From assembly GCF_900129545.1 (NCBI RefSeq), contig NZ_FQWB01000005.1:1-64000 (forward strand): 64,000 bases of DNA, read 5' to 3'. Below are positions 1-64,000 of this stretch, one piece after another. Below the pieces are notes generated by a model, which was not told the origin of the DNA, did no database searches, and worked only from the letters and a program-made list of their open reading frames with translations. Positions within the stretch are counted from its first letter, which is position 1. Each line of letters begins with the position of its first letter. Made by a program: the position numbers and the translations under genes. Source of the DNA: Flavobacterium fluvii. Its GTDB lineage: Bacteria; Bacteroidota; Bacteroidia; Flavobacteriales; Flavobacteriaceae.

Positions 1-21
1 AAATGAGATTTGAGCTTCCAT
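1..21 (-). CDS. Possible 5' end of a minus-strand gene leaving the window
   Basis: On the minus strand an ATG at 21 opens a frame reading M-E-A-Q-I-S-F up to the window edge. It lies 18 nt downstream of a minus-strand TAACTTTG (40-47), the same spacing seen at well-supported promoters elsewhere in this window. Only seven codons are visible, so neither the product nor the reality of the gene can be established. It would belong to the mobile element that ends near 3476. Confidence 0.3.
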
Positions 22-39
22 AACATTAAGATTTATACA

Positions 40-47
40 CAAAGTTA
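40..47 (-). promoter_or_regulatory. Putative -7 box TAACTTTG (minus strand)
   Basis: The minus strand reads TAACTTTG, matching the Bacteroidota TAnnTTTG element, 18 nt before the ATG at 21. No clear -33 TTG is seen at the usual distance. Confidence 0.3.
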
Positions 48-115
48 CGCATCATTCCATTTTCATCCGGGTTTGTGATTGCTCTTTAATCATGACTATT
101 TCTTTTAAAAATTTT

Positions 116-144
116 ATGTGTGCCGAGCGTAGCGAAGCACACAT
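116..144. terminator. Hairpin with 8-bp stem before a TTTT run
   Basis: ATGTGTGC (116-123) and GCACACAT (137-144) pair perfectly around the loop CGAGCGTAGCGAA, followed by TTTTAAA. It could terminate a transcript or be a dispersed repeat. A related loop motif, GAGCGCAACGAA, occurs near 49280. Confidence 0.35.
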
Positions 145-159
145 TTTAAATCCAAAGCT

Positions 160-582
160 ATGACCAATTTTATCATCAAAACCCACCGAAAAGACACCCA
201 CTACACCAAACCCCATTTATTCATCCTTAACAAAGGGATGAATAGCGGGAAGCCCCAAAACGAGCCTTATACTAACAGCTTTGTAATTATTTTTTCTGAA
301 GAAAAGGACCGGGATAATGTCTTTTTTATTGCATATAGCTTGTGGAAAACAAAATTTTGGTTCCCATACCTTTGCGGCTCAGCCATACTCTTTTTGCACC
401 TTACAGACTTCAAAAAAGAGTTCAACCCCCAAGCCAGTTTGATGATGATGGAACACGAACAGCACATCAAAAATGTGGCAGCACTCAAGCTGTTGGAGAA
501 AAAAGAAAAACAATACAAAGAAGACATAAACCTCATAAATGACCTCCGAAAAGCCATTTTATACCGCTATTGCAGGAAATAA
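160..582 (+). CDS. Conserved hypothetical protein, DUF6943-like
   Basis: The 140-aa product is soluble and basic at the N-terminus (TNFIIKTHRK), has a central YSLWKTKFW stretch and ends with a coiled-coil-like KLLEKKEKQYKEDI segment and ILYRYCRK. From memory this pattern matches DUF6943, a family of unknown function common on Bacteroidota conjugative or integrative elements. That assignment was not checked by search. It heads a three-gene set (160-582, 604-783, 786-1058) with short spacers, probably one transcript. No catalytic motif is visible. The context, left of a tRNA-type attachment site, suggests mobile-element cargo. Confidence 0.7.
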   Translation: MTNFIIKTHRKDTHYTKPHLFILNKGMNSGKPQNEPYTNSFVIIFSEEKDRDNVFFIAYSLWKTKFWFPYLCGSAILFLHLTDFKKEFNPQASLMMMEHEQHIKNVAALKLLEKKEKQYKEDINLINDLRKAILYRYCRK

Positions 583-603
583 TAATCACTTAAACAATAA
601 AAT

Positions 604-783
604 ATGGGAATATTTATTTTATACCAAACCGACAAATGGAAATCCAAGGCTTCAAGAATTTGTTTTGGGATTTTCGACAGCAGAATCAAAGCAATGGAAT
701 CTGCCAAATGGAATGACCTCTATTCTTACAACTGCGAAGTGGTAATTATAGAGTTGACAATCAATGAATTTGAAGAAATTTAG
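604..783 (+). CDS. Small hypothetical protein (59 aa)
   Basis: An ATG at 604 opens a 59-aa frame (MGIFILYQTDKWKSKASR at the start, ending INEFEEI) that ends 2 nt before the next gene. The composition is protein-like: mixed hydrophobic, charged and aromatic residues. It fills the space between the DUF6943-like gene and the 786 gene with 21-nt and 2-nt gaps, which supports real coding within one operon. An overlapping frame from 539 is a shadow. No known domain is recognised and the function is unknown. It lies within the mobile element. Confidence 0.55.
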   Translation: MGIFILYQTDKWKSKASRICFGIFDSRIKAMESAKWNDLYSYNCEVVIIELTINEFEEI

Positions 784-785
784 CA

Positions 786-1058
786 ATGAGGACAAATTTT
801 AAAAATCAGGGCTATCTGCTCCTAACAACGGGCAATGACCAAATTATTTCAATAATTATTTGCAAACCAGGTTTGCGCAGTATCAAGAAAAAAATAATTC
901 AAGCCATTTTGGAGGATTTCAATGCAAACAAAGCTGTAATATTGGCAAATGCCACATTGATTGAAAACGCAGTGACAACAATCTTTAAAGCCCAAATCGA
1001 TTCTGATGTGGTCAGCTTTGAAGAATACTTTAAACTAAAAATTTTACCAGCTTATTAA
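786..1058 (+). CDS. Small hypothetical protein (90 aa)
   Basis: The 90-aa product has no recognised domain. It begins 2 nt after the 604 gene stops and is followed by a strong hairpin terminator, so it is the last gene of a three-gene transcript. The sequence alternates hydrophobic beta-like stretches (YLLLTTGN, QIISIIICKP) with an amphipathic helix (KKKIIQAILEDFNA) and suggests a small soluble alpha/beta protein. No signal peptide or membrane segment is seen. Function is unknown. Location suggests mobile-element cargo. Confidence 0.55.
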   Translation: MRTNFKNQGYLLLTTGNDQIISIIICKPGLRSIKKKIIQAILEDFNANKAVILANATLIENAVTTIFKAQIDSDVVSFEEYFKLKILPAY

Positions 1059-1065
1059 CATAAAA

Positions 1066-1093
1066 AAAGCCCATTCCTTCCGGTTTGGGCTTT
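1066..1093. terminator. Hairpin terminator between converging operons
   Basis: AAAGCCCA (1066-1073) pairs with TGGGCTTT (1086-1093), with A and T runs outside, so it can work in both directions between the + genes ending at 1058 and the - genes ending at 1134. Confidence 0.7.
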
Positions 1094-1133
1094 CATTTTG
1101 TCTAATCCAAAGGTCACCACAACTAGAATTAGA

Positions 1134-1310
1134 CTATTTTTTGTGCTTCTTGATGAGGTATTTGAGTGTCATCGATATAATAAAACTGACAATCGCTCCA
1201 AGAGAAGCCAATATAACAGTTTTTAAAACATCTGCCGAATGTAAATTCGGCAACACACTCAAAAAGGTGCCTCCTGCAGTACCCATCAGGGTATGATTAC
1301 CGGTCGTCAT
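1134..1310 (-). CDS. Small membrane protein, holin-like in shape (58 aa)
   Basis: The minus-strand ATG at 1310 opens a 58-aa frame (MTTGNHTLMGTAGGTF at the start) ending at 1134. It has one hydrophobic helix (about residues 29-47, VLKTVILASLGAIVSFIIS) and a strongly basic C-terminal tail (KYLIKKHKK). It overlaps the end of the upstream 78-aa gene by 14 nt, a pattern of translational coupling. Size, single membrane segment and basic tail resemble phage holins, but small membrane proteins of other functions look the same. It is the last gene of the four-gene minus cassette. Confidence 0.5.
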   Translation of the reverse strand: MTTGNHTLMGTAGGTFLSVLPNLHSADVLKTVILASLGAIVSFIISMTLKYLIKKHKK

Positions 1311-1533
1311 TCTCGTCCTTGGGAAGAATAACCTCCTCAGTTGTTAGTTGGCTAACAGCCGTGACCACTCCACCCGCAACTGCCATATAACCACCAACAG
1401 TAGTCAACACAACTGGCAAAGCGATGGGAGCTGCCAGAATCGTTCCACCAATGGCAGCCATTGCCAATCCAATATTTCGAAGCACTTTAAAAAATTTCGG
1501 GGTTGGAGCTTTTACTCGTTTTATAATATTCAT
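1297..1533 (-). CDS. Small membrane protein of the four-gene cassette (78 aa)
   Basis: The 78-aa product starts with a basic region (MNIIKRVKAPTPKFFKV), followed by a long Gly/Ala/Val-rich hydrophobic stretch (about residues 22-62) able to form two membrane helices with a short turn, and an acidic tail (LPKDENDDR). It follows the DUF5675 gene by 19 nt and overlaps the next small membrane gene by 14 nt, so the set looks co-transcribed. The two-helix hairpin shape fits holin-type or pore-type proteins, but no family is recognised. This is an inference from shape and context only. Confidence 0.55.
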   Translation of the reverse strand: MNIIKRVKAPTPKFFKVLRNIGLAMAAIGGTILAAPIALPVVLTTVGGYMAVAGGVVTAVSQLTTEEVILPKDENDDR

Positions 1534-1552
1534 CTTTTCTCTTTTTTTTCTG

Positions 1553-1969
1553 CTATCCTTCCAAAGTCAGGAATACAGATTGAACAATCAATTCAACACT
1601 TTCTTCTTTGTCCAGGGCTTTGTAAACCAAGTCTTTTAATTTGATAAAAGCTTTTCGAGACATCAGACCCAATCCTGGTTCAGAAAGTTTCGTTACTGGA
1701 GCAATACAGCCTTTCAATTCCCTTTGGGCATTATTGGCAGGATGAAACAAAATCAAGCTTCTGTTTTTTACGTCCAAAACCTCCAAATGCCATTTAAACT
1801 TGTTGCTGTAGCGCTTTTTTATAAAATATTTCCCTTCCGGAATGCAGGAAACCTTCGTTTCGTTTTTCTTCCAAGGCAATTCAATCGTGTTGCAGATATA
1901 TTTGCCCTCGCATTCGAGTTTACCATTGGTTCCATCAGGGAAATAAGTTCTAGATAGCCATAAAACCAT
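1553..1969 (-). CDS. DUF5675 family protein
   Basis: The sequence shows the DUF5675 layout: RTYFPDGTNGKL near the start, an E-L-P-W segment, CIPEGKY, then LFHPANNAQ and KGCIAPV. The His followed about 14 residues later by Gly-Cys resembles the His/Cys arrangement of YkuD-type L,D-transpeptidases, so a cell-wall hydrolase or transpeptidase role is a reasonable inference; the family itself has no settled function. I prefer the ATG at 1969 (138 aa), 1 nt after the upstream stop; an ATG at 1981 would overlap that gene by 11 nt. It lies between a 251-aa unknown protein and two small membrane proteins, an order reminiscent of a phage lysis module. Confidence 0.7.
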   Translation of the reverse strand: MVLWLSRTYFPDGTNGKLECEGKYICNTIELPWKKNETKVSCIPEGKYFIKKRYSNKFKWHLEVLDVKNRSLILFHPANNAQRELKGCIAPVTKLSEPGLGLMSRKAFIKLKDLVYKALDKEESVELIVQSVFLTLEG

Positions 1970-1970
1970 C

Positions 1971-2726
1971 CTACAATCCACTCACCTGAACCAATGCCAA
2001 TGGATTGTAGGCACCATTTTTCAAGGCATACATTTGTCCATTTACTTCTTGGTAAAACTCGACACCCAAAGCCAAAAACAAGGGTTTCGTGCTGTTTGGA
2101 GTCACTGTATTCACCTGATTGATGACAACCGTGGCTATGGCATCCCAAGGTAAAATCGCAGTTTCTGAATGCGCTTCAACAAAAGTTTCAGTTTCAAAAT
2201 CAATTTCGGCACCAGCTGAAATAATTTTGAAATGGGTAGTGCCACTTGGTGCGGCAATCATGTTTGTTGGAACAAACGGATCAATATCAACAGTGATGTC
2301 TCCAGACACACGGTCAATGGCTCCCACATAAGGAGCAAATAAACTGGTGCCCAGTTTCCCCCTGATGTTGAACTCAAAACCGGCCAACAATTCAGCCTCA
2401 CCGTCAATCACGTTTCGTAACCCTCTCACGCTGGTTACGTCCGCCTGAATCACCTCTACCATTTTCTGGGTCAATCGACTCACCATTCTGCCATCGGCAG
2501 TATTCAACAGCAAAGCTCTCAATGCCGTTCTCAAAATCTTGCCGGCTTTCCCGGCTCTGCCAAATTCTGAACCGTTCTCGCGTGTTCTTTGGAACGCAGG
2601 ATCATTCTTGATTCTGTTGGCGTCGATGCCTCCTTTTTCACGAGCTAGATGCCCATCCTGCGTTTTGTAAAAAGTAATATCCCCGATAGTACCTTTCAAT
2701 TTAATTATGCCTTTCTGTCTTGCCAT
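1971..2726 (-). CDS. Hypothetical 251-aa protein, first gene of the minus cassette
   Basis: The product begins MARQKGIIKLKGTIGDITFY, followed by a basic, Arg-rich region (residues 20-75) and a beta-rich, Val/Thr-rich C-terminal half. There is no signal peptide and no membrane helix. I recall similar proteins as unannotated in Flavobacterium genomes but cannot name a family. The basic N-terminus plus beta-rich body would suit a nucleic-acid-contacting or particle structural protein; this is speculative. It is immediately followed by the DUF5675 gene (1-nt gap) and two small membrane proteins, so the four genes look like one functional cassette within the mobile element. Confidence 0.65.
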   Translation of the reverse strand: MARQKGIIKLKGTIGDITFYKTQDGHLAREKGGIDANRIKNDPAFQRTRENGSEFGRAGKAGKILRTALRALLLNTADGRMVSRLTQKMVEVIQADVTSVRGLRNVIDGEAELLAGFEFNIRGKLGTSLFAPYVGAIDRVSGDITVDIDPFVPTNMIAAPSGTTHFKIISAGAEIDFETETFVEAHSETAILPWDAIATVVINQVNTVTPNSTKPLFLALGVEFYQEVNGQMYALKNGAYNPLALVQVSGL

Positions 2727-2916
2727 AATTTCTGAAATTTAAATTAACAAATCATTTTTTCTCCTTCATTCCGAATACTCGTTGCAACTAAATCTCGAAT
2801 GATTTCAAAACAAAGTTTCCTCTTTTAATATCACATTTCAAAAGACTGATGTCAATAACAGTACAAAAACGACTATAATTGCCTATTTAAATAACTTATT
2901 CATACCTTAGTTTGCA

Positions 2917-2924
2917 TAACTTTG
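2917..2924 (+). promoter_or_regulatory. Putative -7 box TAACTTTG for the 3025 gene
   Basis: TAACTTTG matches the TAnnTTTG element. It lies about 100 nt upstream of the GTG at 3025, giving a leader that contains the tandem repeat at 2937-2960. Confidence 0.4.
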
Positions 2925-2936
2925 TAATAAAGAATT

Positions 2937-2960
2937 AGGACGGGTCAGGACGGGTCAGGA
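2937..2960. repeat. Short tandem repeat, unit AGGACGGGTC
   Basis: Two exact 10-bp copies (2937-2946 and 2947-2956) are followed by a partial AGGA. It is unusually GC-rich for the surroundings and lies in the leader of the 3025 gene. Function is unknown. Confidence 0.7.
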
Positions 2961-3024
2961 TGGCAAGTTGAGGCTACTCAAAGCCATACCAAAGGCATAG
3001 ATAATGTATTAAAACTAGATAAAA

Positions 3025-3228
3025 GTGATAGGAAGTAACACTAGGGTATGTATTTATCCCAAAGATGTACAACGTATTACAGGTAAAACATATAGGCAAG
3101 CAAGATTGTATTTGAACAAGGTAAAAGAAAACCTCAACAAAGAGCCACATCAATTAGTTTCCATTGAAGAATTTTGCAGCTTTTCAGGACTACAAATTGA
3201 ACATGTTTTACGTTGTATTGTTGGATAA
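3025..3228 (+). CDS. Small HTH-like protein near the attachment site (67 aa)
   Basis: The 67-aa product (CIYPKDVQRITGKTYRQARL, then EEFCSFSGLQIEHVLR) looks like a compact helix-rich DNA-binding protein: the DVQRITGKTYRQARLYL stretch fits a helix-turn-helix similar to excisionase or MerR-type folds. The GTG at 3025 is the first usable start, because a stop lies three codons upstream in frame. It sits about 220 bp from the tRNA 3' end at 3452-3476, a common place for excisionase or accessory recombination genes. A directionality-factor role is inferred only from position and size. Confidence 0.6.
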   Translation: MIGSNTRVCIYPKDVQRITGKTYRQARLYLNKVKENLNKEPHQLVSIEEFCSFSGLQIEHVLRCIVG

Positions 3229-3451
3229 GTTTTGATGCTTCTACGAAGCTCTATAACATCTCCACAATCATTGATAACTAGTTCAACAAGCTGTTCAAAT
3301 AGTGGTACAATCTGTTGGATTATAAAGAATTAATGACTAAATTTATACCATAAGATTTAATATGATTTAGTCTGTTTTTGGAGGGTGCATTTTCGGTTAC
3401 CACAATAATGTATAGCTCCAAAACCATTGAAAATAGGAGGATTTTTGGTTA
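3229..3451. other. Non-coding junction of the mobile element
   Basis: AT-rich, without a convincing gene on either strand. An antisense frame across 3357-3557 runs through the tRNA fragment and its terminator and is not accepted. This stretch should contain the recombinase arm sites if the tRNA fragment is an attachment site. Confidence 0.45.
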
Positions 3452-3476
3452 GGTTCGATTCCCGGCGATTCCACCA
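3452..3476 (+). other. tRNA 3'-end fragment, probable attR site
   Basis: The 25 bases read as the 3' end of a tRNA gene: half of the T arm (GG TTCGATT CC), the acceptor-strand half (CGATTCC), discriminator A, and an encoded CCA. The upstream half of the T stem (TTAGG) no longer pairs properly with CCCGG, and no matching 5' acceptor half (GGAATCG) exists within the preceding 150 bases, so this is a fragment, not a tRNA. Tyrosine recombinases commonly leave such a duplicated tRNA 3' end at the distal end of an integrated element. The intact tRNA would then lie left of this window. The isotype cannot be told from this part. Confidence 0.75.
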
Positions 3477-3495
3477 ATCTAAATCAATTAGAACT

Positions 3496-3529
3496 AAATG
3501 CCCGTAAATCTTAGGATTTACGGGCATTT
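3496..3529. terminator. Perfect 15-bp hairpin terminator
   Basis: AAATGCCCGTAAATC (3496-3510) and GATTTACGGGCATTT (3515-3529) form a perfect stem with loop TTAG, followed by T-rich sequence. It lies just past the tRNA fragment and the end of the minus-strand regulator gene, and was probably the terminator of the original tRNA as well as of that gene. Confidence 0.85.
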
Positions 3530-3556
3530 TTGTTTGTATTGCTTTCAAAAGCAGCA

Positions 3557-4213
3557 TTAAATAAATCCTTGTTTTATGGCTTCTTTCACCAAGCCGCTGT
3601 CATCGGTTACCTCAAAAGCGGTTTTCATGCGAATGACTCGTTTTTGTACGGCACTAGTGCTGAGATGCACGACATCTTCAAGTTCTTTAACTTTAAAACC
3701 TATTGATAGATAGGAAAGGATTTGGCGATTGAAATCATCAAACATTAATTCTTTTTTCCAGATCTCGTTAATGCAATTTTTTACGGTAAGACTATGGTAT
3801 TGATTGCCCTGCATCACTTCGCTTACAATGAGTTGCAAGTTGTCCGGGTTAATGTCGTTCTTGTTGATGAGTCCGCCAGGATTTACCTTCTTGACAATGT
3901 CGTAGATGGTGATTACTTCAGAATGTGCGGTTACCATTATGATTTTGCAATCAGGCATGCGTTTTCTTGTCAGAAGAGCCAAATCACTTCCTGATGTAAG
4001 AAACTGCTCCGGGTAACTGGGCAATCCTTGGTCTATAATGGCCAAATCAAATAATTGTCCGTTCTGAATAGCTTCAGTAATGGCAATATAAGCCCCTTCA
4101 CAAGAATGCTTTTTGGTAAACACGGGTTTCTCTTTTAAAAAATCGGCTTTCAAAAGAACATTCATGAAACCTTCTACCGTCATGGGATGATCATCAACTA
4201 AAAGTATGTTCAT
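3557..4213 (-). CDS. NarL/LuxR-type response regulator
   Basis: The 218-aa product has a receiver domain (residues 1-130) with the acidic pair D7-D8 in LLVDDHP, phospho-acceptor D61 (IIDQGLP), T95 (MVTAHS) and K118. A C-terminal region (about 150-215: FNRQILSYLSIGFKVKELEDVVHLSTSAVQ) fits a LuxR-type helix-turn-helix. It should be phosphorylated by a histidine kinase of the HisKA_3 type; the kinase at 5723 is of that type and is the likely partner, though not adjacent. It is transcribed divergently from the LytTR gene at 4314, with a conserved 33-bp element (4224-4256) just upstream of its start. Confidence 0.85.
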   Translation of the reverse strand: MNILLVDDHPMTVEGFMNVLLKADFLKEKPVFTKKHSCEGAYIAITEAIQNGQLFDLAIIDQGLPSYPEQFLTSGSDLALLTRKRMPDCKIIMVTAHSEVITIYDIVKKVNPGGLINKNDINPDNLQLIVSEVMQGNQYHSLTVKNCINEIWKKELMFDDFNRQILSYLSIGFKVKELEDVVHLSTSAVQKRVIRMKTAFEVTDDSGLVKEAIKQGFI

Positions 4214-4223
4214 TAAGTCTAAT

Positions 4224-4256
4224 ATTAAATTTTAACATCATAGGCAGTTTTACTGC
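4224..4256. promoter_or_regulatory. Copy 1 of a shared 33-bp regulatory element
   Basis: The sequence starts ATTAAATTTTAACA, continues with TAGGCAGTT and contains the inverted repeat GCAGT-TTT-ACTGC. It matches 7982-8014 at 28 of 33 positions. It lies between the divergent regulators, 11 bp upstream of the minus-strand start at 4213. Confidence 0.55.
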
Positions 4257-4313
4257 ATCAAAAGAAATAAGTTCCTGTTTAGATTGCGCCCTGCTTATAT
4301 TAAGTAAGTTTGT

Positions 4314-5027
4314 ATGCGTTTTTCATTTCTTATTATCGACGATAACGACAACTCTGCCAAGGGAATTTTGGATCTATTCGAAAATTTTCCCAATCATTTT
4401 TGTGCAGGCATTGTCAAAGATAGTCAAACTGCCATAAAACAAATTATAAAAGTGAAACCACAACTCGTAATTGTGCAAATTCCAACCAAATTAAATGATG
4501 CCAATTTATTGTTTGAAACAGTAAAAGAATCCTTTCAATACCTGGACAGTATCCCCTATTTTATTGCGTTGGCTCCAAAACCGGATTATGCCTTTAGGGC
4601 TATTCAATCCGGATTTTCGGATTATGTCTTGATTCCTCTGCAAATACATCAATTGGGAAAAAGCCTGTTTCAGTTCGAAAAAAGAAATCCGGCCGCAACG
4701 GCTTCAACTATTTGCATCAAATCATACAGTGACTATCATTTCGTGGCCCTGCAAGACATCCTTTACTTAAAATCGGACAATAACACCACCGACATCCAAT
4801 TGTACAACGGTAAAAAAGTGAATGCATTCAAGACCTTGAAGCATTTTGAAAGCACCCTCCCCTTCTATTTTTTAAGAATCCACAAAAGCTATATCGTCAA
4901 CATCAACCAGGTATCGCGCATTTATTTCAGCAAATCGAAATGCTACCTCAACTATGACGAGATCTTGCCCTTTTCTTTAACCTATCGAGAAAACGTCGAG
5001 GCCATTATACGGAAAATCAATATTTAG
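4314..5027 (+). CDS. LytTR-type regulator with degenerate receiver domain
   Basis: The 237-aa product has an N-terminal receiver-like domain (residues 1-120) and a C-terminal LytTR DNA-binding domain (about 132-237: YHFVALQDILYLKSDNNTT, FLRIHKSYIVNINQVSRIY). The acidic pair D9-D10 is kept, but the phospho-acceptor Asp is replaced by Gln55 (LVIVQIPTK), and the usual Thr and Lys are also absent (FIALAPK, YVLIPLQ). It is therefore probably not controlled by classical phosphotransfer. It is divergent from the NarL-type regulator at 4213 and shares its upstream region. Confidence 0.85.
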   Translation: MRFSFLIIDDNDNSAKGILDLFENFPNHFCAGIVKDSQTAIKQIIKVKPQLVIVQIPTKLNDANLLFETVKESFQYLDSIPYFIALAPKPDYAFRAIQSGFSDYVLIPLQIHQLGKSLFQFEKRNPAATASTICIKSYSDYHFVALQDILYLKSDNNTTDIQLYNGKKVNAFKTLKHFESTLPFYFLRIHKSYIVNINQVSRIYFSKSKCYLNYDEILPFSLTYRENVEAIIRKINI

Positions 5028-5447
5028 TATTCCCAACAAACTTTCTTCATTAAGAAAATTTCTTTCCCCTCTGTCATTGTGAATAGCTTGCACTCAGCTT
5101 GACGAAGTGAAGCAATCCTTTGGAAAGATGCTTGGAGGTATTAATTCAAAACCCAAGCTTTCACCATTCAGATATACCCTTAAACTACCACAATGAACCG
5201 GGTCACTATAACCCCTTTCAATTTAAAAAATCAACCCTTTTTTAACTGTTATTTTGCCCCCCGATCGTGATTAATAAATCAACCGAAGCTTCAAAAAATC
5301 AAGTATCGAGAATGGGGAAAAATCTGCCCATAAAGCAGTGTCATTCTCGATAGTACAGGACAACTACCTCCCAGTTTTTCTAAAAAATCGGCACTCCCAC
5401 ACGGATGTTGCCACACAAAATTATTTCTAATTTTTTAAACATTTTTT
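5028..5447. other. Long intergenic region with an 11-bp inverted repeat
   Basis: No gene is seen. Around 5072-5115 there is a degraded copy of a dispersed repeat containing TGTCATTG and GAAGCAATCC, a pattern I recall from many Bacteroidota intergenic regions. TATCGAGAATG (5304-5314) and CATTCTCGATA (5342-5352) form a perfect inverted repeat. The last 50 bases are very AT-rich and probably hold the promoter of the lipoprotein gene. Confidence 0.5.
5304..5352. repeat. Perfect 11-bp inverted repeat, 27-nt loop
   Basis: TATCGAGAATG and CATTCTCGATA are exact reverse complements. There is no T-run after it, so it could be a regulatory RNA hairpin or operator more readily than a terminator. Confidence 0.6.
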
Positions 5448-5636
5448 ATGAAAAAGCTAGTATTTGCTATGGGCTGTTTTGCCGCTATTCTTTTAACTTC
5501 TTCCTGCACTGCAGACAGTCCTGTAGAGACCAAAAATGAAAATTTGACAACTCCAAGCAAACCTCCGGTTCCAAGAACTGATACTTCTGCCGATGGGAAC
5601 GAAGAGATAACTCCTCCGAGACCACCACAACCATAG
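5448..5636 (+). CDS. Small proline-rich lipoprotein (62 aa)
   Basis: The start MKKLVFAMGCFAAILLTSSC is a lipoprotein signal peptide with Cys20 as the lipid-attached residue. The mature part is about 42 residues, rich in Pro, Thr, Glu and Asp (PSKPPVPRTDTS, ITPPRPPQP) and probably unfolded. It has its own terminator just downstream and sits between the LytTR regulator and the histidine kinase, so it may be a target or sensor accessory of that system. No family is recognised and function is unknown. Confidence 0.7.
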   Translation: MKKLVFAMGCFAAILLTSSCTADSPVETKNENLTTPSKPPVPRTDTSADGNEEITPPRPPQP

Positions 5637-5648
5637 TTTTTAAAACTT

Positions 5649-5681
5649 AAACCAGATAATTAAAAAAAGATTATCTGGTTT
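5649..5681. terminator. Hairpin with perfect 12-bp stem
   Basis: AAACCAGATAAT (5649-5660) pairs with ATTATCTGGTTT (5670-5681) around an A-rich loop, directly after the lipoprotein gene. The following sequence is TA-rich rather than a clean T-run. Confidence 0.65.
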
Positions 5682-5722
5682 AAAATATATATTTTTGATG
5701 AAAATAAAATAATTGTCAAAAA

Positions 5723-7732
5723 TTGAAAACAAAATCTATAATAGGATTGTTTAGTTGCCTACTTCTGATAATATCTTGTCAGAAAAAAAACAATACTATT
5801 GAATATAAAAGCCAAGTTATCATTCTTTTGCAAAGTATCGACAAATCTAGTTCAAAAGAGGCTGGCAAAGAAAGTATATTGGATACTTTGAGTCAATTTG
5901 TACTAACTCATGACAATGATTCCATCAACAGAAATTTAATTTTTAAAGTGGCCAACAAGTATTATCATTACAATAAACTTGATAAATATTTAAAGCTGAC
6001 CAATAAAGTACTTGATTTATCAATTCAAAAAAAGGACTCTGTCAATATTGCAAAATCATTGTATTATATAGGGAATTATTATGCAGATAAATCACAATTC
6101 GAAAGTGCTTTTCAGTATTATAATAAATCAGAAAAGATATACAAAACTTTAAATGACACCTTAATGTTGGGTACAATGTCTCTCTTGAAAGGAGGAATGC
6201 TATTCGAAACTGGAAATTTTTCGGAAAGTGAAACAGAGACAATAAAAGCATTGCGATTACTGTTAATCGCCAAAAACAAGGACATGATTTTCAATTGCTA
6301 CAACTTAATTGCTATTTCATTGAAAGAGTTGAATAATTATAAAAAATCACTGGACTATTTTGACCTGGCTTTACAGCAATTGGACAAACTGGAAAAAGAG
6401 AATTACCCTAAAAAAACAATAGTACAATATAGAATTAATTGCTATAATAATATAGGCAGGGTTTATGAAAAAACAAAAAACTATACTGAAGCTGCACGTT
6501 TTTATGGTATTGGATTGCAAACAAAAGACATTAAAAAAAATTATCCAAGATCCTATGCAACATTATTGGATAATCTTGCCTGTTCAAAAATGAAATCAGG
6601 CAATTATTTGGGAGTAGAAAAAATGATTTTGAAATCCTTAAAAATCAGGGATAGTCTCGGTATAGAATCAGGTGTGGCAACAAGTAAAATTGATTTAGGA
6701 GAATATTACATTCTCACAAAAGATACGGTAAAAGGATTCACCTATTTGAAAGAAGGCTATTTATTGTCCAAAAAACTGAAAAGCAGTTTCCATACAATGG
6801 AAGCTTTAAAATTGTTGATGGAGCATGATTCCAAAAACAAGACATACTATACCAATCAATACCTAAAAATTAGCGACAGCGTACAGCAAGTAGAAAGGGC
6901 AACAAGAAATAAATTTGCCCGAATTGCCTACGAAACAGACCAAGTTGAAGAAAAAAACGTGATGTTGTCCAAAAAGAATACCAACATCATTATCGGTTCC
7001 GGAATTATTGTCTTCCTTTTAGGCGGTTTTTTGATCATATACCGTCTTAAATCCAGAAACAAGGAATTGCTTTTCATAAAAGATCAACAAGATGCCAACG
7101 AAAAAATTTACCAATTAATGCTTCACCAACAAGCGGAAACGGAACAGGCACGCGATGAAGAAAGAAATCGCATAGCAATGGAATTGCACGACGGCATAGT
7201 GAACAGTATTTTCACAACCCGTTTCAATTTAATGCAGCTGGAATCTGGAGCCGGGGACAAGAAACAGCAGTTGGTCGAAGAACTCGAAAAAGCGGAAAAT
7301 GAGATCAGGAGGGTTTCCCACGACCTCAAACAAAATCTTCTTTTTGAGGACAAAACCGTACCTGAGATTTTGGCAAATTTAGTAGAAGCCCAACAAAATG
7401 AATTCAATACCAAATTTGATTTGTCGGTTGACAAATACATCGATTGGTCTGCAATTTCCAGCGATGCCAAAATACATGTTTATCGCATCATACAGGAAGC
7501 CTTGCAAAACAGCAACAAATACTCTAAAGCGGCAAGATGTTGTGTATTCCTGCTAAAAACCGGAGATAAAACCACCATTCGTATTTGGGACAACGGCATT
7601 GGTTTCAATCCTGAAAAAGTAAAACAAGGCATTGGCCTGAAAAACATCAAGGAAAGAGTCAAGTCCTTAAACGGAGAATTAAAAATCAATTCAAGTCCAG
7701 AAAAAGGAACAACAATCGAAATTATCTTTTAA
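5723..7732 (+). CDS. TPR-containing sensor histidine kinase (HisKA_3 type)
   Basis: The 669-aa product starts with a signal-like segment (LFSCLLLIISCQ) that may make it a lipoprotein (Cys19). A TPR array covers about residues 40-400, one membrane helix about 421-443 (IIIGSGIIVFLLGGFLIIY), a HisKA_3 phospho-acceptor region near 480-545 (RIAMELHDGIVNSIF, His about 488) and an HATPase domain to the end (QEALQNSNKYSKA, IWDNGIGFN, GIGLKNIKERV). This is the Bacteroidota TPR-kinase architecture, with a periplasmic TPR sensor. HisKA_3 kinases usually pair with NarL-type regulators, here that at 3557-4213. The start is a TTG at 5723; no ATG lies nearby in frame. Confidence 0.9.
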   Translation: MKTKSIIGLFSCLLLIISCQKKNNTIEYKSQVIILLQSIDKSSSKEAGKESILDTLSQFVLTHDNDSINRNLIFKVANKYYHYNKLDKYLKLTNKVLDLSIQKKDSVNIAKSLYYIGNYYADKSQFESAFQYYNKSEKIYKTLNDTLMLGTMSLLKGGMLFETGNFSESETETIKALRLLLIAKNKDMIFNCYNLIAISLKELNNYKKSLDYFDLALQQLDKLEKENYPKKTIVQYRINCYNNIGRVYEKTKNYTEAARFYGIGLQTKDIKKNYPRSYATLLDNLACSKMKSGNYLGVEKMILKSLKIRDSLGIESGVATSKIDLGEYYILTKDTVKGFTYLKEGYLLSKKLKSSFHTMEALKLLMEHDSKNKTYYTNQYLKISDSVQQVERATRNKFARIAYETDQVEEKNVMLSKKNTNIIIGSGIIVFLLGGFLIIYRLKSRNKELLFIKDQQDANEKIYQLMLHQQAETEQARDEERNRIAMELHDGIVNSIFTTRFNLMQLESGAGDKKQQLVEELEKAENEIRRVSHDLKQNLLFEDKTVPEILANLVEAQQNEFNTKFDLSVDKYIDWSAISSDAKIHVYRIIQEALQNSNKYSKAARCCVFLLKTGDKTTIRIWDNGIGFNPEKVKQGIGLKNIKERVKSLNGELKINSSPEKGTTIEIIF

Positions 7733-7865
7733 CAACTAACTCTACTGGCCTTCCACCTGAATATACATTTCCGTAAACAATCCCTTCTAACATAATTTAT
7801 AATTTGACAACTCCATAATTGAATAATTACAGGAGGTACAATATCATTTAGGTTTTACCCACAAT

Positions 7866-7907
7866 ACTTCCCCTCGTATGGAGGGCTGCCTAAAGGGCGG
7901 GGTAGTT
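7866..7907. repeat. Solitary copy of the GC-rich double-hairpin repeat
   Basis: The sequence CCCCTCGTATGGAGGG, then CTGCCTAAAGGGCGGGGT, matches the repeats that flank the DUF559 gene at 48564-48603 and 49098-49137. Here no DUF559 gene accompanies it, and the first stem has decayed slightly. Confidence 0.7.
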
Positions 7908-7981
7908 AATATTGTAAATATCATACTCCCATTCTTTTCTCTTTATTCTTTACTCTTGCCCCAAATTTCCCATCCCAAAAC

Positions 7982-8014
7982 ATTAAATTTTAACAAAATA
8001 GGCAGTTAAACTAC
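7982..8014. promoter_or_regulatory. Copy 2 of a shared 33-bp regulatory element
   Basis: It matches 4224-4256 at 28 of 33 positions, including the runs ATTAAATTTTAACA and TAGGCAGTT. It lies about 125 bp upstream of the membrane-protein gene at 8141. A binding site for one of the two regulators at 3557-5027 is the simplest reading. Confidence 0.5.
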
Positions 8015-8140
8015 CTCATTTGTTAAATCCAATACCCCAAAAACACCACCTACATCCTTTTGCTTTTACATTTGATATTTCAGGAACTTAAATATCACTG
8101 TTGATGGAATACCCCCAATCTATCCCTGCTAAAACACAAA

Positions 8141-8500
8141 ATGAAACATAAAATTGACAATGTAATGGAAACTGGTAAAACAAACAAAACTTATATAAAA
8201 CACTTGATTTCAAGAATAAGCAAAACAGCAACAAAGTATTGTTTTCTTTTTAAAGAAAATGCCGGCTTTCAACTCAGACAGAAATTATGGAGCAAAAAAA
8301 TTCTAGCTATACTGTTTGTGTTGATTTTCACAATTGGCAATTGTATGGTTACGGCACATTACTTGTCCAGTTTTTCATTTGAACTCAAAAATGATATGTT
8401 TTCCTATTTAGCCTTCATCATTCTTTCCATTTTTGCAATAATAATCATAAATGCTAAATGGATAAAAATAGTGGCAGAAAAATATGCCGATAGATTCTAG
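8141..8500 (+). CDS. Hypothetical two-helix membrane protein (119 aa)
   Basis: The 119-aa product has a basic N-terminal 50 residues and two hydrophobic helices (about 53-75, ILAILFVLIFTIGNCMV, and 87-106, FSYLAFIILSIFAIIII), with both ends likely cytoplasmic. No family is recognised. Its upstream region carries the 33-bp element shared with the response-regulator promoters, suggesting control by the neighbouring NarL or LytTR regulator. Downstream lies an IS21-like remnant. Confidence 0.5.
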   Translation: MKHKIDNVMETGKTNKTYIKHLISRISKTATKYCFLFKENAGFQLRQKLWSKKILAILFVLIFTIGNCMVTAHYLSSFSFELKNDMFSYLAFIILSIFAIIIINAKWIKIVAEKYADRF

Positions 8501-8708
8501 AAGACCACTCCATAAACTAGCTAAAGCGTCTCGCTGATGCCAATTGACTTTGGAGATAGCTAAATAACACAAAAAAACAGGAAAGCCGAAAACTCTATCA
8601 AAAAGTAGAATCTATGAGAAAGAAAAGAGGCATAAACAAAGGGTAATTTTTAAGTATATTTGAATACTAATTAACAGATGAAAAAAAGTAGTTTTTAATG
8701 AAAAATGG
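8501..8708. other. Intergenic region left of the IS remnant
   Basis: No intact gene. Short broken frames interrupted by stops could be the decayed end of a transposase-operon gene, but I cannot identify them. Confidence 0.4.
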
Positions 8709-8785
8709 AGGTGGTCATTTTGAATTGGAATCAGGTGGTCACTTTAAATTGGAATTGGGTGGTCAATATCACTTGAATTTGCACA
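8709..8785. mobile_element. Solitary end of an IS21-like element
   Basis: GGTGGTCA recurs at a strict 24-bp period (8710, 8734, 8758), each of the first two followed by AATTGGAAT, and the block ends in TTTGCACA, which reads TGTGCAAA from the other strand. IS21-family elements have TG-starting ends and multiple internal terminal repeats that bind the transposase. No transposase gene remains, so this is a leftover end. The IS21 assignment is from the pattern only. Confidence 0.55.
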
Positions 8786-8807
8786 CATTACCATAAAATA
8801 TGGATTT

Positions 8808-9497
8808 CTATTCTAAAACAAAACTCACGCTTACATTTGCCGTAATCTCTATTTCGCCAATGGCCAATGTTTCTCTTGAAGCTGATTCGTCCATAGCCAT
8901 TGAAGCCTTCATCGCGTATACTCGAGGCTGCGGATGATAGCCTTGTGAATTATCCTGTATCAATAGTGCCTTGCCCACTTTTTGCCCCAATACCGAAACA
9001 AAATCCTCTGCTTTTGCTTTGGCATCTTTAATGGCCAATTTTCGTGCATCGGATTGCAATTGCGCCATTTTGGATGACTTGAATTCTACATTGTCAATTC
9101 GGTTGATTCCTTCATTGACCAATCCTTCCATCAACACGTCATATTTAGACAAATCTCTCAATAAAATCTGTACCGATTGAGTTGCAATATAACTGTATTT
9201 CTTTTTGTCTGCATCATAGTTGGGATTCAAGGAAATGCGTTGGGTCTGAAAATCTTCTGTAGCAATATTCGACTTCTTGATAAATTTCAAGATGGCATCC
9301 ATTTTTTTGTCATTCTCCTGCTTTACATCCGCAGCTTTTGTTCCTTTAGTTTCAATAGAAACGGAAATCGAGGCTTGGTCTGGAGCCACTTTCAGCTTTC
9401 CTTCGCCGGAAACATTAACCATTGGAACTTGTTTTTGGTCTTGCGCATAAGACATTGTCACAAATAAAATGCCCAGAATCAATAGTGCTTTTTTCAT
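8808..9497 (-). CDS. SIMPL domain (DUF541) periplasmic protein
   Basis: The 229-aa product has a signal peptide (MKKALLILGILFVTMSYAQ) and then the SIMPL/DUF541 layout: VNVSGEGKLKVAPDQASISVSIET at the start of the mature part, a conserved middle (ISLNPNYD, QSVQILLRDLSKYDVLM), and ANVSVSFVLE at the end. The family is periplasmic or surface exposed and linked to oxidative-stress tolerance in E. coli (YggE), with no known enzyme activity. It stands beside the rhomboid protease gene on the same strand, 50 nt downstream of it, possibly co-transcribed. Confidence 0.9.
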   Translation of the reverse strand: MKKALLILGILFVTMSYAQDQKQVPMVNVSGEGKLKVAPDQASISVSIETKGTKAADVKQENDKKMDAILKFIKKSNIATEDFQTQRISLNPNYDADKKKYSYIATQSVQILLRDLSKYDVLMEGLVNEGINRIDNVEFKSSKMAQLQSDARKLAIKDAKAKAEDFVSVLGQKVGKALLIQDNSQGYHPQPRVYAMKASMAMDESASRETLAIGEIEITANVSVSFVLE

Positions 9498-9547
9498 TTT
9501 AATAAATTTAATTAGTTTTTACAATCTGTATTCAAATCCTGTGCCAA

Positions 9548-10189
9548 TTATAGTTTCCCCATTTTGGACATTACAAAAAGTATCACGATGGGAATAGCCA
9601 AAAGCACTACCATAACCGTGTTGTCTACAAACATGGCAGGTTCTTTCAACAAAGTAATCAAATAGCCGCCAATAGCGCCTCCAAAATGAGCCGTATGACC
9701 TATATTGTCGTTCTTGGCTTTCATTCCATAAATGGAATACAACAAATAGCCAATACCAAAAAGATAAGCCGGAATGGGAATGGGAATAAAAAACAAATAC
9801 AAACTCATGCTGGGATCAATCAAAATCGCCGAATATAGAATCCCCGTAACTGCTCCAGATGCTCCAATTGCACGATAACTATAATCGTTTTTGTGCATCA
9901 TCAAAGTGAGTAAACTCCCAAAAACTAGACTAGCCATATAAATCAAGAAAAAAGAAGCACTCCCAAAATAATTGATTACCACGGGAGCAAACATGAAAAG
10001 GGTAAACATGTTGAAAAACAAATGCCCCATATCGGCATGCAAAAAACCCGATGTCACCATTCTTATTTGATCACCGGCACGAATGCTTCCGATGTGAAAT
10101 TCAAATTTCCTAAAAAATGCCACATCTTTAAATCCTTTTAAACTGAATAAAACAGTGACGGCAATAATTACAATTAAAATAGTGCTCAT
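9548..10189 (-). CDS. Rhomboid family intramembrane serine protease
   Basis: The 213-aa protein has six membrane helices, the usual length of a minimal bacterial rhomboid. The catalytic Ser111 sits in GASGAVTG, the His168 in the last helix (HTAHFGG), and the HxxxN motif of helix 2 is H56/N60 (GHLFFN). It cleaves substrates within the inner membrane; the substrate cannot be inferred. It is followed by the SIMPL gene and is divergent from the acyltransferase gene at 10317. Confidence 0.93.
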   Translation of the reverse strand: MSTILIVIIAVTVLFSLKGFKDVAFFRKFEFHIGSIRAGDQIRMVTSGFLHADMGHLFFNMFTLFMFAPVVINYFGSASFFLIYMASLVFGSLLTLMMHKNDYSYRAIGASGAVTGILYSAILIDPSMSLYLFFIPIPIPAYLFGIGYLLYSIYGMKAKNDNIGHTAHFGGAIGGYLITLLKEPAMFVDNTVMVVLLAIPIVILFVMSKMGKL

Positions 10190-10290
10190 AAATTGTTGGC
10201 TAGTTTTTTTAAAGTGTAAATCTAATTAATATAATGCTCATAAAAACAGCTTGCTCTACACAAACTGTCATTCAAAAGCTTTTTTTGAAT

Positions 10291-10298
10291 TATATTTG
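10291..10298 (+). promoter_or_regulatory. -7 box TATATTTG of the acyltransferase gene
   Basis: TATATTTG matches TAnnTTTG and lies 18 nt upstream of the ATG at 10317, the typical spacing in this window. Confidence 0.6.
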
Positions 10299-10316
10299 TG
10301 AAAATATTTTTACCTA

Positions 10317-11186
10317 ATGCGTTTTATAGTTTACCTCATAGCCTACCCCTTTTTATGGTGCATTTCGATGTTGCCGTTTTCATTCTTATACTTGTTTTCA
10401 GATTTTACCTACCTAATCGTTTATTATATAATTGGTTATAGAAAAAAAACGGTTCGAGAAAACTTGGCGATGGCATTACCACATTTATCCGCTGAAGAAA
10501 GATTGACCATCGAAAAAAAATCGTTTCGTCATTTGTGCGACATGTTTCTCGAAATGATAAAAACAATGACCATTTCCAAAAGTGAAATAGAAAAACGTTT
10601 TATTTTTCCCAATATGGAAGTCTATAAAAAACTGGAAGAACAAGACAAAAGTATTGCCATGATGCTGGCACATTATGGGAGCTACGAATGGGTAATTTCG
10701 ATGAATGCTTATGTAAAATTTAGTGCTTTTGCCATTTACAAAAAAATAGCCAATCCTTATTTTGACCAATTAGTTCGTGACATTCGATCCAAATTCAAGG
10801 CTTCACTCGTAACCACCAAAGAAACGATTCCAACCATCATCAACAATAACAAAAGCGGAAAACTGTCCATTTATGGATTTGCAAGCGATCAATCTCCAAA
10901 AATTACTTCTGCTTTTCATTGGCAAAAATTTATGGGAATTGAAGTCCCTGTTCATACCGGTGCCGAGATATTGGCAAAGAAATACAACATGAACATAATT
11001 TTCCTGAAAGTAAAAAAAGTGAAACGCGGTTTTTATGAAGCCCACTTTGAAGTGCTGTGCGAAAATGCCAAGGATGTGCCCAACTACGAAATCACGGATA
11101 AATTCCTGACCTTGGTGGAACAACAAATTTATGAAGCTCCGGAATATTATTTATGGACACATAAACGATGGAAACACAAAAGATAG
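10317..11186 (+). CDS. Lipid A-type lysophospholipid acyltransferase (LpxL/HtrB family)
   Basis: The 289-aa product has an N-terminal membrane segment (FIVYLIAYPFLWCISMLPFS) and the HX4E catalytic motif H119-Y-G-S-Y-E124 (MMLAHYGSYEW), followed by the family blocks ASDQSP and an EVPVHTGAEILAKKY segment. Enzymes of this family add late acyl chains to lipid A or related surface lipids at the inner face of the inner membrane. The acyl donor and exact substrate cannot be told. It is a single-gene unit ending in a shared bidirectional terminator. Confidence 0.92.
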   Translation: MRFIVYLIAYPFLWCISMLPFSFLYLFSDFTYLIVYYIIGYRKKTVRENLAMALPHLSAEERLTIEKKSFRHLCDMFLEMIKTMTISKSEIEKRFIFPNMEVYKKLEEQDKSIAMMLAHYGSYEWVISMNAYVKFSAFAIYKKIANPYFDQLVRDIRSKFKASLVTTKETIPTIINNNKSGKLSIYGFASDQSPKITSAFHWQKFMGIEVPVHTGAEILAKKYNMNIIFLKVKKVKRGFYEAHFEVLCENAKDVPNYEITDKFLTLVEQQIYEAPEYYLWTHKRWKHKR

Positions 11187-11283
11187 TGACTGATTGTCTA
11201 TACAAAAACTGAAAGACTTAGGGACTTTATAAAATCATTTCAACTTAATAAACACTTTTTTAAAATAGTGTCATAATCATAAA

Positions 11284-11323
11284 AAAACCACCTTTCTCAA
11301 GAATGTTCAAGAAAGGTGGTTTT
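11284..11323. terminator. Bidirectional terminator, 14-bp perfect stem
   Basis: AAAACCACCTTTCT (11284-11297) pairs with AGAAAGGTGGTTTT (11310-11323) between converging genes at 11186 and 11350. Confidence 0.85.
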
Positions 11324-11349
11324 GTATTTTAATCTTAGTCCAGAAAAAA

Positions 11350-11733
11350 TTAGCCCAATTGAATTCCGTTTTCTTCCAGGATTTCGAAAAGATAAATACT
11401 ATGGTTTGGGTCGTATTTCTCTACTCCACTTAGATACCATTTCTCGATTACATCAAGTTGATATGGTGTATAACCATCTGTATCTATGCTTAATCCCAAC
11501 AAACCCGACAACAGGAAATCTTCCAACACTTTATTGTTGACGATCCTCTGTGGAATTCCTTCCTTGAGAGTACCGTTCATTTCCTCGTAATCCATCCTTC
11601 CAGAAATAAATCCAGAATTAAAGGCTTCATTGCCTTTTATACAATTGGCTTGAGGAAAAGGATTAATGCCTTTAGCATATCCTTCAAAATAATCTTGTCT
11701 ATAGGCTGGGGTAAATATTTTTTTCGTACTCAT
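11350..11733 (-). CDS. Hypothetical protein (127 aa)
   Basis: The 127-aa soluble product contains YFEGYAKGINPFPQ and AFNSGFISGRMDYEEMNG, a paired aromatic/Gly pattern, and an acidic helix-rich C-terminus. There is no signal peptide, membrane helix or catalytic motif. It resembles short conserved proteins of unknown function in Flavobacterium, but I cannot name a family. It is a single gene bounded by the terminator at 11284 and a 400-bp upstream gap. Confidence 0.65.
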   Translation of the reverse strand: MSTKKIFTPAYRQDYFEGYAKGINPFPQANCIKGNEAFNSGFISGRMDYEEMNGTLKEGIPQRIVNNKVLEDFLLSGLLGLSIDTDGYTPYQLDVIEKWYLSGVEKYDPNHSIYLFEILEENGIQLG

Positions 11734-12139
11734 ATAGAATTTGGTTTCAAATTTCGTTTCAAACTTATTAACAATCTTTAACTTAACATCTAAAAATCGT
11801 TTAAAGGAAAAAATACTCTTTAAATTACAAGCTCTATGCCGTTTATCGATAAAAAAAGAAATAATTCAAACGCCTCCTCATAATTCATAAACACTGCCAA
11901 ATAATTAATTTATTGTAATAAAGGCGGGTTTCAAAAAACCTTGAGTCCCCTTCAACAACAAGAATACTTTTGCTTAATTCCAAAAAAAACACTTGTAAAA
12001 TTATATTTATTAAAAAAACACGAAATATTATTTTTATGTATTGAATAAATCCATAGTTTTGTTAAACAATCGGTTGTTTTAAACAATCGGTTGTATGATT
12101 AAATTCTATTTAACTAACAACCACTTAAAACTTTAAATC
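11734..12139. other. AT-rich intergenic region with a duplicated 15-mer
   Basis: No gene is seen. A possible -7 box TAGTTTTG (12054-12061) and two exact copies of TAAACAATCGGTTGT (12063-12077, 12080-12094) lie just upstream of the T9SS gene. Confidence 0.5.
12063..12094. repeat. Two direct copies of TAAACAATCGGTTGT, 17-bp period
   Basis: Each copy contains ACAA-TCGG-TTGT, an imperfect palindrome. The pair sits in the probable leader of the T9SS gene and could be an operator or an RNA stem. Confidence 0.55.
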
Positions 12140-13342
12140 ATGATTAAAAAATTACTTTTTTTACTGGTAGCTGTAACAGGCACTTCATTGACAATGAATG
12201 CACAAAATTTATTATTAAACGGCAATTTTGAAACTGGAACTGGAGATGTTTTCCCGAATTGGACAAAACTCAATGGAGGCACAAGTTTAACGTCTGAAGC
12301 TGTAGAGATTCATGGAGGTTTAAGAGCATTAAAAGCTGTACCAACTGGAGTTGCAGGAGAACAATGGAAGGTACAACTGGAAAGCGATGCAGTAACAACT
12401 GTAATTGGAAAAACCTACGAACTAAGTATGTGGGTAAAAGGAGCAACAACAGGAAATACAGTGCGTTTTTCCAATAACATTGTTACTTATGGTTCTGATA
12501 TTGCTGTAACAACAACTTGGCAAAAAATTTTTTACACAATTACAGCAACTACAACGACCACAAAGATTAGATTAGAATTAGGAGGAAACACTACTGCTGC
12601 AAATACCTTTTATGTTGACGACGTAGCAATGATTGATATAACTGCAACGTCTAAAGATTTTATATTAAATGGTAATCTTGAACTTGGATCAGGAGATGCA
12701 ACTACAAATTGGTCAAGAGCCAATAATCCAGGCGGAAATAGTATTGTAGCCGAAACCGTAGAAGTTCACGGAGGAACAAGAGCATTAAAAGCAATATCAT
12801 CGGGCTTACCTACTGCACAATATACTGTACAATTAATTAGTGATGCAATGACATTAGAAGTTGGGAGATCTTACACTGCAAGTATGTGGATAAAAGCGGC
12901 TAGTGCTGGAAATACTGTACGCTTTTCCACAACTGCCACAAGTGCAAACTTTGGCCCAGACACGACTATAGGGACAACTTGGCAACAAATTTCATATACT
13001 TTTGTTGCAAAAGCCGCTTCAACAAAACTTAACATAGACCTAGGGGGTAGTGGAAATACATTCTATTTTGACGACATCACTTTTATTGGAGCTTCTCCAT
13101 TAAGTACAAAAAAATTTGATACAAGTGACCAAACTGTTTTTTACCCAAATCCTGTCAAAGACAATTTGAACATCAATTCCGATCAGACCATAAAATCAAT
13201 AACCATTACCGACCTTGCTGGAAAAACGGTTCAAACCATCAAAGCCGAAAATATTCAATCGATAGATTTGTCTGGCTTAAATAATGGAATGTATATTTTA
13301 TCTACAGATACCAACAAACAATTCAAGTTTTTGAAAAACTAA
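12140..13342 (+). CDS. Secreted two-repeat carbohydrate-binding-like protein with T9SS sorting domain
   Basis: The 400-aa product has a signal peptide (about residues 1-21, ending MNAQ), two tandem homologous modules (about 23-165 and 172-315, each starting LLNGNFETGTGD or ILNGNLELGSGD and ending FYVDDVAM or FYFDDITF), and a C-terminal type A T9SS sorting domain (about 328-400: VFYPNPVKDNLNI, LNNGMYILS). The modules look like CBM4/9-type beta-sandwiches, so binding of polysaccharide is likely; the ligand is unknown. No enzyme domain is present. The protein should cross the outer membrane by type IX secretion and be anchored or released. Confidence 0.85.
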   Translation: MIKKLLFLLVAVTGTSLTMNAQNLLLNGNFETGTGDVFPNWTKLNGGTSLTSEAVEIHGGLRALKAVPTGVAGEQWKVQLESDAVTTVIGKTYELSMWVKGATTGNTVRFSNNIVTYGSDIAVTTTWQKIFYTITATTTTTKIRLELGGNTTAANTFYVDDVAMIDITATSKDFILNGNLELGSGDATTNWSRANNPGGNSIVAETVEVHGGTRALKAISSGLPTAQYTVQLISDAMTLEVGRSYTASMWIKAASAGNTVRFSTTATSANFGPDTTIGTTWQQISYTFVAKAASTKLNIDLGGSGNTFYFDDITFIGASPLSTKKFDTSDQTVFYPNPVKDNLNINSDQTIKSITITDLAGKTVQTIKAENIQSIDLSGLNNGMYILSTDTNKQFKFLKN

Positions 13343-13366
13343 ATATCCATAATTAACTAACCCAAA

Positions 13367-13394
13367 AAAACCAGCCCAATTACGAGCTGGTTTT
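13367..13394. terminator. Bidirectional hairpin terminator
   Basis: AAAACCAGC (13367-13375) pairs with GCTGGTTTT (13386-13394), flanked by A and T runs, between converging genes. The stop codon of the methyltransferase gene lies inside the loop. Confidence 0.7.
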
Positions 13395-14054
13395 TGTTTT
13401 TATTTCAGAAAAATACCTTGCCTCAATTCGTTTAATATCCTTTATTGAACTCCGTGCCCAAGCCAAACGTTTTTCCAAAATCTCGGCTTCGGATAAATGC
13501 CAATCGATATCTGATTGTCGCAATCTATTGGTTAGGTTTTGAATAATTATTGCCGCCGAAACTGAAATATTCAAACTTTCGGTAAAACCCGCCATCGGAA
13601 TTTTGAGAAAACCATCGGCTCTTTGCATAATTTCTTCCGACAATCCGTCTCGTTCCGTTCCAAAAAACAAAGCGCTGGGTTTCGAAATATCAAAATCATC
13701 TAACAGACAATCATTTTCGTGGGGCGTGGTGGCGATAATTTGGTAGCCTTGGTTTTTCAACGTATCCACACAATTGGTCACATTGTCGAATTTATTGATG
13801 TCAACCCATTTCTGTGCTCCCATCGCAATTTCCTTGTCGATGCTTTTGCCATAACGCTGTTCAATCACGTTCAATTCCTGGATGCCAAAAACCTCGCAAC
13901 TGCGCATCACGGCACTGGCATTGTGCATTTGAAAAACATCTTCCACAACAACCGTAAAATGTTTGGTTCGATTTTCCAGAACATTCAAAAATCTTTCTTT
14001 TCGATTATCAGTCAGGATATTTTCAAGAAAAGCGAGATACTCTAAATCAATCAT
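13380..14054 (-). CDS. trmH: TrmH-family tRNA/rRNA 2'-O-ribose methyltransferase
   Basis: The 224-aa product shows the SPOUT motifs: motif 1 in HNASAVMRSCEVFGI (Asn and Arg for catalysis), motif 2 FGTERDGLS and motif 3 FTESLNISVSAAI, with a short N-terminal extension typical of TrmH (tRNA Gm18 methyltransferase). It uses S-adenosylmethionine in the cytoplasm to methylate a tRNA ribose. Assignment to TrmH itself rather than another SpoU-class enzyme rests on length and the compact N-terminus. It is divergent from the sirtuin gene. Confidence 0.85.
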   Translation of the reverse strand: MIDLEYLAFLENILTDNRKERFLNVLENRTKHFTVVVEDVFQMHNASAVMRSCEVFGIQELNVIEQRYGKSIDKEIAMGAQKWVDINKFDNVTNCVDTLKNQGYQIIATTPHENDCLLDDFDISKPSALFFGTERDGLSEEIMQRADGFLKIPMAGFTESLNISVSAAIIIQNLTNRLRQSDIDWHLSEAEILEKRLAWARSSIKDIKRIEARYFSEIKTKTSS

Positions 14055-14157
14055 AGTGCAACATTATTATTTTTGGTAAAAATAGTAAAAAGGAGTAGTT
14101 TTATTTCCAATTAAAAAATCAAAAAAAATCTGCAAATCTGCGATAAAACATTTTAAA

Positions 14158-14871
14158 ATGAAAAAGAAACTAGTCGTCTTGACAGGAGCCGGAATCAGTG
14201 CCGAAAGCGGAATCAAAACCTTTCGTGATGCCGATGGACTTTGGGAAGGACATAATGTTATGGACGTGGCAACACCCGAAGGTTGGCAGAAAAACCCTGA
14301 ATTGGTACTTGATTTTTACAACCAAAGACGCCAACAATTACACGAAGTACTACCCAATCTTGGGCATCAAATTTTGGCGGAATTAGAAAATGATTTCGAA
14401 GTTTACATCATTACCCAAAACGTGGACAACTTGCACGAAAAAGCAGGAAGTTCAAATGTACTACATCTTCACGGGGAATTATTGAAAGTGAGAAGTACAA
14501 AAGATCATAATTACATTTTGGATTGGCAAGAAGATTTGATTCTGGGCAATGTTGATACGAATGGAAATCAATTGCGACCTCATATTGTTTGGTTTGGCGA
14601 AGAAGTTCCCGCTTTGGATGAAGCCGTAACTATTGTCGAAAAAGCAGATATTCTGGTTATAATCGGGACTTCACTCCAAGTTTATCCTGCGGCAGGTTTG
14701 ATGAATTATGCCAATGCATCAATTCCAGTTTATTATATCGACCCAAAGCCGGCGCAAATATATGACTTGCCAAATGACATTAAAATCATCGCTGCAACTG
14801 GCTCAGAGGGAATGAAAATGGTTCGAAAAGACCTTGAAAAAATGAAAAAGCAATTTCAAAAATCAATCTAA
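14158..14871 (+). CDS. SIR2-family NAD-dependent protein deacylase without zinc cysteines
   Basis: The 237-aa product has the sirtuin motifs GAGISAESGIKTFRD (NAD binding), TQNVDNLHEKAGS and the catalytic HGEL. The four cysteines that normally hold zinc between HGEL and the WFGE block are absent: that stretch (KVRSTKDHNYILDWQED) has no Cys. The C-terminal GTSLQVYPAAG and YIDPKP blocks are present. It should remove acyl groups from protein lysines using NAD; acyl preference cannot be told. It is a single gene between TrmH and PurB. Confidence 0.9.
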   Translation: MKKKLVVLTGAGISAESGIKTFRDADGLWEGHNVMDVATPEGWQKNPELVLDFYNQRRQQLHEVLPNLGHQILAELENDFEVYIITQNVDNLHEKAGSSNVLHLHGELLKVRSTKDHNYILDWQEDLILGNVDTNGNQLRPHIVWFGEEVPALDEAVTIVEKADILVIIGTSLQVYPAAGLMNYANASIPVYYIDPKPAQIYDLPNDIKIIAATGSEGMKMVRKDLEKMKKQFQKSI

Positions 14872-14902
14872 AAATCAATTTCAATTTTAAATCTTAATCC
14901 GC

Positions 14903-14910
14903 TATCTTTG
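14903..14910 (+). promoter_or_regulatory. -7 box TATCTTTG that sets the purB start
   Basis: TATCTTTG matches TAnnTTTG, 24 nt upstream of the ATG at 14935. An upstream in-frame TTG at 14908 lies inside this box and so cannot be the start. Confidence 0.65.
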
Positions 14911-14934
14911 CACCTTTCTAAAAAACCGCTAACA

Positions 14935-16281
14935 ATGACAATCTTAAACGAATTAAACGCCGTATCGCCAATCGACGGAAGATACAGAAGCAAAACCAGT
15001 TCACTTTCTAAATATTTTTCCGAAGAAGCTTTAATCAAATACCGCGTATTGGTTGAAATTGAATATTTTATTACGCTTTGCGAAATTCCTTTACCTCAAC
15101 TAAAAGACGTAAACCCGAATGTATTCGAAAGTTTGCGTGACATTTATAGAAACTTCTCTACCGAAAATGCACTTTGGATAAAAGAAACCGAAAAAGTAAC
15201 CAACCACGATGTAAAAGCGGTTGAATATTTTATCAAAGACGCTTTCGAAAAACTGGGATTATCTCAATTCAAGGAATTCATCCACTTTGGATTGACTTCA
15301 CAAGATATCAACAATACAGCTATTCCGCTTTCAACCAAAGACGCTTTCGAAAAAGTATATATGCCGTCATTAATCTCTTTGACCTCAAAGTTAAAAGAAT
15401 TAAGTATTGAATGGAAGGACGTTCCAATGTTGGCCAGAACTCATGGACAACCTGCTTCACCAACTCGTTTGGGTAAAGAAATTGGTGTTTTCGTGGAGCG
15501 TTTGGAAGAGCAAATGCGTTTGTTGTTCAACATTCCTTTTGCTGCCAAGTTTGGTGGAGCAACAGGAAATTACAACGCCCATCACGTAGCGTATCCACAA
15601 ATTGACTGGAGAAAATTTGGTAGCACATTCGTGGAAGAAAACCTTGGTTTACACCACTCCTTCCCTACTACACAAATCGAACATTACGATCACTTTGCTG
15701 CCTTTTTTGATGCGTTGAAAAGAATCAACACCATCATTATTGATTTGGACAGAGATATTTGGACGTATGTTTCAATGGAATATTTCAAGCAAAAAATCAA
15801 GGCGGGAGAAATTGGTTCATCGGCAATGCCACACAAAGTAAACCCTATTGATTTTGAAAACTCTGAAGGAAACTTGGGAATTGCCAATGCTATTTTCGAA
15901 CACCTTTCAGCTAAATTACCGGTTTCAAGATTGCAACGTGATTTAACGGACAGTACCGTTTTGAGAAACATTGGTGTACCTGTGGGACATACTTTAATCG
16001 CTTTCGAAGCTACTTTGAAAGGTTTGAACAAACTTTTGTTGAACGAACCAAAATTCCACGAAGATTTAGAGAAAAACTGGGCAGTTGTGGCCGAAGCGAT
16101 TCAAACAATTTTACGTCGCGAGGCTTATCCAAATCCTTATGAAGCCTTGAAAGGTTTGACCAGAACCAACGAAGCTATCACCAAAGATTCGATTCACGAA
16201 TTTATTGGAACATTAGAAGTTTCCGCAGAAATTAAAGCAGAATTGATGCAAATCACGCCAAGTAATTTCTTGGGGATTTAA
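14935..16281 (+). CDS. purB: Adenylosuccinate lyase
   Basis: The 448-aa product carries the fumarase-superfamily signature GSSAMPHKVNPIDFENSEGN and the PurB-specific start LNAVSPIDGRYRSKT. It works in purine synthesis, cleaving SAICAR to AICAR and adenylosuccinate to AMP, as a cytoplasmic homotetramer. Its length and the block HDVKAVEYFIK match the longer E. coli-type PurB. The ATG at 14935 is chosen because the -7 box lies just upstream. An 11-bp hairpin follows the gene. Confidence 0.95.
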   Translation: MTILNELNAVSPIDGRYRSKTSSLSKYFSEEALIKYRVLVEIEYFITLCEIPLPQLKDVNPNVFESLRDIYRNFSTENALWIKETEKVTNHDVKAVEYFIKDAFEKLGLSQFKEFIHFGLTSQDINNTAIPLSTKDAFEKVYMPSLISLTSKLKELSIEWKDVPMLARTHGQPASPTRLGKEIGVFVERLEEQMRLLFNIPFAAKFGGATGNYNAHHVAYPQIDWRKFGSTFVEENLGLHHSFPTTQIEHYDHFAAFFDALKRINTIIIDLDRDIWTYVSMEYFKQKIKAGEIGSSAMPHKVNPIDFENSEGNLGIANAIFEHLSAKLPVSRLQRDLTDSTVLRNIGVPVGHTLIAFEATLKGLNKLLLNEPKFHEDLEKNWAVVAEAIQTILRREAYPNPYEALKGLTRTNEAITKDSIHEFIGTLEVSAEIKAELMQITPSNFLGI

Positions 16282-16292
16282 TAAAACATAAG

Positions 16293-16326
16293 CTGTGGTT
16301 AATACCAAACTAAAAATTAACCACAG
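16293..16326. terminator. Hairpin after purB, perfect 11-bp stem
   Basis: CTGTGGTTAAT (16293-16303) pairs with ATTAACCACAG (16316-16326), 12 nt after the purB stop. A T-run is lacking, so its role as terminator is uncertain. It also forms the left part of the CACAGATT repeat. Confidence 0.5.
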
Positions 16327-16395
16327 ATTAAAAAGATTATCACAGATTTCCCTAATAATGCACATAAAATCTGTGTGAATCTGTGCAATCAGTGG
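16321..16395. repeat. Dispersed repeat with CACAGATT / AATCTGTG arms
   Basis: Two copies of CACAGATT (16322-16329, 16341-16348) face two copies of AATCTGTG (16368-16375, 16378-16385), with CCACAG at the left edge and a degenerate CAGTGG at the right. I recall this pattern as a common intergenic repeat in several bacterial phyla. It carries no gene. Confidence 0.6.
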
Positions 16396-16425
16396 CAAAA
16401 AAACATTTAAAAGTACAAAGCAATT

Positions 16426-17202
16426 ATGAAGAATTCTATTCTAAAAATCGTATTGCTTTGTACTTTTTTAATTTTATTTTCTTGTGAAAAGGAAAAACCT
16501 AAACCAAAACCAAAAGTTAAACCCAGTATTGCAGGAGTCATTTTGTCCTTTGACGATGCTTATGTAAACGCTTGGTTTGACACGGATCAGGAACTAAAAA
16601 AATATTCCTGGAAAGGCACTTTTTTTGTTTCCAAAATAAACACCTTGAAGCATTACCAAATCCAGAAACTTCTTCAATTACAAAAAGAAGGACACGAGAT
16701 TGCGGGTCACGGACTTCATCACTACAACGCAGCCGATTTTACCCGTGTTCATACCATTAATGAATATATGGATCAAGAAATTAATCCGATGTTGAAATTA
16801 ATGAGTTTTTATGGTTTAAAAGTTTCTTCATTTGCATATCCGTATGGCGGTCGAACAAAAAAACTGGACGCTGCTTTATTGAAAAAATTCAAGATTATAA
16901 GGGGACGAGCATTTTGCGAAGAAGTTGCCAACAAACAAGGATGCTATTACAACAACTCTAATTTAGTTTTCAGTTTCAGTATTGATGACACCCATAACCA
17001 CTTTAATATTCCGCATCTCTTGCAATTATTGGATTATGCCAAGAAGAACAATAAAATTTTGATCCTGAATAGCCACAAAACCGTAAAAAACGTGACCGCG
17101 GATTATCAGACGAAAAATGCAACATTGGAACTTATTTGCCAATACATCAAACGCAACAACATGAAGTTTTACACTTTGTCTGATTTGAACAAGTTGAAAT
17201 AA
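16426..17202 (+). CDS. Polysaccharide deacetylase family lipoprotein
   Basis: The 258-aa product has a lipoprotein signal (LLCTFLILFSC, Cys20), a basic Lys/Pro linker (KEKPKPKPKVK) and a NodB-type domain: D43-D44 in SFDDA, H95 and H99 in GHGLHH (metal ligands), AYPYGG, and LNSHK near the end. The family removes acetyl groups from chitin-like, peptidoglycan or exopolysaccharide sugars. As a lipoprotein it would act in the periplasm or at the outer membrane. The substrate cannot be inferred. It is a single gene between purB and the antiporter. Confidence 0.85.
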   Translation: MKNSILKIVLLCTFLILFSCEKEKPKPKPKVKPSIAGVILSFDDAYVNAWFDTDQELKKYSWKGTFFVSKINTLKHYQIQKLLQLQKEGHEIAGHGLHHYNAADFTRVHTINEYMDQEINPMLKLMSFYGLKVSSFAYPYGGRTKKLDAALLKKFKIIRGRAFCEEVANKQGCYYNNSNLVFSFSIDDTHNHFNIPHLLQLLDYAKKNNKILILNSHKTVKNVTADYQTKNATLELICQYIKRNNMKFYTLSDLNKLK

Positions 17203-17378
17203 AAACAATTTCAATACTCATCAATTCCTTTTGAAAATGAATATTAAATCTTTTCAAAAGGTTTTTGCTTTAAAAACAAGTTTCATAAAAGCTATTTTAA
17301 CAAAGTTTAACTTTTGAAATAAAGTTTTTTTGTAACTTACCAAAATACAAAAAGAACAGTAAACACAACTATACGCCT

Positions 17379-19619
17379 ATGAGTCCAGCAGAAAAAGCAG
17401 CAGAAATTTCACATCACTTGCAGCCATTAATCAGCGATTTGGGATTGATTCTCATGACTGCTGGAATTGCCGTTTTGATTTTTAAAAAATTAAAACAACC
17501 CCTTGTTTTGGGTTATTTAATTGCGGGTTTTTTGGCCGGAAACCATTTTGATTTTTTCCCTTCAGTAAAAGAAATCAAAAGCGTGGAGGTTTGGGCCGAA
17601 ATTGGCGTCATCTTTTTGTTGTTCAGTTTGGGTCTCGAATTCAGCTTCAAGAAATTAATGAAAGTGGGCGGAACGGCCTCCATTACTGCGGGAACACAAA
17701 TTGTTACCATGTGTATTCTGGGTTATGCCGTTGGCCAATGGATGGATTGGTCTCAAATGGACAGTATTTTTTTGGGCGTGATTCTCTCCATATCTTCTAC
17801 CACGATTATTTTAAAATCCTTTGATGAATTAGGTGTAAAAACCCAAAAGTTTGCTGGAATAGTCATTGGCTCCTTGATTGTTCAAGACATACTGGCCATT
17901 TTAATGATGGTTTTATTGTCAACAGTTGCCGCGAGCAGCCAGTTTTCTGGAACCGATCTTTTAATGTCCGTATTAAAACTCGTGTTTTTCCTCGTGATTT
18001 GGTTTTTGGGAGGTATTTTTATCATTCCAACAGTACTCAAAAAAACCAAACATTTACTGACCGACGAAATGTTGCTTATCATTTCATTGGCCTTGTGCTT
18101 GACAATGGTCAGCTTGGCTGCAAATGTTGGTTTTTCGCCTGCGCTTGGTGCTTTCATAATGGGCTCCATCATTGCAGAAACCACGCAGGCCGAGCATATT
18201 GAACATTTGGTAAAACCCGTAAAAGATTTGTTTGGAGCCGTTTTTTTTGTGTCAGTCGGGATGTTGATCGCCCCCGAGGCCTTGTACGAGCATGCTATTC
18301 CTGTAGTAATCCTTTCATTTGTCACCATTTTTGGACAATCCATCAGTTCCACTTTTGGAGCTTTATTATCGGGGCAACCCTTGAAAGATTCCATAAGAAC
18401 AGGAATGAGTTTGTCACAAATTGGGGAATTTTCTTTTATCATTGCCACTTTGGGCGTGACATTGAAAGCCACAAATTCTTTTTTATATCCAATAGTGGTG
18501 GCGGTTTCGGCCGTTACGGTATTTACGACCCCATTTATGGTTAAATATTCGCTGCCTTTTTCTGAATATTTGGCACATAATTTACCCCGTAAATGGACCA
18601 AACGAATCGAACGCTATTCCGCCAGTACCCAAGCGATAAAAACAGTTAGTTTATGGCAAACCGTAATCAATGCTTTTTTGATTCAGGTAGTTGCACTTGT
18701 CGTAATCATTCTTGGCATTATTTTGCTTTCTTCCCGCTACATATTGCCTTTGGTGAAAGATTATCATTTGGGGAATTCTATGGGAGCCTTGATAACATTG
18801 AGTATAATAGCCCCTTTTTTGTGGGCACTTGCTTTTCGAAGAGTAGCCATCAGGGAAGTAGAACAATTAATGCAAGACCGTAAATCCCGCGGCCCATTGA
18901 CGATGCTGTTTTTCATACGCATTTTATTGTCCATTTTCTTCATTGGTTTGTTGTTGAACTTCTTCTTCTCTCCAAAAATTGCTTTGATTGCATTAATAAT
19001 TGCAGTCATAATTTATTTGCTTTTCCAAAAGAAACTACACGTTCAATACCACAAAATCGAGAATCATTTCTTGGCCAATTTACACGGCAGGGAAATAGAC
19101 AGGGCCAAAAGAAGTCGAAGCGATTTAACGCCTTGGGATGGTCACATGGCGGTTTTTGATATTGCTGACGAATCCAATATAGCGGGAAAAACATTGAAAA
19201 ACCTGAAACTCCGAGAACTATTGGGCGTGAATATTGTCTCCATCAAAAGAGGTGAAATCACTATTCATATCCCTCAGGCCAATGAGCGTATTTTCCCGGG
19301 AGACGAAGTTTGTGTCATTGGAACTGATGAACAAGTCCAGGAATTCAAAAAATATCTGGACAAACATGAAATGGACGTTTCTCCAGTAATCAAAGATCCC
19401 GATATTGTTTTGCGTCAAATCGAATTAAAAAATCACGTTTTCCACGGAAAGAGTATCAAAGAATCTAGACTACGCGAGAAAACAAAAGGACTGATTGTGG
19501 GCATCGAAAAAAGAGGAAACCGAATCTTGAACCCGGAATCCTATGTCATTCTGGAAAAAGACGACATCCTGTGGATTGTGGGAGACCGAAAACTTTTGAC
19601 GGATTTGGTTCACGATTAA
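17379..19619 (+). CDS. CPA2-type monovalent cation/proton antiporter with two RCK_C domains
   Basis: The 746-aa product has a long N-terminal region of about 11-13 membrane helices (residues 15-410) with the family block LGYLIAGFLAG and the GVIFLLFSLGLEFS segment, a second helix bundle (about 430-560), and a cytoplasmic tail with two TrkA_C/RCK_C modules (about 585-670 and 675-746: NIAGKTLKNLKL and GKSIKESRLREK). It likely exchanges K+ or Na+ for protons in the inner membrane under ligand gating by the RCK_C modules. The full RCK_N nucleotide domain seen in KefB/C is missing. Confidence 0.88.
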   Translation: MSPAEKAAEISHHLQPLISDLGLILMTAGIAVLIFKKLKQPLVLGYLIAGFLAGNHFDFFPSVKEIKSVEVWAEIGVIFLLFSLGLEFSFKKLMKVGGTASITAGTQIVTMCILGYAVGQWMDWSQMDSIFLGVILSISSTTIILKSFDELGVKTQKFAGIVIGSLIVQDILAILMMVLLSTVAASSQFSGTDLLMSVLKLVFFLVIWFLGGIFIIPTVLKKTKHLLTDEMLLIISLALCLTMVSLAANVGFSPALGAFIMGSIIAETTQAEHIEHLVKPVKDLFGAVFFVSVGMLIAPEALYEHAIPVVILSFVTIFGQSISSTFGALLSGQPLKDSIRTGMSLSQIGEFSFIIATLGVTLKATNSFLYPIVVAVSAVTVFTTPFMVKYSLPFSEYLAHNLPRKWTKRIERYSASTQAIKTVSLWQTVINAFLIQVVALVVIILGIILLSSRYILPLVKDYHLGNSMGALITLSIIAPFLWALAFRRVAIREVEQLMQDRKSRGPLTMLFFIRILLSIFFIGLLLNFFFSPKIALIALIIAVIIYLLFQKKLHVQYHKIENHFLANLHGREIDRAKRSRSDLTPWDGHMAVFDIADESNIAGKTLKNLKLRELLGVNIVSIKRGEITIHIPQANERIFPGDEVCVIGTDEQVQEFKKYLDKHEMDVSPVIKDPDIVLRQIELKNHVFHGKSIKESRLREKTKGLIVGIEKRGNRILNPESYVILEKDDILWIVGDRKLLTDLVHD

Positions 19620-19640
19620 ACTATTACAATCAGAATAAAA

Positions 19641-19672
19641 AAAAGGTGCAAGAACTGAATCTTGCACCTTTT
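19641..19672. terminator. Bidirectional terminator, 13-bp perfect stem
   Basis: AAAAGGTGCAAGA (19641-19653) pairs with TCTTGCACCTTTT (19660-19672) between the converging antiporter and guaB genes. Confidence 0.88.
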
Positions 19673-19717
19673 TGACTTTTATAATTTACCTCGATTCTTT
19701 GACTTCTTGGCAAAAAA

Positions 19718-21190
19718 TTATCTCGAATAATTCGGAGCTTCTTTTGTGATGGTCACATTATGCGGATGACTTTCGTTGATACCACTGGCAGTAATGCGAA
19801 CAAAACGACCTGAATCTTGCAAAGTCGCAATGTCTTTGGAACCACAATATCCCATACCGGCACGAAGACCACCTATGAATTGTTGCATGCTTTCGTTCAA
19901 CTCTCCTTTATAAGGCACGCGACCCACGATTCCTTCCGGCACCAGTTTCTTCACATCGTCTTCCACGTCTTGGAAATAACGGTCTTTCGAACCTTCCTGC
20001 ATCGCTTCAACAGAACCCATTCCTCGATAAGACTTGAATTTTCTTCCTTCAAAAATGATGGTTTCTCCTGGAGATTCCATTGTTCCGGCCAATAATGACC
20101 CTAGCATCACGCAATCAGCACCTGCAGCAATCGCTTTAGGAATATCTCCCGTGTAACGAATTCCACCATCGGCAATCACGGGAACTCCAGTCCCTTTTAT
20201 GGCTGCAGCTACTTCAAGAACGGCAGAAAATTGAGGAAAACCAACACCTGCAACGATTCTGGTTGTACAAATAGAACCAGGTCCTATTCCTACTTTCACG
20301 CCATCGGCACCATTTTCCACTAAATATTTGGCAGCTTCTGGAGTGGCGATATTTCCAACAATAACATCAAGATTTGGAAATTTGGCTTTCACGGCTTTCA
20401 ATACATCCACCACGCCTTTTGTATGTCCGTGGGCGGTATCAATAATTACGGCATCTACTCCGGCGTTAACCAAAGCAGTAGCTCTTTCGACTGCATCGGC
20501 AGTAACTCCCAAAGCGGCAGCTACTCTCAAACGACCAAATTTATCTTTATTGGCATTTGGTTTTTGGGTCAATTTAGTGATGTCTCTAAACGTGATTAAA
20601 CCAACCAACTCGTTTTTGGCATTTACAACCGGTAATTTTTCGATTTTATATCCTTGCAAAACAACCTCGGCTTGTGCCAATGAAGTTCCTTCGGCAACGG
20701 TAACCAAGTTTTCACTTGTCATTATTTCGACGATAGGTCTTGCATTGTTTTTTTCGAAACGCAAATCCCTGTTGGTAACAATTCCTTTCAAAATTCTATT
20801 TTCGTCCACAATTGGAATACCACCAATACCATATTCTTTCATGGCACTTTTGGCATCGGCAACTGTAGAAGTCAATGGTAAAGTAACTGGATCGATGATC
20901 ATGCCGGACTCGGCACGTTTTACTTTGCGAACTTTGGTAGCTTGCTGTTCGATAGTCATATTCTTGTGCAAAACACCTATTCCTCCTTCTTGAGCCATGG
21001 CAATTGCCATATCACTTTCGGTAACGGTATCCATGGCTGCGGACACAATTGGAACATTAAGCGTAATATTTCTGGAGAATTTTGATTTAATACTTACTTC
21101 GCGGGGAAGTACATTCGAATAATTCGGAACTAATAATACATCATCGTAAGTTAAACCTTCGCCGATAATCTTTGAGTTATGTGCTATCAT
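19718..21190 (-). CDS. guaB: Inosine-5'-monophosphate dehydrogenase
   Basis: The 490-aa product has the standard GuaB layout: an N-terminal barrel part ([14 protein letters not shown]), two CBS domains inserted at about residues 95-205, then the catalytic loop [11 protein letters not shown] with the active-site Cys, and the flap [10 protein letters not shown] followed by the SKDRYF block. It oxidises IMP to XMP with NAD, the first committed step to GMP. Length matches the usual bacterial enzyme. The promoter box on the minus strand is TAAATTTG (21221-21228). Confidence 0.97.
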
Positions 21191-21220
21191 TGCAATTTGA
21201 AGTTGTAGTTAAATTGCGTG

Positions 21221-21228
21221 CAAATTTA
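21221..21228 (-). promoter_or_regulatory. -7 box TAAATTTG of guaB
   Basis: Minus-strand TAAATTTG lies 30 nt upstream of the guaB ATG at 21190. Confidence 0.5.
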
Positions 21229-21400
21229 AGCAATCTTAAGCAGATATACATTATAAATAAAAAATTAAATCTGTAGTACATCTATTTTTCTAATTATAAC
21301 CTGGGTTTGATTCTAAAAAACAGCACAAATTTTTCAATGGAAAAATCAAATCATTCACTGTTAATAACGTTCTAAAGAAGAAGTTCGAAACAAATTTCGT

Positions 21401-22792
21401 TTAGTCAGGCGTATTTTTATCTGGAAAAATGATATTGAACCCCAATTGAAAGGACAAACTATTGGCCTTGCTAATATCCTGATATTCCAAAAGGTTGTCG
21501 GCAAGAACATAAAAATTGACTTTACCAATGGTAGTCGACAATCCCAAACCAATATTTTTGGAAGAAAAAGAATCAACCGTATAAGTGGCTTTCATTTCCA
21601 ACGAATCGAAAAACCTCCTTCTATAATAAGCAGTCAAAGCCATAAGCGGCGATCGTGGTGCCGACATTGCAAACAACTGCGCTCCAACGGAATTCTTGTA
21701 AACCATTTCATTGTCACCTAGACAATTACATTCGGAATCCCTGCCGTCCCCAAAAGAATATTGGATGGAAGAATTAAATTTTAAAGGCCTCCAAGTAGTG
21801 TATTTATAATTTAATGTGTCCAAAGGAATGGCATCCTCAAATTCTTGTACCAAATCATTTGTGTTTCCGGCAATAAAATCAGGCGTCAATCCTTCTGCTT
21901 TATAATATCCTTTATAACTGTAACTCTGGAATTCCTTGGTGTGACTAATAAAACCAATATCTATTAAACTTGCCGTAAATTGAACATTTTTTCGAGGATA
22001 ATAGGTCAACCCCAAATCCAATCCCAAACCTAGATTTCCTCCTAAAAAAGCCTTTTTCATAATATCACTATTGACATTTCCCGCATAATTATCGATATAA
22101 TTTGTAAATCCAGAGGTATTGACCAACATATCTGATGAAATAACCTGCTCATAGATGGAATTAGTACCCTGAATGGTGTAGAAATAACCTGAGTTTTTTG
22201 TCGAAGAAACATTAAAAATACTCGAATAAATCTTGGCACGAGCACCCAGAATTAATTCTTCATTTACATTTTTATGAATCCCAAAATGAAAAACAGAAAG
22301 CATTTCTCCTCTGGTAGTCAAATCGCCCAAATCGAAAACTTTGCCCAAATGAGGCTGGTTTCCGTCCAAAGCCAATATGGCAAAATCTTTAGGCACATAA
22401 GTGAATACATCCATTTCTTGGTACATTCCAAAAGAGACATAAGAGCCTTCCTGCCAATCCCCCAATTTAAAACCGCCGCTAAAGATTTCCAATTGTTCAT
22501 TTATGGAAACCTTGTCGTTTCTTGAAGTAGAAAACACGACATTTCTCAGTTTGACATTAAAATCAACTCCATTGTCGGCAAACAAATCATATACGGAAAA
22601 ACCACTGGAACCCACATTTGTAGAAATTCCAGACAACAAAGGAATGCCTACAAACCAATTGTATTTAACATCGGAACCTGGATTTGTCAACAAAGATTGG
22701 GGTGTCGAAGTGAAATTGTATAAAATTTGCCTGTTTTGCGAAAAGCAACTAAATGCCACAAAAAAGATGAAAAGCAATACTGTTTTTCTCAT
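21401..22792 (-). CDS. DUF5723 family outer-membrane protein
   Basis: The 463-aa product has a signal peptide (LLFIFFVAFSCFSQ) and a beta-strand-rich body typical of an outer-membrane barrel (FNFTSTPQSLLTNPG-like start, many alternating aromatic strands), matching the DUF5723 family of Bacteroidota as I recall it. Function is unknown. Its start overlaps the stop of the upstream lipoprotein gene by 4 nt, so the two are translated together and may form a complex at the outer membrane. Confidence 0.82.
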   Translation of the reverse strand: MRKTVLLFIFFVAFSCFSQNRQILYNFTSTPQSLLTNPGSDVKYNWFVGIPLLSGISTNVGSSGFSVYDLFADNGVDFNVKLRNVVFSTSRNDKVSINEQLEIFSGGFKLGDWQEGSYVSFGMYQEMDVFTYVPKDFAILALDGNQPHLGKVFDLGDLTTRGEMLSVFHFGIHKNVNEELILGARAKIYSSIFNVSSTKNSGYFYTIQGTNSIYEQVISSDMLVNTSGFTNYIDNYAGNVNSDIMKKAFLGGNLGLGLDLGLTYYPRKNVQFTASLIDIGFISHTKEFQSYSYKGYYKAEGLTPDFIAGNTNDLVQEFEDAIPLDTLNYKYTTWRPLKFNSSIQYSFGDGRDSECNCLGDNEMVYKNSVGAQLFAMSAPRSPLMALTAYYRRRFFDSLEMKATYTVDSFSSKNIGLGLSTTIGKVNFYVLADNLLEYQDISKANSLSFQLGFNIIFPDKNTPD

Positions 22793-23325
22793 TCCACTAC
22801 AAAATAAAGAGTGGCACTTGAACGCAATTTCAAACTCCCCAAACTATTCTCGCTCAAAGCTGGCCCAGGCAACAAGGTAACAACAAAAGCAACCTTGGAA
22901 GTTTTTTTCAATAAATCAAGTTTGACATTTTGAAATATTTCGGTTTTTGTGACCAAGTTTTGTGTGCCGGAATAGGCCGGGATATTAAATGGAATGGTGT
23001 AAATAGCTGCATTATTGGCATCAACAAAAAAAATATTAATCCTGAAACCTCTATTTATGGTATTGTTATATTCGAAAAAGAAATCGGCCCTGGTCAGGTT
23101 TTCATCAAAAAACGATTCTTTGAAAACATCAAAATCCATCAAATCACCAGACACGGTTTGTTCCACTCCTCCATCCACAAATTGATGGGCTTGAACATCA
23201 AAAGTCGCTAGATTTGTAACAACAACAGGTTCCAACTTCAAATCATTGACCTGATTGAAATCTAAATCGCTGGAACACGATAGAGAAAAAATGCAGAGGA
23301 AAACTATTCCTATTTTTTTTTTCAT
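22789..23325 (-). CDS. Lipoprotein co-expressed with the DUF5723 barrel
   Basis: From the ATG at 23325 (178 aa; an upstream TTG at 23334 is also in frame), the product has a lipoprotein signal (GIVFLCIFSLSC) followed by an all-beta domain. It overlaps the DUF5723 gene by 4 nt (ATGA-type overlap). No named family is recognised. Co-translation with an outer-membrane barrel suggests a surface or periplasmic partner role, an inference from context. Confidence 0.75.
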   Translation of the reverse strand: MKKKIGIVFLCIFSLSCSSDLDFNQVNDLKLEPVVVTNLATFDVQAHQFVDGGVEQTVSGDLMDFDVFKESFFDENLTRADFFFEYNNTINRGFRINIFFVDANNAAIYTIPFNIPAYSGTQNLVTKTEIFQNVKLDLLKKTSKVAFVVTLLPGPALSENSLGSLKLRSSATLYFVVE

Positions 23326-23385
23326 GCTATTCAATATCTTGGAAAAGTTAGAGATACAACGAAGTTATTGGTTTTTTATTATTTT

Positions 23386-24249
23386 CTAATGAAAGGCCTT
23401 GAATATTTTTGTAGCTTCATTGTAAGCACTTTCAAAACTCATGGCGCTTACATTTGTGTTTTCTTTTTTCGAAGTAAAATACGAGACTAATTTCTCGGTA
23501 GGCATATTGCCCGTCAGGATATCTTTGGCCATTGGACAACCGCCAAAACCCTGAATCGCACCATCAAAACGACGGCAACCCGAATTATAGGCTGCATCCA
23601 TTTTTTCGAACCATTTATCCGGCGTGGTGTGGAGATGGGCTCCAAACTCAATCTTGGGATATTTTGGAATTAAATGTGAAAACAAATACTGGATAACCTC
23701 TGGTGTTGAACTGCCGACAGTATCCGAAAGCGAAAGTATCTTCACTCCCATATTGGATAATTTTTCCGTCCATTCGCCCACGATTTCCACGTTCCAGGGA
23801 TCACCATACGGATTCCCAAATCCCATCGAAAGATACGCCACGACTTCTTTATTGCTTTTCTCCGCAATCTCCATGATTTCTTCCAAAGTTATTACGGATT
23901 CTGCTATGGTTTTATGGGTATTACGCATTTGGAAATTCTCCGAAATCGAAAATGGAAATCCCAAATACTGAATGGATTTATGTTGCGAAGCGGCAATTGC
24001 TCCTTGTGTATTGGCAATAATGGCCAATAATTTACTTTGTGTTTGCGATAAGTCCAGTTGTGCCAAAACTTCGGCAGTGTCCTGCATTTGAGGAATGGCT
24101 TTAGGCGAAACAAAACTCCCAAAGTCTATGGTATCGAAACCCACACGCAACAACGATTGGATATAACTTACTTTTCGAGCCGTGGGGATAAATGTCTTTA
24201 TTCCTTGCATGGCATCACGAGGGCATTCGATAAGTTTTATTGCTTCCAT
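23386..24249 (-). CDS. Hydroxymethylglutaryl-CoA lyase-like enzyme
   Basis: The 287-aa product (from the ATG at 24249) has the HMGL/DRE-TIM start IKLIECPRDAMQG (Arg and Asp for metal and catalysis), the metal-binding HLHTTPD and the GFGGCPMAKD loop with the catalytic Cys. The family cleaves HMG-CoA to acetoacetate and acetyl-CoA in leucine breakdown, though related lyases use other acyl-CoAs. The upstream in-frame start at 24270 is rejected because the -7 box TATCTTTG (24257-24264) lies between it and the ATG. The short distance (7 nt) implies an almost leaderless mRNA. Confidence 0.88.
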   Translation of the reverse strand: MEAIKLIECPRDAMQGIKTFIPTARKVSYIQSLLRVGFDTIDFGSFVSPKAIPQMQDTAEVLAQLDLSQTQSKLLAIIANTQGAIAASQHKSIQYLGFPFSISENFQMRNTHKTIAESVITLEEIMEIAEKSNKEVVAYLSMGFGNPYGDPWNVEIVGEWTEKLSNMGVKILSLSDTVGSSTPEVIQYLFSHLIPKYPKIEFGAHLHTTPDKWFEKMDAAYNSGCRRFDGAIQGFGGCPMAKDILTGNMPTEKLVSYFTSKKENTNVSAMSFESAYNEATKIFKAFH

Positions 24250-24256
24250 AGAAAAC

Positions 24257-24264
24257 CAAAGATA
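24257..24264 (-). promoter_or_regulatory. -7 box TATCTTTG of the HMG-CoA lyase-like gene
   Basis: Minus-strand TATCTTTG is only 7 nt from the ATG at 24249, so the transcript would have no or almost no leader. It excludes the longer start at 24270. Confidence 0.6.
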
Positions 24265-24320
24265 AGGCAAAATCAGATTTCAGGAAATCGTTTTTTATTA
24301 ATTTTTCAAACACATAAATA

Positions 24321-24392
24321 TTACGCTTTTTGGTAATAATACAAATTATTACACTTTTTGGTAATAATAGAAATTATTACACTTTTTGGTAA
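24321..24392. promoter_or_regulatory. Three tandem palindromic operators TTAC-N8-GTAA, 28-bp period
   Basis: TTACGCTTTTTGGTAA (24321-24336) and two copies of TTACACTTTTTGGTAA (24349-24364, 24377-24392) repeat exactly every 28 bp. In the last two copies the arms extend to ATTATTAC / GTAATAAT. They lie between the divergent HMG-CoA lyase-like and SatD-family genes, just upstream of the -33/-7 region of the latter. The HTH-bearing SatD-family protein is the obvious candidate to bind them. Confidence 0.75.
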
Positions 24393-24409
24393 TAATTAAG
24401 AATGACAAA

Positions 24410-24442
24410 TTGTTTTTTGAATTAATTTTTTAATTACATTTG
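24410..24442 (+). promoter_or_regulatory. Promoter of the SatD-DUF3307 operon
   Basis: TTG (24410-24412), 22-bp spacer, TACATTTG (24435-24442; TAnnTTTG). The ATG at 24447 follows after 4 nt, so the mRNA is probably leaderless. Confidence 0.55.
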
Positions 24443-24446
24443 AAAT

Positions 24447-25058
24447 ATGATAGGCATAATTACAGGAGACATAGTCAATTCAAGGAAATTATCATCCAAA
24501 ATTTGGATCGATGGTTTAAAGAATTTATTGAATACTTTTGGTGAAAACCCAGTAGAATGGGACATCTACAGAGGTGACGAATTCCAGTTGGAAGTCAAAA
24601 ATCCTGAAGAAGCCCTGATTATTGCTCTACAGATAAAATCTTATTTTAAAACGTTGAAACTTGACGTGAGAATGAGCATTGGTTTTGGAGACATAACCTA
24701 TAAAGCGAAGAAAATTTCTGAAAGCAATGGTACTGCTTTTATACGTTCAGGAGAACTTTTTGAAACATTAAAAAAACAAAAAAATAATTTGGCCATCAAT
24801 TCTGGCAACGAAGTATTCGATACAGAAATCAATTTGATGTTGCGATTGAGCTTGACTTTCATGAACAATTGGCTGGTACAATCAGCTGATTTTGTTTTGA
24901 CGGCTATCGAAAACCCATCACTTTCGCAAGAAGAAATTGGGGTAAAACTAGGAATTAATCAAGCTGCCGTTAGTAGAAGAAGAAAACGTGCCCAATTTGA
25001 TTTAGTGATGGAAATGGAAAATTATTTTAGAAATAAAATCAAAACCATCAGCACATGA
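24447..25058 (+). CDS. SatD family protein: cyclase-like domain plus HTH
   Basis: The 203-aa product reads as two domains. Residues 1-120 follow the pattern of class III nucleotidyl cyclases: D8 in TGDIVNSRKLS, D44 in YRGDEFQ, the helix EEALIIALQIKSYF, RMSIGFGDI, then GTAFIRSGELFE. Both metal-binding Asp positions are kept, but the Asn and Arg used for transition-state binding in cyclases are not. Residues about 158-182 (LSQEEIGVKLGINQAAVSRR) form a helix-turn-helix. SatD proteins have no established function. Three palindromes sit just upstream, and the gene overlaps DUF3307 by 4 nt. I infer a nucleotide-sensing autoregulator; enzyme activity is uncertain. Confidence 0.82.
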   Translation: MIGIITGDIVNSRKLSSKIWIDGLKNLLNTFGENPVEWDIYRGDEFQLEVKNPEEALIIALQIKSYFKTLKLDVRMSIGFGDITYKAKKISESNGTAFIRSGELFETLKKQKNNLAINSGNEVFDTEINLMLRLSLTFMNNWLVQSADFVLTAIENPSLSQEEIGVKLGINQAAVSRRRKRAQFDLVMEMENYFRNKIKTIST

Positions 25059-25768
25059 TTATTTTTGTAAAACTGCTTTTGGCGCATTTGTTAGGCGATT
25101 TTTTATTGCAACCCACTTCTTGGGTTTTGGATAAAGAAAATAAAAAACACAGAAGTAAATACCTCTATATTCACACTGTTTTACATGGGATTTTAGCTTG
25201 GTTATTCGTTGGCGAAATCGCTTTTGGCTGGTTTGCGCTAGCATTGGCTTTAGCACACGGATTCATAGATTTTTTGAAATTGAAATTCCAAAAGAAGAAA
25301 ACAAAACGGAATTGGTTTGTGGCAGATCAAATTTTACATTTGATAACCATTGTTATAATCGCAAGTCTTTATAAAAACTTGTCCATTGATTTTACCAGTT
25401 TCAATAACCAGTTTTGGATCCTGATTACCGGAATTTTATTTCTGACAAAACCCACTTCGATAATCATCAAAAATATCATTTCGATTTGGACGCCAGAAAG
25501 CAATAACAAAAAAGACAATTCTCTGGAAAACGCCGGTAATTACATTGGAATATTTGAACGCCTATTTGTTTTTTGTTTTATACTCACAGGACATTTTGAA
25601 GCCATCGGATTTTTATTGGCCGCAAAATCTATTTTCCGTTTTGGCGATTTGAAAGAAGCCAAAGACCGAAAACTGACCGAATATGTACTTATCGGAACTC
25701 TTTTAAGTTTCGGAATTGCTTTACTGACGGGACTTTTAGTGCAATTTGGTTTATTGCATTCCTTTTAA
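25055..25768 (+). CDS. DUF3307 membrane protein with paired His/Asp residues
   Basis: The 237-aa product has about 6-7 membrane helices. Four i,i+4 pairs of likely metal ligands stand out in the N-terminal half: H11/D15 (AHLLGDF), H40/H44 (IHTVLHG), H68/D72 (AHGFIDF) and D91/H95 (ADQILH). Most fall within or at the edge of helices, as expected for an intramembrane metal site. A second conserved-looking block ([27 protein letters not shown]) follows at about 180-210. DUF3307 function is not known. Translation is coupled to the SatD-family gene. The 3' end overlaps the converging pyrD by 18 nt. Confidence 0.82.
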
Positions 25769-26773
25769 AATCTTCTTGTTGATTGCCTTTATCAATGCTG
25801 GTCCTTCATAAATAAAACCGGTATAAAGTTGGACTAAACTAGCTCCCGCTTCGAGTTTTTCCAGGGCATCTTCTGGCGAATGAATTCCTCCCACTCCAAT
25901 AATTGGAAATGCTTTGTTGCTTTTCTCGGAAAGAAAACGAATCACTTCAGTAGAGCGTTTTCCTAATGGTTTTCCAGACATTCCACCAGTTTCAATTTTG
26001 TTTTCGGATTGCAAACCTTCACGTGACAAAGTGGTATTGGTTGCAATGACTCCCGCAATTTTGGTTTCTTTTACAATATCTATGATGTCCAATAATTGGG
26101 AATCGGTCAAATCTGGAGCGATTTTCAACAGGATTGGTTTTTGCTTCGGCTTTGTCAAATTTTGATTTTGCAAAGTTTGCAATAATTGTTTCAGCGGCTC
26201 TTTTTCTTGTAGTTCACGTAGGTTAGGCGTGTTTGGCGAACTCACGTTTACCACAAAATAATCGACATAATCGTATAAGGCATCAAAGCAAATCAAGTAA
26301 TCAGAAGTGGCGTCTTCATTGGGAGTCACTTTGTTTTTTCCAATATTTCCACCAACAAGCACTCCTTTATTCTTCTTCAATCGCTCAACAGCTTTTTGAA
26401 CACCTCCATTATTGAAACCCATTCTGTTGACAAGGGCGTTGTCTTCTTTTAAACGAAAAATACGTTTTTTTGGATTACCCTCTTGTCCTTTTGGCGTAAG
26501 CGTGCCAATTTCGATAAATCCAAAACCCAGGTTGGACAATTCATTAAACAAGGAAGCGTCTTTATCCATTCCAGCGGCCAATCCTACAGGATTTTTGAAC
26601 TTCAATCCGAAGACTTCTTTTTCCAATCGTTTGTCGTCGACAACATACAATGATTTAAAAAGCGATGGAATTCCAGGTATTTTAGATAGATTTCTAATTA
26701 ATGAAAAAGTAAAATAATGAACCTTCTCAGGATCAAAACAAAAAAATATTGGGCGAATAATTTGTTTATACAT
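25751..26773 (-). CDS. pyrD: Dihydroorotate dehydrogenase (quinone), class 2
   Basis: The 340-aa product has the class 2 N-terminal membrane-associating helices ([21 protein letters not shown]), [11 protein letters not shown], the catalytic Ser region [15 protein letters not shown] and the FMN-binding GVGGI and YTGFIYEGP blocks. It oxidises dihydroorotate to orotate in pyrimidine synthesis and passes electrons to quinone at the inner membrane. A minus-strand TACTTTTG box (26794-26801) lies 20 nt upstream of the ATG. The stop overlaps the converging DUF3307 gene by 18 nt. Confidence 0.96.
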
Positions 26774-26793
26774 AATTAATGTGTGTTGATGTG

Positions 26794-26801
26794 CAAAAGT
26801 A
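26794..26801 (-). promoter_or_regulatory. -7 box TACTTTTG of pyrD
   Basis: Minus-strand TACTTTTG matches TAnnTTTG, 20 nt upstream of the ATG at 26773. Confidence 0.6.
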
Positions 26802-27116
26802 AAATTATCTATTCGATTTTGTAAATATTTAAGAAAAACATTTATAAAAATATTCCCCTTTGAATCGAAAACGTTTGAGTTAAATTATTGATTTCAAGCA
26901 AAATTTAAGCTTTTGTTAAGAATAAAGCAATGTGCAAAATAAATACCATTAGGACAAAAAAATAACTAACTATCTAAAAATCAATTTTTTTTAAAAGGAT
27001 AAAACCCGCTTTTATCATCGGAAGAAGAATTTAACTTTTATAACAATAAATTAAAAAATATCATAATTAATCAGTAAAATAATAAAAAAACAATGTTTAT
27101 TCAAATAAATATCCAT

Positions 27117-27150
27117 AATATGACAATTGTCATATTAATCGTTAAACGAT
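27117..27150. promoter_or_regulatory. Two adjacent perfect palindromes upstream of yceI
   Basis: AATATGACAATTGTCATATT (27117-27136) is a 20-bp perfect palindrome with core TGAC-N4-GTCA, the shape of a Crp/Fnr-type site. ATCGTTAAACGAT (27138-27150) is a second palindrome. Both sit just upstream of the -7 box at 27156, as expected for an operator. Confidence 0.6.
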
Positions 27151-27155
27151 AAAAA

Positions 27156-27163
27156 TATCTTTG
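27156..27163 (+). promoter_or_regulatory. -7 box TATCTTTG of the YceI gene
   Basis: TATCTTTG matches TAnnTTTG, about 70 nt upstream of the ATG at 27237 and just downstream of the palindromes. Confidence 0.5.
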
Positions 27164-27236
27164 TTAAAGAAAAATGTCACAGAATTCTACAACTAAAAAA
27201 AGTTAAAATTTATTTAAATAATTTAAATTAAAAACA

Positions 27237-27818
27237 ATGACTACTTCACAAATTTCAAAATCTTTTACAATACTTTTAGCAAGTATTCTATTCACAATCT
27301 CCGGCGTTGCAAATGCACAAAACGCTTCCGTCATTTCACAAAATTCCTCCTTTATAGTACATGGCACTTCGACAATCCATGAATGGGATATGAAGACTAC
27401 TAAATTCAACGGAGAATTAGGATTAAACGCAGCCAAACAGATTAATGCTGCCTCAATAAAAGTAGAAGTTAAATCTCTAAAAAGCGGCAAGGATGGTATG
27501 GATGACAAGGCTTATGAAGCATTCGACATCAAGAAAAATCCATACATCACTTTTCAGTTGACCGAAGTTTCTCCTGTAAAATTATCAGAAGGTGATACCG
27601 AAGTCACTTTAACAGGAAACTTGACCACGGCAGGAACAACAAGAAAAGTTAGCTTTAAAACAATTGCCAAAATCACCAAATCTGGTGACTATCAACTTAA
27701 AGGAAGTCTTCCATTAAAAATGACCGATTTTAAAATGAAACCACCAACAGCCATGTTTGGAACCATTAAAAGCGGAGATGCAGTTACCATAAAATTCGAC
27801 GTAACCTTCAAAGGATAA
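27237..27818 (+). CDS. YceI family periplasmic protein
   Basis: The 193-aa product has a signal peptide (about 1-28, ending ANAQN) and the YceI beta-barrel pattern: SSFIVHGTSTIHEWD, KSGKDGMDDKAYEAFD, KNPYITFQLTEV, LTTAGTTRKVSF and MKPPTAMFGTIKSGDAVTIKFDV. YceI proteins bind isoprenoid-like lipids in the periplasm; many respond to stress or base. It is the first gene after the palindromic operator, 32 nt before the porin-like gene, so the two are likely co-transcribed; a second YceI-like gene follows after a terminator. Confidence 0.92.
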   Translation: MTTSQISKSFTILLASILFTISGVANAQNASVISQNSSFIVHGTSTIHEWDMKTTKFNGELGLNAAKQINAASIKVEVKSLKSGKDGMDDKAYEAFDIKKNPYITFQLTEVSPVKLSEGDTEVTLTGNLTTAGTTRKVSFKTIAKITKSGDYQLKGSLPLKMTDFKMKPPTAMFGTIKSGDAVTIKFDVTFKG

Positions 27819-27850
27819 TTATACAATAAAATAAATTTAAAATTAAAATC

Positions 27851-29245
27851 ATGAAAAAAGTATTTAAAACTTCATTAATAGCTGCAGCTATCTGTCTTTC
27901 AGGTAACATGATGGCTCAAAACGTAACTTTTGGCAATATACAAAACCAAATAAAAAGAGACCAGAGAGGCATAAACCAATTTGACGTGAAAAAAGACAGT
28001 GTGGAATTCAAAGGAATTAGCATTGATTTAGGTGGTGCATTCAACATGGATTTCCAAGCAATTAATTCATTCAATGACCAACCTACAAATTTTCCGGCTC
28101 CTTCAGATATTACTGGATATAGATTAATGAACCAGGAAAACAATTTCAACCTTCCTTCAGCTGATATGGCCATTGGAGCCCAATTGTTTGACGGTGTAAG
28201 AGTAAATCTAGATGTTTATTTATCTTCAAGACACCACAACGAAACTTATGTAAAAGGTGGATACTTGCAAATTGACAAGTTAGACTTCATCAAAAAAGAT
28301 TTTATGGCAGATTTAATGAAATATACTACGATCAAAATCGGACAAATGGAGAACAACTTCGGTGATGCCCACTTCAGAGCTTCGGATAATGGTAATACAA
28401 TTAAAAATGCGTTTGTTGGGAACAACATCATGAATTCATTCACTACTGAAATGGGAATGGAAGTGTATTACAACAGAAGCGGATTGGTAAGCATGTTGGG
28501 AATAACTAATGGAAATTTAAATCAAGGTACCAACGAAGTGACTTTTACTCCTGGTCCAGATAAACAAACAACAGTTAGTCCTTCAATCTTGGCTAAATTA
28601 GGATATGACAAACAAATCAACCAAGATTTGAGAGTAAGACTTACAGGTTCTTACTACCATAATGCAAACTTGGGTAACGCAAACATTTATTCAGCTAATA
28701 GATCAGGATTTGGTTACTGGGGTGTATTGAACAATAGCGCTTATACAAATAACGGCGTTGCTGTTCCTGCTAACTACAACGCGAAATCTACACCAGAAGC
28801 AACATTCAACCCTGCTTTTGGTAACTGGGCTACTTCTTATATGATTAACCCATTTGTAAAATACAAAGGTCTTGAATTCTTTGGAACTGTCGAATTAGCT
28901 TCAGGAGGAGACAAAGCTGGTTCTGATGACAAACGTACTGCCAACCAATATGCTGGAGAGCTTGTTTACAGATTTGGACAAACAGAAAAATTCTTTTTAG
29001 GAGCAAAATACAATACTGTATCCGGGAAACTTTCTAATGCTGATGCAAATGAAGTTAGTGTAAACAAAGTTGAAGCAAGCGCCGGTTGGTTTATGACTAA
29101 AAATATCTTGGCAAAATTACAATATGTTAGCCAAAACTATAATGATTACTCACAATATGTAGGAACTCCAGCTTCTGGAAATGCAAACAACTTTTACGGT
29201 GGTAAATTCAATGGTTTAGTATTTGAAGCCACAATTGCATTCTAA
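27851..29245 (+). CDS. Outer-membrane porin-like beta-barrel protein
   Basis: The 464-aa product has a signal peptide (LIAAAICLSGNMMAQ) followed by long alternating strands with aromatic girdles and a C-terminal aromatic ending (GLVFEATIAF), as in outer-membrane barrels. No substrate-specific family is recognised. It follows the YceI gene by 32 nt in the same transcript and ends in a strong terminator. A role in uptake coupled to the YceI lipid-binding proteins is possible but speculative. Confidence 0.75.
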   Translation: MKKVFKTSLIAAAICLSGNMMAQNVTFGNIQNQIKRDQRGINQFDVKKDSVEFKGISIDLGGAFNMDFQAINSFNDQPTNFPAPSDITGYRLMNQENNFNLPSADMAIGAQLFDGVRVNLDVYLSSRHHNETYVKGGYLQIDKLDFIKKDFMADLMKYTTIKIGQMENNFGDAHFRASDNGNTIKNAFVGNNIMNSFTTEMGMEVYYNRSGLVSMLGITNGNLNQGTNEVTFTPGPDKQTTVSPSILAKLGYDKQINQDLRVRLTGSYYHNANLGNANIYSANRSGFGYWGVLNNSAYTNNGVAVPANYNAKSTPEATFNPAFGNWATSYMINPFVKYKGLEFFGTVELASGGDKAGSDDKRTANQYAGELVYRFGQTEKFFLGAKYNTVSGKLSNADANEVSVNKVEASAGWFMTKNILAKLQYVSQNYNDYSQYVGTPASGNANNFYGGKFNGLVFEATIAF

Positions 29246-29258
29246 CAAAAATTCCATT

Positions 29259-29289
29259 AAAACTGGCAAGAAATTGTCTTGCCAGTTTT
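29259..29289 (+). terminator. Hairpin terminator, 13-bp perfect stem
   Basis: AAAACTGGCAAGA (29259-29271) pairs with TCTTGCCAGTTTT (29277-29289), followed by more T, after the porin-like gene. Confidence 0.88.
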
Positions 29290-29316
29290 TTATAAAAACG
29301 TCTTATTTTATCTGTC

Positions 29317-29937
29317 ATGAAAAGGCTTATTAGATTTCTGGTATTATCTTTCATCATATTTCAGTCAGCGACAGCCCAATCTCTGGTTACTGCAGAAATA
29401 CAAAAAAACAGTTCTTTGACCATTAATGGATCAACAAACCTATTGTCTTTCAAAATATATCAAGACGGAGACAAACTATCCAGAAACAAATTTACGGTTG
29501 CAACCACTCAAAATCAAAACAAAATATTTGTAACCCAAAATCAACTTTCGGTAATAGTCAAAAATTTTGTTTCCACTAATGTCTTGGCATTAAGAGATTT
29601 TTTCAAATTATTAAAATCTGATATCTCTCCTACCCTGCAAGTTCAACTCAGTTCTTTGGATTTACAACCCATCAATCAAAAGGGGAAAGTGTATAATGGT
29701 CAAGCAATAGTAAACATTACGATTACTGGCAAAACCAAACAATATGCAGTTCCAATTTCTTTCAACAACAATGGCAATGTTTACATAGTTGATGGTTGCA
29801 AAAAAATGAGCATACGCGATTTTGGTCTAACGCCGGAAACAAAAATGATGGGAATGATAAAAGTAAGCGAATGGATCGACGTTGATTTTCATATTATTTG
29901 TAAAATATCAACCAACAGAGAAATTGCAGCACTATAA
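29317..29937 (+). CDS. YceI-like periplasmic protein
   Basis: The 206-aa product has a signal peptide (LVLSFIIFQSATAQ) and a YceI-like pattern: SSLTINGSTNLLSFK at the start of the mature part, VNITITGKTKQYAVPISF in the middle and LTPETKMMGMIKVSEWIDVDFHI near the end, paralleling TAMFGTIKSGDAVTIKF of the upstream YceI. It is more diverged than the first copy. It follows the porin-like gene but is separated from it by a terminator. Lipid binding is likely by homology. Confidence 0.75.
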   Translation: MKRLIRFLVLSFIIFQSATAQSLVTAEIQKNSSLTINGSTNLLSFKIYQDGDKLSRNKFTVATTQNQNKIFVTQNQLSVIVKNFVSTNVLALRDFFKLLKSDISPTLQVQLSSLDLQPINQKGKVYNGQAIVNITITGKTKQYAVPISFNNNGNVYIVDGCKKMSIRDFGLTPETKMMGMIKVSEWIDVDFHIICKISTNREIAAL

Positions 29938-29984
29938 AAATAGAGCTTAAAAAAAATAAAGTTTTTTCATGTTTATTTGGGGTT

Positions 29985-30016
29985 AAAAGAGGGTTGAGAA
30001 TGTTCAATCCTCTTTT
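29985..30016 (+). terminator. Hairpin terminator with one G-U pair
   Basis: AAAAGAGGGTTGA (29985-29997) pairs with TCAATCCTCTTTT (30004-30016), followed by T-run. Confidence 0.75.
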
Positions 30017-30050
30017 TTCGTTTTACACTATTCGATAAAAAGAGAAATAC

Positions 30051-30058
30051 TACCTTTG
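30051..30058 (+). promoter_or_regulatory. -7 box TACCTTTG that sets the prmA start
   Basis: TACCTTTG matches TAnnTTTG, 15 nt before the ATG at 30074. The upstream in-frame TTG at 30056 lies within it. Confidence 0.65.
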
Positions 30059-30073
30059 CAAAAAAACAATCTT

Positions 30074-30907
30074 ATGTCAAATATATATTTAGGCTATCAT
30101 TTTACGGTTGAACCCAAAGAATTGGGTTCTGAAATTCTGATTGCCGAACTGGGAGAACTTCCTTTCGAAAGCTTTGTTGATACCGATTTGGGCATTGTTG
30201 CCTATATTCAAAAAGACCTTTGGGCAGACGGAATTTTGGATGATTTATTCATCTTGAAATCGCCTGAATTCACCATTTCATACAAAGTGGAAGAAATAGA
30301 CCAAGTCAACTGGAACGAGGAATGGGAAAAAAATTTCGAACCTATCGATGTTGATGGAAAATGCCATGTTCGCGCTCCTTTCCATCCAAAAACCGCTGCC
30401 GAATTTGACATTGTAATTGAGCCGAAAATGAGTTTCGGAACCGGACACCACGAAACTACGCACATGATGATCCAGCATTTGTTGGAAATCGATGTCACTG
30501 GAATGAAAACCCTGGATATGGGTTGCGGAACAGCTATCTTGGCCATCTTGGCAGAAATGAAAGGCGCTCAACCCATTGACGCAATTGACATTGACAATTG
30601 GTGCTATTTGAATTCCATCGAAAATGCTGAACGCAACAATTGCAAACACATTACGGTTTATGAAGGTGATGCAACTTTGTTGAAAGACAAAAAATACGAC
30701 TTGATTATTGCCAACATCAACAGAAATATTTTGTTGAACGACATGCAAAGTTACGTGGACTGTTTGAACCCAAAAGGAACCCTTTTATTGAGTGGTTTTT
30801 ATACCGAAGACATTCCATTTATAGAAGCCTCTTGCACAGAAAAAGGCTTGACATATGTTAAAAAATTCGAAAGAAACAATTGGGTTTCACTAAAATACGT
30901 AAATTAG
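30074..30907 (+). CDS. prmA: Ribosomal protein L11 methyltransferase
   Basis: The 277-aa product has an N-terminal alpha/beta substrate-recognition domain and a C-terminal class I methyltransferase domain: MSFGTGHHETTHMM, the SAM-binding TLDMGCGTAILAI, DIDNW and IIANINRNILL, the PrmA form of the NPP-type motif. It uses S-adenosylmethionine to methylate L11 in the cytoplasm. The ATG at 30074 is chosen from the -7 box at 30051. The clpS gene follows after 230 bp. Confidence 0.93.
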   Translation: MSNIYLGYHFTVEPKELGSEILIAELGELPFESFVDTDLGIVAYIQKDLWADGILDDLFILKSPEFTISYKVEEIDQVNWNEEWEKNFEPIDVDGKCHVRAPFHPKTAAEFDIVIEPKMSFGTGHHETTHMMIQHLLEIDVTGMKTLDMGCGTAILAILAEMKGAQPIDAIDIDNWCYLNSIENAERNNCKHITVYEGDATLLKDKKYDLIIANINRNILLNDMQSYVDCLNPKGTLLLSGFYTEDIPFIEASCTEKGLTYVKKFERNNWVSLKYVN

Positions 30908-31140
30908 TAGCACCAAATGACAACAGTGGAAATCAACCAAAAAAATCAAATATAGTGGATTGGATATCAAAAAATATCCAGAATTGGAAAATCGATTTTA
31001 GAATCGTTTGAAAAAATTAAAAGCATTATTGAAGATTAAGCAACACTTTTAGAACTACGTAAAACTTTACGTTTCATGTTTAAAAAAAGTAAGTCGAGAA
31101 CCAACTGTATTTTTATTTAAAACCTACAAATTATCTAAAA

Positions 31141-31416
31141 ATGGGTACAAAAGAAAAAACAAGAACAAGAGTCAGTCAAAAAGAAGTTACATCAATAAAC
31201 AATGAAATCATAGTCTATAATGACGATGTAAACACTTTTGACCACGTAATCGAAACCTTGATTCGGGTTTGTGACCACACCCCAGAACAAGCGGAACAAT
31301 GTTCCTTGATTGTGCATTATAACGGGAAATGTACCGTAAAAACAGATGTGCTGGAAAAATTAAAACCACAATGCAGCCAATTACTCGAAGCAGGATTAAG
31401 TGCCGAGATTGTATAA
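31141..31416 (+). CDS. clpS: ClpS adaptor protein
   Basis: The 91-aa product has the ClpS core: IVYNDDVNTFDHVIETL with the N-degron-binding Asn-Asp-Asp-Thr-Phe segment, and CSLIVHYNGKCTVKTDVLEKL. It delivers N-end-rule substrates to ClpA or ClpC with ClpP in the cytoplasm. Length fits the family. A strong bidirectional terminator follows. Confidence 0.93.
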   Translation: MGTKEKTRTRVSQKEVTSINNEIIVYNDDVNTFDHVIETLIRVCDHTPEQAEQCSLIVHYNGKCTVKTDVLEKLKPQCSQLLEAGLSAEIV

Positions 31417-31436
31417 ATTTCTCATTCCATTATAAA

Positions 31437-31470
31437 AAAACAGGATTCTCTTAAATGAGAATCCTGTTTT
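31437..31470. terminator. Hairpin terminator, 14-bp stem, long T-run
   Basis: AAAACAGGATTCTC pairs with GAGAATCCTGTTTT around TTAAAT, followed by T-run, between the converging clpS and DUF6691-type genes. Confidence 0.88.
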
Positions 31471-31494
31471 TTTTTTTATGATCGTAATTATGGT

Positions 31495-31908
31495 TTAATG
31501 TGGCAATTTATCACGTATCAATCCATACAGGAAAGTTCCGAAAAGCGCTCCGAAAAGAACCAAAATCACGGGCAAAAATCCTGCCCCCAACAATATGAAT
31601 ATCGGACCGGGACAAGAACCAACCAAAGCCCAACCCAATCCAAAAAATATTCCGCCAATCCAAAACCGAATAGAACCCGGTTCTTTATCCTGAATTTCTA
31701 TTGGCAAACCTTTGATGTCCTTGATGTTTTTACGCTTTATGATTTGGATTCCTATAACTCCAGTCACGACGGCAACCATGATAATTCCATACATGTGAAA
31801 CGATTGAAACTGGAACATTTCATAGATTCTGTACCAAGAAACGGCTTCGGATTTTGTCAACACAATCCCGAATACAAACCCAACGATTAAATATTTTAAT
31901 GCTCTCAT
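31495..31908 (-). CDS. YeeE/YedE-like half transporter (DUF6691 type)
   Basis: The 137-aa product has four membrane helices and the conserved LVGSCPGPIFILLGAG segment with its Cys. It follows the 185-aa YeeE/YedE protein by 3 nt on the same strand. Together they match the two halves of a YeeE/YedE sulphur-compound transporter, split into two polypeptides as commonly seen in Bacteroidota. The conserved Cys of each half (SGCTSGH and GSCPG) is thought to pass thiosulfate through the inner membrane. The exact substrate here is unknown. Confidence 0.85.
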   Translation of the reverse strand: MRALKYLIVGFVFGIVLTKSEAVSWYRIYEMFQFQSFHMYGIIMVAVVTGVIGIQIIKRKNIKDIKGLPIEIQDKEPGSIRFWIGGIFFGLGWALVGSCPGPIFILLGAGFLPVILVLFGALFGTFLYGLIRDKLPH

Positions 31909-31911
31909 GTC

Positions 31912-32469
31912 TTAAAAAAGTAAGGGTAAAATAAAATGACTCATAATCAATCCGCCGATAAAAAATCCAATTACGGCTTTCAACGATTTGATTTGCAAAT
32001 TGCTCAATCCAGAAATGGCGTGACCCGAAGTACAACCGCTGGCGTAACGTGTTCCAAAACCTATTAAAATGCCTCCGACAATCAAGATCAAAACCATTTT
32101 TGGAGATTGGAAAACCTCGTTTGCAAATAAAGTATCGGGCAACAACTTTCCGTTTGGAGCATCGATTCCCAGTTGTGCCAATTGGGCAATTGTTTTGGGG
32201 TTGATGTCCACATTCGATGCGTCACCCATAAAATGAACCGCAACAAAACCACCAATCATTGCACCCAAAACCACCAATAAATTCCAACGGTATAATTTCC
32301 AGTCAAAATCAAAAAAAGACACGCGTTTTCCTATTCCAGTCATCGAACACAAAGTGCTCAAATTGGAAGACATCCCGAAAGCTTTCCCGAAATAAATCAG
32401 GCAAAGCATTATCATGCCTATCAAAAACCCTGAAAGATACCAAGGCCAAGTTTGAAAAATAACATCCAT
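31912..32469 (-). CDS. YeeE/YedE family membrane protein
   Basis: The 185-aa product has about five membrane helices and the family signature RYASGCTSGHAISGLSNL with the functional Cys. It is the first gene of a two-gene operon with the DUF6691-type half (3-nt gap). YeeE/YedE proteins import thiosulfate or related sulphur compounds across the inner membrane. No rhodanese or sulphur-oxidation gene is next to it, so the physiological use is open. Confidence 0.87.
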   Translation of the reverse strand: MDVIFQTWPWYLSGFLIGMIMLCLIYFGKAFGMSSNLSTLCSMTGIGKRVSFFDFDWKLYRWNLLVVLGAMIGGFVAVHFMGDASNVDINPKTIAQLAQLGIDAPNGKLLPDTLFANEVFQSPKMVLILIVGGILIGFGTRYASGCTSGHAISGLSNLQIKSLKAVIGFFIGGLIMSHFILPLLF

Positions 32470-32627
32470 ACTATTTCGTTTATTTAGACAAAAATAACAC
32501 TTCCTATGCCATAAATAGAATTATTAAGGCAATATTGTTGTTTATGCCCACAATACCGTTTAAATTTGTTTCATGAATTAGACGCAAAAATTACGCACCC
32601 TTACTATTCTAAAAACAAAATACACTT

Positions 32628-33080
32628 ATGAAAAAAATAGCCTCGTTTATTGCATTACTGCTTATCGCCACATCCTGTGTAAGCACCAAATCAACACTAA
32701 AAAACGTGGATGACAATGCTCCCACTCCACAACTAAAAAACAACATCTTTGTCATTACTGAATACAGCAAAGACAAAAAGTACGGTTACAACAAAGATTA
32801 TCCCATCAATATTTTTTACGGAAACACCACCAAAAACGAAATCATCAACCAACAGCGTTTCTTGAATGCCTTGGCCGGTCCAAATGGTGAAAAAATCACT
32901 TATACCAAACTGGAAAGTTGTTGTCCATTTCCAACAAAAAGAAGCGACATGGGTGCCGGTTTACTGGAAGTGTATGAATTAAAATGGGAAGGACAGAAAA
33001 CTCCAGTCACCCTATATTTGAACATTTACGAAAAAGGACTTTTGAAGGTTCCAGTGGGATTGTCCTTGAAAAAAAATTAA
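32628..33080 (+). CDS. Lipoprotein upstream of kdsA
   Basis: The 150-aa product has a lipoprotein signal (ASFIALLLIATSC, Cys17) and a globular C-terminal part containing QQRFLNALAGPNGE and ESCCPFPTKRS, with a double Cys. Similar proteins next to kdsA are sometimes labelled as KDO-8-phosphate synthase in databases (from memory), apparently by neighbour transfer; nothing in the sequence supports that enzyme activity. Function is unknown. It is 61 nt upstream of kdsA, which has its own promoter. Confidence 0.78.
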   Translation: MKKIASFIALLLIATSCVSTKSTLKNVDDNAPTPQLKNNIFVITEYSKDKKYGYNKDYPINIFYGNTTKNEIINQQRFLNALAGPNGEKITYTKLESCCPFPTKRSDMGAGLLEVYELKWEGQKTPVTLYLNIYEKGLLKVPVGLSLKKN

Positions 33081-33114
33081 CTCTAAACTTAAATCGTAAA
33101 CCATAAATCCTGAC

Positions 33115-33122
33115 TATCTTTG
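33115..33122 (+). promoter_or_regulatory. -7 box TATCTTTG of kdsA
   Basis: TATCTTTG matches TAnnTTTG and is 19 nt before the ATG at 33142. Confidence 0.6.
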
Positions 33123-33141
33123 CGCTTTCAAAAATCACGTT

Positions 33142-33960
33142 ATGAACATACAGCATATTCCACAAATCAAACATACCGATAGTGGCAACTTCTTTTTATT
33201 GGCTGGCCCTTGTGCCATTGAAGGCGAAGAAATGGCGATGCGAATTGCCGAAAAACTAGTGGGAATCTCCGATAAGTTAGAAATTCCTTATGTTTTCAAA
33301 GGTTCTTTCAAGAAAGCCAATCGTTCTCGAATTGACAGTTTTTCAGGAATTGGAGACGAAAAAGCTTTACGAATTCTTCGCAAAGTTTCTGAAACTTTTG
33401 GCGTTCCCACCGTTACCGATATTCACACCAATGAAGATGCCGTTATGGCTGCCGAATATGTGGATGTGTTGCAAATTCCCGCTTTTTTGGTTCGTCAAAC
33501 CGATTTAGTTGTGGCTGCTGCCAATACCGGAAAAGTTGTGAATCTAAAAAAAGGCCAATTCATGAGTCCTGAAAGCATGAAACACGCCGTACAAAAAGTA
33601 TTGGATTGCAACAACCAAAACGTGATGGTAACCGATCGTGGAACCATGTTTGGCTACCAAGACATGATTGTTGATTTTCGTGGAATTCCAACCATGCAAC
33701 AATATGCCAGCACGGTTCTTGACGTGACCCATTCCTTGCAACAACCCAACCAAACTGCCGGAGTGACTGGTGGAAGACCCGACATGATTGAGACCATTGC
33801 CAAAGCAGGAATTGCCGTGGGCGTGGATGGAATTTTTATAGAAACCCATTTTGATCCTGCCAATGCCAAAAGTGATGGTGCCAATATGTTGCATTTAGAT
33901 TACTTCGAAGCTTTAATGACCAAGTTGGTTGCGATTAGAAAAACCATCAATCAATTTTAA
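33142..33960 (+). CDS. kdsA: 3-deoxy-8-phosphooctulonate synthase
   Basis: The 272-aa product has the KdsA/DAHP-type blocks LLAGPCAIEGEEMAMR, FKGSFKKANRSRI, TDIHTNEDA and DRGTMFGYQDMIVDFRG. It condenses arabinose-5-phosphate and phosphoenolpyruvate into KDO-8-phosphate for the lipopolysaccharide inner core. Length is normal. The downstream barrel gene starts 14 nt after its stop. Confidence 0.95.
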   Translation: MNIQHIPQIKHTDSGNFFLLAGPCAIEGEEMAMRIAEKLVGISDKLEIPYVFKGSFKKANRSRIDSFSGIGDEKALRILRKVSETFGVPTVTDIHTNEDAVMAAEYVDVLQIPAFLVRQTDLVVAAANTGKVVNLKKGQFMSPESMKHAVQKVLDCNNQNVMVTDRGTMFGYQDMIVDFRGIPTMQQYASTVLDVTHSLQQPNQTAGVTGGRPDMIETIAKAGIAVGVDGIFIETHFDPANAKSDGANMLHLDYFEALMTKLVAIRKTINQF

Positions 33961-33973
33961 TTCAATCTCAAAA

Positions 33974-34909
33974 GTGAAAACAAACATTTTAAATTTTTCG
34001 TTTTTAATACTCTTCGTTTCCATCAATTCATTCGCACAGAATGACACCATCAAAAAAGAGAATGACACTATCAAAATAGAAAGATATACCAGCCACAACA
34101 AGGGAAAATTCACCGTTTCTTGGGGAGGAAACCGAGAAAAGTTTACCGAATCAGACATTCATTTTATGGGAGATGATTACAATTTTGTGGTAGCCAATGC
34201 CAAGGCTCATGACAAACCAAAAGGCTGGCATGTGGACTACATCACCCCAGGCCGAATGACGGTTCCTCAAACCAATTTTAAAATGGGTTATTTTGTGACT
34301 GACCATTACAGTGTTTCTATAGGTATTGATCACATGAAATATGTAATGACACAAAACCAAACGGCCAATGTTACCGGAATCATTAATTTACCTGCAGAAC
34401 AATCTGGATCTTATTACAACGGAGGTTATAATAATACACCTGTAGATATGTCCCAAAATGGTGCTCAGGAAGGTGGTTTTGAGGAAGGTACAACTCAGGA
34501 AGGTATTCCTGCTTTTCTAATGTTCGAACATACAGACGGATTGAATTATGTTTACAGCGAAATCGCTAGACAAGACGATATTTCGCATTGGTTTGGCATT
34601 ACAAACACAGACAAGATACAGATAAACATCAACGAAGGTTTTGGAATAGGATTATTATATCCAAAAACCAATACCACCCTTTTGGGCAAAGAAAGATACG
34701 ACGAATTTCACGTATCGGGTTATGGAACTTCAATCAAAGCTGGAATCAACTTGACTATTTTCAAATATTTTACCATTGAAGGCGCATTAAAAGGCGGTTA
34801 CATCAATATGCCAGATATTCGAACTACACAAAGTACATCAGACAAGGCAAAACAAGAGTTCTTCTTTGGAGAAACCATCATTGCTTTTGGAGGAATCTTT
34901 AGAATATAA
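33974..34909 (+). CDS. Outer-membrane beta-barrel protein
   Basis: From the GTG at 33974 (311 aa) the product starts with a clean signal peptide (KTNILNFSFLILFVSINSFAQ). The longer in-frame start at 33929 would add 15 residues overlapping kdsA and bury the signal. The body has alternating strands, a Gly/Glu-rich loop (GGFEEGTTQEG) and ends with GGIFRI, typical of a barrel. No specific family is recognised. It follows kdsA by 14 nt and probably shares its transcript. Confidence 0.7.
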   Translation: MKTNILNFSFLILFVSINSFAQNDTIKKENDTIKIERYTSHNKGKFTVSWGGNREKFTESDIHFMGDDYNFVVANAKAHDKPKGWHVDYITPGRMTVPQTNFKMGYFVTDHYSVSIGIDHMKYVMTQNQTANVTGIINLPAEQSGSYYNGGYNNTPVDMSQNGAQEGGFEEGTTQEGIPAFLMFEHTDGLNYVYSEIARQDDISHWFGITNTDKIQININEGFGIGLLYPKTNTTLLGKERYDEFHVSGYGTSIKAGINLTIFKYFTIEGALKGGYINMPDIRTTQSTSDKAKQEFFFGETIIAFGGIFRI

Positions 34910-34928
34910 ATCCATTTCAAGTTCTATT

Positions 34929-34952
34929 AAAAATCTCCTTCGGGAGATTTTT
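34929..34952. terminator. Terminator with TTCG tetraloop
   Basis: AAAAATCTCC (34929-34938), TTCG loop, GGAGATTTTT (34943-34952): a compact very stable hairpin that can serve both converging genes. It lies just before the DUF1801 stop. Confidence 0.88.
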
Positions 34953-35303
34953 TTATTTATACAAAGTTTGGGCTTCCCGAATTACGTCTTTCAAAACATC
35001 ATTGTCAATAACTTCCAGATTATAATAACGAAGCGATTTTACGGTGTTTCTATTTTCGGATTCAAGAAATTTTTGGTTTCCTTTCAGTTTAAAACCTCTG
35101 GCAAAACCGGCATCAACAAAACCTTTCTTGTGATTGGGTGCCAGATAACAAAATGGCTTTTTATTGTAATAGAAATAAGGAATCCCATACTTGAACAACA
35201 ACTCCAAATCGGGAATTTCACGTTTAAAAACACTAATCAAATGCAGTAAAATCGATTGGTATTTCTCGGGTTGGCGAAAGATATATTCCTCTGTTAATTT
35301 CAT
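34953..35303 (-). CDS. DUF1801 family protein
   Basis: The 116-aa product fits DUF1801 (YdhG-like): LELLFKYGIPYFYYNKKPFCYLA and GFARGFKL are the recognisable blocks. The family has a small alpha/beta fold and no established activity. It is a single gene between the terminator at 34929 and the regulated membrane gene at 35379, transcribed away from the latter. Confidence 0.78.
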   Translation of the reverse strand: MKLTEEYIFRQPEKYQSILLHLISVFKREIPDLELLFKYGIPYFYYNKKPFCYLAPNHKKGFVDAGFARGFKLKGNQKFLESENRNTVKSLRYYNLEVIDNDVLKDVIREAQTLYK

Positions 35304-35351
35304 TTTGTAAAAATAATTAAAAAAACAGTGTACAATTCAAATATTATCATT

Positions 35352-35370
35352 TACTTTGTAATTCAAAGTA
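35352..35370. promoter_or_regulatory. Operator copy 1, TACTTTG-N5-CAAAGTA
   Basis: Perfect 7-bp arms (35352-35358 and 35364-35370), 8 nt before the ATG at 35379. The same palindrome with the same flanks recurs at 36321. The winged-helix regulator encoded between them is the likely ligand. Confidence 0.65.
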
Positions 35371-35378
35371 CTTTAAAA

Positions 35379-36002
35379 ATGGAAAACGAAAAATACCTTA
35401 ACGACATTTCTGAAATTAAAAATTTAATGGATAAATCGTCTCGATTCATTTCATTGAGTGGACTTTCTGGAATTTTGGCGGGTCTGTATTGCTTGATTGG
35501 AGCTGGACTCACGTATAAAATAATTTATTTTGACACGACAACATTAGGAAACTATGGCGATTTAATCATCACTGAAACAACACTACTCCAACTTTTCATC
35601 ATTGCTGCAACAGTAATTGTGTTGTCGTTAGTAACTGCCATCGTTTTAAGTATTAGAAAAGCTAAAAAAAGCAACGACAGGATTTGGAATACTTCCACGA
35701 AACGATTGCTAATCAATTTTATGATTCCATTTTTGTCTGGCGGTATTTTTATTTTGTTTTTAATCGAAAAAGAAATATTGGGATTGGTTGCTCCATTAAC
35801 ATTGATTTTTTACGGTTTGGCTTGTGTAAATGCGAGCAAATATACCCTTGGCGATATTCGCTATTTAGGAATTTCGATGATACTTTTAGGCTTGCTTTCT
35901 ACTTGGTTTTTGGGATATGGTTTGCTGTTTTGGGCATTGGGTTTCGGAGTTTGCCACATTCTTTATGGTTCCATAATGTATTACAAATACGATAGAAAAT
36001 AA
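35379..36002 (+). CDS. Hypothetical multi-pass membrane protein (207 aa)
   Basis: From the ATG at 35379 the product starts MENEKYLNDISEIKNLMDKS, an amphipathic helix, followed by about six membrane helices. An upstream start at 35328 is rejected because the operator and probable promoter lie between. It is directly followed (2-nt gap) by the winged-helix regulator, so the two are one transcript, and it shares the operator with the CreD operon. Function is unknown; a membrane sensor or stress protein linked to that regulator is a guess. Confidence 0.75.
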   Translation: MENEKYLNDISEIKNLMDKSSRFISLSGLSGILAGLYCLIGAGLTYKIIYFDTTTLGNYGDLIITETTLLQLFIIAATVIVLSLVTAIVLSIRKAKKSNDRIWNTSTKRLLINFMIPFLSGGIFILFLIEKEILGLVAPLTLIFYGLACVNASKYTLGDIRYLGISMILLGLLSTWFLGYGLLFWALGFGVCHILYGSIMYYKYDRK

Positions 36003-36004
36003 TT

Positions 36005-36301
36005 TTGAAAAACATCATCCAAAATATAAACAAAGCTTTTGATCATAGAATACGACTGGGAATCATGTCGGTTTTGATGGTCAATGAATCTGCCGATTTC
36101 AGTACACTGAAAGAACTTTTGGGCGTTACCGACGGAAATCTGGCCAGCCATACCAAGGCATTGGAACTCGAAAATTATATCGCCATTGAAAAACAATTCA
36201 TCGGCAAAAAACCAAACACCAGTTACAGGGCATCCAAAGAAGGAAGAAAAGCATTCCAAGAACACATTGAGGCTCTTGAAAAATTAATTCAAAAACGATA
36301 A
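36005..36301 (+). CDS. Winged-helix transcriptional regulator
   Basis: The 98-aa product matches the short winged-helix type annotated as HTH_34 or MarR/ArsR-like: DHRIRLGIMSVLM, FSTLKELLGVTDGNLASHTKALE (recognition helix) and the wing FIGKKPNTSYRAS. It starts with TTG at 36005, 2 nt after the upstream stop. Matching palindromes at 35352 and 36321 stand in front of its own operon and the next one, suggesting it represses or activates both. Confidence 0.87.
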   Translation: MKNIIQNINKAFDHRIRLGIMSVLMVNESADFSTLKELLGVTDGNLASHTKALELENYIAIEKQFIGKKPNTSYRASKEGRKAFQEHIEALEKLIQKR

Positions 36302-36320
36302 CAGTATTTTTTTTTTCATT

Positions 36321-36339
36321 TACTTTGAAATTCAAAGTA
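36321..36339. promoter_or_regulatory. Operator copy 2, TACTTTG-N5-CAAAGTA
   Basis: Same 7-bp arms and AATT centre as 35352-35370, with matching flanks (TTTACTTTG before, CTTT after). It lies 17 nt before the ATG at 36357. Confidence 0.65.
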
Positions 36340-36356
36340 CTTTTAGAAAACAAATT

Positions 36357-36680
36357 ATGGAAACACCAACATTTGAACCATCTCTCAAAGGAAAATTTTC
36401 GACAGAATTGGCAATTACATCCTTTGCAATAGGAACAGTTTTATTGGTAATCCAAAAACTTGCTCCCTACAATTTTGCAATTCTATTCATAGGCTTTTTT
36501 TATGTTCTTTTTGCCATACTGGTCAATGGAATAATGCTAATAAGCCTCGCTTATCACTTCATTATTTTACCCAAGTATAGAGATTATATTGCCATTAAGA
36601 TCTTGATTCTGTTGGCAAATATTCCTATTACCATCTTGTATATTCTAATCGTATTCAATATCAATCTTTTAAATCTTTAA
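36357..36680 (+). CDS. Small membrane protein upstream of creD (107 aa)
   Basis: The 107-aa product has three membrane helices (about 15-35, 41-70 and 82-105) and a short soluble start METPTFEPSLKG. The similar start METPENQ in CreD is notable. It is 2 nt upstream of creD and shares its operator-bearing promoter. No family is recognised; function is probably linked to CreD. Confidence 0.7.
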   Translation: METPTFEPSLKGKFSTELAITSFAIGTVLLVIQKLAPYNFAILFIGFFYVLFAILVNGIMLISLAYHFIILPKYRDYIAIKILILLANIPITILYILIVFNINLLNL

Positions 36681-36682
36681 TC

Positions 36683-38047
36683 ATGGAAACACCAGAAAAT
36701 CAAAATGTAATATCTAATTTCATTAAATCCAACACTGCCAAAATGATCATGGTTGGCATGCTGACACTCGTTTTACTTATTCCACTCGAATTCGTAAAAA
36801 ACTTGATTGCCGAAAGGTCGCAAAGACAAGAAGAAGTCATAACCGAAATCAATGATAAATGGGGAGGAAACGTCTTTCTGTATGGTCCAATATTGAAAGT
36901 TCCCTACACCTATTATGAAGAAACACTTTCTATAAACGAAAAAACAAAAGAAACCGTAAAGCAGAGAAAAGCTTACACCAACTACGCCTACTTTTTCCCT
37001 GAAGAACTCAAGGCAAAATCGAATGTAACCACCAAAGTCTTGAACAGAAACAATTATGAATCGGTGGTTTTTAGTTCCAAAATGAAGTTTGAGGGCAATT
37101 ACATTCATCCGGATTTCAGCAGCAAAAACATTGTAAACGAAGATATTCAGTGGAATAAAGCCACAATTTTGATACAAACCACCAATTTGAAAAGCATCAA
37201 AGACGAGGTGAAAATCAATTTTGGAAACACCAATTTGACCTTTGAACCCGTTTACAATTCGAACTCAAAAGTAACCACCGAAGCCTTGGAAACTGGTTAT
37301 ATCGATTTGGGCAAAATACTGAATCAAGGAAAAACCGCCTTCCATTTCGACATCTCTTACAATGGAAGCCAACAATTAAAAATGGTTCCCATCGGGAAAA
37401 CCACGCAGTTGAGTATGGAATCCAATTGGGCATCGCCAAGTTTTACCGGCAATTTTCTTCCGGATGACAAGACCAAACAAATCAGCGCCAATGGATTTGT
37501 GGCCAATTGGAAAATTCTGCATATCAACAGGTCTTTTTCGCAACAAACTTTCAATAATTTGCCGGATTTAAGCCAATATGCTTTTGGCGTTGATTTCGTG
37601 ATTCCCGTAAACCAATACCAGCAAAACGAACGAGCCTCGAAATATGGTTTCTTGGTTATCGGCTTGACTTTCCTAATTTTCTTCTTGATACAATCGATAA
37701 GTAAAATCAAGATTCACATCTTCCAATATACAATGATTGGACTTTCATTAATTATGTTTTACACCTTGTTGATTTCGATTACGGAACACAGCAGTTTTAT
37801 GAAAGCCTACATCATTGCCGGAATTTCGGTAATTACGCTAATCACGCTGTATTCTATTTCTATATTAAAAAACAGGAAGTTCCCACTATTTATAGCTGCT
37901 TCGCTTGGCTCTTTATACACTTTTCTGTATGTAATTATCCAGTTGGAAAACTATGCTTTACTGGTGGGAAGCATCGGATTGTTTGCCATTCTTGCCGCCG
38001 TAATGTATTTTTCCAGAAAGATTGATTGGAGCAACGGGAATTCTTAA
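36683..38047 (+). CDS. creD: CreD family inner-membrane protein
   Basis: The 454-aa product has one N-terminal membrane helix (MIMVGMLTLVLLIPLEFV), the CreD periplasmic start LIAERSQRQEEVITEINDKWGG followed by GPILKVPY, and about six C-terminal helices. CreD belongs to the cell-envelope integrity proteins controlled by CreBC in enterobacteria; its exact function is unsettled. Here control appears to be through the winged-helix regulator and the palindrome at 36321. A hairpin terminator follows. Confidence 0.93.
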   Translation: METPENQNVISNFIKSNTAKMIMVGMLTLVLLIPLEFVKNLIAERSQRQEEVITEINDKWGGNVFLYGPILKVPYTYYEETLSINEKTKETVKQRKAYTNYAYFFPEELKAKSNVTTKVLNRNNYESVVFSSKMKFEGNYIHPDFSSKNIVNEDIQWNKATILIQTTNLKSIKDEVKINFGNTNLTFEPVYNSNSKVTTEALETGYIDLGKILNQGKTAFHFDISYNGSQQLKMVPIGKTTQLSMESNWASPSFTGNFLPDDKTKQISANGFVANWKILHINRSFSQQTFNNLPDLSQYAFGVDFVIPVNQYQQNERASKYGFLVIGLTFLIFFLIQSISKIKIHIFQYTMIGLSLIMFYTLLISITEHSSFMKAYIIAGISVITLITLYSISILKNRKFPLFIAASLGSLYTFLYVIIQLENYALLVGSIGLFAILAAVMYFSRKIDWSNGNS

Positions 38048-38066
38048 TTTATCTCTAAAATCAAAA

Positions 38067-38106
38067 AAAAAAGAACTCTTTACTTAATTGTTTTGAGTTC
38101 TTTTTT
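38067..38106 (+). terminator. Hairpin terminator after creD
   Basis: AAAAAAGAACTC (38067-38078) pairs with GAGTTCTTTTTT (38095-38106), then more T. Confidence 0.8.
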
Positions 38107-38261
38107 TTGTACATTATTGTAATAATTTATCCTTACTTTAGTGGGGTAAATAAGGAACCTTATTTTTTAGCCTAATGCCAAATGGATTTGGGAAAATTGC
38201 GGCCATTTTTTTGGCTGTTATAACAGAAGTTGTGCGTCATACTAAAAACCGAATCGGAGAA

Positions 38262-38795
38262 ATGGAATTACTTATAATACTTTATACCATTGTCACTTTC
38301 TTAATTGGAATACCAATTGGTATTTCATATTTAATTTATCGATGGATTAAGAAAAGAGAATTTGACAAAATGTATAGATTATTAGCACTTATTCCATTGA
38401 TTATTGTTGGATATTTCATTTATGATGCTATTTATCCTGATACCGATTTTTACAAAACCGACTTTCAAGAAGTAACAGAAATGGAATTTCCAGAAAATGG
38501 TGAAATAATTTATAAAACTGCTTCATTTCCTGACCAATTTGGAGATTATACATCTTCATTTTTAGCTGAATTTGACAAAGAATATATTAAAAAACTTGAA
38601 GCAAATCTGAAAAATAAAAGCTTTGTTAAGGAAGAAGACAAAATGAGCTCAAATGAACTCTATTATATAGAAAACCGAAAAGGCAATATAAAATATTCAG
38701 CAGAATATAGTAAAGATTTAGATGGAGGGAAATATTATTCAGTCGGATTTTTAAATGATAATAAATCTGTAATAGTTACAAGAGTAAGTTGGTGA
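38262..38795 (+). CDS. Hypothetical membrane-anchored protein (177 aa)
   Basis: From the ATG at 38262 the product starts MELLIILYTIVTFLIGIPIG, with two membrane helices in the first 70 residues, followed by a soluble domain (about 75-177) with mixed charge. A longer frame from 38175 adds a segment that does not resemble a protein start. No family is recognised. The gene has a lower GC content than its neighbours and stands with an acetyltransferase gene (45-nt gap) as an accessory pair. Confidence 0.6.
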   Translation: MELLIILYTIVTFLIGIPIGISYLIYRWIKKREFDKMYRLLALIPLIIVGYFIYDAIYPDTDFYKTDFQEVTEMEFPENGEIIYKTASFPDQFGDYTSSFLAEFDKEYIKKLEANLKNKSFVKEEDKMSSNELYYIENRKGNIKYSAEYSKDLDGGKYYSVGFLNDNKSVIVTRVSW

Positions 38796-38840
38796 AAGTA
38801 CAAAAGCACAACAACACGGAAAGAAACAACATCAAACAAA

Positions 38841-39335
38841 ATGAAACTACCACCATACAACATTTTTCCAAATATCACAGGCGACAAAATTTACCTAAGA
38901 CAAATTCTGATATCGGACATTAAAGACCTTGTCGAAATTTCGTTTTATGACGCTGTTCAAGCCACAACAGTAAAACAGGCGACAGTAATGCAAGTTAAAA
39001 TCAACCAAGATTATATTGACGGTAATTCAATTCATTGGGGAATTGCAGACCAATTAACGAATAAAATTGTAGGGACTTGCGGTTACTATCGTGGACTTGA
39101 CAAAGGAGAAGGCGAATTGGGTTGCGTTTTATTACCTCCATACCGAGGACAAGGTTATATGACTTCTGCAATGGCATTAGCCATTGAATTTGGATTAAAT
39201 ACTATTGGACTAAAACGTATTTGGGCAGCAACAAGTCAACAAAACAAGGAAGCAATTAAGCTTCTTGAACGGCTTAACTTTATAAAAATTGCCGATTTGG
39301 ACGACAATGAAGTTGAATACGAATTAAAAAAATAA
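38841..39335 (+). CDS. GNAT family N-acetyltransferase (RimJ/RimL-like)
   Basis: The 164-aa product has the GNAT layout: KIYLRQILISDIKDL at the start, GIADQLTNKIVGTCGYY in the middle, the acetyl-CoA-binding LPPYRGQGYMTSAMALAIEF (Q/RxxGxG-type) and KRIWAATSQQNKEAIKLLERLNF. It transfers an acetyl group to an amine; RimJ/RimL-like members act on protein N-termini or small molecules. The substrate is unknown. Confidence 0.88.
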   Translation: MKLPPYNIFPNITGDKIYLRQILISDIKDLVEISFYDAVQATTVKQATVMQVKINQDYIDGNSIHWGIADQLTNKIVGTCGYYRGLDKGEGELGCVLLPPYRGQGYMTSAMALAIEFGLNTIGLKRIWAATSQQNKEAIKLLERLNFIKIADLDDNEVEYELKK

Positions 39336-39385
39336 TACCTTCTGGTAGTTTTAAAAGTTAACTCATCCCTAAATCCTTGACCAAA

Positions 39386-39913
39386 ATGAACTCAAAAATT
39401 GGAATTCTATACGCCACGGTTGATGGACAAACCCTGAAAATCTGTAATGTAATCAAGGAAGTTTTGATCGAAAAGGGCAACTCGGTCGAATTGTTCTCCA
39501 TTGATGATTTTGACCGCAAAATAGCTGATTTTGACAAGTTCGTGATAGGTTCCAGCATTCGCTACGGAAAACACAATCCAAAAATAATTGAGTTTATAAA
39601 AGAACATAAACAAGAATTAGACAACACCCAAAACGCCTTCTTTTCGGTCAATCTTGTGGCCCGAAAACCGGAAAGAGCCACACCGGAAACCAATCCTTAT
39701 TTTATCAAATTCCTTGAAACCATTGATTGGATTCCCAATATATCGGCAGTTTTTGCAGGCAAACTCGATTATCAAAAATATCCTTTTACCGACAGATTGA
39801 TGATTCAATTGATTATGTGGATGACCAAAGGCCCCACAAATTCCAAAACAAAAATAGAATACACCGATTGGGACAAAGTCAAAGAATTTGCGGTTTTACT
39901 GAACAATTTCTAA
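39386..39913 (+). CDS. hemG: Menaquinone-dependent protoporphyrinogen oxidase (flavodoxin fold)
   Basis: The 175-aa product (from the ATG at 39386; an upstream TTG at 39377 is also in frame) matches HemG: KIGILYATVDGQTLKI (FMN-binding loop), FVIGSSIRYGKHNP, FFSVNLVARKPERATPETNPY, then RLMIQLIMWMTKG and YTDWDKVKEFA. It oxidises protoporphyrinogen IX to protoporphyrin IX in haem synthesis, using quinone at the inner membrane face. Confidence 0.92.
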   Translation: MNSKIGILYATVDGQTLKICNVIKEVLIEKGNSVELFSIDDFDRKIADFDKFVIGSSIRYGKHNPKIIEFIKEHKQELDNTQNAFFSVNLVARKPERATPETNPYFIKFLETIDWIPNISAVFAGKLDYQKYPFTDRLMIQLIMWMTKGPTNSKTKIEYTDWDKVKEFAVLLNNF

Positions 39914-40070
39914 CATTTGGCCGAGTATTTTATTCATTTACACCTTTTTTGAAGAGTTTTTAAAAAATTTATCCTTACTTTAGATTTCAATTACACATAG
40001 AAAACCCCCAAAATCTATTGTGTAGCCTTTTTATTTCTAAACAAATTTTGGTCTAAATTCATCGTCAAAA

Positions 40071-40865
40071 ATGGGTAAAACTCTAAATTGGTACTTAAGA
40101 AGACATCCGCTATTATACAAAATTAGATATCGATTAGTGTCTAAAAAAGTTTCTTTGGATAAAATCGAAAATTTTTGCTACAATGATTTAAACCTAAAAA
40201 CCAATATTCCTCCCCTATTTTTTGAAATAAACCATTTAATATTTAATGGTGTTGGCAAGGATTTAAGCGATTTTGAAAAAGCCAAAACAATTGCCATTTG
40301 GTTAAAAAAAAATATAAAAGGCGGACCAGGATTAGGCAAATCATCGACAAGGGCTTTGCAGAAAATGATCAATGGCGAAGGCGGCGTTTGCAGTGATTTC
40401 TCCCAGATTTATTCCAATTTTTGCGTCATCAACGACATAAAAGTCAAGGAATGGGGCATGAAAAGTTTGTCGAACGAATCAAGCGTTTCCGGAGGACATT
40501 CATTTAATGAAGTGTATTCGAAAGAACTTCAAAAATGGATTATGATAGATGTGGCAAAATCCATCCTTTTTTATGATGCAAATAAAAACAATCCCTTGTC
40601 AACGTTGGAATACATTGATTTTAAAAAAGAAGAAAAAGAAATCAACATTGTATCCATTTATGAAAATGACACCTTTGACAACAGCAATGCAAAGAATATC
40701 TTCCTGATTTCAAAATCCCTCCCTTTCCTCATTACGAATTACGACAATCAAACCTATGATTATTTTCTGGACAAACTGGATTTTTTTCCAGAGTCAATTG
40801 TACATGGAATATTGATTTTCATTGGGAAAAGTTATACTTTTGAGTTTCCAACAAAAGAGAATTAG
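40071..40865 (+). CDS. Transglutaminase-like protein
   Basis: The 264-aa product has the transglutaminase core triad: C107 in GGVCSDFSQIY, H143 in GGHSFNEVY and D160 in KWIMIDVAKS. No signal peptide is present, but the start is strongly basic. Bacterial members act as cysteine proteases or are linked to exopolysaccharide and cell-wall processes; the substrate is unknown. It is a single gene followed by an A-rich weak hairpin. Confidence 0.85.
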   Translation: MGKTLNWYLRRHPLLYKIRYRLVSKKVSLDKIENFCYNDLNLKTNIPPLFFEINHLIFNGVGKDLSDFEKAKTIAIWLKKNIKGGPGLGKSSTRALQKMINGEGGVCSDFSQIYSNFCVINDIKVKEWGMKSLSNESSVSGGHSFNEVYSKELQKWIMIDVAKSILFYDANKNNPLSTLEYIDFKKEEKEINIVSIYENDTFDNSNAKNIFLISKSLPFLITNYDNQTYDYFLDKLDFFPESIVHGILIFIGKSYTFEFPTKEN

Positions 40866-40917
40866 CAAAAAAAAAACGGCACTAAAAGCACCGTTTCAAG
40901 TTTCCATTAATCTAAAA

Positions 40918-41463
40918 TTATTTCTTTGGCTTCATGGCAGCCATAATAGGCACGCGATCCACAAACTGATTTACCTCATCTACCTTGTCATTCTCGTCAA
41001 AATGATAGAGAATGTGCATCCATTGTGTCATTGATGAACCTCCTTTATATTTGGCAGTTACTTCATACCAACCCATAAGCCAAATACCCGGTTTTTCCAT
41101 TTGTTGTGGTTTGTTGATTTTTATTGGCAACCAAATCTCATTTTTAAAACTAATAGTTTCTACAACATTTAATCTTCTATTTCTCCAATACTCGTCTATT
41201 GCAGGTTTGCCAACCAAGCTGTCTCCTCCATTCCAATAGTATTTTGCATTATCGGCAAAGTTAGACATCCATCCATCCATGTCTCCACTAGCCATGGCGG
41301 CCATTGCTTTCTTGCCTATTTCGGTGTACTTGGCATCGGCAAATTCTACTGGAGAAGCAGATTCTGCAGTTTTAGGTTCGTTTGCCGCTGGTTCGGCAGC
41401 AGTTTCTTTTTTGCACCCTACAAAAAGGAACGCACACAAAACAACTAAAAATAGTTTTTTCAT
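40918..41463 (-). CDS. NTF2/SnoaL-like lipoprotein
   Basis: The 181-aa product has a lipoprotein signal (LVVLCAFLFVGC, Cys17), an Ala/Glu/Pro-rich linker and a domain of about 130 residues with the NTF2-like pattern (KKAMAAMASGDMDGWMSNFADNAKYYW, GKPAIDEYW, WMHILYHFDENDKVDEVNQF). Such proteins bind small ligands or have hydrolase-like roles; here it is anchored to the envelope. No specific function can be assigned. Confidence 0.8.
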   Translation of the reverse strand: MKKLFLVVLCAFLFVGCKKETAAEPAANEPKTAESASPVEFADAKYTEIGKKAMAAMASGDMDGWMSNFADNAKYYWNGGDSLVGKPAIDEYWRNRRLNVVETISFKNEIWLPIKINKPQQMEKPGIWLMGWYEVTAKYKGGSSMTQWMHILYHFDENDKVDEVNQFVDRVPIMAAMKPKK

Positions 41464-41773
41464 AATTCAAAATTTTAAGTTAGTGATATATAAACAGTTC
41501 TAAAAAAAATTATTTGGAAAATACTTTAAAAAAAGGGGATATAAATTTAACAATAAAAAAGTAGTTTTTTAGAAATAAGCACAAAATACCATCTTAAAAC
41601 ATATTGACTACCAGTGTTTTACATAAAATAACTTACGAAAAATAATCAAAAAACAGAGTGCTTTTAAAAAGGATTTCCATAGCCTTCGTAGAAATAACCG
41701 CATATCCCAAAAGCGATTCAAAGAAGTAATTCTCTCCTAAAAAATTGATTATATTTGTATAAAAAAATTCAAA
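41464..41773. other. AT-rich intergenic region upstream of pepT
   Basis: No gene or repeat is seen. The pepT promoter box TATATTTG is at 41750-41757. Confidence 0.6.
41750..41757 (+). promoter_or_regulatory. -7 box TATATTTG of pepT
   Basis: TATATTTG matches TAnnTTTG and lies 16 nt before the ATG at 41774. Confidence 0.6.
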
Positions 41774-43021
41774 ATGCAACATATCATTGACCGCTTCATA
41801 AGCTACGTCGTCATAGACACCGAATCGGATTCCAATTCACAAACTACGCCAAGCACCAAAAAACAATGGGATTTAGCCAATAAATTGGTCGAAGAACTGA
41901 AAAGCATTGGGATGAAGGATGTAACCATCGACAAGAAAGCCTACATAATGGCCACTTTGCCATCCAATGTTGACCACAAAGTACCAACCATAGGTTTTAT
42001 TTCCCACTTTGACACCTCTCCTGATTTTAGTGGTGCCAATGTAAAACCACAGATTGTTCCCAATTATGATGGTGGCGATATTGTATTAAATGCCGAGCAA
42101 AATATAATTTTATCCCCAAAATATTTCAAGGACTTGCTGCAATACAAAGGACAAACCTTGATTACCACAGACGGAACCACGCTTCTTGGTGCCGATGACA
42201 AAGCCGGAATCACCGAAATCGTGACCGCAATGGAATTCCTGATAAATAATCCAGAAATCGAACACGGAAAAATCAGGGTTGGTTTTACACCCGACGAAGA
42301 AATTGGCCGTGGAGCCCATCATTTTGATGTCGAAAAATTTGGTTGCGATTGGGCTTACACCATGGACGGAAGCCAAGTGGGAGAGCTGGAATACGAAAAT
42401 TTCAATGCTGCTGGAGCCAAAATCACTTTCAAGGGGAAAAGCGTTCATCCGGGTTATGCCAAAGATAAAATGATTAATTCGATGCTCATCGCCAATGATT
42501 TCATCAATGAATTACCAAAAGGAGAAACACCACAAGAAACTAGGGGTTACGAAGGATTTTTTCACGTACACCATCTAAAGGGAAGCATTGAAGAAACAGT
42601 TCTGGAACTCATTATTCGCGATCACAACAAGAAAAAATTCGAAAAGCGTAAAGAATTAATTGACAAAATCGCCAAAAAAATCAACAAGAAATTTGCCAAG
42701 AAATTCGGAGAAGACATTGTCATTGCCGAGGTGAAAGACCAATATTACAACATGAAAGAAAAGGTTTTACCTGTCAAACATATTGTGGACACAGCCGAAA
42801 CTGCCATGAAACAATTAAAAATAAAACCGCTCATAAAACCCATTCGAGGCGGAACCGACGGTTGCCAATTATCATACAAAGGCTTGCCTTGCCCCAATAT
42901 TTTTGCGGGTGGTCATAACTTTCACGGAAAATATGAATATGTTCCCGTAGAAAGCATGCAAAAAGCAGTTGATGTCATCGTGAAAATTGCAGAATTAACC
43001 GCAAATCCCATCATTAAATAA
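41774..43021 (+). CDS. pepT: Peptidase T (tripeptidase)
   Basis: The 415-aa product has the M20 zinc motifs: [10 protein letters not shown] (first ligand and catalytic Asp), [28 protein letters not shown] with the catalytic Glu pair, [18 protein letters not shown], and [10 protein letters not shown]. It removes the N-terminal residue from tripeptides in the cytoplasm and needs two zinc ions. Length matches the family. A short terminator follows. Confidence 0.95.
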
Positions 43022-43049
43022 AATTATTAAAAATTCAACAGAATTATCA

Positions 43050-43071
43050 AAAACCATCGAATGATGGTTTT
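43050..43071 (+). terminator. Hairpin terminator after pepT
   Basis: AAAACCATC pairs with GATGGTTTT around GAAT, then a T-run. Confidence 0.85.
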
Positions 43072-43103
43072 TTTTTGAAAAAAATTTAAGGATAAACTTA
43101 ACA

Positions 43104-43132
43104 TTGGCGAATTGTTTTAATGATTATATTTG
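43104..43132 (+). promoter_or_regulatory. Strong promoter, TTG-N18-TATATTTG
   Basis: TTG (43104-43106), 18-bp spacer and TATATTTG (43125-43132) match both Bacteroidota promoter elements upstream of the lysine-rich protein gene, leaving a leader of about 50 nt. Confidence 0.65.
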
Positions 43133-43190
43133 ATAGTAATTTATTAACCGTTGATTTACATTTAACTAACCTTTTAAAGATTATAGAATT

Positions 43191-43625
43191 ATGGAAGAAA
43201 ACAAAGAAGAAATTGCAAGTGAAATTACCCCGGAAAAGACCGAGGTAGTTCCAACACCAAAACCTAGAAAACCTAGAATCAGCAGATCAACTAAAGTAGT
43301 GGAACCAGCCATTGAAGTTCCCGTGGCGGAAGAAAATCAAGAAGAACCTTTTTTGGAGGAACTTGATTCTTTAATAGAATTGGAACCTGTAAAAGAAAAA
43401 AAAGACAAGAAAAAGAAAAAAAACAAGATGAAAGAAAAGGAGAAAGAGAAGTCCAAAAAAGCTAAAGCAAAAGAAAAAGCCAAGGCTAAAGCCAAAAAGG
43501 CGAAAAAAGCCAAAAAGGAAAAAGCTAAAAAAGCAAAAGTAAAAGCCAAGGCCAAAGAAAAAAAGGCTAAAGCAAAAGCCAAAAAAGCCAAGAAAAATAA
43601 AAAGAATAAAAACAAGAAAAAATAA
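43191..43625 (+). CDS. Lysine/alanine-rich histone-like low-complexity protein
   Basis: The 144-aa product has an acidic N-terminal part (residues 1-70; PTPKPRKPRISRSTK in it) and a C-terminal half made almost only of Lys, Ala and Glu (EKKDKKKKKNKMKEKEKEK, then repeated KAKAKEKAK). This resembles the tails of histone H1-like or HctB-type proteins that bind DNA or RNA by charge. The reading frame is open and protein-like to the end, has a good promoter and a terminator. A nucleoid- or RNA-binding role is inferred only from composition. Confidence 0.75.
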   Translation: MEENKEEIASEITPEKTEVVPTPKPRKPRISRSTKVVEPAIEVPVAEENQEEPFLEELDSLIELEPVKEKKDKKKKKNKMKEKEKEKSKKAKAKEKAKAKAKKAKKAKKEKAKKAKVKAKAKEKKAKAKAKKAKKNKKNKNKKK

Positions 43626-43651
43626 GAGATTTCCTTTACTGAATTCTCAAT

Positions 43652-43691
43652 AAAAAGTCCCGATTCTAATTTATGAGAATTGGGACTTTTT
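43652..43691. terminator. Hairpin terminator, 16-bp stem with one G-U pair
   Basis: AAAAAGTCCCGATTCT (43652-43667) pairs with AGAATTGGGACTTTTT (43676-43691), followed by more T. Confidence 0.85.
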
Positions 43692-43776
43692 TTATCGTGA
43701 TTTCTTGAAAAAACAATCCCAAACAAACAACATCAACCAATGATAATTCACCAGTTTTTAAGTCTGCCAGGATTAT

Positions 43777-44511
43777 TTACTGTTTTATAAATGCCAAAAT
43801 AAGCTGCAGCGTTTCTGCTTGTTGCTGTTCTCTGTCAATGGTTGCCCAGTTGTCTCCCAGCTGAAATCCGTAATACCCAAATTGGGAATGGTTTGCCCCA
43901 TTTATTTTTACAAATTTTGTGGTAGCAGGCAGTTTGGATTTGTTCTTAATTATGGATTTCTCATCAGCCACGCCATCATTGGAACCGTAAATTTTCATTA
44001 TGGGAATTGTGCTATTGGCAAGCGAAATATCTCTTGGATGCGTAGTTCCAATCAATATCAATTTATCAATCAGGTTCGGATTTTCATACGCAAATTGTGC
44101 TGCCATTTTTGCTCCCAATGAATGTCCTGCCAAAATATACGTCTTGTTGGTGTCGGCGAACAATTTTAATTCCTTCGGAAGATTATATCCTTTAGAAGCC
44201 AATCGCCACGGCATTTTTATCAGATATACTTTAATGTTGTTGTTCGCTATTTTTCTGCAAATCGGAACATAAGCTTTCGTTTCAACCATAGCACCCGGAA
44301 AAAAGACCAACACTTCTTCACCTTCTTTTACAGGTTCAAACGAATAAAAATCGCTGCTTTCTTTCACCGTGATACTTTCGTTGTTTTGCAATAAACTTTC
44401 ATCAACACCACTGGATTGAAATGAATAAAATTGCCAAAACATAAAAATAAAGACCGCCGAAAACCATATTGTTTTTAAAGTTTTTTTAATGTTGTGTTTT
44501 TTGGTTGTCAT
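43777..44511 (-). CDS. Alpha/beta hydrolase with N-terminal membrane anchor
   Basis: From the ATG at 44511 (244 aa) the product has an uncleaved N-terminal helix (TIWFSAVFIFMFWQFY) and a hydrolase domain with the nucleophile Ser in AGHSLGAKMA, a later Asp (YGSNDGVADE) and His (NGANHSQFGYYGFQ), and EVLVFFPGAMVETKAY as the oxyanion region. It would act at the outer face of the inner membrane; the substrate is unknown. A longer start at 44568 overlaps the upstream gene, while 44511 begins 4 nt after its stop. Confidence 0.85.
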   Translation of the reverse strand: MTTKKHNIKKTLKTIWFSAVFIFMFWQFYSFQSSGVDESLLQNNESITVKESSDFYSFEPVKEGEEVLVFFPGAMVETKAYVPICRKIANNNIKVYLIKMPWRLASKGYNLPKELKLFADTNKTYILAGHSLGAKMAAQFAYENPNLIDKLILIGTTHPRDISLANSTIPIMKIYGSNDGVADEKSIIKNKSKLPATTKFVKINGANHSQFGYYGFQLGDNWATIDREQQQAETLQLILAFIKQ

Positions 44512-44515
44512 TTTT

Positions 44516-45037
44516 TCACTTGGATTTCTCTCCAACAAAATAATCGTTTGAGTTTTTGAACAAGACATTAAAAGTGGTCAAACTTCCATAGATTCTGGTG
44601 ATGTATTGTTGCAAATCGATTTTCTCGGCTTCATCAAGATTACTGGAATTAATTTTTTGTTCCATCACTCTTATTCTATCGCGAACCATCGTGATTTTAT
44701 GAAAAAAAGTATCAATGGGTACTTCTTTATTTGCGGTTGCTGTACCTGGTTCCAAAATGATTTTACCACCTTTCCATTTATCCGCGATTGGGACAATTTG
44801 GGAAACATCGCTCCATTTTTGCAGCAAATTTTTCAATGATTTTTCGACATCACGAAAACTAACCGAATCTACTTCGTCTTCAACAGCTTCAATGATTTCA
44901 AAATTGCTGTCTATTTCAATGGTTTCCAATCCATCTTCTATAAAAGTAACCCAATACTGTTTTGAAGTTACATTCGTTACTACTCCAAGACCTAAATCTG
45001 GATGTTTTATGCGTGATCCAATTCCTAAAATATTCAT
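44516..45037 (-). CDS. Hypothetical protein with a CarD/KOW-like N-terminus
   Basis: From the ATG at 45037 (173 aa; the ATG at 45049 is also possible but overlaps the upstream stop) the product starts with a small beta domain (IGSRIKHPDLGLGVVTNVTS, YWVTFIEDGLETIEID) that resembles the Tudor/KOW-like modules of CarD or UvrD C-termini, followed by helices. No enzyme motif is seen. It lies between the parvulin gene and the hydrolase gene with very small gaps, so the three form one transcript. Confidence 0.65.
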   Translation of the reverse strand: MNILGIGSRIKHPDLGLGVVTNVTSKQYWVTFIEDGLETIEIDSNFEIIEAVEDEVDSVSFRDVEKSLKNLLQKWSDVSQIVPIADKWKGGKIILEPGTATANKEVPIDTFFHKITMVRDRIRVMEQKINSSNLDEAEKIDLQQYITRIYGSLTTFNVLFKNSNDYFVGEKSK

Positions 45038-45038
45038 A

Positions 45039-45545
45039 TTAATTCTCATTTAAAATATACGTTATTTTTGTTTTTTCTATATCATCAAAAGTTTTCAAAA
45101 CTACATAAAACCAGTTATTCGCAGGAATATCTACTGTAAAAATCGAGCCCTTTTTATGTTTTAAAATTTCATCTTGAAAAGATTTTTCCATTTGACCTTC
45201 ATCAAACCAACCCAAATCTCCATCTTTTGCATTGTCCATAGTATATTTGTTTGCTAATGCTGCAAACGAAATTCCGTTGCCGTACTCTGAAATTATTTTC
45301 TTTCTCAAAGCTTCAATTTCTTCTATTTTTAATTTAGAACCATCTAAATAAATGTAACTCACTCTCATTGATTTACATTTAGCAAATGCAATTGATTTTG
45401 AAATTGACTTCAATTTATTTACATAATAATTAACGCTGTCTTTTGGAGTAATAATTTCCTTTGAAATAGTATTCGATTCCTGCGAAAACAAGAAATTAAA
45501 ATTAAATATCGCTAGGACATAAAACATTCTTTTTAAATCAATCAT
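45039..45545 (-). CDS. Parvulin-type peptidyl-prolyl isomerase
   Basis: From the ATG at 45545 (168 aa) the product has a signal-like start (MFYVLAIFNFNFLFSQ) and a rotamase domain: VSYIYLDGSK, ISFAALANKYTMDNAKDGDLGWF and FQDEILKHKKGSIFTV. It should assist folding of exported proteins in the periplasm. The start is set by a minus-strand TATATTTG box (45563-45570), 17 nt upstream; a longer frame to 45665 crosses that promoter. It is the first gene of a three-gene operon. Confidence 0.83.
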   Translation of the reverse strand: MIDLKRMFYVLAIFNFNFLFSQESNTISKEIITPKDSVNYYVNKLKSISKSIAFAKCKSMRVSYIYLDGSKLKIEEIEALRKKIISEYGNGISFAALANKYTMDNAKDGDLGWFDEGQMEKSFQDEILKHKKGSIFTVDIPANNWFYVVLKTFDDIEKTKITYILNEN

Positions 45546-45562
45546 AATACATATATTTTCTT

Positions 45563-45570
45563 CAAATATA
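45563..45570 (-). promoter_or_regulatory. -7 box TATATTTG that sets the parvulin start
   Basis: Minus-strand TATATTTG, 17 nt upstream of the ATG at 45545. Confidence 0.6.
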
Positions 45571-45706
45571 AAGATCTTAAACAAATTTAAACCATTAAGT
45601 AATTCAGAAAATTCAGCATTTATTTGATTTGAAATTAGACGTTTGTTTGAACAATCAAAAACCAATTCTTTTACTTAGCCATACCATAAAGTTACTCTTA
45701 AAATGG

Positions 45707-45714
45707 TAACTTTG
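45707..45714 (+). promoter_or_regulatory. -7 box TAACTTTG of uvrA
   Basis: TAACTTTG matches TAnnTTTG and lies 17 nt before the uvrA ATG at 45732. Confidence 0.6.
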
Positions 45715-45731
45715 CGTTTTGCCAAAATTCT

Positions 45732-48563
45732 ATGCTAGAAAACGATAACAACATTGAAGTATTGGGTGCGCGAGTACACAATCTAAAAAATATAGACGTC
45801 CGCATTCCACGGGAAAAACTGGTAGTAATTACGGGGCTTTCAGGTTCGGGAAAATCATCTTTAGCTTTCGATACAATTTATGCCGAAGGACAACGCCGTT
45901 ATGTAGAAACTTTTTCGGCTTATGCCCGACAATTTTTGGGTGGTTTGGAACGTCCCGATGTCGATAAAATTGATGGTCTTTCTCCTGTAATTGCCATCGA
46001 ACAGAAAACAACCAGTAAAAGTCCGCGCTCGACCGTTGGAACTATTACCGAAATTTATGATTTCCTGCGTTTGCTGTATGCTCGTGCGGGCGATGCCTAC
46101 AGTTACAACACAGGCGAAAAAATGGTATCGTATGACGATGAGCAAATTAAAGATTTGATTACCCAAGATTTTGCTGGGAAACGTATCAATATTTTGGCTC
46201 CAATTATTCGTGCCAGAAAAGGACATTATGCAGAATTGTTTCAGCAAATTGCTAAACAAGGTTTTTTGAAAGTTCGTATTAATGGCGACATCAAAGACAT
46301 TACTACAGGAATGAAACTCGACCGTTACAAAACTCACGACATCGAAATCGTGATTGACCGAATGGTTATCGAAGATACTCCCGACAACGAAAAACGTCTG
46401 ACTGAAAGCATCAAAACAGCAATGTACCAGGGAGAAAATGTCCTGATGATTTTAGATCAGGACACGAATGAAATTCGGTTTTTCAGTCGGAACCTGATGT
46501 GTCCATCCACTGGAATTTCGTATCAGAATCCGGAACCTAATTTGTTTTCATTCAACTCACCAAAAGGAGCTTGTGATCATTGCAAAGGTTTAGGAACGGT
46601 AAACGAAATCAACCTCAAAAAGATTATTCCCAATCCGAAATTGTCTATAAAAAGTGGCGGTTTTGCACCTTTGGGCGAATATAAAAGCAGTTGGATTTTC
46701 AAGCAACTGGAAATCATTGGTGAAAAGTACAATTTCAAACTGACCGATGCTGTCGAAACCTTTTCCGAGGAAGCGATGGAAATGATTTTGAATGGCGGGA
46801 AAGAAAAATTCTCAGTTGAATCAAAAGTTTTAGGTGTTACCAAAGAATATAAAATTGAATTTGAAGGAATTTCTCATTTCATCAAAAACCAACACGACGA
46901 AAGTGGTTCAACCACCATAAAACGCTGGGCAAAAGAATTTATGGACGAGGTGAAATGTCCTGTTTGCGAAGGTTCACGATTGAAAAAAGAAGCCTTGTTT
47001 TTCAAAATCAATGAGAAAAATATTGCCGAATTGTGTGATATGGACATTTCGGATGTAACGGCCTGGTTTTTGGAATTGAACAATCATTTATCGGTAAAAC
47101 AAAAAACTATCGCTACTGAAGTTATCAAGGAAATCAAAGACAGATTAGCCTTTTTGATGAATGTTGGCTTGGATTATCTGGCGTTAAGCCGAAGTTCCAA
47201 ATCACTTTCGGGAGGGGAAGCACAACGCATCCGATTGGCTACCCAAATTGGTTCACAGTTGGTAGGAGTTTTATATATTCTGGATGAACCGAGTATTGGT
47301 TTGCACCAAAGAGACAATGACAAATTGATTCATTCATTAGAACAATTACGTGATATTGGCAACTCTGTAATCGTGGTTGAACACGATAAAGATATGATTG
47401 AACGAGCCGATTATGTAATTGATATTGGTCCAAAGGCGGGCAAATATGGTGGTGAAATCATCAGTATTGGAACGCCTGCCGAAACTTTACAATCCAATAC
47501 GATTACTGCGCAATATCTGAATGGCAAAATGAAATTGGAAATTCCTGCAACACGCCGCGAAGGCAACGGAAATTTCCTTAAACTAACCGGAGCAACAGGA
47601 AACAACCTAAAAAACGTTTCGATTGATTTGCCTTTGGGTAAAATGATTTGCATCACCGGAGTTTCGGGAAGCGGGAAATCGACTTTGATTAATGAAACTC
47701 TCTACCCTATTTTGAACGCTTATTATTTTAATGGCGTCAAAAAACCGCAGCCTTACAAGAAAATTGAAGGTTTGGAACATATCGACAAAGTAATTGATAT
47801 TGACCAAAGCCCGATCGGAAGAACACCTCGTTCAAACCCTGCTACTTATACGGAAGTTTTTAGCGAAATCAGAAATCTGTTTACGATGACTTCGGAGAGT
47901 ATGATTCGTGGTTATAAAGCAGGACGTTTTAGCTTTAATGTAAAAGGCGGACGTTGTGAAACCTGCGAAGGTTCTGGAGTTCGAACGATTGAAATGAATT
48001 TTTTACCTGATGTTTATGTGGAATGTGAAACCTGTCAGGGAAAACGTTTTAACAGAGAAACTTTGGAAATCAGGTACAAAGGAAAATCCATTTCAGATGT
48101 GTTGAATATGACGGTGGATGAAGCGGTTCCTTTCTTTGAAAACATTCCAAAAATTTACCGAAAAGTAAAAACAATTCAGGATGTTGGTTTGGGTTATATT
48201 ACTTTGGGACAACAAAGCACGACACTTTCGGGTGGTGAAGCACAACGTATCAAACTGGCTGGGGAATTATCTAAAAAAGATACCGGGAATACGTTTTATA
48301 TTTTGGATGAACCTACGACGGGATTGCATTTTGAAGATATTAGAGTTTTGATGGAAGTGATTAATAAACTGGTGGACAAAGGAAATACCATCCTAATTAT
48401 CGAACACAATATGGACGTCATCAAACTGGCGGATTACATCATCGATATCGGTCCTGAAGGCGGAAAAGGCGGTGGCGAAGTGGTCGCCAAAGGAACTCCT
48501 GAAGAAATTAGTAAAAATAAGAAAAGCTATACGGCGCAGTTTTTGAAAAAAGAGTTATTTTAA
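45732..48563 (+). CDS. uvrA: UvrABC excinuclease subunit A
   Basis: The 943-aa product has both ABC modules: Walker [15 protein letters not shown] and [14 protein letters not shown], the signature [14 protein letters not shown] and [14 protein letters not shown], Walker B region [13 protein letters not shown] and [13 protein letters not shown], and zinc-finger Cys pairs ([23 protein letters not shown]). It recognises DNA damage with UvrB in nucleotide excision repair. The last 20 codons ([20 protein letters not shown]) have a diverged second copy at 49159-49218, beyond the DUF559 cassette. Confidence 0.98.
48504..48563 (+). repeat. Left copy of a 60-bp direct repeat: 3' end of uvrA
   Basis: This is the coding 3' end of uvrA including its stop. 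It matches 49159-49218 at about 51 of 60 positions, and in both copies the frame ends in a stop at the same place. Confidence 0.85.
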
Positions 48564-48603
48564 TTCCCCTCCTTTGGAGGGGTGCCTGAAAGGGCGGGGT
48601 GGT
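48564..48603 (+). repeat. GC-rich double-hairpin repeat, left copy
   Basis: CCCCTCC-TTT-GGAGGGG followed by TGCCTGAAAGGGCGGGGTGG. It starts right after the uvrA stop. An inverted copy lies at 49098-49137 on the other side of the DUF559 gene, and a lone copy at 7866. Confidence 0.85.
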
Positions 48604-48655
48604 CTTTTGCTGCTGTTGATTTTTTCTGTAAATTCAAAAAAAAAAAGTAAATGGT

Positions 48656-49078
48656 ATGAAAAACGATAAAGAAATAACTGCTTATATAAATGGGCAGCCC
48701 ATATATAGAAACTTTATCGAAAACCTACCTTACAACATAAAACTAAAACCCCGAGCCCGAGCCTTACGCAAAGCAGGTGTATTATCGGAAGTCATTTTTT
48801 GGTTGCAAGTTCACAAAGAGATGTTTTGGAAGATTGACTTTGACAGACAAAGAATTATAGGCAATTATATCGTAGATTTTTATGTAAAAACCTTAGGATT
48901 AGTAATCGAAATTGACGGTTCTAGTCATAACAACAAAGAAACATACGACCAAAAAAGGGAAGATTACCTCATTTCATTAGGATTAAGAGTATATAAAATT
49001 TCGGATTTAAGAGTGAAGCACGATTTGAATAATGTGATGATGGAATTAGAAAAATATATTGTTGATGAATTCGGATGA
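48656..49078 (+). CDS. DUF559 endonuclease-like protein
   Basis: The 140-aa product matches DUF559, a Vsr-like nuclease family: ARALRKAGVLSEVIFWLQVHKEMFW, FDRQRIIGNYIVDFYV and LVIEIDGSSHNNKETYDQKREDYLISLGLRV. The Asp in YIVDF and the Glu and Asp in IEIDG fit the PD-(D/E)xK-type metal site. The enzyme probably nicks or cuts DNA. It sits alone between inverted GC-rich repeats at the uvrA end, in the position a homing-type or repeat-mobilising nuclease would have. Confidence 0.9.
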   Translation: MKNDKEITAYINGQPIYRNFIENLPYNIKLKPRARALRKAGVLSEVIFWLQVHKEMFWKIDFDRQRIIGNYIVDFYVKTLGLVIEIDGSSHNNKETYDQKREDYLISLGLRVYKISDLRVKHDLNNVMMELEKYIVDEFG

Positions 49079-49097
49079 AATGACATTGACTAAAAAA

Positions 49098-49137
49098 CAA
49101 CCCCGCCTTTCAGGCACCCCTCCTGAGGAGGGGAAAA
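49098..49137 (-). repeat. GC-rich double-hairpin repeat, right inverted copy
   Basis: On the minus strand it reads CCCCTCCTCAGGAGGGG then TGCCTGAAAGGCGGGGTTG, matching the left copy except for the loop and one missing G. It lies 19 nt after the DUF559 stop. Confidence 0.85.
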
Positions 49138-49158
49138 ACAAACAAAATAATTTTTACC

Positions 49159-49218
49159 AAAATTATTAAAAATAAGAAAAGTTATACGGTGCCGTTTTTA
49201 AAAAAAGAGTTAACTTAG
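49159..49218 (+). repeat. Right copy of the 60-bp direct repeat: orphan uvrA 3' end
   Basis: The frame reads IKNKKSYTVPFLKKELT and then a TAG stop, a diverged version of the last codons of uvrA. It has no upstream coding sequence. Differences include third-position changes (AGC/AGT, TTG/TTA) and a few replacements. Confidence 0.85.
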
Positions 49219-49331
49219 TGAAACATCTTTTTCAAAGTTGAAAGTTGAATTTAAAACAGATGCCCTGGTCTTGATGGACACGAGCGCAACGAACTGACTA
49301 AGTAAACTGCTCCAAATTAAAAAACACGAAA

Positions 49332-50060
49332 ATGAGATTAGAAGATTTTGATAACGACGAGGATAAAGTAATTCAGGATAAACTGAAAAGAAAAACTTGG
49401 AACGAGATTCGAACCAATGACAGTTGGGGGATTTTCAAGATTATGTCCGAATTTGTAAACGGATATGAAACTATGGGTCGCATTGGACCATGTGTCACTA
49501 TTTTTGGTTCGGCAAGAATAAAACCAGAGGATAAATATTATTTATTGGCAGAAAAAATTGCTTACAAAATAAGCAAAGCGGGTTACGGAATCATTACTGG
49601 TGGCGGTCCAGGAATTATGGAAGCGGGCAATAAAGGGGCGCATCTTGGCGGTGGAACTTCGGTGGGATTGAATATAGAATTGCCTTTTGAGCAGCATTTC
49701 AATCCGTATATCGACCACGACAAGAACCTGAATTTCGATTATTTCTTTGTCAGGAAAGTGATGTTCGTGAAATATTCGCAAGGATTTGTGGTAATGCCTG
49801 GAGGTTTTGGCACTTTGGACGAAATGTTTGAAGCCATAACCTTGATCCAAACTAAAAAAATTGGAAAATTCCCGATAATATTGGTTGGAACCACATTTTG
49901 GTCAGGATTGATAGAGTGGATAAAAACGGTTTTGGTAGAACAAGAAAAAACAATAAGCGCAACCGATTTGGAGTTGTTCAAAATTGTGGATACCGAAGAC
50001 GAAGTGGTTGATGTTCTGGACAAATTCTACAAAAAATACGATTTGTCACCCAATTTTTAA
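49332..50060 (+). CDS. LOG family protein (TIGR00730-type)
   Basis: The 242-aa product has the LOG signatures GIITGGGPGIMEAGNKGAHL and VVMPGGFGTLDEMFEAITL on a Rossmann-like fold. LOG proteins hydrolyse nucleoside 5'-monophosphates, such as cytokinin ribosides, to base plus ribose-5-phosphate, and many bacterial members do so for AMP or related nucleotides. Cellular role here is unknown. It starts about 110 bp after the orphan uvrA copy and is 44 nt before the peptidase-like gene. Confidence 0.92.
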   Translation: MRLEDFDNDEDKVIQDKLKRKTWNEIRTNDSWGIFKIMSEFVNGYETMGRIGPCVTIFGSARIKPEDKYYLLAEKIAYKISKAGYGIITGGGPGIMEAGNKGAHLGGGTSVGLNIELPFEQHFNPYIDHDKNLNFDYFFVRKVMFVKYSQGFVVMPGGFGTLDEMFEAITLIQTKKIGKFPIILVGTTFWSGLIEWIKTVLVEQEKTISATDLELFKIVDTEDEVVDVLDKFYKKYDLSPNF

Positions 50061-50104
50061 ACCAACTTATTGCTGTTTTTCATATCACTCTTTAAAAGAA
50101 CTAA

Positions 50105-52933
50105 TTGAAAACATTCCATAAAAATATCATTTTTATCCTTGTTTTATTTACTTCGTTACAACATTATGGGCAGCATAATTCCCATATGGTTGTCGAGGTA
50201 AATACAGCAAAAAAAACGCTGACTGTTCAACAGGAATTGGTGTTTTTTAATCAGTCGGAAGATACTTTGACCACGATTGTCTTGAATGATTGGATGAATG
50301 CGTATTCGTCCAAAACATCGCCTTTGGCCAAACGTTTCTCGGATGAGTTTTACAGGGGATTTCATCTGGCCAAAGATGGAGAAAGAGGAAGTACCAATAA
50401 TTTAACTATTTCCAACCTTGACAAAAAACCCCTTTCTTGGGTAAGAACCAAAAAAAATCCAGATTTAATAACACTCATATTAGGGACTAAATTAGCTCCA
50501 AACCAAAAAATATCTTTGCATCTTTTCTATATAGTGAAGATTCCTAGCGATAAATTTACCAGCTATGGTTATACTGACCTTGGTGGAATGAACCTTAAAA
50601 ACTGGTTTCTTACTCCTGCCCGATACGAAAATCACGCTTTTGTCAAAAACAGCAATTACAATCTGGACGATATTGCCAATGCCGTTTCCGATTATGAGAT
50701 CAATCTCATCATTCCAAAAAAACTAGAACTGACTACCGATTTATTAAGCAGCAAAACCCAACAAACCGAAGTCTTTTCATTTTATAAACTGACCGGAAAC
50801 AACCGAACCGATTTTAATCTTTTTTTGGAACCAAAAGCATCTTTTCGAAGCTACAAAAACAGTTCCGTTGAAGTATTGACCAATATAAAAGGCTTCAGGG
50901 CCGACGAAATTAAAAAAGCAATTGCCATTGACAAAATCGTTAATTACACAAACAATTTAATTGGCAAATATCCTTTTGAAAAAATAACCGTTTCACAGGC
51001 AGAGTACAATCGCAACCCTTTTTATGGACTGAACCAACTGCCCTCTTTCTTTGTTCCGTTTCCCGATGAATTTCTTTTTGAAATTAAATTCATGAAAACC
51101 TATTTGAATAATTATCTCAAAAACGTCTTGAAATTGGATCCTCGAAAAGACAACTGGATTTATGACGGAATCCAGGTGTATTGCATGATGCGCTACATTG
51201 AAGAAAACTACCCCGACTGCAAAATGATGGGACGTGTTTCGGATTATAAATTATTTAAGGGATTTAATTTGTTGAACTTGGATTTCAACGAACAATACAG
51301 CTATTTTTATTTGTTGATGGCTCGAAAAAATTTGGATCAACCTCTTGGAGCGCCAAAAAACACCCTGATAAAATTCAATGAACAAATTGCCAGCAAATAC
51401 AGGGCAGGATTGAGTTTGATTTATTTAGACGAATATATCGGCAACCAATTCATGTCCAAAAGTGTTCAGCAATTCAATACCAAAAACAAGGAAAAACAAA
51501 CCACCAGAAATGATTTTGAAACGGTATTAAAATCGAACACAAATAAAGATATAGACTGGTTTTTTAATACCATTATCGATTCGCGGCAAATTATTGATTA
51601 CAAGTTTTCGAACGTGTCAAAAACCAAGGACAGTGTTGCGTTTTCCATTAGAAACCGAACCAATGTATCTGTTCCAATTCCAATTTATGGAATAAAAAAT
51701 GATACCATTGTTTTCAAGAAATGGATAGAAACCACCCAAAAAGATTCGGTATATAAATTCGAAAGAAAGGATGCCCAAAAAATTGTCATCAACTACAAGA
51801 ACGAAGTTCCCGAATTTAATTTAAGAAATAACTGGAAGAAAATAGAAGGAATTTTTCCAAATAATCGCCCCATAAAATTTGCCTTTGTCAAAGATTTGGA
51901 GGATCCATATTACAATCAGATTATTTATGCGCCCATATTGACCTACAATGTTTATGACGGTATTTCACCCGGAATGCGGTTCCACAACAGGGCCATTTTA
52001 AACCGACCTTTTGTTTATGACATCAACCCTACTTATTCCATAAAGTCAGAAACGGTAACTGGCTCAGCGGTATTTATCGTCAATAAAGATTACAGGAACA
52101 GCAATTTATATAACGTAAAGTATTCTGTCAGCGGCAATTATTTTCATTATGCGCCAGATGCAACCTATCTAAAAATCAATCCCATGGTGCTGATGCAAAT
52201 ACGTGAAGAAAATTTTAGAGACAACCGAAAACAGATGATTTATGCTCGACATGTACTCGTCGAAAGGCAAAAAAGTGAAATTGTCATAGACAACTCGCTC
52301 GAAGATTATTCCGTTTTCAACCTGAAATACATCAACTCCAAAACAGAAGTTACCAATCACATCAGCTTCACGGCCGATGTCCAGTTTTCGGGGGAATTTG
52401 GAAAAGTATCGACTGAAATTCAATTCAGGAAACTTTTTGAAGACAATCGTCAAATCAATTTGCGAATATTTGCCGGAAGTTTTTTATACAACACCAGTAA
52501 TTCTGACTTTTTTAGTTTTGCATTAGACAGACCCACGGATTATCTTTTTGACTATGCTTATTTAGGAAGATCATCAGACACAGGTCTTGTTAGTCAAGAA
52601 TTCGTCCTGGCTGAAGGGGGATTCAAATCGAAATTGGACACGCCTTATGCCAACCAATGGATTGCCACCTTAAATGCAGGTTACTCCATTTGGAATTGGA
52701 TAGAAGCCTATGGTGACGTGGGTTTTGTGAAATATACGCAGCAAAAACAGCACTTTGTTTACGACAGTGGAATTCGATTTAATTTACTAACCGATTATTT
52801 CGAATTGTATTTTCCTGTGTATTCCAATAACGGTTGGGAAGTTGCACAACCCCATTATGGCGAAAAAATAAGATTTGTAATCACGCTTAACCCTAACAAG
52901 CTGGTGTCTCTTTTTACCAGAAAGTGGTTTTAA
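50105..52933 (+). CDS. M1-peptidase-like protein fused to a beta-barrel, active site lost
   Basis: The 942-aa product has a signal peptide (FILVLFTSLQHYGQ), a region laid out like the M1 aminopeptidase family (beta domain to about 250, then YPFEKITVSQAEYNRN), and a C-terminal half of many beta strands ending in RKWF, like an outer-membrane barrel. Where M1 enzymes have HExxH, this protein reads FEIKF (about residues 325-329), and the later WLNEG-type segment is WIYDGIQVY (about 350-358). The zinc ligands are therefore missing. A structural or export role at the outer membrane is likely. Translation starts with TTG at 50105. Confidence 0.8.
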   Translation: MKTFHKNIIFILVLFTSLQHYGQHNSHMVVEVNTAKKTLTVQQELVFFNQSEDTLTTIVLNDWMNAYSSKTSPLAKRFSDEFYRGFHLAKDGERGSTNNLTISNLDKKPLSWVRTKKNPDLITLILGTKLAPNQKISLHLFYIVKIPSDKFTSYGYTDLGGMNLKNWFLTPARYENHAFVKNSNYNLDDIANAVSDYEINLIIPKKLELTTDLLSSKTQQTEVFSFYKLTGNNRTDFNLFLEPKASFRSYKNSSVEVLTNIKGFRADEIKKAIAIDKIVNYTNNLIGKYPFEKITVSQAEYNRNPFYGLNQLPSFFVPFPDEFLFEIKFMKTYLNNYLKNVLKLDPRKDNWIYDGIQVYCMMRYIEENYPDCKMMGRVSDYKLFKGFNLLNLDFNEQYSYFYLLMARKNLDQPLGAPKNTLIKFNEQIASKYRAGLSLIYLDEYIGNQFMSKSVQQFNTKNKEKQTTRNDFETVLKSNTNKDIDWFFNTIIDSRQIIDYKFSNVSKTKDSVAFSIRNRTNVSVPIPIYGIKNDTIVFKKWIETTQKDSVYKFERKDAQKIVINYKNEVPEFNLRNNWKKIEGIFPNNRPIKFAFVKDLEDPYYNQIIYAPILTYNVYDGISPGMRFHNRAILNRPFVYDINPTYSIKSETVTGSAVFIVNKDYRNSNLYNVKYSVSGNYFHYAPDATYLKINPMVLMQIREENFRDNRKQMIYARHVLVERQKSEIVIDNSLEDYSVFNLKYINSKTEVTNHISFTADVQFSGEFGKVSTEIQFRKLFEDNRQINLRIFAGSFLYNTSNSDFFSFALDRPTDYLFDYAYLGRSSDTGLVSQEFVLAEGGFKSKLDTPYANQWIATLNAGYSIWNWIEAYGDVGFVKYTQQKQHFVYDSGIRFNLLTDYFELYFPVYSNNGWEVAQPHYGEKIRFVITLNPNKLVSLFTRKWF

Positions 52934-53086
52934 TTCCAGGGAAAAATACATAAAATTACACTATTGCAAATCATTAGACGATTTACATATAAATAATCCA
53001 AAGAAAATATCAATATTCAAAAAAATATTACCAAAAATTAAATTGCATTTCGTTTGATGAATTATGAAAAATAGCTAGTTTTTAAG

Positions 53087-53094
53087 TAAATTTG
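53087..53094 (+). promoter_or_regulatory. -7 box TAAATTTG of the E1 dehydrogenase gene
   Basis: TAAATTTG matches TAnnTTTG and lies 25 nt before the ATG at 53120. Confidence 0.55.
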
Positions 53095-53119
53095 CATCGT
53101 TAAGCTATCCTTTTCAATT

Positions 53120-55531
53120 ATGATAAAAGAAAAAACCAATACTACATTGACTTTTGACGACTTCAAAACCGAAGTATTAAATGATTATAAAATCGCAATA
53201 ACAAGCAGGGAATGTAGTTTATTGGGACGTAAAGAGGTTTTGACAGGAAAGGCAAAATTTGGAATTTTTGGCGACGGAAAGGAAGTTCCTCAATTAGCGA
53301 TGGCAAAGTCATTCAAAAACGGGGATTTTCGTTCAGGATATTATCGCGACCAAACCTTCATGATGGCTATTGGAGAATTAACCCTTCAACAGTTCTTCGC
53401 AGGATTATACGGCCACACCGATATTTCTCAGGAACCCATGTCGGCAGGAAGGCAAATGGGCGGTCATTTTATGACACACAGTTTGAATGAAGATGGCAGT
53501 TGGAAAAATTTGGCCCAACAAAAAAATTCCAGTGCCGATATTTCTCCAACAGCAGCACAAATGCCACGTATGTTGGGATTGGCACAAGCATCAAAAATAT
53601 ATAGAGAAATACCGGAAATTACCAATAAAGAAAACTTTTCCATTGATGGAAATGAAATTTCATGGGGAACCATTGGAAATGCAAGTACTTCCGAAGGTTT
53701 GTTTTTCGAAACCATAAATGCAGCCGGAGTGTTGCAAGTACCCATGGTTTTGAGCGTTTGGGATGATGAATACGGGATTTCGGTTCACGCCAAACATCAA
53801 ACAACCAAAGAAAGCATATCCGATATTTTAAAAGGCTATCAACGAGAAGGAGATAGCAACGGTATCGAAATTCTTAAAGTAAAAGGTTGGGATTATCCCG
53901 GTTTGATTGAAACTTATGAAAAAGCGGCCAATTTAGCCCGTGAAAAACATATTCCAGTACTAATTCACGTTTACCAATTGACGCAACCACAAGGACATTC
54001 CAGTTCAGGGTCGCATGAAAGATATAAAGACTCGACAAGACTGGCTTGGGAAAAAGATTTTGATTGCGTTCGCCAAATGAAGCTGTGGATGATTGCCATC
54101 AATATTGCCTCTCCAGAAGAGCTGGATGAAATTGATGCCAATGCAAAAAAAGAGGTTCATGAAGCTAAAGTTGCAGCATGGAATGCATTTATTGAACCTA
54201 TCGTTGAAGAAAAAAAAGAATTGGTTTTGTTATTGGAAAAAATAGCTCCAACAAGTTCCAACAAAGATAAAATACTAAAAATCACCAGTGATTTAAACAA
54301 AATAAAAACTCCTTTAAAAAAGGAAATCCTCGTTTCGGCACGCACTGTTTTACGATTGATTGCCCACGAAAGCAATAAAACAGAACTTTCTGCCTGGATT
54401 ACTTCCTATACCGACAAAACCCAACAAAAATTCAGCAGCAACTTGTTTTCAGAATCTGGCTCGAATGTATTCACTGCAAAAGAAATTTTGCCGGAATACC
54501 CAAAAGAAGCAAAAGAAGACACTGATGGCAGAATGATTTTGCGTGACAATTTTGACGCCTTGTTTACCAAATATCCAGAAGCCTTGATTTTTGGCGAAGA
54601 TGCAGGAAATATAGGAGACGTTAATCAGGGATTAGTTGGATTACAAGAAAAATATGGAGAACTGCGCGTTGCCGACGTTGGCATCAGGGAAGCAACCATT
54701 ATTGGTCAAGGAATTGGAATGGCTTTGCGAGGACTTCGTCCCATTGCAGAAATCCAATATTTGGACTATTTATTGTATGCCATCCAGATTATGAGCGACG
54801 ATTTGGCAACTTTGCAATACCGAACTGCAGGAAAACAAAAAGCGCCTTTAATCATCCGAACTCGTGGCCATCGACTGGAGGGAATTTGGCATTCTGGATC
54901 ACCTATGGGAATGATTATAAATGCCATTAGAGGAATCCATGTCTTGGTACCCAGAAATATGACCAAAGCAGCCGGCTTCTATAACGCTTTATTGGAATGT
55001 GACGAACCTGCGCTTGTAGTGGAATGCCTTAACGGTTATCGATTGAAAGAAAAAATGCCACTGAATTATGGCGAATTCAAGACTCCAATTGGGGTAGTTG
55101 AAACCCTAAAACAAGGAGCCGACATCACTTTGGTTTCTTATGGTTCCACATTAAGATTGGTGGAACAAGCGGCCAAAGAGCTCTTGAAGGAAACGGGAAT
55201 TGATTGCGAAATCATCGATATCCAATCCTTGCTCCCATTAGACGTGAATCACGACATCGTGAAAAGTATCGCCAAAACAAACCGATTGTTAATCATAGAC
55301 GAAGATCTTCCCGGTGGAGCTTCTGCCTATATTTTGCAACAAATTATTGAAGAACAAGACGCTTATAAATATTTGGACAGCAAACCACAAACATTGACGG
55401 CAAAAGCACATAGACCCGCTTACGGCACTGATGGTGATTATTTTTCGAAACCATCCATAGAAGATATTTTCGAAAAAGTATATGCGATGATGAACGAGGT
55501 AAATCCTTCGAAATATCCTGCTTTGTATTAG
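53120..55531 (+). CDS. Fused 2-oxoacid dehydrogenase E1 (alpha plus beta)
   Basis: The 803-aa product joins an E1-alpha domain (about residues 10-330: YYRDQTFMMAIGEL, SAGRQMGGHF, GNASTSEGLFFETINAAG) and an E1-beta domain (about 455-803: IFGEDAGNIGDVNQG, EIQYLDYLLYAIQIM, LLIIDEDLPGGASAYI). It should decarboxylate a 2-oxoacid with thiamine diphosphate as part of a branched-chain-type complex; the E2 is elsewhere. In the cofactor motif GDG...NN the sequence reads GNAS...WDDE, which is unusual. The best match by memory is the fused Bacteroidota E1 annotated as branched-chain or pyruvate type. Confidence 0.88.
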   Translation: MIKEKTNTTLTFDDFKTEVLNDYKIAITSRECSLLGRKEVLTGKAKFGIFGDGKEVPQLAMAKSFKNGDFRSGYYRDQTFMMAIGELTLQQFFAGLYGHTDISQEPMSAGRQMGGHFMTHSLNEDGSWKNLAQQKNSSADISPTAAQMPRMLGLAQASKIYREIPEITNKENFSIDGNEISWGTIGNASTSEGLFFETINAAGVLQVPMVLSVWDDEYGISVHAKHQTTKESISDILKGYQREGDSNGIEILKVKGWDYPGLIETYEKAANLAREKHIPVLIHVYQLTQPQGHSSSGSHERYKDSTRLAWEKDFDCVRQMKLWMIAINIASPEELDEIDANAKKEVHEAKVAAWNAFIEPIVEEKKELVLLLEKIAPTSSNKDKILKITSDLNKIKTPLKKEILVSARTVLRLIAHESNKTELSAWITSYTDKTQQKFSSNLFSESGSNVFTAKEILPEYPKEAKEDTDGRMILRDNFDALFTKYPEALIFGEDAGNIGDVNQGLVGLQEKYGELRVADVGIREATIIGQGIGMALRGLRPIAEIQYLDYLLYAIQIMSDDLATLQYRTAGKQKAPLIIRTRGHRLEGIWHSGSPMGMIINAIRGIHVLVPRNMTKAAGFYNALLECDEPALVVECLNGYRLKEKMPLNYGEFKTPIGVVETLKQGADITLVSYGSTLRLVEQAAKELLKETGIDCEIIDIQSLLPLDVNHDIVKSIAKTNRLLIIDEDLPGGASAYILQQIIEEQDAYKYLDSKPQTLTAKAHRPAYGTDGDYFSKPSIEDIFEKVYAMMNEVNPSKYPALY

Positions 55532-55553
55532 AATTATAATAAAATCGTACTAT

Positions 55554-55603
55554 AAAAAAACTTGCCGAATTCTAATTGGTTGATTAGAATTCGGCAAGCT
55601 TTT
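55554..55603. terminator. Bidirectional terminator, 16-bp perfect stem
   Basis: CTTGCCGAATTCTAAT (55561-55576) pairs with ATTAGAATTCGGCAAG (55583-55598), flanked by an A-run and a T-run, between converging genes. Confidence 0.9.
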
Positions 55604-55630
55604 TATTAGGGGTAATGTGGTCAAAAATGG

Positions 55631-57103
55631 TTACTGTTTCATTAGTTTTAACTTCTTCAAAACAGTATCGATAACATTGTTGATTTCAATGGAAATCACA
55701 AACTTGTAATTGAGATAAACGTAAGCAATAGTCAATACTATCGATTTTAAAACTATAGAAATAAAAGGATTAAAAGGAAACTCCCAGAAGTAAAATGCAA
55801 CAAACAAAACAAAAGTAAGCACAATTGAATACACCGTTTGCATTGTGAAAGGATACAAATGCAGTCGCTTGACAACAAAAAGCAGTTTAGCCACACTATA
55901 TAAAGTAATGGACAATAAAGTCGCAAATGCAGAACCAATAATTCCAAAAAGAGGAATGAAAATCATGTTCAACACTACCGTTAAAACAACTAAAACCACT
56001 CCTAAAAACAATACCATTCTATAGTATTTTGTATTAAAAATAATGGCGTTATTATTGCCCAAAATCAAATCAAAATACTTTGACAATCCAATCATGAAAA
56101 CCACCAAAATACCTCCGGCATATTCTTTGGGAACCATTTCGTACAACATGTTGATATTCACAAAAATTCCCAACATCACGTAACCGCCCACCACCTGTAA
56201 ATTGATGGATGTTTTTTTGTATAAAATATCCATTTCATCGTGATTGTTCTCGTGCATCAGTTTTGCAGTAATCGGATAAACAATTTGGTGCATCGCACGA
56301 CTGGGAACTGAAATAACCAATGCAATGTATGTCGCAACCGAATAAAAAGCAATATTCTCGATATTCATATACTGGTTGAGTATCATTTTATCGCCATCCA
56401 AAAGTAAATTAGCCACACTTCCCGACAAAATAATATAAAAAGTATAGGTCAAAATGTCTTTGGTGTTAATTGGAATGGTAAACTGAAAATTTGGTTTCTG
56501 GATGCTAAAAGCATAAAACATCGTTACCAAAAGTGCCAAAAGATAAACAACGGCAGTTGCATATACAAAGCCTTCAACAGTTATCCAATTGTAATAAACG
56601 GCCATCAACAAAAGCAATGAAGCTGTTCGCAAACCTACTTCCTTGATAAAATTCCCAAAGACGGAATGCATGTGGACCCGCAACCAAGCATAAAAAATTT
56701 CGAAATAAGCCATACATATTCCAATAAATGGAATAAGCCAAATATAATTTTTAACAATGGCATTCTTTTTCGACAAGAAAATTAAAATCTCATCATAAAA
56801 AACAAGTCCCATCAAGAGCAGTGGAATGATTAACAGCAAGGGAAACAAGACCGTAAAAGACAAGAAACGGGATCGTTCTTCGTCTGTTTTATATTGCGAA
56901 TAGAATTTGACCAAGGTATTTTGCATTCCAATGGCAAACAATGGCATGATTACATTGGCGCTCGAAGTCACGTAATTTGTCAAGCCGTAAAAAGTTGCTC
57001 CAAGAAAAACGGGGTACAAATAAATGGTATTGATTCCGCCAATCGCAAAACCGATGTAAGTTATTATGGTGTTCTTTAAGGACTGATTTAATACTATTCC
57101 CAT
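55631..57103 (-). CDS. Polysaccharide flippase (Wzx/MATE-type)
   Basis: The 490-aa product has about 14 membrane helices and no large soluble domain, as in the Wzx-type polysaccharide export proteins (GFAIGGINTIYLYPVFLG at the start, VLFPLLLIIPLLLMGLVF). It would flip lipid-linked sugar units across the inner membrane. It is the third gene of the minus operon YfhO, glycosyltransferase, flippase, with 8 nt between it and the glycosyltransferase. Confidence 0.87.
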   Translation of the reverse strand: MGIVLNQSLKNTIITYIGFAIGGINTIYLYPVFLGATFYGLTNYVTSSANVIMPLFAIGMQNTLVKFYSQYKTDEERSRFLSFTVLFPLLLIIPLLLMGLVFYDEILIFLSKKNAIVKNYIWLIPFIGICMAYFEIFYAWLRVHMHSVFGNFIKEVGLRTASLLLLMAVYYNWITVEGFVYATAVVYLLALLVTMFYAFSIQKPNFQFTIPINTKDILTYTFYIILSGSVANLLLDGDKMILNQYMNIENIAFYSVATYIALVISVPSRAMHQIVYPITAKLMHENNHDEMDILYKKTSINLQVVGGYVMLGIFVNINMLYEMVPKEYAGGILVVFMIGLSKYFDLILGNNNAIIFNTKYYRMVLFLGVVLVVLTVVLNMIFIPLFGIIGSAFATLLSITLYSVAKLLFVVKRLHLYPFTMQTVYSIVLTFVLFVAFYFWEFPFNPFISIVLKSIVLTIAYVYLNYKFVISIEINNVIDTVLKKLKLMKQ

Positions 57104-57111
57104 TTATGAGG

Positions 57112-58404
57112 TTAGAGATTAGAGGTTAGGAGTTTTACCAATTTTTCGGTCAAACTCTTTCTGGAATATTGTTGCAAACCTACTGCATTTGATTGTAGTT
57201 TCCCTTCCAAAAACTGGTTATAATAACCCAAAAGTACACTTTTTAGTTTCATTTTCTCTGAATAATCAAAGAATACGCCCGTATTGGTATTGGTGATGAT
57301 TTCGGCAAAGTCGGAACCATTGGGTCCAATGGCAATAATGGGTCTGTTGGAAACCATATATTCAAATAATTTTCCCGGAATAATGCTTTTGGTATCTTCC
57401 GAATTGATTTCTATAAGCAACAGTACTTGTGATTTTCTTTGATGGGCAATCGCTTCGGAATGCGAAACATATCCCAAGTTGTTCAAATAGGAATTCAATC
57501 CAAATTGGGCAATGGTTTCCAATACTTCCTGGCTCACCGCTCCCATCAATTTTATTTCCAAATGCGATTTAAAATCGGGAATTTCATCGATTAATTCGAC
57601 CAAACTCTCCCAAAGCATTTTTGGATTTCGTTCAGAAAGAAAAGAGCCAATGTGTGCCAAAGAAAACTTGGTATCCAAAGTCTGTTTTGCCACGTTTTCA
57701 GTATCATAACCATTGGTAATTACGGCAATTGGTTTAGTCGTAATGGCCTGAAACTCGGTTTTTGTGGTATTGCTGGTCACGATAATCGTGTCGGCCGAAT
57801 TCAGCACTTGATGTTCCAATGTCTTGTGTTTCTTGGCTGCATAATTCGACAATCGCAAGGATTTGTGATAGCCAATGGTTGTCCAGGGGTCACGGAAATC
57901 GGCAAACCATTTTACATCCAATTTTTGTTTCAGTTCCAGTCCAACAAGATGTAAACTGTGTGGCGGCCCCGAAGTGACAATCGTGTCGATATTATTTTCG
58001 ACAATGTATTTTTCCAAAAATGCCACCGAAGGTTTTACCCAAAAAACACGGGCATCTGGAATAAACAAATTACCCCGAATCCAAAGAAATACTTTATCCA
58101 AAAAGGATTGCTTTTTTTGATTTGGAATAATTCCCGAATTCATTTTTTTGGTTTTATTCTTCGAAAGAAACGACGCCAATTGATACGGTTCGAAAATTTT
58201 ATGCTTGAGAATAATGGCTTTATCCGAAACCTCATTTACCAAGTTCTCGTCAACAATGGGATATGTTGGATTCTCAGGAATATAGACAATCGGCTGAACG
58301 CCAAAATCAGGCAAATATTTCACGAATTTCAACCAACGCTGAACACCTGGCCCTCCAGCTGGCGGCCAATAATAGGTTATGATAAGCAGTTTTTCTGGTT
58401 TCAA
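57112..58404 (-). CDS. Glycosyltransferase (GT4-like)
   Basis: The 430-aa product has an N-terminal sugar-acceptor domain (KLLIITYYWPPAGGPGVQRW, WFADFRDPW) and a C-terminal nucleotide-sugar domain (SLAHIGSFLSERNPKMLWESL, SIIPGKLFEYMVSNRPIIAIGP with the usual E-x7-E-type helix region). It is a retaining GT-B enzyme of the GT4 type that extends a surface polysaccharide in the cytoplasm. It lies 2 nt after YfhO and 8 nt before the flippase, so all three act together in envelope glycan assembly. Confidence 0.9.
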   Translation of the reverse strand: MKPEKLLIITYYWPPAGGPGVQRWLKFVKYLPDFGVQPIVYIPENPTYPIVDENLVNEVSDKAIILKHKIFEPYQLASFLSKNKTKKMNSGIIPNQKKQSFLDKVFLWIRGNLFIPDARVFWVKPSVAFLEKYIVENNIDTIVTSGPPHSLHLVGLELKQKLDVKWFADFRDPWTTIGYHKSLRLSNYAAKKHKTLEHQVLNSADTIIVTSNTTKTEFQAITTKPIAVITNGYDTENVAKQTLDTKFSLAHIGSFLSERNPKMLWESLVELIDEIPDFKSHLEIKLMGAVSQEVLETIAQFGLNSYLNNLGYVSHSEAIAHQRKSQVLLLIEINSEDTKSIIPGKLFEYMVSNRPIIAIGPNGSDFAEIITNTNTGVFFDYSEKMKLKSVLLGYYNQFLEGKLQSNAVGLQQYSRKSLTEKLVKLLTSNL

Positions 58405-58406
58405 GT

Positions 58407-60845
58407 TTAAGGTTTAAGGTTTAAACTTTTCTTCCTTTCAAAATATATTCCGCCAATTAAAAGTAACAACATACCCAAAGAACTGAAAAGCGTAATCGTG
58501 CTTCCCGTTTGAATTACCTGTGGTTCGAACTTGAATTCTATGGTATGTTTTCCTGCTGGAATTCGCATTGCTCTCAATACGTAATCTACAGGGAAATGGT
58601 CGGTTAATTTTCCATCTATATATGTATTCCAACCTTTTTCATAATACATTTCAGAGAAAACAGCCAATCCGTTTCCTGTATTATTTGAAGTATATTTTAA
58701 ATGATTAGGTTTATATAAATCCAATTGAATGGTTGCCAAAGAATCTTTTTGAAAAAATTGGGAACCACCTTCAATTTTTGTCATTGTTCCAAATTTTAAA
58801 TAATTTATTACTGCAACATTTTTGGTGTCTAATTTGTCCAATGCCTTCATTTCTGCATCGGCAGAATTTACAGCCCTTAATTCTTTTACAAACCAAGCAT
58901 TTCCATTGGCATTCGGGTTTGGAATTGGAATCGAAGCACCCGTTGAGTCTGATTGAATAATGTATTTCACGTTCAACATGTTCAGAATCTCGATATTGTT
59001 CTTGGCAATTTGATAATCGAATAATTGTTGTATTCTTCTAGGTTTCACGGCACTGTAGCCACCAATAGATTTATGGAAATAAGAAGCCCTTGCACTTGAT
59101 AAATTACCGGCAACTTCAAAAACTCGGTAATGGGTCGTGTCTTGCAAAATCTGCGTGTCGGCAGGTGTTTCCTGAAAAGGAACTTCCACTTCGCTTCTAC
59201 TCACAAAATCCTTGGTCGAAACATATTTCTTGTCCACGAAAAACAAATCGAAAACCATCAATAATCCCACCAAAATTATCGCCGTGTTCTGGGCTAATTT
59301 TTCTTTGACAAACAACCATAAAACACCGGCTGCCAGCAAAATAAAAAATCCGGAACGCAACAAATCAGCCGAATAAAGCGTCATCCTGTCTGATTTCAAT
59401 GCATCCACAAATTCTGGTCCGTAACTTTCCCTGAAATAACTGTCGTTCGCTCCGGCAAAACTGAAACTGTCCTTCAACAAAAACAAACCTACAATAATCC
59501 CGAAGCCAACTGCGGCGGATTGCCACAAGACTTTGAATCGTGCTTCCTTTTCCAAATTGAAAAAGGATTGCAAGCCCATAATTGCCAAAACAGGAAAACA
59601 CAATTCCAGAATTACTTGTATCGAAGAAACTGCCCTGAACTTATTGTACATAGGTACATTATCAATGAAAAAATCGGTCAATGCCGGGAAATTTTTCCCC
59701 CAAGACAACACCAAGGCAACGATGGCTCCCGAAAGAAAGACGTATTTTATTTTTCGTTTATCGGCGAATAAAGCCAAAACTCCCAAAAAGAAAACCACAA
59801 TCCCAATGTAAGCCGGAGCAGCCACAATAGGTTGATCGCCCCAATAGGTTGGCATTCCCGAAACAAAATCGTTGGCTTGATCAGCAGGAACTCCTTTCCC
59901 CATCATAAACTCGTACATTTTGCTGTCTGGGCCAATATTTTCGTTATTCGAACCTCCAAAAAGTCGTGGTGCAATTAAATTGAAACTTTCGGCAATCCCA
60001 TAACTGTATTCCGTTATATAATCGCGGGACAAGGCACTGTTGCCAACATTTTTTGTACCATCGGCATTATAAGTCAATTCACTTTTTCCTCTTGTGCTAA
60101 AGTTGGCATATTCGGCCGTGGCCAATAAATTGGTGGCATTGGCTCCAAGGGCAAAAATTCCGGCAATTGCCAAAACGCCAAATGAAGTCAACAACGATTT
60201 GTACTCCTTTTCTTTTAAAGCCTGATAAATAAAATAACCTGAAAGCACCAACAAGAAAATCAACAAATAATACGTCATTTGAAAGTGATTCGCATTGATT
60301 TCCAAGGCAACGGCAAACATTGTCAGCAATCCACCCCAAATATATTTCTTTTGAAAAACTAATATAAAGCCGGCAATTACCAATGGCATATAGGCGATGG
60401 CGTGCGCTTTGGCATTGTGGCCAACACCGAGAATTATAATCAAATAGGTAGAAAATCCAAAAGCCAAAGCTCCGAAAAAGGCTTTGAGTGGATCTATTTT
60501 CAAAACCAAAAGCAAGCCGTAAAAACCTAGAAAATACAGAAATAAATAATCAGCAGGACGAGGCAAGAAACGTAAAGCATCATCCATCATTCCGATGTAA
60601 TCGTGCGGATATTTGGCTCCCAATTGATAGGTTGGCATTCCTCCAAAGGCGGAGTTTGTCCAATATGGCTCTATTTTTTCGGCTTTTCTAAAATCGTTTT
60701 GTTCCTTTGCCATTCCGGTATATTGGGCAATATCGGATTGGAAAATTTGTTTTCCCTGCAAAACGGGATAAAAATAAATAAGGGAAATTAATACGAATCC
60801 AAGTAGGACTAAAGCGTGCGGATAGAACTTTTGAAGTTGCTTCAT
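58407..60845 (-). CDS. YfhO family membrane protein
   Basis: The 812-aa product has about 12-13 membrane helices and a large periplasmic domain late in the chain (about 560-790: VFEVAGNLSSARASYFHKS, IEFKFEPQVI), with the start LVLLGFVLISLIYFYPVLQGKQIFQSD typical of YfhO. YfhO is a GT-C-like enzyme that uses lipid-linked sugar to decorate envelope polymers such as lipoteichoic acid in Firmicutes; in Bacteroidota the acceptor is unknown. It heads the three-gene operon. Confidence 0.9.
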   Translation of the reverse strand: MKQLQKFYPHALVLLGFVLISLIYFYPVLQGKQIFQSDIAQYTGMAKEQNDFRKAEKIEPYWTNSAFGGMPTYQLGAKYPHDYIGMMDDALRFLPRPADYLFLYFLGFYGLLLVLKIDPLKAFFGALAFGFSTYLIIILGVGHNAKAHAIAYMPLVIAGFILVFQKKYIWGGLLTMFAVALEINANHFQMTYYLLIFLLVLSGYFIYQALKEKEYKSLLTSFGVLAIAGIFALGANATNLLATAEYANFSTRGKSELTYNADGTKNVGNSALSRDYITEYSYGIAESFNLIAPRLFGGSNNENIGPDSKMYEFMMGKGVPADQANDFVSGMPTYWGDQPIVAAPAYIGIVVFFLGVLALFADKRKIKYVFLSGAIVALVLSWGKNFPALTDFFIDNVPMYNKFRAVSSIQVILELCFPVLAIMGLQSFFNLEKEARFKVLWQSAAVGFGIIVGLFLLKDSFSFAGANDSYFRESYGPEFVDALKSDRMTLYSADLLRSGFFILLAAGVLWLFVKEKLAQNTAIILVGLLMVFDLFFVDKKYVSTKDFVSRSEVEVPFQETPADTQILQDTTHYRVFEVAGNLSSARASYFHKSIGGYSAVKPRRIQQLFDYQIAKNNIEILNMLNVKYIIQSDSTGASIPIPNPNANGNAWFVKELRAVNSADAEMKALDKLDTKNVAVINYLKFGTMTKIEGGSQFFQKDSLATIQLDLYKPNHLKYTSNNTGNGLAVFSEMYYEKGWNTYIDGKLTDHFPVDYVLRAMRIPAGKHTIEFKFEPQVIQTGSTITLFSSLGMLLLLIGGIYFERKKSLNLKP

Positions 60846-60887
60846 TAAATTTGGTTGTTGGGTTTTGGTTGTTGGTTTTGGGTAAAT

Positions 60888-61169
60888 TTAATCTATTTCT
60901 TCGTAATCGACATAATCCCCCACTTTTTTGGTTTCTCGAGATTTCTTGGCATTGGCGGTATCAATAATAATCTCATCGTTATTTGACGTTTTTTGCCAAG
61001 AATTACCTTGGGCATATTGCTGCTGCCTTTGAAAATTTTCACCGGCTTTTTCTACTACTTTTTTAACTATTACAGGCAAAAACAATCTTGCCAAAAATTT
61101 AAAAATATAGTAAAAAGCTATTATGTAAAACAATGTTTTTATAAAACCGTAAAAAGACGCTTCTTGCAT
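60888..61169 (-). CDS. DUF4834 family protein
   Basis: From the ATG at 61169 (93 aa) the product starts MQEASFYGFIKTLFYIIAFYYIFKF, a membrane helix, and then a basic/Gln-rich tail (GENFQRQQQYAQGNSWQK) ending YVDYEEID, as in DUF4834. The family is restricted to Bacteroidota and of unknown function; the helix suggests a small inner-membrane protein. A longer start at 61211 is rejected because the -7 box TAATTTTG (61187-61194) lies between. Confidence 0.85.
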   Translation of the reverse strand: MQEASFYGFIKTLFYIIAFYYIFKFLARLFLPVIVKKVVEKAGENFQRQQQYAQGNSWQKTSNNDEIIIDTANAKKSRETKKVGDYVDYEEID

Positions 61170-61186
61170 AATCAAATAATTTTTTG

Positions 61187-61194
61187 CAAAATTA
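61187..61194 (-). promoter_or_regulatory. -7 box TAATTTTG that sets the DUF4834 start
   Basis: Minus-strand TAATTTTG, 17 nt upstream of the ATG at 61169. Confidence 0.55.
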
Positions 61195-61249
61195 ACAATT
61201 CCAACGTTCAAAATTAAAATATCATTCTTAAATAAATAATAAAATATAG

Positions 61250-61257
61250 TACATTTG
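61250..61257 (+). promoter_or_regulatory. -7 box TACATTTG of the barrel gene at 61291
   Basis: TACATTTG matches TAnnTTTG and lies 33 nt before the ATG at 61291. Confidence 0.5.
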
Positions 61258-61290
61258 AAAAGCCTTATTCCCTTTTAACCTAAAAATAGC

Positions 61291-62226
61291 ATGTACAAAA
61301 TCAAAACCTTAATTGTCACCGTCTTTTTGATGCTACCATTAATTCATTATGGACAGCACACCGATGAAATCAATTCGAACAGGCCGGGCGAAACCATGTC
61401 GGCTTTTGGAGTGGGAAAATCAGTTTTTCAAGTGGAATCAGGTATTTATGGCATCAAGGAAAATCACAGCATCTTGAATTATGATGCCAATGGTTTTGGA
61501 GTTGACTTGACGTTGAGATGTGGATTGTTTTTGGAAAAACTGGAATTCATTGCCGACTTCCAATATCAATATGAACAAGTCACTTCTCCGATGAGCATCA
61601 TAGACAAATCCGCTTTTAAACAAACCGTTTTGGGAGCCAAATATTTGATTTACGATCCATTCAAAAACTACGAAAAACAAATCAATGTATACAGTTGGAA
61701 AGCCAATCATTCCTTCAATTGGCACCAATTAGTTCCAGCATTTTCAGTATTTGTGGGAGCCAATCTAACCTTAGAGGATAATCCATATTATTTTTCACCG
61801 GATGCCGCTATTTCGCCAAAAGTAGTGCTCATTGCCCAAAACCATTTAGGCGATGGAACCTGGGTTTTCGTGACCAATATTATTGCCGATTACATTGGAA
61901 CCGATTTTCCTAGTTACGGTTACGGGATTACCTTGACCAAAGGTTTCAACCGAAATTGGTCTGGTTTCATAGAAAACCAAGGCTACATGAGTGACTTTTA
62001 CAGCGATGCCATTGTTCGTGGCGGTGCTGCTTATTTGCTTAATAACGACATGCAAATTGATGCTTCCATAAGTACAAGTTTAAAAGACACGCCTTCCATA
62101 CTTTATGGTGGAATTGGATTTTCTTGGCGTTATGATGCCAGATATAAAGAAGTGCGAATGAAAGTTGACACGGGAGATTCAGACAAAAAAGCCAAAAGAA
62201 GAGCCAAAAGAACCAAAAAAGGATAA
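61291..62226 (+). CDS. Outer-membrane transporter-like barrel with basic tail
   Basis: The 311-aa product has a signal peptide (LIVTVFLMLPLIHYGQ) and then NRPGETMSAFGVGKSVFQVE, followed by alternating strands, the pattern of the MetA-pathway/phenol-degradation transporter-like family (PF13557-type). It ends with an odd basic tail (SDKKAKRRAKRTKKG) beyond the last strand, which is unusual for a barrel. Function and substrate are unknown. The acetyltransferase-like gene follows 23 nt later. Confidence 0.78.
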   Translation: MYKIKTLIVTVFLMLPLIHYGQHTDEINSNRPGETMSAFGVGKSVFQVESGIYGIKENHSILNYDANGFGVDLTLRCGLFLEKLEFIADFQYQYEQVTSPMSIIDKSAFKQTVLGAKYLIYDPFKNYEKQINVYSWKANHSFNWHQLVPAFSVFVGANLTLEDNPYYFSPDAAISPKVVLIAQNHLGDGTWVFVTNIIADYIGTDFPSYGYGITLTKGFNRNWSGFIENQGYMSDFYSDAIVRGGAAYLLNNDMQIDASISTSLKDTPSILYGGIGFSWRYDARYKEVRMKVDTGDSDKKAKRRAKRTKKG

Positions 62227-62249
62227 ACTCACAATACCTAATACACAAA

Positions 62250-63368
62250 ATGATTACCATAAAAGAAGCCGTTACAAAAAAGGAAATGACCGAATTCGTC
62301 AAATTCCCTTTCTCCTTGTACAAAGACAACAAATATTGGGTTCCTCCCATCATTGCCGATGAATTGGAATCCTTCGACAAAACCAAAAATCCAGCTTTCG
62401 AAAGCGCAGAAGCCTATTTTTATTTGGCCTACAAAAACAATGAGATTGTCGGCAGGATTGCCACCATCATCAATTGGAACGAAGTGAATAATCAACACAA
62501 AAAGAAAGTTCGTTTTGGTTGGTTCGACGTGATTGATGATATCGAAGTGACCAAGGCTTTATTGGAAAAAGCCTATGAATTAGGAAGAAAAAACAATTTG
62601 GAACACGTAGAAGGACCGATGGGTTTCTCCAATCTGGATAAAGTTGGCGTTCTCACCGAAGGTTTTGAAGAAATGGGAACCATGATCACTTGGTACAATC
62701 ATCCTTATTTCGCGACTCATTTGGAGCAATTGGGATTTGTCAAAGAGAAAGAATACATAGAAAGCATCTTTCCTTTTTCGAACGTAAAACCCGAATTCTT
62801 CCTGAAAGCACAAGCGTTAATCAAAAAGCGTTATGAACTGACGAGTTTGAACTTTACCAAAACAAAAGACATAATGCCTTATGTGGACAAAATGTTTGAT
62901 TTGTTCAATAATTCTTATGCCAGTTTGTCTTCGTTTGTGGCCATAACCGATATTCAAAAAGAATATTTCAAGAAGAAATACATCAGTTTCATCAATCCGG
63001 AATACATCAAATTCGTGATGGACAAGAACAATGACATTGTGGCTTTCAGCATTGTGATGCCTAGTTTTTCGGAAGCGTTGCAAAAAGCCAAAGGCAAACT
63101 TTTTCCATTTGGGTTTTACCATTTACTTAAAGCCCGAAAAGATAGCAAAGACGTTGTTTTTTACTTGATAGGCGTTCATCCTGAATACCAAAACAAAGGG
63201 GTAACGGCAATCATATTTGATGAATATTTCAAGACTTTCAGTGAAAAAGGAATCGTCAACTGCATCCGAACTCCAGAACTGGAGGAGAATCACGCCATAC
63301 ACAATTTATGGAAAAATTTTGATCCAAGAGTGCATTGTAGAAGGAAAACTTTTATCAAAAACCTGTAA
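62250..63368 (+). CDS. GNAT-like acetyltransferase (372 aa)
   Basis: The 372-aa product has the two-lobed layout of long GNAT-like proteins: YFYLAYKNNEIVGRIATIIN in the first half, and FYLIGVHPEYQNKGVTAIIFDEYFKTF, an acetyl-CoA-binding type motif, near the end. From memory similar proteins are annotated as N-acetyltransferase or hypothetical in Flavobacterium. Substrate is unknown. It follows the barrel gene by 23 nt and ends in a terminator. Confidence 0.78.
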   Translation: MITIKEAVTKKEMTEFVKFPFSLYKDNKYWVPPIIADELESFDKTKNPAFESAEAYFYLAYKNNEIVGRIATIINWNEVNNQHKKKVRFGWFDVIDDIEVTKALLEKAYELGRKNNLEHVEGPMGFSNLDKVGVLTEGFEEMGTMITWYNHPYFATHLEQLGFVKEKEYIESIFPFSNVKPEFFLKAQALIKKRYELTSLNFTKTKDIMPYVDKMFDLFNNSYASLSSFVAITDIQKEYFKKKYISFINPEYIKFVMDKNNDIVAFSIVMPSFSEALQKAKGKLFPFGFYHLLKARKDSKDVVFYLIGVHPEYQNKGVTAIIFDEYFKTFSEKGIVNCIRTPELEENHAIHNLWKNFDPRVHCRRKTFIKNL

Positions 63369-63393
63369 AAAAGTTTGCAATATCAGTTAACAC

Positions 63394-63430
63394 AAAAAAA
63401 ATCCATTCACATAACGAATGGATTTTTTTT
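63394..63430. terminator. Bidirectional hairpin terminator
   Basis: ATCCATTC (63401-63408) pairs with GAATGGAT (63416-63423), flanked by A and T runs, between converging genes. Confidence 0.85.
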
Positions 63431-63475
63431 ATATAATTTCACTGTAAACTGTGACTGCAAACTATAAACTAAATA

Positions 63476-64000
63476 TTAAGCATCCAAATCAACCTTAGTT
63501 CTACTGGCTATCTCTTTATAAGTTCCGTTTACCAATTTCTCACGAATTGCTTCAAACGCAGTAAGTGTTTGATCAATATCATCCAATGTATGTGGAGCAG
63601 TAGGAATAACACGCAGTAAAATCATTCCTTTTGGAATAACCGGATAAATTACTATCGACAAGAAAATACCATAATTTTCTCTTAAGTCATTCACCATTAC
63701 CATCGCTTCCGGCACACTTCCTTCCAAATAAACCGGTGTAACGCAAGTATTGGTGTCACCAATATTAAATCCTTTGCTTCTCAAACCATTTTGCAAAGCA
63801 TTTACGTTTTCCCATAATTTGTCTTTCAATCCCGGGTTATCACGCAATAACTGTAAACGTTTCAAAGAACCGATAGTCTGAATCATTGGCAATGCTTTGG
63901 CAAACATTTGGGAACGTAAATTGTATTTCAAATAATCGATAATATCTTTATCGGCAGCCACAAAAGCTCCAATATTCGCCATTGATTTGGCAAACGTAGA
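63476..64000 (-). CDS. Alpha-oxoamine synthase family enzyme (partial), serine palmitoyltransferase-like
   Basis: The frame is open from the right window edge (STFAKSMANIGAFVAADK) to the stop at 63476. The visible part is about 174 codons: the PLP-lysine loop (Lys of TFAKS) and the C-terminal domain (FAKALPMIQTI, LRVIPTAPHTLDDID). It belongs to the pyridoxal-phosphate alpha-oxoamine synthases, which include serine palmitoyltransferase, glycine C-acetyltransferase and KAPA synthase. In this phylum serine palmitoyltransferase for sphingolipids is likely. The ATG at 63982 is internal, not the start; the 5' part lies outside the window. Confidence 0.8.
   Translation of the reverse strand, partial: STFAKSMANIGAFVAADKDIIDYLKYNLRSQMFAKALPMIQTIGSLKRLQLLRDNPGLKDKLWENVNALQNGLRSKGFNIGDTNTCVTPVYLEGSVPEAMVMVNDLRENYGIFLSIVIYPVIPKGMILLRVIPTAPHTLDDIDQTLTAFEAIREKLVNGTYKEIASRTKVDLDA

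Follow-up and report, generated by a model that had tools for sequence, protein, structure and literature searches.

By comparing loci we show that a four-gene cassette at the start of a Flavobacterium fluvii contig forms, as far as its sequence can tell, the attachment-site end of a widespread, unnamed family of islands integrated at tRNA or tmRNA genes in Flavobacterium. To explain the arrangement as a whole, we propose that this end is a module made up of a putative wall-opening cassette and a putative leading region, the latter beside a hairpin that may act as a promoter on single-stranded DNA, a reading that we regard as evenly poised between right and wrong.

The cassette and its neighbours

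The window, i.e. the whole stretch of DNA analysed, comprises the first 64,000 nucleotides of the contig. Its relevant features are listed below. Counts refer to 86 loci found with the gene for the 251-aa protein (ORF251), six of them from the window's own genome; contig ends truncate many of these loci, and short ORFs readily escape detection.

1-106, no strand: repeat end common to contig ends C15, C4 and C13, lying between DUF6943 and the structured region
160-582, plus: DUF6943 protein (PF22105, 4e-53), 67/86 loci; candidate leading-region gene
604-783, plus: G59, a 59-aa ORF with a weak DUF7336 match (E=0.02), 32/86 loci
786-1058, plus: 90-aa ORF in the variable slot, absent from all other of the 86 loci
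1066-1093, no strand: GC-rich, terminator-like inverted repeat separating the cassette from the convergent genes, read from the sequence
1134-1310, minus: S58, small hydrophobic protein of 58 aa, 14-nt overlap with S78
1297-1533, minus: S78, small hydrophobic protein of 78 aa after a 19-nt gap, without Pfam, NCBIfam or informative PHROG family
1553-1981, minus: DUF5675 (PF18925, E=1.6e-32; phrog_1501, 3.3e-19)
1971-2726, minus: ORF251, without known family, with a predicted helical N-terminal part and a beta-sandwich C-terminal part
3025-3228, plus: S67, a 67-aa ORF divergent from ORF251, 67/86 loci; weak DUF2089-HTH match in Pfam (E=0.093)
3452-3476, plus: copy of the tmRNA 3' end, the attachment site at the island end

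The tight packing of four genes described in the first-pass annotation is confirmed, all of them being on the minus strand. The DUF5675 ORF is listed from a GTG, and an in-frame ATG at 1969, the likely start, leaves a gap of 1 nt to ORF251.

The repeat in which the window (contig C11) begins also starts contigs C4 and C15 and ends C13. In two copies or more it interrupts the assembly where DUF6943 would meet the structured region, and it is possibly an insertion sequence. Copies of the structured region in this genome are located on contigs C25, C26 and C27; given that C11, C4, C15 and C13 share the repeat end, any of these three may continue the window. The structured region and the promoter hairpin were missed earlier because both are off the window contig.

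Module order and variants

With ORF251 placed on the plus strand, the module reads S67 (minus), then ORF251, DUF5675, S78 and S58 (plus), a variable slot, and G59 and DUF6943 (minus); a conserved non-coding region beyond DUF6943 ends it. The neighbourhood check proposed earlier shows that the cassette genes tend to co-occur, with DUF5675 in 71, S78 in 53 and S58 in 30 of the 86 loci.

When 84,980 species genomes were scanned by pattern, 378 relatives of ORF251 were confirmed, the best 80 of which were kept and come mostly from Flavobacterium. Even samples show the gene in 23 of 41 genomes of Flavobacterium, where a genome can have as many as 9 copies, and in 27 of 296 genomes of the phylum, covering 15 of 139 genera. 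Of the six copies in the window genome, two are near-identical in type (100 and 91%), and the other four have 36-42% identity. One plasmid among 72,556 plasmid records carries ORF251, and it was not found in the viral contigs or phage records searched. A single genome (locus L161) holds two divergent copies side by side, at 8315-9127 and 10058-10813.

The content of the module varies. In more distant genomes the grouping recurs: around lower-identity copies (L129-L141), DUF5675 and the S78 family are found in 5 of 13 regions. Some type-A loci, such as L032-L034, L038 and L142, have S78 and S58 without DUF5675. A second module type combines an ORF251 of about 34-38% identity with an SNase-type gene, a divergent DUF5675, an 87-aa membrane/coiled-coil protein, S78 and DUF6943 (tested by Pfam: SNase PF00565 in one case, PF18925 in two divergent DUF5675 proteins); of ten loci of this type (L146-L155), six have these lysis-type genes and four do not. 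In a third type (L156-L160 and L124) ORF251 occurs without DUF5675 or S78.

Genes in the variable slot are mostly co-oriented with DUF6943 (42 against 7 in 25 loci). This becomes 35 against 7 without locus L086, which supplies 7 of the 42 and whose biosynthetic operon suggests that it is not a true slot. One slot, between cassette and DUF6943 in L036 (6712-8793), contains a reverse transcriptase gene (PF00078, 4.5e-14); others hold defence-like or metal genes, as judged by eye.

Integrative islands

The cassette was said to lie within a mobile element, and this is well supported. A second copy of the tmRNA 3' end lies at 3452-3476, and elsewhere in the window genome the intact tmRNA is followed by a tyrosine integrase (C14:17503-17899); from the latter pair we conclude that the window cassette marks the far end of an ssrA-integrated island. 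Of 36 S67-side flanks, chosen from 102 and aligned, 29 terminate in a tRNA-Ser-type 3' end, 6 in the 3' end of a second tRNA type and one, the window itself, in that of the tmRNA. Both ends were recovered for four islands, in three genomes that are available in long pieces; each island is flanked by tRNA-Ser 3' repeats of 18 bases with no more than 2 mismatches:

G057, 579.5-611.4 kb: complete island, 31.9 kb
G057, 611.4-646.0 kb: complete island, 34.6 kb
G308, 219.5-255.2 kb: complete island, 35.7 kb
G305, 3029.6-3064.8 kb: complete island, 35.2 kb

Both hallmarks of an integrative island with tyrosine integrase, the integrase and the flanking tRNA/tmRNA repeats, are thus present, and in all four complete islands the integrase occupies one end and the module the opposite end. 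A standalone element moved by an adjacent integrase was considered and rejected: the integrase next to S67 is not constant in orientation, and in several loci it is part of the tandem island that follows. tRNA-Tyr was dismissed as attachment site, there being no second copy within 60 kb.

Inside the G308 island, tests identified a block of RteC (PF09357, 5.5e-89), HTH_17, an unnamed 281-aa protein, an AAA protein and a 210-aa protein; look-alikes of the RteC/HTH_17/AAA block were seen by eye in the other three islands. Close to the integrase the cargo includes an AcrB-type pump, an ABC transporter and metal ATPases. Between the replication-like block and the module, 9 of 10 tested proteins match PADLOC defence models (AbiEii, LmuA/LmuB, Ptu, methyltransferase, HerA and PDC types). 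No relaxase or transfer gene was noticed when the island gene lists were read by eye. Bacteroides conjugative transposons with RteC are alike in their RteC and HTH_17 genes and in a common promoter hairpin (see below); the islands differ from them in lacking a recognised transfer operon (in the same lists) and in having a lysis-type cassette at the end.

Adjoining the G308 island we observed a fifth tandem island (L206, G308:C6 193.1-219.5 kb) with an integrase and replication-block-like genes, from which the module is absent. It encodes a phage endolysin (phrog_181, 4.6e-63), a holin (phrog_6384, 7.9e-8), ArdC and unnamed proteins, and is perhaps a provirus of undescribed type; a viral relative of its 185-aa protein was looked for and not found.

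Phage satellites and tycheposons are tRNA-integrated cargo islands as well, and defence cargo is common in phage satellites. It might therefore be argued that a helper phage packages the Flavobacterium islands, with the cassette providing or timing lysis. The similar sizes of the four complete islands (32-36 kb) and the lysis-type genes both fit packaging, the defence cargo agrees with it, and the G308 tandem island combines a phage endolysin and holin with an integrase and a replication-block-like gene. Against this, the islands have no recognised capsid or remodelling genes, no phage structural gene was recognised, searches of phage records and viral contigs did not find ORF251, and the promoter hairpin sits in conjugative elements. 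We consider packaging by a helper phage unlikely, though with a chance that is worth keeping in mind. To our knowledge, neither the structured region nor ORF251 has been described in phage satellites or tycheposons.

ORF251

ORF251 belongs to no ordinary metabolic family in Pfam, NCBIfam or the informative part of PHROG: the first two give no match, and the PHROG match is weak and uninformative. When 17 diverse relatives were scanned singly against the families, none gave a significant match. We presumed by eye a likeness to DUF6266, which Pfam did not show in these 17 members; neither DUF6943 nor DUF6266 was found mentioned in the open-licence PMC literature, where two papers name DUF5675.

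The AF2 model (pLDDT 73.4, pTM 0.66) has a C-terminal beta-sandwich with non-specific matches only. Foldseek (E<=0.001) returned no match in the PDB and a single one among viral models, to an uncharacterised viral protein (8.7e-4) at a TM-score of 0.26. Searches by sequence for solved relatives gave none with E below 0.1, for ORF251 or for DUF5675. The earlier idea that a particle is built from ORF251 was consequently dropped, since no capsid-like fold was matched by the predicted model among viral models or the PDB.

A bacteriocin-like module, in which ORF251 would be the killing protein and the lysis genes would release it, is suggested by a gene order like that of a toxin plus release genes. 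Toxins, however, are typically variable in sequence, whereas the proteins encoded at the 80 best loci are 82-94% identical; moreover, no immunity gene was recognised and solitary ORF251 copies exist. We regard this reading as very improbable.

A predicted wall-opening cassette

The resemblance of DUF5675 to YkuD cell-wall enzymes, first noticed from a His and a Gly-Cys, has gained in weight. The AF2 model (42 sequences; pLDDT 82.4, pTM 0.79) gave 38 VIA-align rows at Z 7.1-8.8, followed by a drop to 3.7. Of these top rows 37 are of L,D-transpeptidase/carboxypeptidase type and one is a fused amidase/peptidase entry; a Z under 8 can mean a common arrangement, and 7 chains reach at least 8. Foldseek, in contrast, found nothing in the PDB at E<=0.001. 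His80 and Gly91-Cys92 are invariant in the 42 aligned sequences, although what we take to be the full YkuD catalytic motif is not matched letter for letter. We therefore predict, on the model, a YkuD (L,D-transpeptidase) fold for DUF5675. Relative to YkuD/L,D-transpeptidase enzymes (YkuD, LdtMt2, DpaA, Pgp2 and Tlde1a, of which we take Pgp2, DpaA and Tlde1a to be names of YkuD-type families), DUF5675 is alike in predicted fold, invariant His and Gly-Cys, and differs in its length of only 142 aa; its enzyme activity is putative. Related sequences are present in 119 phage records. These include a 5-kb microvirus and a crAss-like phage in which a 'putative pholin' lies at a distance of 3 kb.

For the small membrane proteins, the proposed identity as holins is not supported, no PHROG holin family being matched by S78 or S58. 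The best E among PHROG holins for those of the window was 0.23, S58 having weak holin/hemolysin-like matches only (E 0.1-0.23), and two relatives of S78 and one of S58 had no PHROG match at 0.01.

In a divergent copy of the module (L134), the DUF5675 slot is taken by a phage-type endolysin (phrog_9589, 8.8e-23) with CHAP at 4.6e-5, just below the Pfam cut-off; its 149-aa and 184-aa neighbours match no family. This endolysin in the same slot makes lysis likelier, and wall opening is our best guess for the role of the cassette, judging from the predicted fold. Lysis does not seem obligatory, given that some ORF251 copies are without DUF5675 and some without any lysis-type gene.

Alternatively, DUF5675 and the membrane proteins could remodel the wall for a DNA-transfer channel instead of lysing the cell. 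Conjugation systems are known to use wall-cutting enzymes, and the module has the geometry of a leading region next door; on the other hand, no channel genes were recognised in the island gene lists, and in L134 it is an endolysin that replaces DUF5675. Such remodelling appears quite unlikely to us.

The structured region beside DUF6943

The non-coding region adjoining DUF6943 spans about 1.3 kb (1.23-1.58 kb in 29 copies) at a pairwise identity of 51-93%. Across the 29 copies, the folding energy is -462.6 kcal/mol for the ORF251 strand against -393.0 kcal/mol for the other strand, and 63 pairs on the former strand but 31 on the latter show three or more pair types with few breaks; column-shuffled alignments reach -66 to -84 kcal/mol. 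When a structure derived from half of the copies is applied to the other half, 115 and 103 pairs prove to be doubly changed there, compared with 65.5 and 62.9 on average, and at most 79 and 77, in 200 shuffles each (the halves are related sequences, so that the comparison carries no formal probability). An inner domain comprises 25 pairs, 13 of them with double changes in 30 copies, and includes G-U pairs that are near-invariant (29/30 at two pairs). Its model matches 9 of 41 Flavobacterium genomes. Outside the window genome, 13 of the 16 strong matches are within 5 kb of an ORF251 match, and one of the remaining three is on a short contig carrying module genes. In 8 loci, Rfam at gathering scores detected only a tRNA and leaves the structured region unmatched.

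The abstract of PMC12286853 describes GOLLD and ROOL as long structured RNAs in mobile elements, and the region resembles this account in being long, strand-specific, covarying and in mobile elements; it differs in having no Rfam match at gathering scores and a first hairpin that resembles a promoter at the DNA level. One might thus consider the region a giant non-coding RNA of this type made by the islands. The strand asymmetry, the covariation, the near-invariant G-U pairs and the fact that no protein-coding function is evident would suit such an RNA. Single-stranded DNA hairpins yield equal strand asymmetry, however, and the first hairpin contains a T-G pair that is equally invariant (25/26). 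Moreover, the hairpin precedes its own promoter box and would hence not be transcribed from that promoter. On balance we find a giant RNA improbable, though by no means negligible. A giant RNA confined to Flavobacteriaceae was discarded in view of the wider distribution of the first hairpin, which is found in Bacteroides elements and on a Marivirga plasmid downstream of ORF251-DUF5675.

A candidate single-strand promoter

The first hairpin of the structured region has promoter boxes of Bacteroidota type (CTTG, TAnnTTTG) on its 3' arm. In 26 aligned hairpins the most conserved columns are the -7 box and the apex, which reads AATACTACC..GG.TGGAGATTTT. The broad alignment supports a weak consensus fold (-5.69 kcal/mol) with 10 of 20 pairs doubly changed. 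For a count with DNA parameters we omitted matches that were shorter than 95 nt or had little context. Of the 32 hairpins that lie outside modules, 29 carry the -7 box, 24 have it at least 60% paired to the 5' arm and 29 have TTG upstream; the 24 module hairpins show the box in 20, good pairing in 6 and TTG in 14.

Nine plasmid records contain the hairpin (Bacteroides, Parabacteroides, Phocaeicola and one Flavobacterium plasmid), as do 20 viral contigs by exact pattern; on the Marivirga plasmid it lies 1.4 kb downstream of ORF251, behind DUF5675. Across the phylum, the covariance model detects the hairpin in 16 of 296 genomes. For Flavobacterium the figure is 20 of 41, with 44 matches, half of which (22) are within 6 kb of an ORF251 match. 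Several of the gut viral contigs with the hairpin (L214-L232) share a gene of 583-593 aa and one of 207 aa, for which no Pfam family was found (one of each from L216, plus the 592-aa protein of L217). An unverified human faecal phage record (L212, MT836306.1) has two copies of the hairpin, at 116 and 1287.

Of eleven inspected hairpins away from ORF251, 8 have SSB and 9 the DUF932 type to the left on the opposite strand (Pfam was run on 4 SSB and 3 DUF932 proteins); L253 and L256 have neither on the left. Placement before leading genes such as ssb, with the folded strand as template, is accordingly seen in 8 of these 11. To the left of the hairpin, two Bacteroides elements have PcfK/PcfJ/DUF3873 genes and a faecal contig has an ArdC-type gene. 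Among 122 distinct hairpin matches, which are not independent of one another, DUF6943 is on the left in 77. Where it is not, the left gene is on the opposite strand, as the reading expects, in 24 and on the same strand in 13, while 8 matches have no gene that close (1 kb) on the left. On the right there is no uniform pattern, with a minus-strand gene in 49, a plus-strand gene in 27 and none in 46.

Excerpts of two papers on Frpo (PMC9849209, PMC11541004) portray a stem-loop beside ssb in which the promoter boxes are formed by one strand and the transferred strand is the template. Compared with these accounts of Frpo/ssi of the F plasmid, our hairpin shares the one-strand stem-loop, the promoter boxes and the ssb-type leading genes beside it; it differs in that its boxes are of Bacteroidota type and that the fold leaves the box of most module hairpins unpaired, promoter activity being putative. 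In the open-licence PMC literature, matches to Frpo with Bacteroid- were off topic by title, and a single-stranded promoter is not mentioned among the matches listed. We know of no Frpo with the conserved apex given above.

Proposed mechanism

Given the Frpo-like arrangement, we think by analogy that the island may enter cells as single-stranded DNA, with DUF6943, G59 and the variable same-strand cargo of the slot as its putative leading region. Once the island is single-stranded in the recipient, the hairpin would fold and its 3' arm would present the paired promoter boxes. RNA polymerase would then start on the single strand and run toward DUF6943: with the 3'-arm boxes read from loop to base, it would leave the hairpin base onto the 5' flank as template. 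In conjugative elements, transcription from the hairpin would run toward SSB/DUF932. The remainder of the 1.3-kb region could act as a second-strand start or in a related single-strand step. At the other side of the module, DUF5675 (as a predicted YkuD-fold wall enzyme), S78 and S58 would open the host-cell envelope, with ORF251 as the presumed partner protein of the cassette; that the island leaves its host and that the cassette lyses it is what we infer. This explanation is weakened by the poorly paired box of the module hairpins, by the further kilobase that it leaves unexplained and by the fact that no transfer gene was recognised; in addition, DUF5675 or the hairpin is missing from many ORF251 copies. 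Frpo does not account for that kilobase, because the whole structured region holds only one -7-like column.

Early expression from single-stranded DNA has been studied mainly in enterobacterial plasmids. If the hairpin works as we read it, such expression would occur in Bacteroidota too, including gut conjugative elements, and SSB, DUF932, ArdC-type, DUF6943 and slot genes would form a list of anti-defence candidates. A lysis-type cassette, so far a phage trait, would likewise be tied to islands that move defence and efflux/metal genes between environmental bacteria. More tentatively, and with less confidence than in the explanation of the module itself, we suggest that Bacteroidota mobile elements may share unnamed single-stranded DNA promoters and that defence islands may couple an entry switch, a wall-opening exit and a single-strand hub of about 1.3 kb. 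DUF6943 would in that case be a new early-entry, perhaps anti-defence, protein.

A second hairpin motif

A separate hairpin motif of 85 nt with the conserved loop GGAATACTTGGA has 50 matches in 46 loci, almost always in the same orientation. It is located just past the structured region or after further cargo (for instance L142 at 12260; L053 at 13571 and 16785; L126 at 13137 and 15397), and could signal either a cassette boundary or the module's inner edge.
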